From the NCBI GenBank assembly GCA_945877805.1, contig CAMCSM010000021.1, positions 1-36,081 on the forward strand: DNA of 36,081 bases. Direction: 5' to 3'. Below the pieces are notes generated by a model. The model searched no databases and was not told the DNA's origin. It worked only from the letters and a program-made list of their open reading frames with translations. The position numbers and the translations under genes were made by a program. This DNA is from Methylacidiphilum caldifontis (GTDB lineage Bacteria > Verrucomicrobiota > Verrucomicrobiia > Methylacidiphilales > CAMAQI01). Below, piece after piece: positions 1 through 36,081 of the stretch; positions within the stretch are counted from its first letter, which is position 1, and each line of letters starts with the position of its first letter.

Positions 1-205
1 TGTCGAAGATCCGCCGTAGTTCTGAAAGAAAACGTAGGTGGACGCCGACACTTTGAGCCCATCTCTAACTCCATGTTGACTCATTCGACGCCCGTCTCAT
101 TCGGATTGCGTCCTGCAATCTCCTCCTCTGTCGGATCGTCTCCTCCAAAACCCTTTTGGAGTCGGCTCCCCATTCAAATGTATTGATATTTTTCGGATTT
201 TTTGA

Positions 206-294
206 ATTCACCCACTTGGTGAATGCTCTCTCATCTCCTTTTACCTCTCAAATCCTTTTTTTAAAAACTTCTAATGCAAGAAATGGGATAAAAA
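206..294 (+). repeat. Composite repeat B1: hairpin plus AATGCAAGAAAT core
   Basis: A TTCACC/GGTGAA hairpin (206-224) is followed at 272-294 by TAATGCAAGAAATGGGATAA. The same two parts recur at 17825-17887 and 21398-21461, where they are only 26 nt apart; here the spacer is longer. The copy lies about 40 nt upstream of dapL in the same orientation. Confidence 0.6.
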
Positions 295-300
295 TCGGAA

Positions 301-335
301 TTGTCGGATTTAAAAAGGTCGTTAGGTTTTCGCCC
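301..335 (+). promoter_or_regulatory. Candidate dapL promoter, leaderless type
   Basis: A -35-like TTGTCG (301-306), a 16-nt spacer and a -10-like TAGGTT (323-328) leave only 7 nt before the ATG at 336. No Shine-Dalgarno sequence is present. Transcription would start at or next to the start codon. Seen by eye and not scored statistically. Confidence 0.45.
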
Positions 336-1577
336 ATGCAAGAAAGCTATATCCAATCGTTGTTTGCGGAGAGAATCGGCGGAAATATGTTCGGCAAGGA
401 TACCGCGATTTATAAATTTGAGAAAATCAAGCGGGCGAAACGGGCGGCGATGGAGCAAAATCCGGGAAAAGAACTGTTTGATCTTGGGGTCGGAGAACCG
501 GATGAGATGGCTTTTACTGAGGTTGTGGCGAAGCTGCATGAGGAGTCACAGAAGAGTGAAAATCGTGGCTATGCCGATAACGGGGGCCTGGTCCTTAAGC
601 AGGCGGCGGCTCGTTATATGAAGAACTTATGCGGGGTTACGGTCGATGCGGAGAGCCAGGTTTGTCATTCGATTGGAAGTAAGGCGGCGCTGTCGATTTT
701 ACCGGCCAGTTTGATTAATCCTGGGGATGTCGTTTTGATGACCGTTCCTGGATATCCGGTTTTTGGAACGCATGCAAAATATTATGGGGGAACCGTTCAC
801 AATCTTCCGCTGCTGGAGAAAAATCAGTTTTTGCCGGATCTGAAGAGTATCCCTGCGGATGTTTTGGCGAAGGCGAAGGTTTTGGTGATTAATTATCCGA
901 ACAATCCGACGGGAGCGAGTGCGACTCCGGCCTTTTTTGAAGAGGTGGTCGCTTTTGCGAAGAGTCATGGAATCGTCGTGATCCATGACTTTGCGTATGC
1001 CGCTTTGGTTTTTGAAGGGAAGCCGATGAGTTTTTTGGCGACTCCAGGAGCGATGGAGGTGGGAGTGGAGCTGCACTCTGCCAGTAAGAATTTTAATATG
1101 ACCGGATGGCGTTGTGGGTTCGTCGTCGGCAATGAACTGTTGGTGAAGGCCTATGCGACGGTGAAAGATAATACCGATTCCGGTCAGTTTTTAGGAATTC
1201 AAAATGCGGTTGCTTACTGTTTTGATCATCCGGAGATTACGGAGAAGATTGCTTCGAAATATTCTCGTCGGATGGATCAGCTTGTGCCGACGTTACAGCA
1301 GTTGGGTTTTCAAGTGAAGAAGCCCCGGGGCTCCTTTTTTCTCTATGCCCCTGCGCCAAAGCGTGCTGTGGGAGAGGGGAAGAGTTTTGAATTTGCCAGC
1401 GGGGAGGCTTTTTCGCAATGGATGATCACCGAGAATTTGATTTCGACCGTCCCTTGGGATGATGCGGGGTCGTTCGTTCGTTTTAGTGTCACCTTCTCTG
1501 CGGTGGGAGAGAGCGAGGAGTTGCGGGTGGTTGGAGAGATTGCCCAACGACTGGGGCGATTTAAATTCGAGTTTTAA
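336..1577 (+). CDS. dapL: LL-diaminopimelate aminotransferase
   Basis: PLP-dependent class I/II aminotransferase that converts tetrahydrodipicolinate directly to LL-diaminopimelate, for lysine and peptidoglycan synthesis in the cytoplasm. The 413-residue protein has the usual family length. The PLP-lysine motif SASKNFNMTGWRCG puts the Schiff-base lysine at about K251; NYPNNPTGA is the conserved aminotransferase motif before it, and the N-terminal stretch GGNMFGKDTAIYKFEKIK is typical of the DapL group. The frame is open from 156, but the ATG at 336 fits the family N-terminus and sits just behind a good promoter. DapL is common in plants, Chlamydiae and Verrucomicrobiota. No other dap gene is nearby. 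Confidence 0.88.
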   Translation: MQESYIQSLFAERIGGNMFGKDTAIYKFEKIKRAKRAAMEQNPGKELFDLGVGEPDEMAFTEVVAKLHEESQKSENRGYADNGGLVLKQAAARYMKNLCGVTVDAESQVCHSIGSKAALSILPASLINPGDVVLMTVPGYPVFGTHAKYYGGTVHNLPLLEKNQFLPDLKSIPADVLAKAKVLVINYPNNPTGASATPAFFEEVVAFAKSHGIVVIHDFAYAALVFEGKPMSFLATPGAMEVGVELHSASKNFNMTGWRCGFVVGNELLVKAYATVKDNTDSGQFLGIQNAVAYCFDHPEITEKIASKYSRRMDQLVPTLQQLGFQVKKPRGSFFLYAPAPKRAVGEGKSFEFASGEAFSQWMITENLISTVPWDDAGSFVRFSVTFSAVGESEELRVVGEIAQRLGRFKFEF

Positions 1578-1590
1578 ACCCAAAATTATT

Positions 1591-1634
1591 ACCGCTTCCA
1601 GCGGAGAGGGCTTATCGCTTTGCGATCCTTTTCC
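1591..1634 (+). terminator. Weak hairpins after dapL
   Basis: Two small stem-loops follow the stop codon: CCGCT/AGCGG (about 1591-1603) and ATCGC/GCGAT, the second followed by a short T-rich run (CCTTTTCC). It may end dapL transcription. The stems are short, so this is tentative. Confidence 0.3.
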
Positions 1635-1730
1635 TAAGAGATAATTCTTAAGTAGGAGTCGTTGATAATGATATGTTTACAACTTTTCATGAATTAGCTA
1701 TGTAAAAACTAGCATTTTTTAATAGAAATA

Positions 1731-1764
1731 TTGACAAACTATCGTCTTTTTATACTATTAATAA
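1731..1764 (+). promoter_or_regulatory. Strong -35/-10 promoter, leaderless type, before the AAA ATPase
   Basis: A consensus -35 TTGACA (1731-1736), a 16-nt spacer and TACTAT (1753-1758) end 6 nt before the ATG at 1765. The surrounding DNA is very A+T rich and no ribosome-binding site is present. This is the clearest leaderless candidate in the window. Confidence 0.6.
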
Positions 1765-3108
1765 ATGGATCGTTTATTCCTAAAGACCTTATTGGAGTGG
1801 AAATCCTCGCCCGCCCGAAAGCCTCTCTTGCTTCAGGGAGCGCGTCAGGTGGGGAAGACTTGGATCTTGAAGACTTTTGGCGAACAGCAATTCCAACATT
1901 ACCTTATTTTGGATTTTGCCCGCAATCCGGAGTTGGCAGGCTTTTTTGATAACAATCTTCAGCCTAAACGGATTTTGACCGATCTGGGGGTGTATTTAAA
2001 CCGGGATATTGACCTTGCCAATACACTCCTCGTTTTTGACGAAATTCAGCAATGTCCGAAGGCCCTGACTTCGTTGAAATATTTTAGCGAAGAGCTTCCC
2101 GAAGCCTATCTCTGCGCCTCCGGTTCCTTACTGGGACTCGGGCTTTCTGAGCAAAACTTTCCGGTTGGAAAAATTCGGAGGGAATGGCTTCGCCCTATGT
2201 CGTTCGAGGAATTTTTGATGGCTCTCGGAGAATCTTCCCTGCGCCAGTCTTTGGCCGAGGCAGCCGGGCGTCGGAGTGCCATTTCATCGCCAATCCACCA
2301 AAAGACATTTAGTTTGTTCAAAGAATACCTCATCACTGGGGGAATGCCCGAGGTGGTCTCCGCGTACATAGCCTTGAGGGAAACGCGCGTCGCCGCCTTT
2401 CATGCCGTGCGCGACCTGCAAAAGAATCTGACAGAATCCTATCTGGATGACATTGCTAAGCACTCGGGCTCCATCAAGGCGATTCACATCGCGGCTCTTT
2501 TTAAAAATATTCCCCTCCAGTTAGCGAGGGAAACGACTGGCATTCGCAAGTTTTTATTCAAGGATGTCCTTTCAGGACGCTCCTCTTATGATCAACTGGA
2601 AGGACCTATCCAATGGCTCGATAAAGCGGGTCTAGTGCACCGCATCCCGATCTGCCGAGCCGTGAAGATGCCACTGGCCGCACATGCCGAAGAGAATGCG
2701 TTTATGCTTTATCTGTTTGATGTCGGCATCCTCGGCTCGATGCTTCGTCTAGACCCCGGTGCCATTTATCAAAATGAAGTTGGGCAATTCAAAGGATTTC
2801 TGATGGAAAACGCGGTCTTAAATGAAATGATTTTCTCGGGAGCCGAAGGTCTTTGCACCTGGCGGCATAACACGGCGGAAATCGAGTTTTTGATGGCCTC
2901 TGGCGAAGCGATCCTCCCCATCGAAGTGAAAGCCGGAATGAATACTAAGGCCAAGAGCCTGAAAATTTTCAGGGAAAAATTTAAGCCAGCTCGATCCCTC
3001 CTTTTCTCCGGGGTTGGCTGCCACCAGGAAGATGAGGGATTGCTCCATGCCCCGGTGTATCTGGCGGCGGATGTCATTCGGGAGATCGTCATGATGAAGG
3101 TGGGTTAA
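1765..3108 (+). CDS. AAA_14/DUF4143-family ATPase
   Basis: The 447-residue protein has an N-terminal AAA-type P-loop domain: Walker A GARQVGKT (residues 25-32) and Walker B LLVFDEIQQ (88-95). The C-terminal half resembles DUF4143, with the ending IEFLMASGEAILPIEVKAG, which looks like the nuclease-like PD-(D/E)xK fold often seen there. Family members are widespread, patchily distributed accessory ATPases, and their cellular role is not settled. Codons are richer in C-ending triplets than in dapL, and an A+T-rich upstream region precedes the gene. Both suggest independent acquisition, but no mobile gene flanks it. It converges on crcB. No antitoxin or partner gene is evident. Confidence 0.8.
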   Translation: MDRLFLKTLLEWKSSPARKPLLLQGARQVGKTWILKTFGEQQFQHYLILDFARNPELAGFFDNNLQPKRILTDLGVYLNRDIDLANTLLVFDEIQQCPKALTSLKYFSEELPEAYLCASGSLLGLGLSEQNFPVGKIRREWLRPMSFEEFLMALGESSLRQSLAEAAGRRSAISSPIHQKTFSLFKEYLITGGMPEVVSAYIALRETRVAAFHAVRDLQKNLTESYLDDIAKHSGSIKAIHIAALFKNIPLQLARETTGIRKFLFKDVLSGRSSYDQLEGPIQWLDKAGLVHRIPICRAVKMPLAAHAEENAFMLYLFDVGILGSMLRLDPGAIYQNEVGQFKGFLMENAVLNEMIFSGAEGLCTWRHNTAEIEFLMASGEAILPIEVKAGMNTKAKSLKIFREKFKPARSLLFSGVGCHQEDEGLLHAPVYLAADVIREIVMMKVG

Positions 3109-3237
3109 ATTCCTGATTTCCCTATTTTAAAATCTCTTTGTTTTTTAAACGCTGCGTCGCTGCGGGAGACAGGTATTGAATCTCTTTGATTTGTTTTTTT
3201 CCTACGGAGTTGTGCCCCCTCCGTTATCCTCTCGGGC
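3109..3237. other. Convergent intergenic gap with short direct repeat
   Basis: This lies between the AAA ATPase gene and crcB. It carries two copies of AATCTCTTTG (3131-3140 and 3179-3188), each followed by a T-rich run. The T runs may help terminate transcription from the left. I see no clear hairpin. Confidence 0.4.
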
Positions 3238-3615
3238 TTATCGCGAGGCGATCCAGAAACCGAGGGCGGCGAGGGTGATTCCAAAGAGTGTGGAAGCGGC
3301 AATGTAGCTGAACATGAGCAGCGGTTTGGTTTGAAAAAGAGTCAGCGATTCTAAGGCAAAGGAGGAGAAGGTGGTAAATCCTCCTAAGAAGCCGGTGATC
3401 AGGAGCAGTCGCCATTCTGGGGCGACCGGATTTTTAGTCCAAAAGCCGCCGAGTAGGCCAATGAGAAGGCAACCGATAAGATTGACGGCGAAGGTGCTCC
3501 AGGGCCAAGCGAGGAGATTCGTTTTAGGATTGAGTAAAATCGCCGTGAGATAGCGAGCCACAGAGCCGAGCGCCCCTCCGAGGGCAACGAGAAGGATGAG
3601 GTGAATCGAGATCAT
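3238..3615 (-). CDS. crcB: Fluoride channel/exporter CrcB (Fluc)
   Basis: Small four-helix inner-membrane channel that lets fluoride leave the cell. The 125-residue length is normal. Family motifs are GGALGSVARY (13-22), the conserved Asn in TFAVNLIG (N45) and GFLGGFTTFSSFALE (75-89), whose Phe and Thr residues line the fluoride pathway. The start ATG overlaps the stop of the upstream CHASE2 gene as ATGA (3612-3615), so the two are translationally coupled. I looked upstream of the operon for a fluoride riboswitch and found none. Confidence 0.92.
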   Translation of the reverse strand: MISIHLILLVALGGALGSVARYLTAILLNPKTNLLAWPWSTFAVNLIGCLLIGLLGGFWTKNPVAPEWRLLLITGFLGGFTTFSSFALESLTLFQTKPLLMFSYIAASTLFGITLAALGFWIASR

Positions 3616-4889
3616 GGGGTGGTTTTTTGTTCATCATTAAACTCCCAGATCCGAGCGGCAAATCCAGAAAAAATCGAGCCGAGGCTGAGGAGGAGAAAGG
3701 CGGGGGCCGGAATCAAAAGATTGTGATTTTGTAAAAGGATAACCGACATCTCAATATAGAGTGCGGTGACGATAAGGGAAATAGGAATGGAGAATCGTGG
3801 GGGAATTAAAGTGATGAGTCCTGAGAGAGTGAAGGCAAAGGTGATAAAAAGAAGGGAGATCCAACGAAAGGAAAGGGATCGAATGAAGTCGGAGGAGAGA
3901 ATATTTTGGACGGCGAGCATTTGAATTTTGACCGGGGCCTCTCCGCCGGAGTTTTGCCGGATCACCTCATCCGTGCGCCCGATCCAGACCTGTTTTTGGC
4001 GAAGTGTTTTAAGGTCAAATTTCGGTTGCTCCCCTCGCTCCCGTTGGTCTGCGTAGAGAAGAAAATCATCAAAAGGAATGGTGATTGTTTCTAAGGAACG
4101 ATGACGGAGGGGCATCGCTCCTTGTGAGTCGATGGGAATGAGGCGGAGGATCTTTTTTTGTGAATCACGGAGAATTAAATAAGAGCCGAGCTTGAGAGTG
4201 GAAGCGGTGAGATCGGCTCGCAGATGAATGGCGGCAGATTGAAGGGCTAAGGAGGGAATGATTTGATTTCTCCAGCGAAAGACTAAAGGGATCGAGGTCG
4301 GTTTTTGTTTTGGATTTAAGGGGAGGTTGGAAATGCCGACATGGGAGTTAGAGGCAAAAGTTTCAACGGGCCAATAGAGGGAGTGATAGGGAGTGAGGGA
4401 GCTGATCTCCCCTTCAAAAGGGATGGAGATAAGGTTTTGTGGAGGGGGGGCCTCACTGCCGGCTTGGAAAGCGGCGGAGGCAAAGATCACGTGATCAAAG
4501 CGTTCGACAAGATGCGCAAAGGTGGTGTCGAAGGCCTCTTGGTGCTGGTCGCGATCATGGAGAAGAGTTTCGAAGGAGACACTTTGCGGGAAGCAAGGGA
4601 CGAGCGCGCGGAGAGCGATGGCGAAATCGAGTCGAGGCCAAGGCCAGGGGCGCTCGTGGGGAATTCGATCAATCGCAATGAGGGCGAGGGAGGGGCTCTC
4701 CATTTTTTTTAGGGGCGGTTGAAATTGAGCCCAGAGAGAGAACTTTTGATCGGCTTGATCGAGGAGATGAGTTGCGTGAGAGAGCAAGAGAAGAAGCGAC
4801 CAGATTCCGGAGAGAATCAGGGAAAGAAGAAGTCGAGAGTGAGGCTGTGTCACAAGAGGAGATCTTAGCAATGAACGGAGCGGGGACAA
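3612..4889 (-). CDS. CHASE2-domain membrane protein without output domain
   Basis: About 425 residues. One N-terminal membrane segment (about 18-38) is followed by a long extracytoplasmic region with CHASE2 features (LALIAIDRIPHERPWPWPR, SFETLLHDRD) and three C-terminal membrane helices (about 340-412). CHASE2 is an extracellular sensory domain normally joined to a kinase, cyclase or adaptor. Here the protein stops about 12 residues after the last helix, so no output domain exists in this chain. The first start in frame is TTG at 4889; a GTG about 36 nt downstream (beginning MTQPHSRLLL) is an equally good start, and neither has a Shine-Dalgarno site. The 4-bp overlap with crcB implies co-expression. 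Confidence 0.72.
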   Translation of the reverse strand: MSPLRSLLRSPLVTQPHSRLLLSLILSGIWSLLLLLSHATHLLDQADQKFSLWAQFQPPLKKMESPSLALIAIDRIPHERPWPWPRLDFAIALRALVPCFPQSVSFETLLHDRDQHQEAFDTTFAHLVERFDHVIFASAAFQAGSEAPPPQNLISIPFEGEISSLTPYHSLYWPVETFASNSHVGISNLPLNPKQKPTSIPLVFRWRNQIIPSLALQSAAIHLRADLTASTLKLGSYLILRDSQKKILRLIPIDSQGAMPLRHRSLETITIPFDDFLLYADQRERGEQPKFDLKTLRQKQVWIGRTDEVIRQNSGGEAPVKIQMLAVQNILSSDFIRSLSFRWISLLFITFAFTLSGLITLIPPRFSIPISLIVTALYIEMSVILLQNHNLLIPAPAFLLLSLGSIFSGFAARIWEFNDEQKTTP

Positions 4890-4951
4890 TCAAATTGAGA
4901 GGGATATTTCGTTCAACCCAAATTTTGCCACATCTCCGTCCCGCATATGCG

Positions 4952-4969
4952 CATATGCGTCAACTTAAG
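4952..4969 (-). repeat. Dispersed repeat A1 (CTTAAGTTGACGC core)
   Basis: The minus strand reads CTTAAGTTGACGCATATG, which differs at one position from the copies at 6036 and 24364. It is followed on the minus strand by GCGCATATGCGGGA, resembling the GCGCACGTGCGGGA that follows the 24364 copy. Confidence 0.65.
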
Positions 4970-5028
4970 CTCCTTCTCCTGGGGCGAACTTTCAAAAAAC
5001 CTTGTCTCACGCGAAGCAACTGTCCCCA

Positions 5029-5042
5029 TGGAATGGGGAATG
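5029..5042 (+). repeat. Short repeat F1 (TGGAATGGGGAATG)
   Basis: A 14-nt sequence recurring exactly, inverted, at 13263-13276, followed in both by a G.CAC continuation. Both copies sit next to a long inverted-repeat element. Confidence 0.45.
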
Positions 5043-5071
5043 GCACGGGAGTGAAGCTGGATTTTTAAACC

Positions 5072-5197
5072 ATTTTTCACGCAAAGCCGCAAAGCCTCCC
5101 AAGGTTCTCCCCGTAGGAATTTGGAAAAGAAAAAATAAAAAAATCATTTGCCTTTTTGGGAGGAGCCTTGGGCAACTTTGCGGCTTCGTGTGAAAAA
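5072..5197. repeat. Inverted-repeat element C1 (about 126 bp)
   Basis: The left arm (5072-5104, starting TTTTTCACGCAAAGCCGC) pairs imperfectly over about 33 nt with the right arm (5166-5197, ending GTGTGAAAAA). A competing pair CCTCCCAA/TTGGGAGG (5095-5102, 5156-5163) lies inside. Each arm shows the AAAGnnG-type short periodicity seen in C2 and C3. It could fold as a long hairpin in DNA or RNA. Confidence 0.65.
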
Positions 5198-5244
5198 CTG
5201 TATTTGGGTATTTTTCATAATCTCTTGGACGATAGATATTTATA

Positions 5245-5265
5245 AACTTCAGGAAGTTTACTTCA
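5245..5265 (-). repeat. Dispersed repeat A5 (5' extension of family A)
   Basis: On the minus strand this matches 20 of 21 positions with 24351-24371 (TGAAGTAAACTTCCT then KAAGTT), the region just upstream of and overlapping copy A4. The rest of the A core has diverged here. Confidence 0.5.
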
Positions 5266-5382
5266 CTAGGAGGAGCAACGTACGCGACGTTTAAATCCCT
5301 ACCTCCCCCTCATTCTGACTACGGCTCTGTCGAGCCTCTTCCCTATTTTTAAAAAGTTCTCGAAAAATGCCTTTAAATTGAT

Positions 5383-5417
5383 TTGTTTTGAGAGGGAGTG
5401 GGGTTAAGTTCTCGTTT
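5383..5417 (+). promoter_or_regulatory. Candidate ubiX promoter, leaderless type
   Basis: TTGTTT (5383-5388), a 16-nt spacer and TAAGTT (5405-5410), then 7 nt to the ATG at 5418. A purine-rich GAGGGAGTGGGG lies in the spacer region, too far upstream to act as a normal ribosome-binding site. Confidence 0.4.
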
Positions 5418-5978
5418 ATGAAGTTTGTGATTGCGATTACCGGAGCCAGTGGCGCCCTTTATGCGAAGCGGTTGATCGATTGTTTGATTGAGCAAAAAGC
5501 CGAGATCGAGATTGTTTTCAGTAGCCATGCAAAAGAGGTGGCGGCGGTGGAGGCAGTTCAATACGATTTTCCGGAGAGCATTCCCGTTTATGGAGATCGC
5601 TCGATGCAGAAGCCCTTTGTGAGCGGCTCTGCGAAATATGAGGCGATGGTGGTCATCCCTTGTTCGATGGGAACGATCGGTCGAATCGCCCACGGGTATT
5701 CGGATAGCGCGATCACTCGGGCCGCCGATGTTTTTTTGAAGGAGAAGCGACCGCTTCTTCTTGTTCCTCGCGAGACTCCTTGGAATTTAATTCAAGCGCG
5801 CAACGTCGTCACCGTGATGGAGGCCGGGGCGACAGTGATTCCGGCCTGTCCCTCGTTTTATGGAAATCCGCAGAGCGTCGTGGAGGTCGTCGATACGATT
5901 GTTGCTCGGGTGTTGGATCATCTCAAGGTTCCACACCAACTCGTGAAGCGCTGGAAGCAAGAGGAGCCACGAGAGTAA
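5418..5978 (+). CDS. ubiX: Flavin prenyltransferase UbiX
   Basis: Transfers a dimethylallyl group to FMN to make the prenylated flavin cofactor of UbiD-type decarboxylases; cytoplasmic. The 186-residue chain begins MKFVIAITGASGALYAKR, with the GASG flavin-binding loop at 8-11. It has the conserved VIPCSMGTIGRIAHG and the VPRETPWN motif, which belongs to the FMN/prenyl-phosphate site. The frame is open 10 codons further up from a TTG, but the ATG at 5418 matches the family start. No ubiD or quinone gene is in the window, so the client enzyme must be encoded elsewhere. Confidence 0.92.
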   Translation: MKFVIAITGASGALYAKRLIDCLIEQKAEIEIVFSSHAKEVAAVEAVQYDFPESIPVYGDRSMQKPFVSGSAKYEAMVVIPCSMGTIGRIAHGYSDSAITRAADVFLKEKRPLLLVPRETPWNLIQARNVVTVMEAGATVIPACPSFYGNPQSVVEVVDTIVARVLDHLKVPHQLVKRWKQEEPRE

Positions 5979-6035
5979 TCCTCTTTATTGGCGTCTTTTG
6001 CTTTTTCTTGGCGGTTAAAACGTATTTTCTCTTTT

Positions 6036-6053
6036 CTTAAGTTGACGCCTATG
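6036..6053 (+). repeat. Dispersed repeat A2 (CTTAAGTTGACGCCTATG)
   Basis: Identical over 18 nt to 24364-24381. A copy of repeat B follows about 50 nt downstream in the same orientation, as at 24364. It lies between the convergent ubiX and binding-protein genes. Confidence 0.65.
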
Positions 6054-6103
6054 GTCCACCGACGGATCACTCATCCTCGCTCATCGACGAAGGCCTAATC
6101 GCC

Positions 6104-6126
6104 CAATGCAAGAAATGGGTTAAAAT
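6104..6126 (+). repeat. Dispersed repeat B2 (CAATGCAAGAAATGGGTTAA)
   Basis: Close match to the B core, 17 nt beyond the stop codon of the minus-strand binding-protein gene. No plus-strand gene follows, so this copy does not act as a promoter for a neighbouring gene. Confidence 0.6.
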
Positions 6127-6142
6127 CAAGGGAGTGAAGCGG

Positions 6143-7456
6143 TTACTGGATCGATTGATATCGAAGGGAGGCTTTTTTTCGCCATTGTTCACCGATCTTT
6201 TCGGCATGCAGTCGATCCGATTTCCAGAGGGGCCAAGAGGCTTCAAATTCGATTTCGCTAATGAGGGGAGTGAGAAAATCGGATTTAGATTTTTGCTCCG
6301 GGGAGAGAGCAAGGTAGCGAGTCCAAGCCTTTTGAAGTTCGGAATGGAAATCGATGAGTGATCTGCCCATTAATTCATTAAGTGCCGTCCAGCGTTCGCT
6401 GGCTAAGGTTGAGTTGTAGAGAAAGGCCGGAGGCGAGGTCAGGAGGGAGGGATCGATTTGTTGAAGGAGCGTACTTTTACTTTGAAGCGAGGTGAGAACC
6501 GGGATTCGGGTGATGCCGTAGTGGGTGGCTCCGTTGGGTTCTCCGATCGCATTGACCCAGAGGGATTGTCCCTTTTCGGAGAGAACGAAGTCGATAAAAC
6601 ATTGTGCCGCCTCAAGATGGGGCGCCCCTTTAAAGAGTGCGATGCCGTCGGGGATCAGAAGCGATTGATTTTTTGGATAGAGATAACGGACCTTATCCGC
6701 TCCTAACGAGGATTGAAGAGCCAAGGCATTGAGATCGATCGAGAGGGCGTGTGTGGCGTTTCCAAAGGCGACCTCTTTCGTTGAGATTGCGGGGTTTTGG
6801 GAGAAAGATTTCGTGTTGGCAGCCATTCTCAGGAGGAGACTCCACCCTTTTTCCCATCCGTAGCATTGGAGGATGATTTCGTAGATCATGTGGGCGCTGC
6901 CACTTTTACGTGGCTCGACTAAAGAGAGGAGCCCTTTGAATTCCGGTTGCGCAAGATCCTCCCATTGTTTAACGGGGGGAAGTTTTTTGAGTTTGCAGAG
7001 AGTGAGGTTTTCAAAAATTCCGAAGGTCGAGAGGGCCGTTGCGTAATAATTCCCCTCAGGATCTTGAAGGGGAAGTCCATTGAGTTCTTTGGGGAAGGAG
7101 TTCGCGGTCTCTTCGGAGAGAAAGTAAGGGGCGAGATGCCCTTTATCTTTTTGGTTTTCAAAGGGATCAAGGCCACCTCCCCAGAGGAGATCCATTCCGC
7201 AGGTATCGGGATTTTTGGCGTAAAGAGCATTCACGCTTTTTTCGATTTGAGAGGTCCCTCCCATATCACGCCAACGAACGGAGATTGGTTTGCCTTGGAT
7301 CAGAAGGTAGTGTTGTTGGAAGGCGTGAGTAAACTCTTTTTGGATTCCATCCCAATGAGGGGAGGCAATAATGAGCTCATCTTCTTCAGGGATCGCTGAA
7401 GAGAGAGGGGATAAAAAAAAGAGGAGAGCAAGGGCCGAGAGGGTCCATGGTCTCAT
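6143..7456 (-). CDS. Periplasmic substrate-binding protein of an ABC transporter (family 1 type)
   Basis: 437 residues from the ATG at 7456. The hydrophobic N-terminus (MRPWTLSALALLFFLSPLSS) is a Sec signal peptide. The mature protein resembles the Fe(III)/anion-type solute-binding family: an early LIIASPHW strand, SLVEPRKSGSAHMIYE, GNATHALSIDLNAL and IPDGIALFKGAPHLEAAQ, followed by FVLSEKGQSLWV. No permease or ATPase gene is adjacent, so it is an orphan here and its ligand is unknown. A TTG three codons upstream is possible but less likely. It lies 13 bp downstream of the PUR-family gene and is probably co-transcribed with it. Confidence 0.78.
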   Translation of the reverse strand: MRPWTLSALALLFFLSPLSSAIPEEDELIIASPHWDGIQKEFTHAFQQHYLLIQGKPISVRWRDMGGTSQIEKSVNALYAKNPDTCGMDLLWGGGLDPFENQKDKGHLAPYFLSEETANSFPKELNGLPLQDPEGNYYATALSTFGIFENLTLCKLKKLPPVKQWEDLAQPEFKGLLSLVEPRKSGSAHMIYEIILQCYGWEKGWSLLLRMAANTKSFSQNPAISTKEVAFGNATHALSIDLNALALQSSLGADKVRYLYPKNQSLLIPDGIALFKGAPHLEAAQCFIDFVLSEKGQSLWVNAIGEPNGATHYGITRIPVLTSLQSKSTLLQQIDPSLLTSPPAFLYNSTLASERWTALNELMGRSLIDFHSELQKAWTRYLALSPEQKSKSDFLTPLISEIEFEASWPLWKSDRLHAEKIGEQWRKKASLRYQSIQ

Positions 7457-7469
7457 TTCAAACAAGAGA

Positions 7470-7682
7470 TTAAATTGGTCCTGCAGATTCGTCGGCTTCG
7501 ATGATGCTGTCTAGGGCTTGTCGAAAGTCTTTCAGTCCAGGGGCGGGGATAATAATCGTATCTCGGCGACCGTTGACATCTTCCGTGATTCTTAAGAATC
7601 GCCCTCGAGGGTTTTGTTTGAGATCAAAAAAGAAACATTTACGTTCTACGGTAATTTTTTCACTGCGCATTAACTCATCCAT
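7470..7682 (-). CDS. PUR-family (DUF3276-like) nucleic-acid-binding protein
   Basis: A 70-residue protein with one PUR-alpha-like repeat: ERKCFFFDLKQNPRGRFLRITEDVNGRRDTIIIPA shows the beta-strand pattern with the conserved FFFDLK and GRFLRI blocks, then a helix (DFRQALDSIIE). Bacterial one-repeat PUR proteins bind single-stranded DNA/RNA, as described for Borrelia BpuR; the role here is inferred. The ATG at 7682 is favoured because GGAGGG stands 7 nt before it. A GTG at 7697 overlaps that site and is less likely. Confidence 0.78.
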   Translation of the reverse strand: MDELMRSEKITVERKCFFFDLKQNPRGRFLRITEDVNGRRDTIIIPAPGLKDFRQALDSIIEADESAGPI

Positions 7683-7713
7683 AATTAAACCCTCCACGTT
7701 GCGACCACAAAGT

Positions 7714-7741
7714 ATCGTACTAGAAATCGTTAATAAGTCAA
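7714..7741 (-). promoter_or_regulatory. Promoter of the PUR-family gene, with leader and Shine-Dalgarno
   Basis: On the minus strand TTGACT (7741-7736), a 16-nt spacer and TACGAT (7719-7714) precede a leader of roughly 25 nt with GGAGGG before the ATG at 7682. This is a conventional leadered promoter, in contrast to most other units here. Confidence 0.6.
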
Positions 7742-7773
7742 AAAATTATTATTGAGACAATTGTGACGTAAGG

Positions 7774-7820
7774 ATTTTTGTTTTTGGTAAAAGGTTCGCT
7801 TAAGCCTAAAAACAAAAAAC
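7774..7820. repeat. T/A-rich inverted repeat between divergent genes
   Basis: ATTTTTGTTTTTGG (7774-7787) pairs with CCTAAAAACAAAAAAC (7805-7820) across a 17-nt loop. It looks like a terminator without a G+C stem, but both flanking genes are transcribed away from it. The wider gap (7683-7972) holds no other obvious feature. Confidence 0.4.
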
Positions 7821-7972
7821 AAATGAAACTGTATTTTTAAAATTCATAAATCGGAATTCAATGCAATTGATATGGGCTAGAGACTATTTTCATTGATGAG
7901 ATATCCTTGGTTTCGGTCTTTGACCGATTTATGGGTTGTCGAGTTGGTGGGGGATCTCCCATCGAATGGGAT

Positions 7973-8626
7973 ATGAAGATATTTTTAACCTTTTTGATTG
8001 TTGTTGGATTCACTGGATGTGCTTCAACCTCAAGCCCTTCTGTAAGAATCGATCCTGGGGCGGTGATTCAAAAGAATTACGACTACTCCGCTCCTGCCGA
8101 TATCGATCGGCAATCTCGACCGGTCTGGATTCTCCCGATGATGAATCAGGGGTGGGTTCCGGCGAGGATCGATCCACAGAGTGGGGATTGGTTAGGGGGG
8201 CATTATCAGGCGACGATCATTCAAGAGGGACACTGGGCAACCTTGGAGGAGGCGGAGCAATCGGGGCGCCCTTATGTGAGATCGGGAGAGGGGCAACCGA
8301 TCGTTCCCCCGCTATCCTCCGCTGGTTCTTCACAAGGGGGGGCGGAACTTGATTTAGCTCATTTGGAGTCAAGATTGTCTCAGGTGGAACAGGGGCAGGC
8401 GGTGTTCGTGAACAAGGAGGAGGAGGGGGTAAAAAAATCAAACTCCGTGGTGGTCTCCTCGCAAAAGCCGGGAACCGTCGAGCGGCTTGATCTTGGGAAT
8501 CAGAGAAAATTGATTGTTCGCTATCGAGAGAATAATGAGGTCGAGATTCAGTATGGATCGAAGCAGTACGTGCAGAGGCTCCCGCATCCGAATGCGACGT
8601 TGAGGATTACCGTTCCCGAGAAGTGA
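7973..8626 (+). CDS. Predicted lipoprotein of unknown function
   Basis: 217 residues from the ATG at 7973. The N-terminus MKIFLTFLIVVGFTGCAS is a short lipoprotein signal with C16 as the likely lipidated residue, though Phe at -3 is not ideal. The mature region contains RPVWILPMMNQGWVPARIDPQSGDWLGGHYQATIIQEGHWATLEEAE, similar to the short conjugal-transfer or TraV-like lipoproteins of unrelated annotations, but I cannot assign a family. A coiled region (LAHLESRLSQVEQG) and a basic beta-rich tail follow. The frame extends up to a TTG at 7907 without a plausible signal. It is followed 48 nt later by the glycosyltransferase gene. Confidence 0.7.
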   Translation: MKIFLTFLIVVGFTGCASTSSPSVRIDPGAVIQKNYDYSAPADIDRQSRPVWILPMMNQGWVPARIDPQSGDWLGGHYQATIIQEGHWATLEEAEQSGRPYVRSGEGQPIVPPLSSAGSSQGGAELDLAHLESRLSQVEQGQAVFVNKEEEGVKKSNSVVVSSQKPGTVERLDLGNQRKLIVRYRENNEVEIQYGSKQYVQRLPHPNATLRITVPEK

Positions 8627-8674
8627 AGATTTCGATTTATTTATTGGGTTTGAGAGAGTAGTTTTTGTCGCTTC

Positions 8675-9826
8675 ATGGGTTCTAAGATTATTTTGATCAC
8701 GCACGAGTTTGCCCCTTATCGAGGGGGGGTGGCGACCTATTGTGAGGAGGTCGCTCGGGCGGCTGTGGCGTTGGGGGAGGAGATTGAGGTCTGGACGCAG
8801 GGGAGTTCGCAGGGAGATGAGTTGTTTCCTTTTCCTGTGAGACGCTTGCCCGGGGCAGGGAATTTAAGGCCGCTTTCGTTATTTTTATTGATGGTTTCTC
8901 TGGTTTGGAGGACCTCGACGTTGAAACAGGCCCGTGTTTATCTTCCTAGTCGCGGATCGCAGTGGGTGTATCTGAATCTGTATCGACTCTTCGGCTGGAA
9001 TCCCGGCAAAGAGATTATCGTTACATTTCATGGAACGGAGATTCTTCGTTATGCCCGAAATTCCTGGCTGCGGGACTGTTCGAACCGTTTTTTTAGGCAC
9101 GCCGCTCATTTACTCACGACCGCCTCTGCTTATTCGGTGAAATTACTTCATGAGAAGGGATTTGGGGAGTGGACTGCAAATCTTCAGGTGGCGCCTTGTG
9201 CCCTTAAAAAAGATTTTCAACGGATTAACGGAGGCGGAGAAAATGAGGGAGATCAACGGAATTTGCAGGAGTTCCGAATTTTAACCTTAGCCCGAGTTCA
9301 TCCTCGCAAAGGGCAACGGGAGGTCGCAAAGGCGTTAGGCGGGCTCTCTGCGGATCTTCGCTCCCGAGTGATTTATCAAATTGCGGGGAAAGGGGATGAT
9401 GATTATTTGCAGCAGGTTGTGAATCAATGTCGGGGATCGGGGGTTCGTTGCGAAGTTTTGGGTGAGGTTGCGGAGAGTCAAATTGGGGCGATTTATCAGA
9501 ACTGCGATCTTTATGTAATGACGAGTCATTCGCTTGCGGAGAGTGTGGAGGGCTTTGGGATGACTTATTTAGAGGCCGGATTTTTCAAGAAGCCGGTCGT
9601 TGGCTATCGAACGGGGGGGGTGGAGGAGGCGGTCCTTCATGGGCGAAGTGGATTGCTGGTGGAGGAGGGAGATCTTGAGGGATTAACGACTGCGATCGAA
9701 CGGATTCTCCGTGATCCGATTTTGGCGCGTGACATGGGAGAGGAGGGGCATCAACATGCTCTTTCATTTTCATGGGAGAAAACAGCACAAATACTTTTTG
9801 GATCAGGTAAGGAGTTCAATGTTTAA
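8675..9826 (+). CDS. GT4-family glycosyltransferase
   Basis: 383-residue retaining glycosyltransferase of the GT-B fold; the sugar donor and acceptor are unknown. The N-domain has THEFAPYRGGVATYCEEVARA, the usual glycine-rich acceptor loop of GT4 enzymes. The C-domain has the donor-phosphate motif ARVHPRKGQ (R207, K212) and the catalytic-site E-x7-E motif VEGFGMTYLE (E292, E300), then TGGVEEAV. The start ATG follows a possible -10 element TAGTTT (8659-8664). Its end overlaps the plsC start by 8 nt, so a role in making a membrane glycolipid or envelope polysaccharide is plausible but not shown. Confidence 0.85.
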   Translation: MGSKIILITHEFAPYRGGVATYCEEVARAAVALGEEIEVWTQGSSQGDELFPFPVRRLPGAGNLRPLSLFLLMVSLVWRTSTLKQARVYLPSRGSQWVYLNLYRLFGWNPGKEIIVTFHGTEILRYARNSWLRDCSNRFFRHAAHLLTTASAYSVKLLHEKGFGEWTANLQVAPCALKKDFQRINGGGENEGDQRNLQEFRILTLARVHPRKGQREVAKALGGLSADLRSRVIYQIAGKGDDDYLQQVVNQCRGSGVRCEVLGEVAESQIGAIYQNCDLYVMTSHSLAESVEGFGMTYLEAGFFKKPVVGYRTGGVEEAVLHGRSGLLVEEGDLEGLTTAIERILRDPILARDMGEEGHQHALSFSWEKTAQILFGSGKEFNV

Positions 9827-10514
9827 AAAATCTAATTTCTACTACGCGTTAACATGGTTTTTTGGTCGTCCCGTTTTAGATTGGTGGATGAACGTTCATG
9901 TCTCGGGGGAAGAGAATCTTCCGAAATCCGGGTCGGTCTTATTGCTTGCGAATCATATTAGTCATTTTGATCCTCCGCTGGTCGGATACGGGTTGAATCG
10001 TCCGGTCGATTTTTTAGCGAGTGCAGAGTTTTTTGAGAATAAATGGGTGAACCGATTTTTCCGTGCGATTAATACCTATCCCTTTAAGCGGGATCAGGTG
10101 CAGGATCTCACGGCGATGCGTTGGGTACGGACGAGCTTGAACGAGGATCGGGTGGTTTGTATTTTTCCAGAGCGCGGGATTCGTTATGGCAAACAGTCTG
10201 TTTTAGCGGGGAATCTCTTTCCTCCGGGGACCGCAGAGGTCGCCTTTCGTTGGGGAGTGATCGTGATTCCGACGGTCGTTTTAGGGAGCGATCAATTTTA
10301 CACCTTAAAGGCGTGGAAGAACCGTCGGTCGGTTTTTGTGAGTTATTTGCCTGCGGTCCGCCCGAAAGATTTTAAGAGTGCCACGGAGATGAATCAAGCG
10401 ATTGGGGAGTCGATGCATCGTGAGGTGAGTCGTTTGAAGGAGGTTTATGATCTCAACGAGAGCATTATGCCGTTGGCGGCTGAGGAACATTGGGGAAAGC
10501 CGATTCCTGCTTAA
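9819..10514 (+). CDS. plsC: 1-acyl-sn-glycerol-3-phosphate acyltransferase (PlsC-type)
   Basis: 231 residues. The acyltransferase block I motif NHISHFDPP carries the catalytic H-x4-D pair, and block III reads FPERGIRYG where most family members have FPEG, so a glycine is replaced by arginine. The product likely converts lysophosphatidate to phosphatidate at the inner membrane. The frame is open from 9711, but AAGGAG stands 5 nt before the ATG at 9819, and this start overlaps the glycosyltransferase stop by 8 nt, indicating translational coupling. plsY and gpsA follow downstream, which supports a phospholipid role. Confidence 0.85.
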   Translation: MFKKSNFYYALTWFFGRPVLDWWMNVHVSGEENLPKSGSVLLLANHISHFDPPLVGYGLNRPVDFLASAEFFENKWVNRFFRAINTYPFKRDQVQDLTAMRWVRTSLNEDRVVCIFPERGIRYGKQSVLAGNLFPPGTAEVAFRWGVIVIPTVVLGSDQFYTLKAWKNRRSVFVSYLPAVRPKDFKSATEMNQAIGESMHREVSRLKEVYDLNESIMPLAAEEHWGKPIPA

Positions 10515-10544
10515 GTATTTCGATTTGATTCCGATAAAGAGGAT

Positions 10545-10892
10545 ATGATTCGTCTTTTATCTGAGGTTCCTGAGAGAAAAACAAGCCAAGCGATGGCGCG
10601 CTGTATTCTTTTGGGGGTCAGTGGGGTGGTTTCGACTTATTTAATCTGGAAAACAGTTCAATTTTACGCCTCGGAGATCCCTTTATCCTTTCATTTGACC
10701 TGTGGGTTGGTGGAGGGGGTTATCTTGTTAGCGACTTTGACGGCACTTTATCGACTCCGGGTCTCGGGATCGATCTCCCCCTCTGAAAAGCCGAGGAATA
10801 AAGCCCCTCGTGGGAGAGGATTGGTGAAAAGTCCTTTGGTGATGCCGTTGCATTTAAGGAATCAGGAGATGGCATGGTTTGAGCGGAATTAA
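10545..10892 (+). CDS. Small membrane protein of unknown function
   Basis: 115 residues with two predicted membrane helices (about 20-37 and 49-67, the second GLVEGVILLATLTALYRLRV), then a basic, probably cytoplasmic tail. AGAGG stands shortly before the ATG. I do not recognise a family. It sits between plsC and plsY, so a membrane-lipid link is possible. Confidence 0.6.
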   Translation: MIRLLSEVPERKTSQAMARCILLGVSGVVSTYLIWKTVQFYASEIPLSFHLTCGLVEGVILLATLTALYRLRVSGSISPSEKPRNKAPRGRGLVKSPLVMPLHLRNQEMAWFERN

Positions 10893-10937
10893 TTTTACCG
10901 CTTTTCCTTTTTCGTTGTTTCGCTAATCGGATTAGGA

Positions 10938-11567
10938 ATGGAAGAGTGGATATTATTGATTATCGCCTTTGTTTTCGGTTCTTTTCCCTTTGGTTATTGG
11001 ATCGGTCAAAGTCAGGGAATTGATATTCGAGAGCATGGAAGTGGCAATATTGGCTCGACGAATGTCTTCCGAGTGATGGGGAAAAAGTGGGGGGTTCTTG
11101 TTTTTGCGCTCGATTTTTTAAAAGGATGGGGAGCGATCCGTCTGATGCTTCAGTTTTCTCATCTCACCGATCGAGAGATGCTTTCCTCTTGGGCTGTCGG
11201 GGCTGCGATAGCGGTTATTTTAGGTCACAATTATACCCCTTGGTTACGATTTAAGGGGGGGAAGGGAATTGCGACCTCGGCGGGGGTTTTGTTGGCGATG
11301 ATGCCGTGGGCTTTGTGTGTGGGGGTGCTTGCTTGGGGGTTACTGATGAAAGTAACAAAAACCGTTTCGATCGCCTCCCTTGCTTCCTGTATCGTGGTTC
11401 CGTTGTCTGCTTGGTTTTTGTATCCGGGGGAGAAAGTTTTATTCGGATTTGCTGTTGTGGCGGGGGGGATGGGGATTTGGCGTCATCGATCGAATATTCG
11501 GCGCATTATTTCGGGAGAGGAATTCTCCTTTAAAAAAGAGCTGGAAAAACCAGAGAGTGGCTCATGA
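10938..11567 (+). CDS. plsY: Acyl-phosphate:glycerol-3-phosphate acyltransferase PlsY
   Basis: Multi-spanning inner-membrane enzyme that makes lysophosphatidate from acyl-phosphate and glycerol-3-phosphate. All three loop motifs are present: GSGNIGSTN (34-42), GHNYTPWLRFKGGKGIATS (96-114) and HRSNIRR near residue 183. The 209-residue length is typical. The stop overlaps the gpsA start as ATGA (11564-11567). Supplying the substrate enzyme next door makes this a coherent phosphatidate-synthesis unit. plsX is not in the window. Confidence 0.94.
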   Translation: MEEWILLIIAFVFGSFPFGYWIGQSQGIDIREHGSGNIGSTNVFRVMGKKWGVLVFALDFLKGWGAIRLMLQFSHLTDREMLSSWAVGAAIAVILGHNYTPWLRFKGGKGIATSAGVLLAMMPWALCVGVLAWGLLMKVTKTVSIASLASCIVVPLSAWFLYPGEKVLFGFAVVAGGMGIWRHRSNIRRIISGEEFSFKKELEKPESGS

Positions 11568-12448
11568 AGATCGGACTTTTAGGGGCCGGGGCGTGGGGAG
11601 GGGCGATTGGGGAAAAGATTGCGAGCCAAGGTCATTCGGTGATTATCCATCATCATGGGGAATCGAGTTGGAGAGAGAGTTTCGATGCATTGATTTTAGG
11701 GTTGCCGGTACAGCATGTGCGATCGACTTTGAGACGATTTACGGATCCTGAAGTTCCGATTTTGAGTTTAAGTAAAGGGATGGAGATTAAAACCCATCAG
11801 CGGGTCAGTCAGATGATTCTTGAGGTTTATCCCCGTTCCACCTGCTCGGTCTTATCCGGGCCGACCTTTGCCGAGGAGGTGGCCTGTGGATTGCCTGCGG
11901 TTGCGGTGATTGCGAGCGAATGCGATCAGGGAAGAGTCTTTTTTCACGATCTTCTCCATGACTCTCGATTACGGCTTTATAGTTCCTCCGATGTCGTCGG
12001 GGTGGAGTTGGGAGGGGCGCTTAAAAATGTTTACGCGATTGCGGCGGGGGTCTGTCGTGAGCTGAAGTTAGGGGAGAATGCGTGGGCGGGACTTTTAACC
12101 CGCAGCTTAGCGGAGATGACGAGAATTGGAATGAGTCTGGGAGGGAGGTCGGAGACCTTTGCTGGGTTAAGCGGGGTCGGAGATCTGATGCTCACGGCCT
12201 CGAGCGAAAAAAGCCGAAATTTTCGTATTGGACAGCAGATCGTTCGCGGGGGAGCTCTTGCCGATCTCCTTGAGAAGATCGGGGGGGTCGCGGAAGGGGT
12301 CGCGACCGCAAAGGCAATTTATAGCGATGATCGAATCCCTGCGGAGGTGAAGCCAGTGGTGATTGAGGTCTATCGGATTTTGTATGAAGGGAAGTCCCCC
12401 GCTTCGGCGGTGAAGTCGTTGATGGAGCGTGCAAAAACTTCGGAATAA
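11564..12448 (+). CDS. gpsA: NAD(P)-dependent glycerol-3-phosphate dehydrogenase, shortened form
   Basis: Reduces dihydroxyacetone phosphate to sn-glycerol-3-phosphate for phospholipid synthesis. The Rossmann loop GLLGAGAWGGAIG is at 4-16; LSKGMEIKT, LSGPTFAEEVA, GGALKNVYAIAAG (with the catalytic lysine) and the substrate motif TFAGLSGVGDLMLT follow. At 294 residues it is about 30-40 shorter than usual. The missing part lies between beta-2 and beta-4 of the N-domain: HHHGESSWRESFDALILGLPVQ is a compressed version of this region. The reading frame is continuous there, so this looks like a real deletion and not a frameshift. Confidence 0.9.
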   Translation: MKIGLLGAGAWGGAIGEKIASQGHSVIIHHHGESSWRESFDALILGLPVQHVRSTLRRFTDPEVPILSLSKGMEIKTHQRVSQMILEVYPRSTCSVLSGPTFAEEVACGLPAVAVIASECDQGRVFFHDLLHDSRLRLYSSSDVVGVELGGALKNVYAIAAGVCRELKLGENAWAGLLTRSLAEMTRIGMSLGGRSETFAGLSGVGDLMLTASSEKSRNFRIGQQIVRGGALADLLEKIGGVAEGVATAKAIYSDDRIPAEVKPVVIEVYRILYEGKSPASAVKSLMERAKTSE

Positions 12449-12477
12449 AGTGAATGGCTCCTGTCTCTTACCGGTGT

Positions 12478-12993
12478 ATGAAAAAATTAATAGGATTGAG
12501 TTTGGGATTATTTCTTTGTTGGGCTTGTGGACGGGATCCACAAATCAAAAAGGAGACCGTCTCCCAAACGCTTCCGCTCAGTGGAGTTCCCCGTATGGAT
12601 CGAATCGTTAAAACAGATGAAGAATGGCGCAAGCAACTTACCCACGAACAGTTCGAGGTGGCGCGAGCCAAAGGGACGGAGCGTGCTTTTTGTGGCAAGC
12701 TCACCGATCATAAAGAGGAGGGGGCTTATCATTGTGTTTGCTGTGATCTCCCTCTTTTTTCATCGAAGCATAAGTTTCATTCAGGAACGGGATGGCCTAG
12801 CTTTTTTGATGTGATCGATCGAAATAATGTTGCGACCTTAACGGACAACAAATACGGGATGGCCCGCACGGAGATCCTTTGCGCCCGTTGCGACGCTCAT
12901 TTAGGGCACGTTTTTGATGACGGCCCAGCCCCGACAGGATTGCGTTATTGCTTGAATTCGATCTCCATGGTTTTTAAGGCCGATCAGAAATAG
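12478..12993 (+). CDS. msrB: Peptide-methionine (R)-S-oxide reductase MsrB, exported
   Basis: Reduces methionine-R-sulfoxide in proteins. Zinc-binding cysteines are in CVCC (C86, C89) and CARC (C135, C138), the substrate motif HSGTGWPSFF is at 101-110 and the catalytic cysteine is in RYCLNS (C158). The N-terminus MKKLIGLSLGLFLCWACGRD is a short hydrophobic signal ending in Cys. C17 could be lipidated, though Cys at -3 is non-standard, so simple Sec export is an alternative. It therefore probably acts outside the cytoplasm. The frame is open from 12454. No msrA partner is adjacent. Confidence 0.88.
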   Translation: MKKLIGLSLGLFLCWACGRDPQIKKETVSQTLPLSGVPRMDRIVKTDEEWRKQLTHEQFEVARAKGTERAFCGKLTDHKEEGAYHCVCCDLPLFSSKHKFHSGTGWPSFFDVIDRNNVATLTDNKYGMARTEILCARCDAHLGHVFDDGPAPTGLRYCLNSISMVFKADQK

Positions 12994-13020
12994 GAGAGAA
13001 TTTCATAATCGGGATCCCGA

Positions 13021-13045
13021 CCTCTTGCATTGGCGTAAACTTAAG
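13021..13045 (-). repeat. Dispersed repeat A3 joined to a B core fragment
   Basis: The minus strand reads CTTAAGTTTACGCCAATG and continues CAAGAGG. The family A core thus runs straight into the start of the family B core (CCAATGCAAG), without the 45-50-nt interval seen at 6036 and 24364. Confidence 0.6.
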
Positions 13046-13065
13046 GAAAACAACCAAAAATACAA

Positions 13066-13212
13066 TTTTTCACCGCGGGGTAAACGGAGGGTAACGGAGG
13101 AAAATTTGGTTCTTTTTTCGAAATAAACTCAATAAAATTAATTCCAATTTCTCGTTCCTTATAAAAATCAGTATTACCTCCGTTGTCCTCCGTTTACTCC
13201 GTGGTAAAAAAA
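13066..13212. repeat. Inverted-repeat element C2 (about 147 bp)
   Basis: The left arm (13066-13100) begins TTTTTCACCGCGGGGTAAAC; the right arm (13177-13212), read on the minus strand, begins TTTTTTTACCACGGAGTAAA and continues CGGAGGACAACGGAGG. The arms match imperfectly over about 35 nt, and each contains a short tandem GTAAACGGAGG-like unit. The design is the same as C1 at 5072 although the sequence differs. Confidence 0.7.
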
Positions 13213-13262
13213 CGGTCTTTTTTTTGTTAGGTTGCCGTCTCTGCGACCTGTCGGGGCTGTGT

Positions 13263-13276
13263 CATTCCCCATTCCA
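13263..13276 (-). repeat. Short repeat F2 (TGGAATGGGGAATG, inverted)
   Basis: Exact inverted copy of the 14-mer at 5029-5042. Confidence 0.45.
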
Positions 13277-13305
13277 CTGGAAAAGCGGAATAAGTGAGCG
13301 AGGGC

Positions 13306-13339
13306 TTGCCAAGTGGAGGAGATTCCCTCAGGTTTGCGC
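13306..13339 (+). promoter_or_regulatory. Candidate helicase promoter, leaderless type
   Basis: TTGCCA (13306-13311), a 17-nt spacer and CAGGTT (13329-13334), then 5 nt to the ATG at 13340. A GGAGGAG at 13315-13321 is about 18 nt from the ATG, too far for a standard Shine-Dalgarno site. Confidence 0.35.
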
Positions 13340-14869
13340 ATGCCCTTTACAAAATTAGGACTTCCCCAGGAAGTATTAGATAATCTTGCGAAGCTCGGTT
13401 TTCAAAAACCGACTCCGATTCAAGAACAAGCGATCCCCCTGCTTCTCGCAGGCAAAGATCTTCTCGCAACCTCACAAACAGGAACAGGGAAGACCGCTGC
13501 TTTTGGTTGTCCGATCGTTTCACGATTGCTTGCAGGAAAACGAACCGGAATCCGCTGTTTGATCTTGGAGCCGACTCGGGAGCTTGCCCAGCAAGTGGAT
13601 GTGGCGATAAGAACTTATTGCGCCGGAACCCCGCTTCGCGTTGCCGCTTTTTTCGGAGGCGTCGGTTATGGGCCGCAACGGAAAGCACTTCAAATGGGAG
13701 TTGATATTGTCGTAGCGACTCCAGGTCGATTAGAAGATTTTATTCAACAAAACCATATCCGTCTCAATAACGTGGAGATCCTCGTCGTGGATGAGGTCGA
13801 TCGGATGTTGGATATCGGATTTTTACCGGCCGTGAAACGGATTGTTCAAAAATGTCCACCGAATCGTCAAACCGCTGTTTTTAGTGCGACGCTTCAAGGG
13901 CCGATTCGGGATATTGCGATTGGATCCCTTCGTCAAGATCATGAATCGATTGCGATTGAGTCGAAACGCAGTGTTGCGGAGACGATCGAACATGCGATTT
14001 ATTCGATCAATTCAGAGCAGAAATTTGATTTCTTGGCAAAACTACTCGACACCTTAGGTCACGATAAACTCATTATCTTCACTCGTACGAAACACGGGGC
14101 AGATAAAGTATCGCGCAATCTTTCTCGGATCGGTCATGCGACGACGGAGCTTCACTCCAATCGTTCGCAGCGTCAACGGGAGCATGCGCTTGCGGGACTC
14201 AAAGCCGGTAAGTATCGCGTTCTTGTCGCTACGGATATTGCGGCTCGTGGAATTGATATTCGATCGGTTTCTCACGTTATTAATTATGATGTCCCTGAGC
14301 AAGCGGAGGATTATGTGCATCGGATCGGTCGTACCGGACGGGCAGAGGCGACGGGAGATGCTTTGACGTTGGTGACCAACGAAGAGGAGCGGAAAGTGGT
14401 TGCGATTGAAAAACTTTTAAATCAAACGATCACCCGTAAAAAATTAGCGGATTTTCCTTACAAGACCCCTCCTCGAATGGAGACCGGCCGTCCTTCTCGT
14501 GGTGATTCTCCTCGTTCAGGGGGATCTCGTGGAGGCGGCGGCGGTTTTAAGCGTCCTGCTCGTTCGCAAGAAAATCGTGGCCCTCGGGGGCCTCGTCCAG
14601 AACGTTCGGAACGTTTTGAGGGGGCACGCCCTCCAGCGGCACGGCACCAAGAGGATTTTCGTCCCGGTCGTCCAAGCGGCGGTGGAGCAGGGGCTTCCTC
14701 GCATGCGGCTCCGCGTCCTTCTCGTGAAGGGGGTTCCGCCTCTCGTCCTGCGTCAGGTCACTCACGTCCCTCCGGTGGAGGGGGAAGTCGTCCGAGCGGC
14801 GGATCGAGTCGTCCCTCCGGTTCGGGAGGATTTAAGAAAAGTTTTGGAAAACCGCCTCGTCGGGACTAA
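13340..14869 (+). CDS. DEAD-box ATP-dependent RNA helicase, RhlE-like
   Basis: 509 residues. ATP-driven remodelling of RNA duplexes, in ribosome assembly or mRNA decay. Motifs in order: Q motif PTPIQEQ, Walker A QTGTGKT (46-52), EPTRELAQQ, TPGR, motif II DEVD (151-154, with Val in place of Ala), SAT (182-184), DIAARGID and HRIGRTGR. After about residue 385 comes a low-complexity, positively charged tail rich in Gly, Arg, Ser and Pro (repeats of the RPSGGG kind), typical of RNA-binding RhlE-type tails. The start at ATG 13340 is preferred over a GTG at 13313. Cold-induced expression is usual in the family, but no such signal was identified here. Confidence 0.9.
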   Translation: MPFTKLGLPQEVLDNLAKLGFQKPTPIQEQAIPLLLAGKDLLATSQTGTGKTAAFGCPIVSRLLAGKRTGIRCLILEPTRELAQQVDVAIRTYCAGTPLRVAAFFGGVGYGPQRKALQMGVDIVVATPGRLEDFIQQNHIRLNNVEILVVDEVDRMLDIGFLPAVKRIVQKCPPNRQTAVFSATLQGPIRDIAIGSLRQDHESIAIESKRSVAETIEHAIYSINSEQKFDFLAKLLDTLGHDKLIIFTRTKHGADKVSRNLSRIGHATTELHSNRSQRQREHALAGLKAGKYRVLVATDIAARGIDIRSVSHVINYDVPEQAEDYVHRIGRTGRAEATGDALTLVTNEEERKVVAIEKLLNQTITRKKLADFPYKTPPRMETGRPSRGDSPRSGGSRGGGGGFKRPARSQENRGPRGPRPERSERFEGARPPAARHQEDFRPGRPSGGGAGASSHAAPRPSREGGSASRPASGHSRPSGGGGSRPSGGSSRPSGSGGFKKSFGKPPRRD

Positions 14870-14894
14870 AGCCACACTGTTTTGCTTAAGATCG

Positions 14895-14909
14895 GCAAGA
14901 AATCGGTTT
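14895..14909 (+). repeat. Dispersed repeat B3 (partial)
   Basis: GCAAGAAATCGGTTT matches 15 nt of the B core at 17870 and 21445, but the preceding TAAT is missing. It lies between the helicase stop and the SRP RNA terminator. Confidence 0.4.
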
Positions 14910-14925
14910 ATGAGGTTTTTGGCGT

Positions 14926-14940
14926 AAAAAAACCAGAGAC
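14926..14940 (-). terminator. SRP RNA terminator
   Basis: On the minus strand the terminal helix strand GTCTCTGG of the SRP RNA is followed at once by seven T residues (14932-14926). The closing stem of the RNA can itself serve as the intrinsic terminator. Confidence 0.7.
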
Positions 14941-15023
14941 CCCAACAACCCCGGTCACGTTACCGTTGCTTCCTTTCAGATCTGGCGGGGTTGGCGTGCC
15001 GAAACTCTGGCGTCTCTGGCAGT
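14933..15023 (-). ncRNA. ffs: Signal recognition particle RNA (4.5S type)
   Basis: RNA core of the signal recognition particle, which binds Ffh. On the minus strand the diagnostic domain IV sequence CAGATCTGAAAGGAAGCAAC (tetraloop GAAA followed by GGAAGCA) sits at the tip of a long hairpin. Outer pairs are CCAGAGAC (15019-15012) with GTCTCTGG (14940-14933) and CAACCCCG with CGGGGTTG. No Alu-type extension is present, so it is the short bacterial form of about 90 nt. It lies between the helicase and bamD-like genes, divergent from the latter. The 5' end is inferred from the promoter. Confidence 0.88.
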
Positions 15024-15027
15024 GGGG

Positions 15028-15055
15028 AAAGTAGAGAAGAGGGGAAAGATCGCAA
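15028..15055 (-). promoter_or_regulatory. Candidate SRP RNA promoter
   Basis: On the minus strand TTGCGA (15055-15050), a 16-nt spacer and TACTTT (15033-15028), placing the transcript start near 15021-15023, right at the SRP RNA 5' end. It diverges from the bamD-like promoter 25 bp away. Confidence 0.5.
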
Positions 15056-15080
15056 GATCAAAAACGAAAATGCTTTAGGG

Positions 15081-15115
15081 TTGACCCCGTAGGCACTCTC
15101 CCTAGATTTTTGAAT
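15081..15115 (+). promoter_or_regulatory. Candidate bamD-like promoter, leaderless type
   Basis: TTGACC (15081-15086), a 16-nt spacer and TAGATT (15103-15108), then 7 nt to the ATG at 15116. No Shine-Dalgarno sequence is present. Confidence 0.55.
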
Positions 15116-16156
15116 ATGCGATTTCCTCGGATTTTGATCGCGCTGATGGCGCTGATTTTGTTGATGCAGTTTTTGCCTGCGCCTCTGGTTTGGCGTTCGG
15201 GGGAGGGTTGGGTCGATGAATCCTCGGGGACTGCGGCTTCCGCCTCCAGTTCTCGTGAAGCGCTCGATAATGCAAAGGCTTTTGAAGCGAAACAGGAGTG
15301 GGATTCTGCATTTGCCGCCTATCGGAACCTTGTTCGCAAATGGCCTCTCTCCTTTTTTGCTGCAGAGGCGCAATACAAAACCGGCTGGATTCTTTCTAAA
15401 AAAGGAAAGTTTAGCGAGGCCTTTAAAGCCTATCAAAAGATGATCGAAAAATATCCCTCGAGCACTTTTTTCGAGCAATCGTTAGAGCAACAATATCAGA
15501 TCGCGAATTTATTTTTAGCAGGAGAGCCCCAGAAACTTTTTGGGATTCCGATGGGGGCTTCGATGGATAAAACGGTTGAGATGTACGAGCAACTCATTAA
15601 AAATGCCCCTTACGGAAAATATGCGGCCGAGGCTCAATTTAAAATCGGATTGGCCCGTGAAAAACAAAAGAAATTCAGTGATGCGGTCAAGGCCTATAAT
15701 ATTATTTTAGATAAGTATCCCGGGCATGATATCGTCGATGATGCCCAATATCAAATCGGCTATGCGTGGATGATGGCCTCCAGTGATGCGGAGTACGATC
15801 AAAGTGCTGCAGAGAAATCGATCGAGGCCTTCCAAGACTTTTTAGTTCGCTATCCTAACTCTGAAAAAGGTGCGGCGGCTCAAGATAATATTGAGGGGCT
15901 GCGTGGCAAACAGACTCGCGGATCTCTGAATATTGCGAATTTTTACGAAAAAAACGAAAACTGGAAAGCGGCCTTCATTTACTATAACGAGGTCATTCGT
16001 CAAAACCCCAATACTGAAATGGCAGAGATCGCTAAGAAAAAAGTGGAGCTGTTGCGCCCCTTAGTGGATTCTGAAACGGCCAAGACTGTCCCGGTCAATC
16101 CAGATAAAGCGGGGGCATTGCCGGTAGGGAATTCAGCCTCATCTTTGGTTCAATAA
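15116..16156 (+). CDS. BamD/YfiO-like TPR protein of the outer-membrane assembly pathway
   Basis: 346 residues. A signal-like N-terminus (MRFPRILIALMALILLMQFLPAPL) precedes TPR-type repeats such as AFEAKQEWDSAFAAYRNLVRKWPLS, GKFSEAFKAYQKMIEKYPSS, KKFSDAVKAYNIILDKYPGH and SIEAFQDFLVRYPNS, the pattern of BamD, which supports beta-barrel insertion by BamA. Unlike classic BamD, no cysteine follows the signal, so it cannot be lipidated in the usual way and would be periplasmic or membrane-tethered. It is followed 2 bp later by lptE and then another TPR gene, which supports an envelope role. A different periplasmic TPR protein remains possible. Confidence 0.75.
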   Translation: MRFPRILIALMALILLMQFLPAPLVWRSGEGWVDESSGTAASASSSREALDNAKAFEAKQEWDSAFAAYRNLVRKWPLSFFAAEAQYKTGWILSKKGKFSEAFKAYQKMIEKYPSSTFFEQSLEQQYQIANLFLAGEPQKLFGIPMGASMDKTVEMYEQLIKNAPYGKYAAEAQFKIGLAREKQKKFSDAVKAYNIILDKYPGHDIVDDAQYQIGYAWMMASSDAEYDQSAAEKSIEAFQDFLVRYPNSEKGAAAQDNIEGLRGKQTRGSLNIANFYEKNENWKAAFIYYNEVIRQNPNTEMAEIAKKKVELLRPLVDSETAKTVPVNPDKAGALPVGNSASSLVQ

Positions 16157-16158
16157 TT

Positions 16159-16695
16159 ATGGAAAAAAATATGACTTTAAAAAAAGTGGGATCGCTCGCT
16201 ATTTTGATCGCGCTCCTTTTTTTCGGCGCAGGCTGTTCCGGATATCGCTTAGGAAACATTGGCGGAACGGAGGTTCAGGGGGTGCGGACGATCTATGTCC
16301 CTGTCGTGAAAAATGATGGATACGAGCCGGGATTACAGGTGATGACCACGAATGCGATTATTCGTCGATTTGAAAATGATGGAACGATTCAAACCGTAAG
16401 GACGACCGAAGCGGATAGTGAGTTGACGGTCACCATTAAGAAAGTGGTTAAAACAGGAACACGCAATGATCGAAATAATATTCTTCGGACCGCGGAGTAT
16501 GACGTTGAGATTATTGCCGAGGCGACTTATACGAATCGACGTTTAGGGCGAAAGATTTTCGAAAATCGAGAGGTTCGAGGAAAGACCGCTTTTTATGTTC
16601 AACGAGATCTTCAAGAGGGAGAACGACAAGCGTTGCCGCTTGCGGCAGAGGATTTAGCGAACAACATTGTGAAGTTGATTGTCGAAGGTTGGTAG
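16159..16695 (+). CDS. lptE: LptE-like LPS-assembly lipoprotein
   Basis: 178 residues with a lipoprotein signal ending FFGAGC (C26). After it come SGYRLG and the series GVRTIYVPVVKNDGYEPGLQ, AIIRRFENDGTIQTV and ADSELTVTIKKV, the usual pattern of the LptE family, which plugs LptD in the outer membrane during LPS export. The start could be the ATG at 16159 or the one at 16171 (MTLKKVGSLA). It begins 2 bp after the BamD-like stop codon, so the two are translated from one message. Confidence 0.82.
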   Translation: MEKNMTLKKVGSLAILIALLFFGAGCSGYRLGNIGGTEVQGVRTIYVPVVKNDGYEPGLQVMTTNAIIRRFENDGTIQTVRTTEADSELTVTIKKVVKTGTRNDRNNILRTAEYDVEIIAEATYTNRRLGRKIFENREVRGKTAFYVQRDLQEGERQALPLAAEDLANNIVKLIVEGW

Positions 16696-16708
16696 TGAGA
16701 TAATGGCG

Positions 16709-16742
16709 TTGCAAGGCAGTTTAATTTTGCTAGAAAAGAGTG
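16709..16742 (+). promoter_or_regulatory. Candidate promoter, leaderless type, before the TPR protein
   Basis: TTGCAA (16709-16714), a 16-nt spacer and TAGAAA (16731-16736), then 6 nt to the ATG at 16743. The gene may therefore have its own promoter in addition to read-through from lptE. Confidence 0.45.
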
Positions 16743-17345
16743 ATGCAACACGAACAGGCTCCTATTTTGGTGGATGAAGCTCTCTTCTCCACGGCAATGC
16801 AAAAATTCATTTTGGCTCTTTTGACCGCCAGTTTTCTAGTGCTGGGGGGATGGTTTTTATGGAGCGCGCATCTTTCAAATCTTGAGCAGGAGGTTCATCG
16901 TGCTTTTGTTGAGGCAAAGAGTCCGGAGGAAAAACGGAAAGTCGCCGATCAAAATCGTGGAACGGAACAGGCGGCTTTGATCTATTTAAATTTAGCGAAT
17001 GCGGCTTTGGACACAAAACCACAAGAGGCCTTAGAGTTGTACGAGGCCTTCCTGCTTCGCGATGAGCATCATTGTTTAGCGAATGCCGCACGTTTGGGAA
17101 AAGCGAAAGCATTGGAGCTGATGCAAAAATCAGAAGAGGCTCTCACGGTTTACCAGAAGATTACTCAAACTAAAAAAGGGGATATTTATATCCCTTTGGC
17201 GCTGCTTAATCTCTCGCGGCTTCAAGTTGCGCAAGGAAAAGAGAGTGAGGCTCGACAAAGCTTACAAGAGCTCTTGATCGGTTATGCCGATTACGCCACC
17301 GAGGCGAAAGAGCGTTTGAAAATGATTCCCGAGAAGAAGTCTTAA
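16743..17345 (+). CDS. Membrane-anchored TPR protein
   Basis: 200 residues. A single N-terminal membrane helix (about 21-43, FILALLTASFLVLGGWFLW) is followed by an extracytoplasmic TPR-like helical region (ALIYLNLANAALDTKPQEALELYEAFLL, EALTVYQKITQTKKGDIYIPLALLNLSRLQ). The arrangement resembles YfgM-type ancillary proteins that associate with the Sec machinery and chaperones, but sequence similarity alone does not establish this. A GTG lies one codon upstream. It lies 47 bp after lptE. Confidence 0.7.
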   Translation: MQHEQAPILVDEALFSTAMQKFILALLTASFLVLGGWFLWSAHLSNLEQEVHRAFVEAKSPEEKRKVADQNRGTEQAALIYLNLANAALDTKPQEALELYEAFLLRDEHHCLANAARLGKAKALELMQKSEEALTVYQKITQTKKGDIYIPLALLNLSRLQVAQGKESEARQSLQELLIGYADYATEAKERLKMIPEKKS

Positions 17346-17359
17346 GTCCCTCTTGATTC

Positions 17360-17800
17360 ATGCAAAGCGCTTACAAGCCTAACGATCAACCGACGGTATC
17401 GATCGTGATTTTTTTTGATGGAGTCTGTGGGCTTTGCAATCGGTTTGTTGATTTTGTGATCAAGCGCGATTCGGGGAGGATTTTTCGCTTTTCACCGCTT
17501 CAAGGAAAGAATTTCGAGGAGCTCAGGGGGAAGTACCCTTGGGTTGAGGGGCAGAACTCCATCGTTGTTCTCTTTCGAATTGTGAATCGCGATGTCGTCT
17601 TCTTTCGAAGTCGTGCAGTCTTTTTTATTTTAAACGAATTGGGAGGAGGATGGAAAATCCTCTCGATCTTAAAGGTGATCCCCGCGCCGATCACCGATTT
17701 AGTCTATCGAATTATCTCGAAGATCCGCTACCGTCTTTTTGGGAAAAAAGAGAGCTGTCGTCTTCCGACTCCCGAAGAGCGCACGGCGTTTTTAGATTAG
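17360..17800 (+). CDS. DCC-family thiol-disulfide oxidoreductase-like protein (DUF393)
   Basis: 146 residues with the family signature FFDGVCGLCNRFVDFVIKRD (C23, C26 in a C-x2-C pair). It continues with FRFSPLQGKNFEELRGKYP and a C-terminal region ending YRLFGKKESCRLPTPEERTAFLD. The fold is thioredoxin-like and redox activity is presumed; substrates of the family are unknown. The exact start is uncertain, since the conserved part begins at VSIVIFFDG. Confidence 0.85.
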   Translation: MQSAYKPNDQPTVSIVIFFDGVCGLCNRFVDFVIKRDSGRIFRFSPLQGKNFEELRGKYPWVEGQNSIVVLFRIVNRDVVFFRSRAVFFILNELGGGWKILSILKVIPAPITDLVYRIISKIRYRLFGKKESCRLPTPEERTAFLD

Positions 17801-17824
17801 TCCTTCATTCTAAAAAATCAGTCT

Positions 17825-17846
17825 TCACCTTTTGGTGATCTATTTT
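17825..17846 (+). terminator. Hairpin after the DCC gene
   Basis: TCACC-TTTT-GGTGA (17825-17838) is followed by TCTATTTT. It may terminate the DCC transcript. It is also the first part of composite repeat B4. Confidence 0.4.
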
Positions 17847-17887
17847 GAGAGGCAAATTGATTTCTAATGCAAGAAATCGGTTTTTAG
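17825..17887 (+). repeat. Composite repeat B4: hairpin plus AATGCAAGAAAT core
   Basis: The hairpin is followed after exactly 26 nt by TAATGCAAGAAATCGGTT (17865-17882). GAGG (17849-17852) stands 13 nt before AATG. The 21398-21461 copy has the same hairpin type, the same 26-nt distance and the same GAGG spacing. It lies upstream of the antitoxin gene. Confidence 0.7.
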
Positions 17888-17892
17888 CTTGA

Positions 17893-17928
17893 TGTTATAA
17901 CAATCGTGACTACATTAAAATCATGCAT
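17893..17928 (+). promoter_or_regulatory. Toxin-antitoxin promoter and possible operator
   Basis: A -10 hexamer TAAAAT (17916-17921) ends 7 nt before the ATG at 17929. The palindrome GTTATAAC (17894-17901) lies about where a -35 would be and could be an operator for autoregulation by the antitoxin. The -35 is weak. Confidence 0.4.
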
Positions 17929-18153
17929 ATGGAACTCAAGCTTCGTAAGGTCGGTAATTCTGTAGGAGTGATATTGCCTAAGGAGGCTCTTTCTCATTTA
18001 CATTTGGAGGAGGGAGATTCTGTTTGTGTGACGGAAGGTCCAGATCAAAGTTTACGTTTAAGCCCTCATAAAACTGAAGTTGAAGCTCAGATGGCTGTCG
18101 CTCGAGATTTGATGGATCGCTATCGGCATACGCTTCGGGAATTGGCGAAATGA
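17929..18153 (+). CDS. AbrB/MazE-type antitoxin
   Basis: 74 residues. MELKLRKVGNSVGVILPKEALSHLHLEEGDSVCVTEG is the swapped-hairpin AbrB/SpoVT DNA-binding domain, which typically binds the operon's own promoter. The rest (about 45-74) should bind and neutralise the toxin. An ATG two codons upstream (17923) is possible, but 17929 gives the usual family start and the right distance to the -10 element. Its TGA overlaps the toxin ATG (18150-18153). Confidence 0.85.
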   Translation: MELKLRKVGNSVGVILPKEALSHLHLEEGDSVCVTEGPDQSLRLSPHKTEVEAQMAVARDLMDRYRHTLRELAK

Positions 18154-18536
18154 TAGAGCCCATCTGGGTGCTCCGTGAAGTCGTTTTAATGCTTCACGAC
18201 CAGTCGCTCTCACAGTTTGGTGGTTCAGCAGGAATTCGAGAGGAGGGTCTTTTGGATTCCGCATTAGGGAAACCGCATCATCTTTTTGCCTACGGAAATC
18301 GTTCGATCTTTGATTTGGCGGCGAGCTATGGTTTTGGATTGATTAAAAATCATCCTTTTTTTGATGGAAACAAACGTACGGGGTTCATTGTCGCTACGCT
18401 TTTTCTTGAAATAAATGGATATCTCTTCACGGCGGATGAGGTTGATTCCACGTTGATGACTTTTGCACTTGCGGCAGGAGAGATTTCTGAAAGCGACTAT
18501 TCACAGTGGCTTCAAAAAGGGTCTAAAAAGAGATGA
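18150..18536 (+). CDS. doc: Death-on-curing (Doc) family toxin
   Basis: 128 residues of the Fic/Doc fold. The active-site motif NHPFFDGNKRTG (H68 to R76) is of the Doc type, in which Lys replaces the second Gly of canonical Fic proteins; Doc enzymes phosphorylate EF-Tu and stop translation. SAGIREEGLLDSALGKPHHLFAYG and ASYGFGLIKNHPF are further family marks. It is coupled by ATGA overlap to an AbrB-type antitoxin in place of the classical Phd partner. All core residues appear intact, so the toxin is probably active. Confidence 0.92.
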   Translation: MIEPIWVLREVVLMLHDQSLSQFGGSAGIREEGLLDSALGKPHHLFAYGNRSIFDLAASYGFGLIKNHPFFDGNKRTGFIVATLFLEINGYLFTADEVDSTLMTFALAAGEISESDYSQWLQKGSKKR

Positions 18537-18632
18537 AAGAATTTCGATTGCTCGAAAATTTCTGAACCTCTTTTGAATCAGCTTTGCCAGAACTAACTCT
18601 TCGCCCTCAAGAATATGAGGTTTTGGATTTCC

Positions 18633-18655
18633 CAATGCAAAATCTCGGCTTATAG
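18633..18655 (+). repeat. Dispersed repeat B5 upstream of mutS
   Basis: CAATGCAAAATCTCGGCTTA resembles the B core, with GAGG (18617-18620) exactly 13 nt before AATG, as in B4 and B7. It overlaps a possible mutS promoter: TTCCCA, a 16-nt spacer and TATAGT, ending 13 nt before the ATG. Confidence 0.5.
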
Positions 18656-18669
18656 TTTCCCTCCTTACC

Positions 18670-21207
18670 ATGTCCGAAGAGAATCTTACACCGATGATGC
18701 AGCAATATCGCCGAATGCGACAAGAGGTGCCCTCTGATGCCCTGATGTTTTTCCGGCTCGGAGATTTTTTTGAATTATTTTTTGAGGATGCAAAAATCGC
18801 CTCTTCTTTGCTCGATCTCACCTTGACGCAGCGACATGGAACGCCGATGTGTGGAATTCCGTTTCATACCTCAGAGGCCTATATCGCACGGTTGATTAAA
18901 TTGGGGAGACGAGTGGCGATTTGCGATCAGATGGAGGTCGCGATCCCTGGGCAAATGGTGCGGCGCGAAATCACGCAGATTATTAGTCCCGGGAGTGTGA
19001 TCGACTCCAACCTTCTCTCTTCGAACTCCAATAACTATTGCGCCGCAATTTCTGAGGTCTCCGGTCGCTATGGGTTGGCCTATTTAGATTTAAGCACAGG
19101 GGAGTTTCGAGCCGGGGAGCTGGAGGGATGGGAGGGAGTCGAAGAGACTCTTTCGCGAATCAATGGCTCAGAGGTGATCATTCCCTCGGAATCGAATTTT
19201 CCTGCGGTCGAGCGCGCTCTTTTTTATGAGGCTTGGACCTTTGCCCCTGAAAATGCCCGTTTCACTTTGTTGGAGCAATTTAAGGTTCAATCGCTTGACG
19301 GTTTTGGCCTGACTCCCCATCTCGCCGCCATTGGGGCTGCTGGGGCTCTGGTTCATTACGTGACCCATGAGTTGAGACGATCGCTGACCCATGTGCCGAG
19401 GATCTCTACATTTCAACGCGAGGATGTGCTTATTTTGGATCCGATGACCCGTCGGAATTTAGAACTCGTCGAGCCTCTTCGGGAGTCGAAGACCGATACC
19501 ACGGTGCTCAAAGCGATCGATCGAACCGCCACCTCAGGGGGAGGACGAATGCTGCGCCAATGGCTTTTGCAGCCGCTGCGAAACTTAGGGGAGTTAAAGG
19601 CACGGCAGGGGTCGGTGGCTTATTTTGCAGTGAATGAATTGGAACGTGAACGGATTCGTTCCTATTTACGGGAAGTCAAAGATCTGGAACGATTAATCGC
19701 TCGTCTCGCTTTAAACTCTGGAAATGCCCGTGATTTAGTCGCATTAAAGCAATCGTTAAAACCGATTCCGGAATTAAAACTTGTTTTACAATCCATCGAG
19801 ATTCCGTTGATCCAATCGTTAGGGGGGCAGCTCGTTTCCCAACCGGAGCTCGTCGCACTCCTTGAGCGAGCGATCGTTGAGGAGCCGCCGATGGCGATGA
19901 AAGAAGGGGGGATTATTCGCGAGGGATATCGACCGGAGTTAGATGAGCTTCGTGGCGCCTCTTCACAAGGCAAGGAGTGGCTGGCACGACTTCAGACGCA
20001 AGAGCAGGAGCGCACGGGAATCAAATCGCTCAAGATTCGATACAATCAAGTTTTTGGCTACTATATTGAAATTACCAAAAGTCATTTAAACTCCGTTCCC
20101 GAGGATTATACCCGGAAGCAGACCTTGGTGAATGCAGAGCGTTTTATTACCCCTGAATTAAAGGAGATGGAGGGAAAAATACTCGGGGCTGAAGAGCGCT
20201 CTCGTCAGTTGGAGTATGAATTTTTCATTGAATTAAGGCAAGCGGCTGTTGCTCAGATGGGAGAGATCCAGGCAACCGCTGGTGCCTTAAGTGCGCTGGA
20301 TGTTTTGGCCGGATGGGGCGCCCTAGCGCAGGAACAAAACTATGTACGTCCCGAGCTTGAGGAGTCCTCACGACTCGAGATCGAGGAAGGTCGGCATCCG
20401 GTGATCGAGCAGATCTTGTTAAATGAACGCTTTGTTCCGAATGATACCGTTTTGGATTCTCAAAAGGGGCGGACCGTGATTTTAACCGGTCCGAATATGG
20501 CGGGTAAAAGCACTTATATACGGCAGGTGGCCCTGATCTCTATTTTGGCGCATACCGGATGTTTTGTCCCTGCGAAAAAAGCGGTCGTTGGACTGTTCGA
20601 CCGCGTTTTTACCCGCGTCGGGGCGAGCGACGATCTTTCCCGAGGGCAGAGTACCTTCATGATGGAGATGACTGAAACCGCCAACATTTTAAATCATGCC
20701 ACTGAAAAAAGTTTAGTGATCTTGGATGAGATCGGTCGTGGGACCAGTACCTTTGACGGACTCAGTATCGCCTGGTCCGTGGCGGAGTATTTGCATCAAA
20801 AAATTCAAGCCAAGACCCTCTTTGCGACTCATTACCATGAATTGACAGAGCTGGCCCAGCTTTTGCCTGCGGTTAAAAACTATCATGTTGCGGTACGAGA
20901 GTGGAATGAACAGGTCATCTTTCTGCGTAAGATCGTCGAAGGGGGAACCGATAAAAGTTATGGGATTCAAGTGGCCCGATTAGCAGGATTGCCGATCACT
21001 GTTTTAGATCGAGCTAAAGAGATCTTGAGGAACTTAGAAGAGGGGGAGCTTGATGAGAGCGGAAAGCCCAAGATCGGACGCAAGTCCAATCGGCAGACGG
21101 AAGGAAATGGGAAGAAGGGGAAGGATCAATCGAGAAGTGAGGAATGGGATCTCTTCAAATTCACCGCCGCAAATGAAGCGCAGGGAAAGAATCGTCGCCC
21201 TAAATAG
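18670..21207 (+). CDS. mutS: DNA mismatch repair protein MutS
   Basis: 845 residues, the usual length. It recognises mismatches as a dimer and signals to MutL. The N-terminal mismatch-reading motif is GDFFELF (the F-x-E pair, normally written GDFYEMF). The clamp and lever domains follow, then the ATPase: Walker A GPNMAGKST near residue 607 and Walker B LVILDEIGRGTSTFDG near 682, with FATHYHEL after it. A charged C-terminal tail (KSNRQTEGNGKKGKDQSRSEEWDLF) ends the protein. No mutL is in the window. No Shine-Dalgarno site precedes the ATG. Confidence 0.95.
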   Translation: MSEENLTPMMQQYRRMRQEVPSDALMFFRLGDFFELFFEDAKIASSLLDLTLTQRHGTPMCGIPFHTSEAYIARLIKLGRRVAICDQMEVAIPGQMVRREITQIISPGSVIDSNLLSSNSNNYCAAISEVSGRYGLAYLDLSTGEFRAGELEGWEGVEETLSRINGSEVIIPSESNFPAVERALFYEAWTFAPENARFTLLEQFKVQSLDGFGLTPHLAAIGAAGALVHYVTHELRRSLTHVPRISTFQREDVLILDPMTRRNLELVEPLRESKTDTTVLKAIDRTATSGGGRMLRQWLLQPLRNLGELKARQGSVAYFAVNELERERIRSYLREVKDLERLIARLALNSGNARDLVALKQSLKPIPELKLVLQSIEIPLIQSLGGQLVSQPELVALLERAIVEEPPMAMKEGGIIREGYRPELDELRGASSQGKEWLARLQTQEQERTGIKSLKIRYNQVFGYYIEITKSHLNSVPEDYTRKQTLVNAERFITPELKEMEGKILGAEERSRQLEYEFFIELRQAAVAQMGEIQATAGALSALDVLAGWGALAQEQNYVRPELEESSRLEIEEGRHPVIEQILLNERFVPNDTVLDSQKGRTVILTGPNMAGKSTYIRQVALISILAHTGCFVPAKKAVVGLFDRVFTRVGASDDLSRGQSTFMMEMTETANILNHATEKSLVILDEIGRGTSTFDGLSIAWSVAEYLHQKIQAKTLFATHYHELTELAQLLPAVKNYHVAVREWNEQVIFLRKIVEGGTDKSYGIQVARLAGLPITVLDRAKEILRNLEEGELDESGKPKIGRKSNRQTEGNGKKGKDQSRSEEWDLFKFTAANEAQGKNRRPK

Positions 21208-21270
21208 ATCCCCAAGTGGGTGAAGCTAATATACCCTCAAAATCACAATACGATTTGAACCTAAAAACAG

Positions 21271-21315
21271 TGAATTTAGCCGCAAAAGAACTCAAAGAAC
21301 TCAAAAATAAATTCA
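21271..21315 (+). repeat. C-type repeat arm C3 bounded by 8-bp inverted repeats
   Basis: TGAATTTA (21271-21278) and TAAATTCA (21308-21315) flank AGCCGCAAAAGAACTCAAAG and a second AACTCAAA unit. The arm resembles one arm of C1 (CGCAAAGCCGCAAAG); the long opposite arm is missing. Confidence 0.5.
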
Positions 21316-21338
21316 GGTTAAACCCATTTCTTGCATTA
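21315..21338 (-). repeat. Dispersed repeat B6 (inverted)
   Basis: The minus strand reads TAATGCAAGAAATGGGTTTA, nearly identical to B1 and B2. It faces away from the ABC-F gene, with copy B7 in the other orientation about 100 nt to the right. Confidence 0.6.
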
Positions 21339-21342
21339 GAAC

Positions 21343-21391
21343 TGGAGGCACAGCTCCGATCCGTCAGCTGACGGACGGAGGTGCCCCTCCA
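21343..21391. repeat. Stem-loop repeat D1
   Basis: TGGAGG-CA (from 21343) and TGCCCCTCCA (21382-21391) close a stem that contains the perfect 14-bp palindrome CCGTCAGCTGACGG (21361-21374). It is followed by ATTTTTT. Element D2 (33026-33095) has the same ends and a different interior. Confidence 0.6.
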
Positions 21392-21397
21392 TTTTTT

Positions 21398-21461
21398 ATC
21401 ACCATTTTGGTGATATCGTTTGCGAGGTATATCCATTCCCAATGCAAGAAATCGGTTAAAT
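21398..21461 (+). repeat. Composite repeat B7: hairpin plus AATGCAAGAAAT core
   Basis: The hairpin TCACC-ATTTT-GGTGA (21399-21413) is followed after 26 nt by CAATGCAAGAAATCGGTT (21440-21457); GAGG lies 13 nt before AATG. It is the closest relative of B4. The ABC-F start lies about 90 nt downstream. Confidence 0.7.
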
Positions 21462-21547
21462 GGTGACAGAGCTCCCGATAAAGTATCTTCGTCCTCTGCT
21501 TGGTTATTCTTGCCCTTTTAGGATTGGGCTTTAGACGAGAGGATCTC

Positions 21548-23374
21548 ATGCCCCTTATTCAACTTTCAGAAGTCACTCTCCGTTACGGAGTCGCACCGTT
21601 GCTCGATAAAGCCGATTTTCAAGTCGAGCCAGGCGAACGGGTCTGCCTCGTCGGCCGAAACGGAGCCGGAAAGTCGAGTCTGATGCGGCTGATTATCGGC
21701 GATGAGGTCCCGAATACCGGGGAGATTATTCGTCCTCCAGGGACTCACATCACCCGACTCGATCAAGAGGTTCCGGATAATCTTTTCGGCGCTGTTCACG
21801 ATGTGATTCGAACCGGAGTACGGCCGAATCATCATATGGAGGATTGGGAGGTCGATGTGATGATCGATGAAATGATCGAAGAGATGAAGCTTCCCGGCTA
21901 TGAGGAGTTCTCCTCCCTTTCCGGTGGGCTCAAGCGACGAGTTCTTCTGGCCCGCGCTCTTGCGGGAAAGCCCGATCTGATTCTTCTCGATGAACCGACG
22001 AATCATCTCGATCTCGAATCGATCCTCTGGCTGGAGAACTTTCTTCTTGTCCATCCCGTCACCCTTTTCTTCGTGACCCATGATCGCGCCTTCCTGCGTA
22101 AGCTGGCGACTCGCATTGTCGAGATTGACCGCGGAAAGCTTAAAAGCTGGGCCTGTACCTACGATGAATTCCTAGAGCGTCGCGCCGCTGATCTCAATGC
22201 AGAAAGTAAACAGTGGGCCGCTCTCGATAAAAAATTGGCTCAAGAGGAGGCTTGGCTTCGTCAAGGGGTCAAAGCCCGTCGAACCCGCAATGAAGGTCGA
22301 GTCCGCGAACTTGAGAAGCTCCGGATTGAACGGGGGGAACGCCGTAACCGTCAAGGGGTGGTCAAGCTCGATATCCAAACCGGCACCAGCTCCGGTCATC
22401 AGGTCATTGACACCAAGGATATTAGCTTTTCCTACGATGATCGACCGATCATCCAAAATCTCACTACCACCATCTGGCGCGGGGATAAAATCGGGATCAT
22501 TGGACCGAACGGCGGCGGAAAAACAACGCTTCTTAAACTTCTCCTGGGTCAAATGGAACCGACCACAGGAACGGTTAAACTTGGAACCAATCTTCAAGTG
22601 GTTTACCTTGATCAGCTCCGTGGACAGATCGATGACAATAAAACCTTGGCTGAAAATGTGGCCGGCAGCGCTGAGACGGTGAATTTTCAAGGGCGCGCGC
22701 GCCATATCCATAGCTACCTCCAAGATTTCTTATTTCGCTCCGATCAAGTGCGGATGCCGGCCAAGAGACTTTCTGGAGGGGAGCGGAATCGGCTCCTTCT
22801 CGCCCGGCTCTTTTTACAACCCGCCAATCTGCTCGTCCTTGATGAACCGACTAACGATCTGGATGCAGAAACCTTAGAGCTGCTCGAAGAGTTGCTCTTG
22901 GATTATGCGGGAACCCTTCTGCTCGTCTCCCATGACCGTGCCTTCTTGGATCATGTGGTCACCGGAACCTTGATTTTTGAGGGGGAGGGAAAAGTCACGG
23001 AATTCAATGGGGGTTACGAAGATTGGATGACCTACAAGGCGAAGAGCTCAACGCTCGCTTTAGAGAAAGCAACGAAACCAGTCGAAGCAACACAAGCTCC
23101 CGTAGCGACGCCGATCCCTGCAAAAGGGGAGAAGCTAAAAAAGATGTTGAATCGGGAGAAGAAGGAGATGGAGGAGCTCCCGGCGATCATCGAAAAGCTG
23201 GAAGCGGAGCACAAAGCCCTTTCTGAAAAAATCTGGGATCCCGAGCTCCATCAAAAAGAGCCGGAAGCGATCGTTGCATTGAAAAAACGTTTAGCAGAAA
23301 TTGAGAGTGAGACCGATAAGAGTTACACCCGCTGGCATGAGCTCGAAGCGATCCAGAAATCGTCTGCTGAATAA
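21548..23374 (+). CDS. ABC-F family ATPase, Uup-like
   Basis: 608 residues with two ABC domains and no membrane segments. Domain 1: GRNGAGKSS, LSGGLKRRVLLARAL and LILLDEPTNHLD. Domain 2: GPNGGGKTT, LSGGERNRLLLARLF and LLVLDEPTNDLD. A linker follows domain 1 and a C-terminal coiled coil (LKKMLNREKKEMEELPAIIEKLEAEHKALS onward) resembles Uup. ABC-F proteins act on the ribosome or, for Uup, in DNA-related processes. The start at ATG 21548 has AGAGG a few nt upstream; the frame is open from 21500. Leucine codons are richer in C than in the neighbouring mutS, consistent with higher expression. Repeat E1 begins 1 bp after its stop. Confidence 0.87.
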   Translation: MPLIQLSEVTLRYGVAPLLDKADFQVEPGERVCLVGRNGAGKSSLMRLIIGDEVPNTGEIIRPPGTHITRLDQEVPDNLFGAVHDVIRTGVRPNHHMEDWEVDVMIDEMIEEMKLPGYEEFSSLSGGLKRRVLLARALAGKPDLILLDEPTNHLDLESILWLENFLLVHPVTLFFVTHDRAFLRKLATRIVEIDRGKLKSWACTYDEFLERRAADLNAESKQWAALDKKLAQEEAWLRQGVKARRTRNEGRVRELEKLRIERGERRNRQGVVKLDIQTGTSSGHQVIDTKDISFSYDDRPIIQNLTTTIWRGDKIGIIGPNGGGKTTLLKLLLGQMEPTTGTVKLGTNLQVVYLDQLRGQIDDNKTLAENVAGSAETVNFQGRARHIHSYLQDFLFRSDQVRMPAKRLSGGERNRLLLARLFLQPANLLVLDEPTNDLDAETLELLEELLLDYAGTLLLVSHDRAFLDHVVTGTLIFEGEGKVTEFNGGYEDWMTYKAKSSTLALEKATKPVEATQAPVATPIPAKGEKLKKMLNREKKEMEELPAIIEKLEAEHKALSEKIWDPELHQKEPEAIVALKKRLAEIESETDKSYTRWHELEAIQKSSAE

Positions 23375-23375
23375 A

Positions 23376-23431
23376 CATTCCATTTCGGCTGCTGATTTAC
23401 TCAAAATATTTTTTTATGGAAGGATCTAGGT
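23376..23431 (+). repeat. 56-bp repeat E1
   Basis: It starts CATTCCATTTCGGCTGCTGA and ends ATGGAAGGATCTAGGT, with TTCCAT and ATGGAA as inverted ends around an A+T-rich middle. It matches 33155-33210 at 54 of 56 positions. It lies right after the ABC-F stop and 41 nt before the M48 start. The ATG inside it is not the gene start. Confidence 0.85.
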
Positions 23432-23472
23432 GTGTTCTTGTCCTTTGTCGGAAATCTGGTTGTGTGAGAGGA

Positions 23473-24276
23473 ATGAAGATCGATTTCTTTCGACGATGTT
23501 TTCAACCGAGTTCCTACGCACGCTGGGGCTCTTTGGGGCTACTTTTTTTAGTCGCTTGTGTGACGCTTTCAGAGACGGGAGAAAGAGTATTTTTAATGAC
23601 TTCAACCGGTCAAGAGGCGCAGATGGGGGCTCAGGCCTTTCAAAGTTTTAAAAAAAGCCAAAAGATTTCAACGAATGAAGCCGATCAAAAGCGGGTGAAA
23701 GCGGTCGCCGATCGATTGATTGCCCATGTGGCGATTCCTGATGCGCAATGGGAGACGGTTGTTTTTGAGGATGAGACACCGAACGCTTTTGCGCTTCCGG
23801 GGGGAAAGATTGGGGTTCATACGGGGATGTTAAAGCTCGTGGAGAATGATGCCCAGCTTGCGGCGGTCATGGGACATGAGATTGCGCATGTGGTGCTGAG
23901 GCATTCCGGGCAACGGTTTTCGGCTCAATTTCCGATCATGATGGGGTATGCCGGATTGGGGCTGGCGCTGCAGCATGAGGATTGGAAGACGCAACAGTTA
24001 GCGATGACGACTTTTGGGGTTGGGTCACAGGTTTTCGGTGTTTTGCCTTTTAGTCGTCAGCATGAATATCAGGCGGATGAAATTGGGCTCAAATATATGG
24101 CAAAGGCCGGTTATGATCCGCAGCAGGCGATTCAATTTTGGAAATTGATGGAGAAGAGTTCCAAAGGAGGCAAGCCGCCGGAATTTTTAAGTACCCATCC
24201 GAGTGACTCTCACCGAATTGCCCTTCTGGAGCGGGCCCTTCCGAGCGCGATGCAGTATTATCAAGGGATTCGCTAG
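23473..24276 (+). CDS. M48-family metallopeptidase lipoprotein (BepA/LoiP-like)
   Basis: 267 residues. After a long N-region (MKIDFFRRCFQPSSYARWG) comes a hydrophobic run ending in the lipobox LVAC (C29), so the protein is probably anchored in a membrane on the periplasmic side. The zinc site is HEIAH (135-139) with the third ligand in EYQADEIG (E203). DSHRI near the C-terminus is also typical. Such peptidases degrade or refold misassembled outer-membrane proteins. The frame is open to 23416, but that part lies in repeat E1, so the ATG at 23473 is preferred. Confidence 0.88.
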   Translation: MKIDFFRRCFQPSSYARWGSLGLLFLVACVTLSETGERVFLMTSTGQEAQMGAQAFQSFKKSQKISTNEADQKRVKAVADRLIAHVAIPDAQWETVVFEDETPNAFALPGGKIGVHTGMLKLVENDAQLAAVMGHEIAHVVLRHSGQRFSAQFPIMMGYAGLGLALQHEDWKTQQLAMTTFGVGSQVFGVLPFSRQHEYQADEIGLKYMAKAGYDPQQAIQFWKLMEKSSKGGKPPEFLSTHPSDSHRIALLERALPSAMQYYQGIR

Positions 24277-24350
24277 TGTAGTCCGTCATCTATTTTGTAA
24301 CATAAATAAATTAAGCTCACGCTTCCATTGGAATTAAAAAACTCTCCTAT

Positions 24351-24381
24351 TGAAGTAAACTTCCTTAAGTTGACGCCTATG
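24351..24381 (+). repeat. Dispersed repeat A4 with 5' extension
   Basis: TGAAGTAAACTTCCT (shared with A5 at 5245-5265) runs into CTTAAGTTGACGCCTATG (24364-24381, identical to A2). It continues with GCGCACGTGCGGGA, similar to A1, and a CGGGA/TCCCG hairpin. Confidence 0.65.
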
Positions 24382-24412
24382 CGCACGTGCGGGATCGCTC
24401 CCGATATATTTC

Positions 24413-24434
24413 TATTGCAAGAAATAGTTTAAAT
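24413..24434 (+). repeat. Dispersed repeat B8
   Basis: TATTGCAAGAAATAGTTTAA is a diverged B core, about 32 nt downstream of A4 and 15 nt upstream of the M24 peptidase start. Its TTGCAA could double as the -35 element of that gene. Confidence 0.5.
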
Positions 24435-24449
24435 CCCCTTAATTTTCAC
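24415..24449 (+). promoter_or_regulatory. Candidate promoter of the M24 peptidase, leaderless type
   Basis: TTGCAA (24415-24420), an 18-nt spacer and TTAATT (24439-24444), then 5 nt to the ATG at 24450. The spacer is longer than in the other examples, so this one is weaker. Confidence 0.3.
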
Positions 24450-25559
24450 ATGACTTCACTTCCCCGATTCATGTACGCCTCGAGTGAGGAAAATGCCGAG
24501 ATGCTTTATGCGACTCAGTTTTTTGTTCCGGATCCCTTTTTGTGGTGGGAGTTTCAGGGGAAGCGCTCGGTCGTTTTAAGTGCTCTTGAGATCGATCGCG
24601 GAAAACGGGAGGCGGAAGTCGATCGGATCTACGGATTCGACCATTTTCTAGAAAAAGGAGTTAAGCCGACGGCGGGGCATTTAATTCGAGCGATCTGCAA
24701 AAAGTTTCGTTTTAAGAAAATTCAGGTTCCCCCGTTTTTCCCCGCCGGAATTGTTGAGGAGGTTCGCAAAGAGGGGATTCGTGTGGAGGTCGCTGGGGAG
24801 CCCTTTTTTCAACAACGAAGATTTAAATCGGCAGCGGAAGTTCAGAAGATCAAGCGGGGGGTAGAGCTGGCGACGATCGGACTTTTACGCGGTCAAGAGG
24901 TGATTCAAGAGTCGAGGATTCGCAAAGATCGAAAATTATTTTGGGGAAATGAGATTTTAACTTCAGAGCGTTTACGGGGAGAGATCGATGCGGCGATCGT
25001 GAGAGCGAACGGGCTTCCGGCAAATACGATTGTTGCGGGGGGAAATCAGGCCTGTGATCCCCATGAGCGAGGGTCGGGGCCGTTATTTGCAAATCAGGCG
25101 ATCATCCTTGATATTTTCCCTCGAGATCCTCGGACCGGTTACTACGGCGATTTGACGCGAACTGTTGTCAAAGGAAGGGCCTCAGAACCGCTCAGGCATC
25201 TTTATCAGACGGTGAAAAAGGGGAAGGCTTGGGTGATGAATTCGGTAAAGCCCGGAAGATCGGGGTCAGAGATGCATCGGGAGTTGGTGGAACAATTCAA
25301 GAAGGCCGGTTATCCGACGAAGAAAATAAAGGGACGTTGGGTCGGCTTTTTTCATGGGATTGGTCATGGATTGGGGATGGAGGTTCATGAGGCTCCACGA
25401 TTTTCTGATACAAATTTTACTCCGGGAGAGGTGATTACCGTTGAGCCTGGGATTTACTATCCGGGGATTGGGGGGGTGCGTTTGGAGGATGTGGTTGTGG
25501 TTCATTCCAAGGGGGTTCGTAATTTAACGAATCTACCAGAAGAACTTGAGATTTTTTAA
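24450..25559 (+). CDS. M24-family metallopeptidase (Xaa-Pro peptidase-like)
   Basis: 369 residues. The pita-bread catalytic domain occupies the C-terminal part: the metal ligands are Asp in ILDIFPR, Asp in GDLTRTV, His in FHGIGHGLGMEVHE, Glu in VEPGIYYP and Glu in RLEDVV, all present. It probably removes N-terminal residues before proline from peptides in the cytoplasm. The N-terminal domain (about 1-130) is a creatinase-type fold with little conserved sequence. The frame is open to 24387, but the ATG at 24450 excludes repeat B8 and fits better. Confidence 0.87.
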   Translation: MTSLPRFMYASSEENAEMLYATQFFVPDPFLWWEFQGKRSVVLSALEIDRGKREAEVDRIYGFDHFLEKGVKPTAGHLIRAICKKFRFKKIQVPPFFPAGIVEEVRKEGIRVEVAGEPFFQQRRFKSAAEVQKIKRGVELATIGLLRGQEVIQESRIRKDRKLFWGNEILTSERLRGEIDAAIVRANGLPANTIVAGGNQACDPHERGSGPLFANQAIILDIFPRDPRTGYYGDLTRTVVKGRASEPLRHLYQTVKKGKAWVMNSVKPGRSGSEMHRELVEQFKKAGYPTKKIKGRWVGFFHGIGHGLGMEVHEAPRFSDTNFTPGEVITVEPGIYYPGIGGVRLEDVVVVHSKGVRNLTNLPEELEIF

Positions 25560-25562
25560 GAA

Positions 25563-25597
25563 TTGATTCCTCTCTTTCAAAAGTACAGAGTCTTGAG
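25563..25597 (+). promoter_or_regulatory. Candidate hprK promoter, leaderless type
   Basis: TTGATT (25563-25568), a 15-nt spacer and TACAGA (25584-25589), then 8 nt to the ATG at 25598. No Shine-Dalgarno sequence is visible. Confidence 0.35.
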
Positions 25598-26563
25598 ATG
25601 AGTCAAATGGATCGAGTTCCCAAGTCTATTATTCCCGTGGTGACGGTAGGGGATTATTATTCCAAAAATGCTGAGACCCTTCACATGAAGCTAGTGGCTG
25701 GGGCCAGTGGATTAAAACGAAAGATTCGTGAGGGATCGGTCAATCGACCGGGATTAGGGCTCGTCGGTTTTTTCAGTAATTTTGCGTGGAAGCGGATTCA
25801 GGTGATTGGATGGGCGGAGACCTCTTATTTAAACTCATTGACCCCTAAAGAAAGTCGGAAGCGGGTTCGAGATTTATTTGCTCAAAAAATTCCAGGGATT
25901 GTTTTTACTCGAAATATCAAGCCGCCCGATCATGTATTGGAAGAGGCGGAGGCTTTTAATATCCCTGTTTTTAAGAGTTCGATGGCAACTTTGCGGTATT
26001 TAAATGCGGCGACGATTTGTATGGAGATCGATTTTGCGCCCCGAACCTCGGTTTATGGAAGCATGCTCGATATTCAGGGGATAGGGGTCGTGATTCGGGG
26101 GGATAGTGGGATTGGAAAAAGTGAGTGTGCCCTTTCCCTGTTGGCGAGGGGACATAGTTTAGTTGCGGATGATATCACTCGGGTTCGGATTTTTGAAGGG
26201 CGCGAGTTGATTGGATCTGCCTCCCCCGTGACTCGATCGCATATGGAGGTGCGGGGATTAGGGATCATCAATGCCGCTCATTTATTTGGAATTCGCAGCG
26301 TTCGTCTCGAAAAACGGATTGATTTAGTAGTGACCTTGGCGGAGTGGTCAAAGGTCGAGGAGGTCGAGCGAGTTGGTTTAGATGAAAGTCATTATGAAAT
26401 CTTGCAAATAAAAATTCCTCATGTCATCATCCCTGTAAGACCCGGTCGAGATCTTGCGACAATCGTTGAGATCGCGGCGATGGATCAAAAGCTGAAAACA
26501 ATGGGTCAGCATTCTGCATCTGAATTTAATGATCGACTCATTCAAACGATTTCAAATCAATAA
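25598..26563 (+). CDS. hprK: HPr kinase/phosphorylase
   Basis: 321 residues. Phosphorylates HPr on a serine and removes that phosphate, controlling carbon metabolism. The P-loop GDSGIGKS is at 168-175 and the family signature VRGLGIINAAHLFG lies in the C-terminal half. The N-terminal domain has the DRTase-like fold. The order hprK-ptsH-ptsI, with 12 and 17 bp gaps, places the whole relay in one operon. In Gram-negative bacteria without PTS sugar permeases this set often serves regulation only, and no permease is seen here. Confidence 0.94.
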   Translation: MSQMDRVPKSIIPVVTVGDYYSKNAETLHMKLVAGASGLKRKIREGSVNRPGLGLVGFFSNFAWKRIQVIGWAETSYLNSLTPKESRKRVRDLFAQKIPGIVFTRNIKPPDHVLEEAEAFNIPVFKSSMATLRYLNAATICMEIDFAPRTSVYGSMLDIQGIGVVIRGDSGIGKSECALSLLARGHSLVADDITRVRIFEGRELIGSASPVTRSHMEVRGLGIINAAHLFGIRSVRLEKRIDLVVTLAEWSKVEEVERVGLDESHYEILQIKIPHVIIPVRPGRDLATIVEIAAMDQKLKTMGQHSASEFNDRLIQTISNQ

Positions 26564-26575
26564 CGGAGTAATAGC

Positions 26576-26860
26576 ATGTCTGGAAAAGATGGAAAAATAG
26601 TAAAAGATTTGGTGGTTGCTAATAAATTAGGGATCCATGCCCGTCCAGCTGCGATGTTTGTCCGTGTAGCGAATCGATTTGCCTGTGAGGTTTGGGTAGA
26701 GAAAGATGGGGAAGAGGTCAATGGGAAGAGCATCATGGGGTTAATGCTTTTGGCCGCCGGTTGTGGCTCTCGTTTAAAGGTCACGGCCATCGGAGCGGAT
26801 GCGCCACAGGCCCTTAAAGAAATAGAAGAATTAATAGCTCGCAAATTTGACGAGGAATAG
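26576..26860 (+). CDS. ptsH: Phosphocarrier protein HPr
   Basis: 94 residues. The phosphorylated histidine is in NKLGIHARPAAM (H21) and the HprK target serine in GKSIMGLM (S52). Both residues are present, so both enzyme I and HprK should be able to act on it. The protein has about six extra N-terminal residues compared with short HPr forms. GGAG stands 7 nt before the ATG, so this internal gene uses a Shine-Dalgarno site. Confidence 0.95.
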   Translation: MSGKDGKIVKDLVVANKLGIHARPAAMFVRVANRFACEVWVEKDGEEVNGKSIMGLMLLAAGCGSRLKVTAIGADAPQALKEIEELIARKFDEE

Positions 26861-26877
26861 TGTAAAATCCCATCTTA

Positions 26878-28650
26878 ATGATGGAGGAGAATTCACAGAC
26901 ACTATTAAATGAAGTCCGGCTGGTTGGAGTTGCGGCTTCACCGGGCTGTGTTGTCGCTCCTGTGGTGGTTTTTTCCCAGGATAACAAAATTATTCGCCGG
27001 AGGAAAATTAAGCCGGAGGATATTTCTAATGAGATGGAGCTTTTCGAGCTGGCATTAGGAAAGACCCGCCAAGAAATTTTAGAAATTAAAGAGAAGCTGG
27101 AACAAGATCTTCCAGATCAAGACGCCGCAATTTTTGATGCTCATTTGTTAGTTTTAGAAGATCCGACGATTATTGAGGCGGTAAAAGCGCAATTAGAGGA
27201 AAAGTTGTTAGGGGTGGATTACATTTATCAGCAGACAACAAAATCATTTATTAAGCAACTTCGCCAAATTGAGGATGAGTTTTTAAGCGAGCGGGCGGCC
27301 GATATTCAAGATGTCAGCCGTCGTGTCTTGCGTCACTTACAGGGACGTTCCGGCCTTTCATTCCAGCTGGATGTTCCTTCGATCATTGTTGCGCATGATT
27401 TAACGCCGAGTGATACCGCTCAACTCGACCGGAAGATGGTTTTGGGTTTTGCGACTGAGGGGGGAAGCCGAACCTCTCATACCGCAATTATTGCGCGCTC
27501 ACTGGATATTCCGGCGGTCGTTAGTTTAAAGCAGGTGCTCAATCAGATCGAGTCAGGGATTGAGGTTCTGTTGGACGGACATGAAGGGCTTTTAATTCTA
27601 AATCCTTCGGAAGAAACCAAGCGGATTTCAGGTCAGATTGAAGGGAAACGATTAGAGGTCGATCAACGATTGACTTCCCTTCGTGAGGTCTCCGCAACGA
27701 CGACCGATCTTAAGAAAATTACCGTTTCGGCGAATGTTGGATTAGAGGCCGATATCTCGATGATGCTCGAGAATGGGGCTGAGGGAGTGGGGCTTTATCG
27801 TACGGAGTTTTTGTACATTAATCGGGAAGGATTTCCGAGCGAAGAGGAGCAGTATCAAAACTATCGGGCGGTTGCTCATGCGGCGCTTCCGCATTCGGTG
27901 ATTATCCGGACTTTGGATTTAGGGGGAGATAAGTTTATCTCGAATAATGAAGGATTTATTCCAGAACAAAACCCGTTTTTAGGATGGCGCGGAATCCGTT
28001 TTTGTTTAACCGAAAGAGCGATTTTTAAGATACAACTCCGAGCAATCTGTCGTGCGAGTATTGAAGGGAATGTTAAAATTATGTTTCCGATGGTCTCCGA
28101 TATCGATGAGTATCGTCGCGCCCGATCGCTCCTTGAAGAGGTGAAACGGGAGCTGAGGGCGGAGGGAGTTCCGATTGCGGATAAGATGGAGGTGGGGGTG
28201 ATGATTGAGGTTCCCTCGGCAGCGATGACGGCAGAGTTTTATGCTCGCGAGGCTAATTTTTTAAGTATTGGGACGAATGATTTAATTCAGTACACCTTGG
28301 CGGTTGATCGAGTCAATGAGAAGGTTGCCTATCTTTATCAGCCGACCCATCCCTCGATTTTGCGGCTTATTAAGCAAGTGGTGGATGCGGGGCATCGGCA
28401 TAATATCTGGGTCGGTGTTTGCGGAGAGATGGCCTCCGATATTATTTTAACCCCGCTGCTATTAGGATTAGGGGTCGATGAATTAAGTTTAGGGGCTGGA
28501 AATATCCCTCGTATTAAAAAAGCGATTCAAACCTTGAGCTTTGAAGAGACTCAGAAAATGGTCGCTGAATGGATGGATTGGTATAAGGCCGAGGATATCA
28601 TGCGCGCATTGGAGGACTATGCGAAGAGTCTTTATCCTGATCTACTTTAA
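26878..28650 (+). CDS. ptsI: Phosphoenolpyruvate-protein phosphotransferase (enzyme I)
   Basis: 590 residues. Transfers phosphate from PEP to HPr. The swivelling phosphohistidine domain has GGSRTSHTAIIARS (H201). The TIM-barrel PEP domain has GVGLYRTEFLYI, MIEVPSAA, SIGTNDLIQYTLAVDR and the catalytic cysteine in GVCGEMASD. All active-site motifs are intact. A second ATG directly follows the first. With hprK and ptsH upstream it completes the relay, but no EIIA or permease gene is nearby. Confidence 0.95.
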   Translation: MMEENSQTLLNEVRLVGVAASPGCVVAPVVVFSQDNKIIRRRKIKPEDISNEMELFELALGKTRQEILEIKEKLEQDLPDQDAAIFDAHLLVLEDPTIIEAVKAQLEEKLLGVDYIYQQTTKSFIKQLRQIEDEFLSERAADIQDVSRRVLRHLQGRSGLSFQLDVPSIIVAHDLTPSDTAQLDRKMVLGFATEGGSRTSHTAIIARSLDIPAVVSLKQVLNQIESGIEVLLDGHEGLLILNPSEETKRISGQIEGKRLEVDQRLTSLREVSATTTDLKKITVSANVGLEADISMMLENGAEGVGLYRTEFLYINREGFPSEEEQYQNYRAVAHAALPHSVIIRTLDLGGDKFISNNEGFIPEQNPFLGWRGIRFCLTERAIFKIQLRAICRASIEGNVKIMFPMVSDIDEYRRARSLLEEVKRELRAEGVPIADKMEVGVMIEVPSAAMTAEFYAREANFLSIGTNDLIQYTLAVDRVNEKVAYLYQPTHPSILRLIKQVVDAGHRHNIWVGVCGEMASDIILTPLLLGLGVDELSLGAGNIPRIKKAIQTLSFEETQKMVAEWMDWYKAEDIMRALEDYAKSLYPDLL

Positions 28651-28697
28651 GGAATTGACTCTGATCAAATTTTCTCTCTAGTGAAGGCTCATTTCAT

Positions 28698-29444
28698 ATG
28701 CAAGTACTCGTATTAGCTGCCGGTTACGCCACACGACTTTATCCTTTGACCTTGAATCAACCCAAGCCGCTTTTGGAGATTGCGGGACGTCCCATGTTAG
28801 AGCACGTCGTCGAAAAAATTGGAACGATCGCAGGGATTCAAGATTGGTTGATCGTCACAAATCAAAAATTTTCAGGGCATTTTGAGCGCTGGGTTCAAGA
28901 CTATCAAAAGAAGTCGCCAGAGTTTCAATGTCAGGTCTTTAATGATCGGTCGACGAGCGACGCTGATAAGTTGGGAGCGATCGGCGATATTCACTTTGTT
29001 CTTTCTCAAGGGGCAGTGAAGGAGGGGTTGATCGTCATTGCGGGTGATAATTTATTTAGCGATTCCTTGGCTGACTTTGGTCGTTATTGTCAAGAGGTAG
29101 AGGGGCCAGTTTTGGGGGTTTATGATATCGGAAGTTTAGAGGAAATTAAGAAATACAGTAGCATTGAGGTCGATTCTCAGGGGAAAATCCTCTCGTTCGA
29201 GGAAAAGCCAACCGATCCTAAAAGCACTCTTTTGGGAATTGCGCTGTACTACTATCCTCCAGCCATTGTAGAGCTGTTGAAGGTTTATATTGAAGAAGGG
29301 AATAATCCCGATCAACCAGGGCGTTTCATCCAATGGCTATACCCTCGGGTTCCGGTCCATACTTGGAAAGTTCCTGGGCTTTGGTACGATATCGGAAGTA
29401 AAGAGACTCTTGAAGAGGCCGACCGTATTTTCAGAGCTCAATAA
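28698..29444 (+). CDS. Sugar-phosphate nucleotidyltransferase
   Basis: 248 residues. The NTP-transferase signature LAAGYATRLYPLTLNQPKPL is at 6-25, followed by the sugar-recognition region VIAGDNLFSD and FEEKPTDP. Length and motifs resemble RmlA- or mannose-1-phosphate guanylyltransferase-type domains; the base and sugar are not decided by the sequence. An upstream TTGACT, 16-nt spacer and TCTAGT could be a promoter with a short leader. Confidence 0.85.
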   Translation: MQVLVLAAGYATRLYPLTLNQPKPLLEIAGRPMLEHVVEKIGTIAGIQDWLIVTNQKFSGHFERWVQDYQKKSPEFQCQVFNDRSTSDADKLGAIGDIHFVLSQGAVKEGLIVIAGDNLFSDSLADFGRYCQEVEGPVLGVYDIGSLEEIKKYSSIEVDSQGKILSFEEKPTDPKSTLLGIALYYYPPAIVELLKVYIEEGNNPDQPGRFIQWLYPRVPVHTWKVPGLWYDIGSKETLEEADRIFRAQ

Positions 29445-29473
29445 TTCGTAGTGGATATTTGGGCGGTTTTTTG

Positions 29474-29485
29474 GATAATGAACCA
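29474..29485 (+). promoter_or_regulatory. Possible -10 element before ispE
   Basis: GATAAT (29474-29479) ends 6 nt before the ATG at 29486, in the same position as the other leaderless candidates. The -35 (GTGGAT) is poor. Confidence 0.3.
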
Positions 29486-30334
29486 ATGAGTCAGACTTGG
29501 ACCCATTCTGCCCCTGCAAAGATTAATTTAAATCTCAGAATTTTGGGAAAGCGTCCTGATGGTTTCCATGAATTGGAGACTCTCATGGTGCCGATTACAT
29601 TGGCAGATGAGTTGAGATTTCAAAAAAAAGAGCGTGGCATTGCAATGACTTGTTCCGATCCCACGCTGCCTTGTGATGCGACGAATTTAGTTTGGAAAGC
29701 CGCCGCGCTATTTTTTCAAACCTATGCGGTGGAGGGAGGGATTGAGATTCATCTGGAAAAGAAAACTCCTCATGGGGCGGGATTAGGGGGGGGAAGTAGT
29801 GATGCGGCAACGGTTTTACTGGCCCTACGAGAGATCTATCAAGTCGATGTGAGTGACGAGGGGCTCGCCGCGCTCGCCTCACAAATGGGGAGCGATATCC
29901 CCTTTTTTATCTACCAGCGCGCCGCTTGGTGTCGGGGGCGCGGAGAGATCATCGAGCCGATCGACCTCCCTTTTTCTTATCAAGGGATCTTAGTTCATCC
30001 TGGTTTTGCGGTTCCGACCCCTTGGGCCTATCAGACTTATGCCCAGAATCCCTCGAGGGGAGAGTCGGGAGCCGATCTTGGATGGGTGACTCTTCAAAAT
30101 GATTTAGAGCCGGCGGTCTTTTTAAAATATGCCTGGATTCCGACGGTGAAGCGGTGGTTTCAGGAACAACCAGAAGTTTTAGATTCGATGATGAGCGGAA
30201 GTGGCAGCGCCGTTTTCGCCCTGATCAAATTAGGGGAAAATCGCGAAGGAGTTTTCAATCGATTTCGCGCCGAATTTGGGGTCGATATTTTTTCAGTATT
30301 ATTTGAATTTATTGGAGAAACTAAAAAATCATGA
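29486..30334 (+). CDS. ispE: 4-diphosphocytidyl-2-C-methyl-D-erythritol kinase
   Basis: 282 residues. ATP-dependent GHMP kinase of the non-mevalonate (MEP) isoprenoid pathway. APAKINLNLRILGKRPDGFHELET carries the substrate-binding lysine (K12), and the GHMP phosphate loop PHGAGLGGGSSDAATV is at 95-110. The third motif MMSGSGSAVFAL is near the C-terminus. The frame is open to 29459, but MSQTWTHSAPAK is the natural start. The stop overlaps the kinase start as ATGA (30331-30334). Confidence 0.94.
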   Translation: MSQTWTHSAPAKINLNLRILGKRPDGFHELETLMVPITLADELRFQKKERGIAMTCSDPTLPCDATNLVWKAAALFFQTYAVEGGIEIHLEKKTPHGAGLGGGSSDAATVLLALREIYQVDVSDEGLAALASQMGSDIPFFIYQRAAWCRGRGEIIEPIDLPFSYQGILVHPGFAVPTPWAYQTYAQNPSRGESGADLGWVTLQNDLEPAVFLKYAWIPTVKRWFQEQPEVLDSMMSGSGSAVFALIKLGENREGVFNRFRAEFGVDIFSVLFEFIGETKKS

Positions 30335-31563
30335 AATCAGATCCTTTACAGCAGTTAAGCGTGAGCGAGGTCGTTCCAGGATTTGAATTAGGGCATTATC
30401 AAATCATCGGAAAAATTTCTGCAGGGGGAATGGGGATTGTATTTAGAGCCCATGAGCCGACCTTAAACCGCGAGGTGGCGCTTAAGGTGTTATCGGAGAA
30501 GTACTCGGCCGATCTCAATTATGTGAATAGTTTTCAGGAAGAGGCGCAACTCGTCGCCTCTCTTCGTCATCCGAATATTATTCCGATCTATTTTATTGGG
30601 CAGATTGGATCGGTGGTGTTTTATAGCATGGCCTATATTTCGAATCCAAGTTTGGATGTTTGGATTCATGAGGGGCGTCGCTTTGATTTGAGAGAGGTGA
30701 AATGGTTTCTATCGCAAGCCTGCTCCGCTTTAGATTGTGCGACACAAGCGGGATTGATTCATTTAGATATTAAGCCTTCTAATTTTCTCGTCGATGATGC
30801 AGGGGTTTTGTATTTGACTGATTTTGGGCTCGCAAAGCTTATGGGGGGGACGAAGGGGGTGATTGATGATCAATTGTATGGGACTCCCTACTACGTGGCT
30901 CCTGAAAGAGTTCTTCGAAAATCGCTCGATCATCGCACGGATATTTACTCGTTGGGTGCGACTTTATTTCATTTAGTCGTGGGCGAGGCTCCCTTTGATT
31001 CTGAAAATATTCAGGATATTGTGGATGCCCAATTAAACGATCCCTTTCCAGAGGAAAAGGCCATTGCAAAGGGGATCCCGCAACCGCTTATCGATTTAAT
31101 GAGAAAGATGATGGAGAAAGATCCGGTACGACGGTTTCAATCCTATTCGGAGATTTTAAATGTGTTGCAAGGTCTCGACTATTTTCATTATAAGCCGATC
31201 CTCCCTCTTTCCGTTAAGGAGATGGAGTATTTAGTTCCGAATGCCTATTCCGATATTCAAAGAATTCCTAATCTACTTTGGGTGGCAGAAAAGCAAGGAA
31301 AGGAGTGGGCGACGTGGTTGAATGCCGATCCTCAGCATCCTTGGCAAACAGGGCTGGCCCCTTTAGCAGAGATGATGAATTCTTTGGGAGAAACCTTAAA
31401 CTTGGGGAAGCTTCAAGGCTTTATGTTGCAAGGGGGCGAGGTTCAGGCGATAGGATGTCAGAGGAATAAAAAATCTTTTGTGATGATGACTCAAGTCGCT
31501 GGGGGAGATGTTTATCAGACCCAGTCTCAATTAACCGAAATTTTAAATCGAGGGAACTCATGA
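30331..31563 (+). CDS. Ser/Thr protein kinase with roadblock-like C-terminal domain
   Basis: 410 residues, no membrane segment. Kinase domain (about 23-285): glycine loop GKISAGGMGIV (27-37), VALK lysine (K52), HLDIKPSN (144-151) with catalytic D146 but Leu in place of the Arg of HRD, DFG (164-166) and APE (190-192). The rest (about 290-410), with helix AEMMNSLGETLN followed by strands LQGFMLQGGE, VQAIGCQRNK and SFVMMTQVAGG and a final helix, looks like a short roadblock/LC7-type fold; this is my inference from secondary structure. The stop overlaps the next gene's ATG. Loss of the HRD arginine suggests activity not regulated by activation-loop phosphorylation. Confidence 0.82.
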   Translation: MKSDPLQQLSVSEVVPGFELGHYQIIGKISAGGMGIVFRAHEPTLNREVALKVLSEKYSADLNYVNSFQEEAQLVASLRHPNIIPIYFIGQIGSVVFYSMAYISNPSLDVWIHEGRRFDLREVKWFLSQACSALDCATQAGLIHLDIKPSNFLVDDAGVLYLTDFGLAKLMGGTKGVIDDQLYGTPYYVAPERVLRKSLDHRTDIYSLGATLFHLVVGEAPFDSENIQDIVDAQLNDPFPEEKAIAKGIPQPLIDLMRKMMEKDPVRRFQSYSEILNVLQGLDYFHYKPILPLSVKEMEYLVPNAYSDIQRIPNLLWVAEKQGKEWATWLNADPQHPWQTGLAPLAEMMNSLGETLNLGKLQGFMLQGGEVQAIGCQRNKKSFVMMTQVAGGDVYQTQSQLTEILNRGNS

Positions 31564-32228
31564 CTCAACAGCAAGAGGTTGATTCGATCGTGAAAATAAT
31601 TGCCGATAATGCGGCGGTTCGCGCGGCCTTTGTGGTTTCTGCTTTTGGTAAAGTCGAGAGTTGTTATCCTCAAGAAAATGAAAAACAGGTGGGACAATGG
31701 GCGGTTGTTTTAATCCCTTATCTCAAAATTTTTTCTCAGTTGAAAGAGTTTCGATTTTCAACGTTACAATATCGGGAGGGGGATTTATGGATCGGAGAGC
31801 TTTATGACTCTCAGTTTTTGATCCTTCTTTTAAAAACTCCAGAAAATCCAACGGTATTTTATCAAAACATTGTTTTTAATATCCAAAAACTTCACTTGAA
31901 GCCGTCAACCGACGAAGAGACAAATCTCGAGGGGTCGATGCAACGTCTTTTACATCAGGCCACGGATCAAATAAAAGTTCGGAGTCGCTTAGACAACGAT
32001 TTTTTTGGGGCGCTTCGAAAAAGTGCCTTTATATATTTTGGCGCTTTAGGGGAGGAATGGGTCGATCAAGGCCTTGAGAGTCTATGGATCACGCTTCCGA
32101 TTCGACAGAGACAGCCGATGGAAGCGATCATCGTGGCAGTGACGAAACGAATCTCCCATCCTCTTAAGCGTGCGGCTTTCAAGCGCGATGCGGCCGATTT
32201 AATTAAAAAGTTTTTAGATTCAAATTAA
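31560..32228 (+). CDS. Predicted roadblock/LC7-like partner of the kinase
   Basis: 222 residues, no signal or membrane segment, no known family recognised by eye. The first 125 residues follow the alpha-beta-beta-alpha-beta-beta-beta-alpha order of roadblock/LC7 proteins (MglB-like): helix EVDSIVKIIADNAA, strands RAAFVVSAFG and KVESCYP, a long helix, strands RFSTLQYREG, DLWIGELYDS and QFLILLLK, then a helix. A second, mostly helical domain (about 130-222) follows. It is coupled to the kinase gene by an ATGA overlap. Its stop overlaps the stop of the convergent methyltransferase gene by 3 bp. Confidence 0.6.
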   Translation: MTQQQEVDSIVKIIADNAAVRAAFVVSAFGKVESCYPQENEKQVGQWAVVLIPYLKIFSQLKEFRFSTLQYREGDLWIGELYDSQFLILLLKTPENPTVFYQNIVFNIQKLHLKPSTDEETNLEGSMQRLLHQATDQIKVRSRLDNDFFGALRKSAFIYFGALGEEWVDQGLESLWITLPIRQRQPMEAIIVAVTKRISHPLKRAAFKRDAADLIKKFLDSN

Positions 32229-32848
32229 GAGTTGCCTCGCTCTAAAGCGGTCACGCGATGGGCGAGATGGTGATTCACATAGCAGTGACTTCCACAGGAG
32301 ATGAACTCCGATTGGCGAAAGAGTCGTTGATAGTCTTTAACCGATCTCGGGAGCATCCCTTGGGTATCCCCCTCAAGGGGTTCGGTGCTTGAGTAGGCCT
32401 CTAAAAAGGCAACTCCCTGAAGATGTTTCATGATCCATTGAAGGCCTTGCTTCAGGTCAGGCTCTGGAATGTAGTAAAGAAGATCGCTGCAGATGATTAA
32501 ATCGTACGATTTATCGAGCGGAAGTTTTTTCAATTCAGTGAATTGCCCTTGAATCAGATTTCGTTGTTTGCCAAATTTTTTAATGACATAGGGGCTCGGA
32601 TCCAATCCGGTGTAGTGAATCGATCGATTCAATTTTTTAAGAATCGGCTGCCATTGCCCTTCGCCACAGCCGATATCAAGAACGGAGCAGACGGGTCGAT
32701 CGAGATAATATTCGGCAATCGAGAGCGCGAGCCTCGCCTTTCGCCTCGTCGCGGCGAGAGTGCTGACCCTTTGAGATTTATGGTGGTACCAGCGGTTGAA
32801 GTAGTTTTGATCGAAAGAGTTCAAGTGTTGCACGCTCGATCTTGGCAA
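32225..32848 (-). CDS. Class I SAM-dependent methyltransferase
   Basis: 207 residues. SAM-binding motif I VLDIGCGEGQW (about 56-66), the acidic end of beta-2 YTGLDPSP and motif IV LIICSDLLYYI identify a Rossmann methyltransferase. The C-terminus has a HCYVNHHLAHRV segment. The substrate is unknown. The first start in frame is TTG at 32848; a GTG five codons in is an alternative and neither has a Shine-Dalgarno site. It is convergent with the roadblock-like gene, sharing the bases TTAA for both stops. Confidence 0.82.
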   Translation of the reverse strand: MPRSSVQHLNSFDQNYFNRWYHHKSQRVSTLAATRRKARLALSIAEYYLDRPVCSVLDIGCGEGQWQPILKKLNRSIHYTGLDPSPYVIKKFGKQRNLIQGQFTELKKLPLDKSYDLIICSDLLYYIPEPDLKQGLQWIMKHLQGVAFLEAYSSTEPLEGDTQGMLPRSVKDYQRLFRQSEFISCGSHCYVNHHLAHRVTALERGNS

Positions 32849-32959
32849 AGGCGGGAGAAAAATACAGGACTTATTGGATTTAATTAAAGATGCCCGTAGT
32901 CAAAATTCGTTCCAGAGAAAAAATCGAGAGTCCGCCGATCAGGCTATCAAGCTATTAGG

Positions 32960-33114
32960 CTAAATTCGGCAGTTGAAGCCGTATTTACCTCTCTACCACC
33001 CTTCACCCAAAGGGTGAGTCCCATTTGGAGGGGCACAGGCTCTGTGCCTCCCGGGACGGGGAAGGCAGCCCCGACAGGTCGGGGCTGCCCCTCCATTTTA
33101 ACTGCCGAATCTAG
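32960..33114. mobile_element. MITE-like element with 15-bp terminal inverted repeats
   Basis: CTAAATTCGGCAGTT (32960-32974) and, inverted, CTAGATTCGGCAGTT (33114-33100) match at 14 of 15 positions and bound 155 bp with no coding capacity. Inside are TCACCC/GGGTGA (about 33003-33017) and stem-loop D2. Only the four bases TAGG appear near both ends, so no clear target duplication is seen. No transposase is in the window. Confidence 0.5.
33026..33095. repeat. Stem-loop repeat D2
   Basis: TGGAGGGGCA (33026-33035) and TGCCCCTCCA (33086-33095) form a perfect 10-bp closing stem. Inside are GGCACAG-GCT-CTGTGCC (33032-33048) and the 12-bp stem GGCAGCCCCGAC/GTCGGGGCTGCC (33064-33089). The alternatives compete for pairing. 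D1 at 21343 shares the ends. Confidence 0.65.
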
Positions 33115-33154
33115 GATAATGGAATCTATCTACGATAGGGTGTCGATATTCAAT

Positions 33155-33210
33155 CATTCCATTTCGGCTGCTGATTTACTCATAATATTTTTTTATGGAA
33201 GGATTTAGGT
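33155..33210 (+). repeat. 56-bp repeat E2
   Basis: Matches E1 (23376-23431) at 54 of 56 positions. It ends about 30 nt before the first possible glgB start codon (33241) and 48 nt before the ATG at 33259. Confidence 0.85.
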
Positions 33211-33240
33211 CTCCCCTCCCCGCTTGCATTCTGAGATAAA

Positions 33241-35187
33241 TTGAGTGAGTATCAAGATATGGAATCCTCTGCTGGTGTTGTGACCTTTGATTATTCGCCG
33301 TGGTCGGAGTTAGACACGCACCTTTTTAAAGAGGGAAATCATTTTTCTGTCGATCAGCGACTGGGGGCGCATCCGGTTGCCGTGAAAGGGGTTCATGGAA
33401 CCTATTTCTCCGTTTGGGCTCCTCATGCGGCAGAGGTCTGTGTGGTCGGAAACTTTAATGAATGGGCGGCGGGGAAACATCGCTTGGGATTAAGGCCGGA
33501 TGGAACGGGGGTCTGGGAGGGGTTCATTGCCGGAGTCGGAAAAGGGGCTCTTTATAAGTTTTGGATTCGTTCTCATAACCAGGGACATATCGCAGAAAAA
33601 GCCGATCCTTTTGCCCTTTATACCGAGTGTCCCCCCAAGAGTGCTTCGGTGGTTTGGGATCTGGAATATTCGTGGAGCGATCATGAGTGGATGAAGTTCC
33701 GCTACGAGAAGCAGCATCAAAATGCCCCGATCTCTATTTATGAAGTTCATCTCGGCTCTTGGAAAAAGGTCGTCGAGGATGGAAATCGCTCTCTGAGCTA
33801 TCGAGAAATCGCCCCTGTTTTGGCCGATTATGTGAAGAAGATGGGGTATACGCATGTTGAATTGATGCCGATTATGGAGCATCCGTTTTATGGATCGTGG
33901 GGCTATCAGATTACCGGTTATTTTGCGCCGACGAGCCGATTTGGCTCTCCACAAGATTTTATGGAGTTCGTCGATGTCATGCATCAAAATGGAATTGGGG
34001 TGATCCTCGATTGGGTTCCTTCTCATTTTGCCAGTGACGGACATGGGCTCGCTTATTTTGATGGAACTCATCTCTTTGAGCATTCCGATATGCGTCAAGG
34101 GTATCATCCGGATTGGGGGAGCTATATTTTTAATTATGGACGAAGTGAGGTGCGGAATTTTTTAATCAGCAACGCCCTCTATTGGCTCCGCCATTATCAT
34201 ATCGATGGATTACGAGTCGATGCCGTCGCCTCAATGCTTTATCTCGATTACTCTCGAAAAGAGGGAGAGTGGATCCCCAATAAAGAGGGGGGGCGCGAGA
34301 ATTTAGAGGCCGTGGAGTTTATCAAGCGCTGTAATGAAATGGTCTATCGAGAGTTCCCGGATGTTCAGATGATTGCCGAGGAATCGACTTCATGGCCGAA
34401 TGTCTCTCGTCCCTTATATGATGGAGGGCTGGGGTTTGGGTTTAAATGGAACATGGGCTGGATGAATGATACGATTCAATATTTTCTCAAAGATTCTCTC
34501 TTCCGCAAATATCAACATGACCGTTTGACCTTTAGTCTTTGTTACGCTTTTTCAGAGCATTTTGTGCTTTCGATCTCGCATGATGAGGTGGTGCATGGGA
34601 AGGGGTCTCTTTTAAGTAAGATGCCAGGGGGAAGCGATTTTGAGAAATTCGCAAATCTCCGTCTTTTTACCGGCTACCAATTTTTACATCCCGGAAAAAA
34701 GCTGATGTTTATGGGAAGCGAATTTGCTCAAGGCAAAGAGTGGAATCATGATCATAGTTTAGATTGGGATCAACTGGGGAACCCTTTACATCGTTCACAA
34801 TCGACGTGGGTCTCTCATCTCAATCATCTTTATCGTAATGAGCCGGCTCTTTACGAGGGGGAGGCCGACCCGAACCGTTTCTATTGGATCGATTGCCAAG
34901 ATGGAGATAACTCCGTTCTCTCCTTTGCCCGTCAAACACCAGGGGGAAACACCACTCTTGTGGCGGTCTTTAATTTCACTCCCGTACCTCGGGAGGATTA
35001 TCGCATTGGGTTGCCACGGGGTGGATTTTGGAAAGAGATGGTCAACAGTGATGCAGCGGAGTATTCCGGATCAGGAAGAGGGAATTTTGGCGGTCATGAA
35101 GCGGAACAGATCGCTTGGCAAAATCAGCCCTGGTCGATGAAGATTCAGCTTCCGCCGCTGGCGATGGTTGTCTTTAAGTTGGGCTGA
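33241..35187 (+). CDS. glgB: 1,4-alpha-glucan branching enzyme GlgB
   Basis: 648 residues. Makes alpha-1,6 branches in glycogen. An N-terminal CBM48 domain ([23 protein letters not shown]) precedes the GH13 barrel. The catalytic residues are the nucleophile D327 (LRVDAVASM), the acid/base E380 (MIAEESTSW) and D448 ([11 protein letters not shown]). The first start is TTG at 33241; the ATG at 33259 ([10 protein letters not shown]) is also plausible, with TTGCAT 17 nt before a poor -10. No other glycogen gene is present. The DUF971 gene follows after 2 bp. Confidence 0.93.
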
Positions 35188-35189
35188 TC

Positions 35190-35510
35190 ATGAAAATAGG
35201 GATAAAGAATCTTCAGGTGATTGGAAATGAACTTGCGATTATTTGGGCTGATTTAAAAGAGAGCTATTACCCCTTGGAATCGTTACGTCGTCATTGCCCC
35301 TGTGCCGCTTGCGGTGGGGAGCCAGATGTGATGGGAACGGTGATTAAACCGCATGTGAGCTACAACGAAAAAAGCTTTTTAATTCGAGGGATCAATCAAG
35401 TCGGCGGCTACGCCCTTCAGATTGAGTGGGAGGATGGACATAATACCGGCCTCTTCAGCTATTCCTATCTTCAGCGATGGGAACCTGCTATTCGATCCGG
35501 TCAGGGGTAG
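35190..35510 (+). CDS. DUF971/GBBH-like N-terminal domain protein
   Basis: 106 residues. The pattern LAIIWADLKESYYPLESLRRHCPCAACGGEPD, followed by GGYALQIEWEDGHNTGLFSYSYLQRW, matches the DUF971 (GBBH-like N) family, found alone or fused to oxygenases and to iron-sulfur cluster proteins. The three cysteines (CPCAAC) could bind a metal. The start lies 2 bp after the glgB stop, so it is co-transcribed with it, though a functional link is not evident. Confidence 0.82.
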   Translation: MKIGIKNLQVIGNELAIIWADLKESYYPLESLRRHCPCAACGGEPDVMGTVIKPHVSYNEKSFLIRGINQVGGYALQIEWEDGHNTGLFSYSYLQRWEPAIRSGQG

Positions 35511-35550
35511 CGCTTTCCGTAGTCTAGGCCGTCAATCAGATTGCCTATTA

Positions 35551-35898
35551 TTAATGCAACCCATAGCGCCAAATCATCCAAAATCCGGCAAAGATTAATC
35601 CAAGAGCCAGCATAAACCCGAGCAAGCGAACTGCTTGTGGGTTTTGATCCACAAAGTCTCCTGCTGGTGGCGGGCGCCGTGGGACTCGAGTAAGACCCTC
35701 TCCTTCTTCAAAAATAGGGGGAACAAAATTTTCTTGAATTAACTGCGCCTTCCTTTTTTCAACATACAAGATTTTAGCAGCAATTTCATCTCCCCCGCTT
35801 TCTTCCAAAGCCTTTGCCCACAAATGCTCCTTAAATCCTTTTTCAAGTGTCTCATGATTAATCCACTCTAAATACAAATCACGTTTCATAATAAACAT
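35551..35898 (-). CDS. Small membrane protein of unknown function
   Basis: 115 residues: a charged, mostly helical N-terminal part (KRDLYLEWINHETLEKGFKEHLWAKALEES and on), a proline-rich stretch (RVPRRPPPAG) and one C-terminal membrane helix (about 92-111, LLGFMLALGLIFAGFWMIW). GGAGGGG lies 4 nt before the ATG at 35898, which supports this start over the ATG at 35889. I do not recognise the family. The C-terminal position of the helix suggests a tail-anchored protein facing the cytoplasm. Confidence 0.65.
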   Translation of the reverse strand: MFIMKRDLYLEWINHETLEKGFKEHLWAKALEESGGDEIAAKILYVEKRKAQLIQENFVPPIFEEGEGLTRVPRRPPPAGDFVDQNPQAVRLLGFMLALGLIFAGFWMIWRYGLH

Positions 35899-35948
35899 TT
35901 AGCCCCTCCGATGTTGCATCGCATCAAAATTCGGGCACCTCGACGTTT

Positions 35949-35990
35949 TGCATGGGTGAATAATGTACGAAATTCATCCATTGTGCAAAC
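35949..35990. repeat. Imperfect palindrome upstream of the last gene
   Basis: TTTGCATGGGTGAAT and, inverted, TTTGCACAATGGATGAAT face each other across AATGTACGA. The two arms differ by a 3-nt insertion and one base. On the minus strand TTGCAC, a 17-nt spacer and CATTAT within it could be the promoter of the 35898 gene, so a regulator may bind here. Confidence 0.4.
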
Positions 35991-36027
35991 AAAACCCTTC
36001 GGCATGCGCCTTTTTGCGGGTTTTGTT
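35988..36027. terminator. Bidirectional-terminator-like hairpin
   Basis: AACAAAACCC (35988-35997) pairs perfectly with GGGTTTTGTT (36018-36027), with A and T runs on the two sides and a small inner GGC/GCC stem. It could end a transcript entering from the right edge. The rest (36028-36081) shows no gene. Confidence 0.5.
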
Positions 36028-36081
36028 CTTCAATGGATAAATTTCTTGGGTGTTGGGAGTTTAGCATCCAAGATGAGGCAT

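Follow-up and report, generated by a model that had tools for sequence, protein, structure and literature searches.

A protein kinase with a predicted roadblock-fold tail and an adjoining roadblock-like partner in Methylacidiphilum caldifontis

The window analyzed here, a 36,081-nucleotide stretch of Methylacidiphilum caldifontis DNA (contig CAMCSM010000021.1), encodes a Ser/Thr protein kinase with a predicted C-terminal roadblock domain and, directly downstream, a second protein with a predicted roadblock domain. Our preferred reading, which we hold with somewhat better than even confidence, is that the two form a kinase-carrying roadblock heterodimer formerly tied to an MglA/PATAN circuit; we infer the dimer, its activity and substrates, what the partner's helical domain does and the direction of the domain swap. 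A heterodimer is suggested by the gene cluster, in which the kinase with its roadblock domain adjoins another roadblock protein.

The kinase gene (positions 30331..31563, + strand; 410 residues) is defined by its open reading frame, a PF00069 match, orthologues in the genus and its dN/dS, and the partner gene (31560..32228, + strand; 222 residues) by its open reading frame and by relatives found in sequence and profile searches. The two genes share an ATGA stop/start overlap seen in the reading frames (31560..31563, + strand), in agreement with the first-pass annotation, which had assigned 30331-32228 to a pair overlapping by 4 bp. Another ATGA overlap, at 30331-30334, joins the kinase gene to the upstream ispE (29459..30334, + strand), a GHMP kinase match in Pfam that serves as syntenic anchor (loci L017, L028, L029, L046 and L050), and both genes sit in an hprK-ptsH-ptsI-nucleotidyltransferase-ispE cluster. 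The highest 19-residue Kyte-Doolittle hydrophobicity is 1.58 for the kinase (residues 83-101, within the kinase domain) and 1.46 for the partner (residues 10-28); therefore neither has an obvious membrane helix, and from their sequences both look like small, soluble proteins. Kinase orthologues are present in both other members of the genus examined (G001 and G002), which together with the window genome (G000) make a sample of three, few for any lineage-wide claim; the drafts are 96% (G000), 95% (G001) and 87% (G002) complete.

The protein kinase domain (residues 23-274; 30397..31152, + strand) matches PF00069 in hmmscan with an E-value of 1.4e-44, and the catalytic motifs K52, H144-L-D146, N151, DFG164 and APE190 are in place. 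A profile match together with the catalytic Lys, Asp, Asn and DFG is characteristic of Hanks-type Ser/Thr kinases; the enzyme is intact-looking and presumably active. The kinase alignment and motif read-out place a non-RD catalytic loop, His-Leu-Asp, at residues 144-146 (30760..30768, + strand). The first-pass annotation had recognized this loop, and the trait proves common to the subfamily: 22 of 25 aligned kinases show the loop pattern (the other three were not matched by it), as HLD or HMD in 20 and as HRD in the two most distant rows. Since HLD/HMD prevails (20/22) in this order-wide subfamily, the non-RD loop looks inherited. Within the window genome, the closest paralogue, at 50% identity, is a kinase-HDOD protein, from which the kinase domain was plausibly duplicated; in a tree of the 25 kinases, the clade of the window kinase has support of 92/87 and joins no other group, and the deep forks are open. 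Identity as a PASTA kinase (NF033483) was rejected, the match covering residues 22-279 only and scoring 229.6 against an equivalog cut-off of 450 bits. For kinase domain, tail and partner, dN/dS is 0.08-0.12 between the window genome and G002 and 0.07-0.23 between the window genome and G001, the latter values being rough because dS exceeds 1. Both genes look to be under maintenance.

The kinase tail had been called roadblock-like from the DNA alone, and structure prediction bears this out at the level of a model. Specifically, AlphaFold2 modeling of kinase residues 285-410 from an alignment of 16 sequences gave the order H-E-E-H-E-E-E-H over residues 304-408 (31240..31554, + strand), with a mean pLDDT of 69 and a pTM of 0.62; residues 1-19 of the modeled piece lie below 50, while later blocks reach 62-85. 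Foldseek against the PDB returned MglC first (E 1.5e-4), followed by MglB and Ragulator subunits, and the best VIA-align match has a Z of 12.8 over 110 aligned residues at an rmsd of 3.0, compared with the best Z of 7-8 quoted as typical of models that lack a clear match. The tail is thus predicted to be a roadblock domain by a moderate-confidence model. The profile search proposed by the first-pass annotation gave a divided answer. No Pfam family covers the tail, the cut-off of Robl_LC7 (PF03259) is not reached, and hhalign comparisons with the MglB of relatives yielded nothing (E 0.27, 0.062 and, for the tail profile, 0.13), the tail profile scoring E 0.16 against an MglA profile; on the other side, the tail is homologous to the back half of protein X, a protein of ~230 residues encoded in related genomes (hhalign E 2.6e-5, probability 75%, 81 columns). 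Because sequence-only membership in Robl_LC7 fails, the roadblock assignment rests on the predicted fold and the homology to X. In a phylum-wide sample, the tail profile matched one of 387 genomes, the window's own; this sample evidently contains no X-bearing genomes, since these would match the tail profile.

For the partner, the first-pass annotation had described a full roadblock order at the N-terminus followed by a helical domain that it could not place, and the predicted structure has the same plan. AlphaFold2 modeling from 15 sequences gave H-E-E-H-E-E-E-H over residues 3-113 (31566..31898, + strand), followed by five helices over residues 125-221 (31932..32222, + strand), with a mean pLDDT of 74, a pTM of 0.55 and two stretches below 50. 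The five-helix domain, whose fold is not placed, is shared by the sequences aligned in A2 and has pLDDT blocks of 53-93, mostly at least 75; it was barely probed by the VIA fold comparison. Foldseek against the PDB placed MglB first (E 1.8e-5), and the best VIA-align match has a Z of 11.5 over 117 aligned residues at an rmsd of 3.4, with profilins, a different fold family, ending the list at Z 8.4. The N-terminal part is therefore predicted to be a roadblock domain, again as a moderate-confidence model. The partner does not reach Pfam Robl_LC7 (its relative at locus L028 scores 12.7 against a cut-off of 23 bits), none of the NCBIfam families covers the window partner, two of its relatives or one X, and a profile from the partner alignment searched against solved structures found only Drosophila Roadblock (3l7h) at a non-significant E of 0.93. 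The partner shows no homology to the X profile (E 0.14); a weak collinear alignment of the tail/X profile with the partner (E 0.036, probability 1.4%) was left out of the evidence.

Relatives of the partner were found in 15 of 60 genomes, its own included, by single-sequence search, and in 16 of 286 genomes sampled across the class by profile search, which adds G006, and G280 for the roadblock part only. Outside the three genomes of the window's genus, the partner-bearing genomes belong to three families of the same order (two in f2, one in f5 and ten in f9). The full partner is paired in 16/16 genomes, with the kinase in 3/3 genomes of the genus and with X in the other 13, where X lies directly upstream of the partner at all 13 loci and the kinase at none. 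The front half of X may be a DUF4388/PATAN-like domain (PF14332), a weakly supported assignment in that seven of eight tested proteins matched at E 0.0004-0.054, one gave no match and none of the eight exceeded the cut-off. Searched over the 286 class genomes, an X profile matched in 28, of which 12 were strong; in the window genome it picks out the kinase tail and nothing else (E 2.3e-4), as it does in G002 (E 2.1e-4), while the tail of G001 was missed at E 0.001. The window kinase resembles X in having a homologous roadblock half that adjoins the partner gene, but it carries a kinase domain instead of the X-type DUF4388/PATAN-like N-terminal domain. The flanking gene is shared as well: the order is ispE-X-partner in 3/3 loci of f2 and f5 (with ispE at L029 split over two overlapping frames) and ispE-kinase-partner in 3/3 genomes of the genus, in G002 across two contig ends.

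As judged from these comparisons, what is conserved is the roadblock pair and not its kinase form. The first-pass annotation had proposed conservation of the gene neighborhood as a check; it holds for the roadblock pair in all 16 genomes but not for the kinase form, which no genome searched outside the window's genus was seen to carry, the relatives having a PATAN-like domain. Neither of the outcomes that the annotation had named as refuting it, predicted structures with no roadblock fold and a pairing not conserved in relatives, occurred. Most likely, the kinase domain took over the position of the PATAN-like domain in a roadblock pair that already existed, a direction that we infer. Additionally, bactofilin is encoded directly downstream of the pair in 5/10 loci of f9 and was not found beside it in the stretches available for the window, G001, f2 and f5; it is therefore not a general part of the locus.

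The absence of an adjacent GTPase gene, also claimed by the first-pass annotation, was supported and extends to the window genome, where the searches returned no MglA-like gene. A profile constructed from the MglA proteins of relatives matched 31 of 60 genomes at E 1e-6. Among these are 18 of the 44 in which the partner was not found and, outside the genus, 12 of the 13 that carry it (the exception, G039, is 79% complete). Within the genus, only G002 (1/3) has a match, with none in the window genome or G001, and the MglA-like protein of G002 is diverged, having PGY and NKQE in place of the PGQ and NKRD of relatives in f2, f5 and f9. Matches to an Arf model in the window genome and G001 were only long open reading frames of 348 and 701-707 residues. 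A Roc model likewise gave only long open reading frames, below the cut-off; it says nothing on MglA, because G003 and G036, which served as controls, have MglA genes that it did not detect either. PF03259 matched in 0/3 genomes of the genus and in 12/13 partner-bearing others, and DUF4388 (PF14332) matches number 0, 0 and 1 in the window genome, G001 and G002, versus 11 in G003 and 12 in G036. A cognate MglA-type GTPase, by which an MglB, the GAP of MglA, would be recognized, was thus found in neither the window genome nor G001, and in diverged form in G002.

The order at the G002 locus is glnD, mglA-like gene, gene for a 603-residue protein and gene for a DUF4388-FHA protein; in the window genome, whose glnD was identified by PF08335, and in G001, the gene for the 603-residue protein lies directly beside glnD, and the mglA-like and DUF4388-FHA genes are missing there. 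Because these two stretches hold no N, an assembly gap at the locus is an unlikely reason for the absence of mglA from the window genome; a copy elsewhere, within the few per cent missing from the draft, remains conceivable. The 603-residue protein, kept in all three genomes of the genus, is homologous at its front and tail to a roadblock-ended protein of the f2 mglA locus. In the genus of the window, then, the searches detected no MglB, and MglA seems to have been lost or to have diverged. The pair does not lie beside mglA in relatives, so its link to MglA depends on the two occurring in the same genomes, a pattern confounded by shared ancestry.

Under the proposed mechanism, the products of the two genes would join as a roadblock heterodimer. 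Other families of the order would have, as its first subunit, a PATAN-like domain followed by a divergent roadblock domain, and the X-partner pair would most likely be part of a polarity circuit with an MglA-type GTPase. In the genus of the window, a kinase domain of the order-wide, mostly non-RD subfamily would occupy the place where the PATAN-like domain stood, and the pair would work as a soluble kinase complex: the roadblock domain of the kinase would pair with that of the partner, the partner would hold or position the kinase, and its helical domain would be a free arm that docks a target or a cell site. Since bactofilin lies downstream in half of the f9 loci and most relatives have MglA, the older function of the pair was probably in cell polarity or the cytoskeleton. 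The substrates of the kinase may lie in polarity, or among the products of the hprK-ptsH-ptsI-nucleotidyltransferase-ispE cluster.

Eukaryotic MP1-p14 (LAMTOR3-LAMTOR2) has a role in MEK/ERK signaling, and to our knowledge no kinase is fused to a roadblock domain in MP1-p14/Ragulator. Proteins of this group are among the fold matches of both the partner and the kinase tail, a likeness of fold. Its roadblock heterodimers are assembled into a signaling platform (PMC5696360). The best fold matches are MglB for the partner and MglC for the kinase tail, and the two Myxococcus xanthus proteins share a common fold at less than 9% identity and bind each other (PMC7949163), which resembles the pattern proposed for tail and partner; the text available describes no kinase domain or five-helix extension for them, and their function is tied to MglA, for which the window genome gave no match. 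Homo- and heterodimers are both formed by roadblock proteins (PMC7949163, PMC10329633, PMC5696360), and RomY/MglB is likewise a complex of two different proteins, a bipartite roadblock-containing GAP complex, but it acts on MglA and no kinase domain is described for it in the available text (PMC9481161). PATAN genes are known near mglA (PMC4316618); X resembles their products in its PATAN-like domain (PF14332 below cut-off) but carries it on the same chain as a roadblock domain, next to another roadblock protein, and the window version has a kinase instead. In a verrucomicrobial methanotroph, Methylacidiphilum infernorum, probably of the same order as the window, HGbRL also has an input domain N-terminal to a roadblock domain, for which an origin by duplication and fusion has been proposed (PMC4476040); its input domain is a globin, not a kinase, and its operon neighbor, as reported there, is a SAM methyltransferase and not another roadblock protein.

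Roadblock domains with a fused input domain are thus already known in Methylacidiphilum. Our search of the open-access literature found no joining of a kinase and a roadblock domain in a genome that lacks a detectable MglA, and no paper that treats roadblock together with DUF4388. Bacterial roadblock proteins are mainly discussed as MglA regulators, and a 2014 survey counted 328 of 749 MglB homologues without a coupled MglA, none of which had then been characterized (PMC4316618). The present pair is divergent, lies below Pfam detection, bears a fused kinase and occurs in genomes where MglA was not found; the role of roadblock dimers without a GTPase becomes directly testable, with the X-bearing relatives as a matched control. 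A bolder form of the proposal, which we put forward tentatively and at rather less than even confidence, is a GTPase-free roadblock heterodimer: the MglA/MglB/PATAN circuit would have gone in one genus, and the pair would have survived by gaining a kinase for PATAN, yielding an MP1-p14-like kinase scaffold through a separate domain swap. If true, roadblock pairs would be a general, re-pluggable signaling coupler and not a GTPase accessory.

Bacterial roadblock proteins are best known as GTPase regulators (PMC9481161, PMC4316618). The heterodimer might still act on another GTPase of the cell, with the kinase phosphorylating either that GTPase or the heterodimer, and both the MglA-like protein kept by G002 and the persistence of the 603-residue protein, homologous to a roadblock-ended one, in all three genomes fit this idea. 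We nevertheless regard it as unlikely, given the lack of an MglA match in the window genome and G001, the long open reading frames as sole Arf-model matches (other kinds of GTPase being possible) and the altered PGY and NKQE motifs in G002.

Dimerization often regulates kinases, and the roadblock tail could instead homodimerize the kinase for self-regulation, leaving the partner mainly as a substrate or inhibitor and not as a structural subunit. MglB and MglC each form homodimers (PMC7949163). The adjacency of the roadblock genes at 13/13 loci where the first carries no kinase, however, and a possible minimal pair in the distant family of G280, which suggests a pairing older than the kinase, make this account slightly less probable still than continued GTPase regulation. 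Most improbable, and already disfavored, is that the genes are a decaying, functionless remnant of a lost polarity circuit: MglA, MglB and DUF4388 proteins are indeed largely undetected in the genus, but the dN/dS of 0.07-0.23 for kinase domain, tail and partner speaks against decay, as does the retention of the catalytic motifs and the ATGA overlap.

G280, of a more distant family, encodes a 178-residue protein that aligns with the roadblock part of the partner (hhalign E 3.9e-9, probability 96%), and the gene upstream of it, of 104 residues, aligns weakly with the X/kinase-tail profile (E 7e-4, probability 26%). The core of the system may thus consist of two adjacent roadblock genes. An NtrC-like regulator adjoins this gene pair in G280.

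The kinase with the C-terminal roadblock-fold domain and its partner are the last genes of a cluster lying entirely on one strand (window 25598-32228), which by Pfam assignment runs hprK, ptsH, ptsI, nucleotidyltransferase, ispE, kinase and partner. This arrangement hints at a tie between the kinase and PTS-type regulation. The closest paralogue of the kinase in the window genome is a 636-aa kinase-HDOD fusion (L048:5946-7856). The next gene after the partner encodes a SAM-dependent methyltransferase (window 32225-32848; Pfam) on the opposite strand. The operon of HGbRL, the globin-roadblock protein of Methylacidiphilum infernorum, is likewise reported to contain a SAM methyltransferase (PMC4476040); the parallel may be coincidence.

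At the mglA locus, a protein of 600-670 aa with a roadblock-like tail (L094:2780-4792, L106:3086-4894) is retained in the genus, even though two of the three genus genomes yielded no mglA. G002 still has an mglA-like gene, in which the PGQ and NKRD motifs are altered, together with a gene for a DUF4388-FHA protein (L102:1703-5093); both genes are absent at the equivalent position in the window genome (L106) and in G001 (L107).

Two adjacent small roadblock-like genes encoding 104 and 178 aa (L047:5737-6615), from a distantly related family within the class, adjoin an NtrC-like regulator and possibly represent a minimal form of the roadblock pair. In the f9 loci the partner follows X, the PATAN-like and roadblock protein of about 230 aa, and in half of them (5/10; L018, L019, L024, L026 and L027) a bactofilin gene is found immediately downstream of the pair. 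The f2 and f5 loci carry a protein of about 215 aa after the X-partner pair (L028:2282-2941, L046:5074-5709, L029:3391-4044); the L028 copy contains TPR repeats, and the other two resemble it as judged by eye. The ispE gene of L029, from a draft genome, reads as two overlapping frames (L029:1116-1996), which is a frame break or an assembly error.
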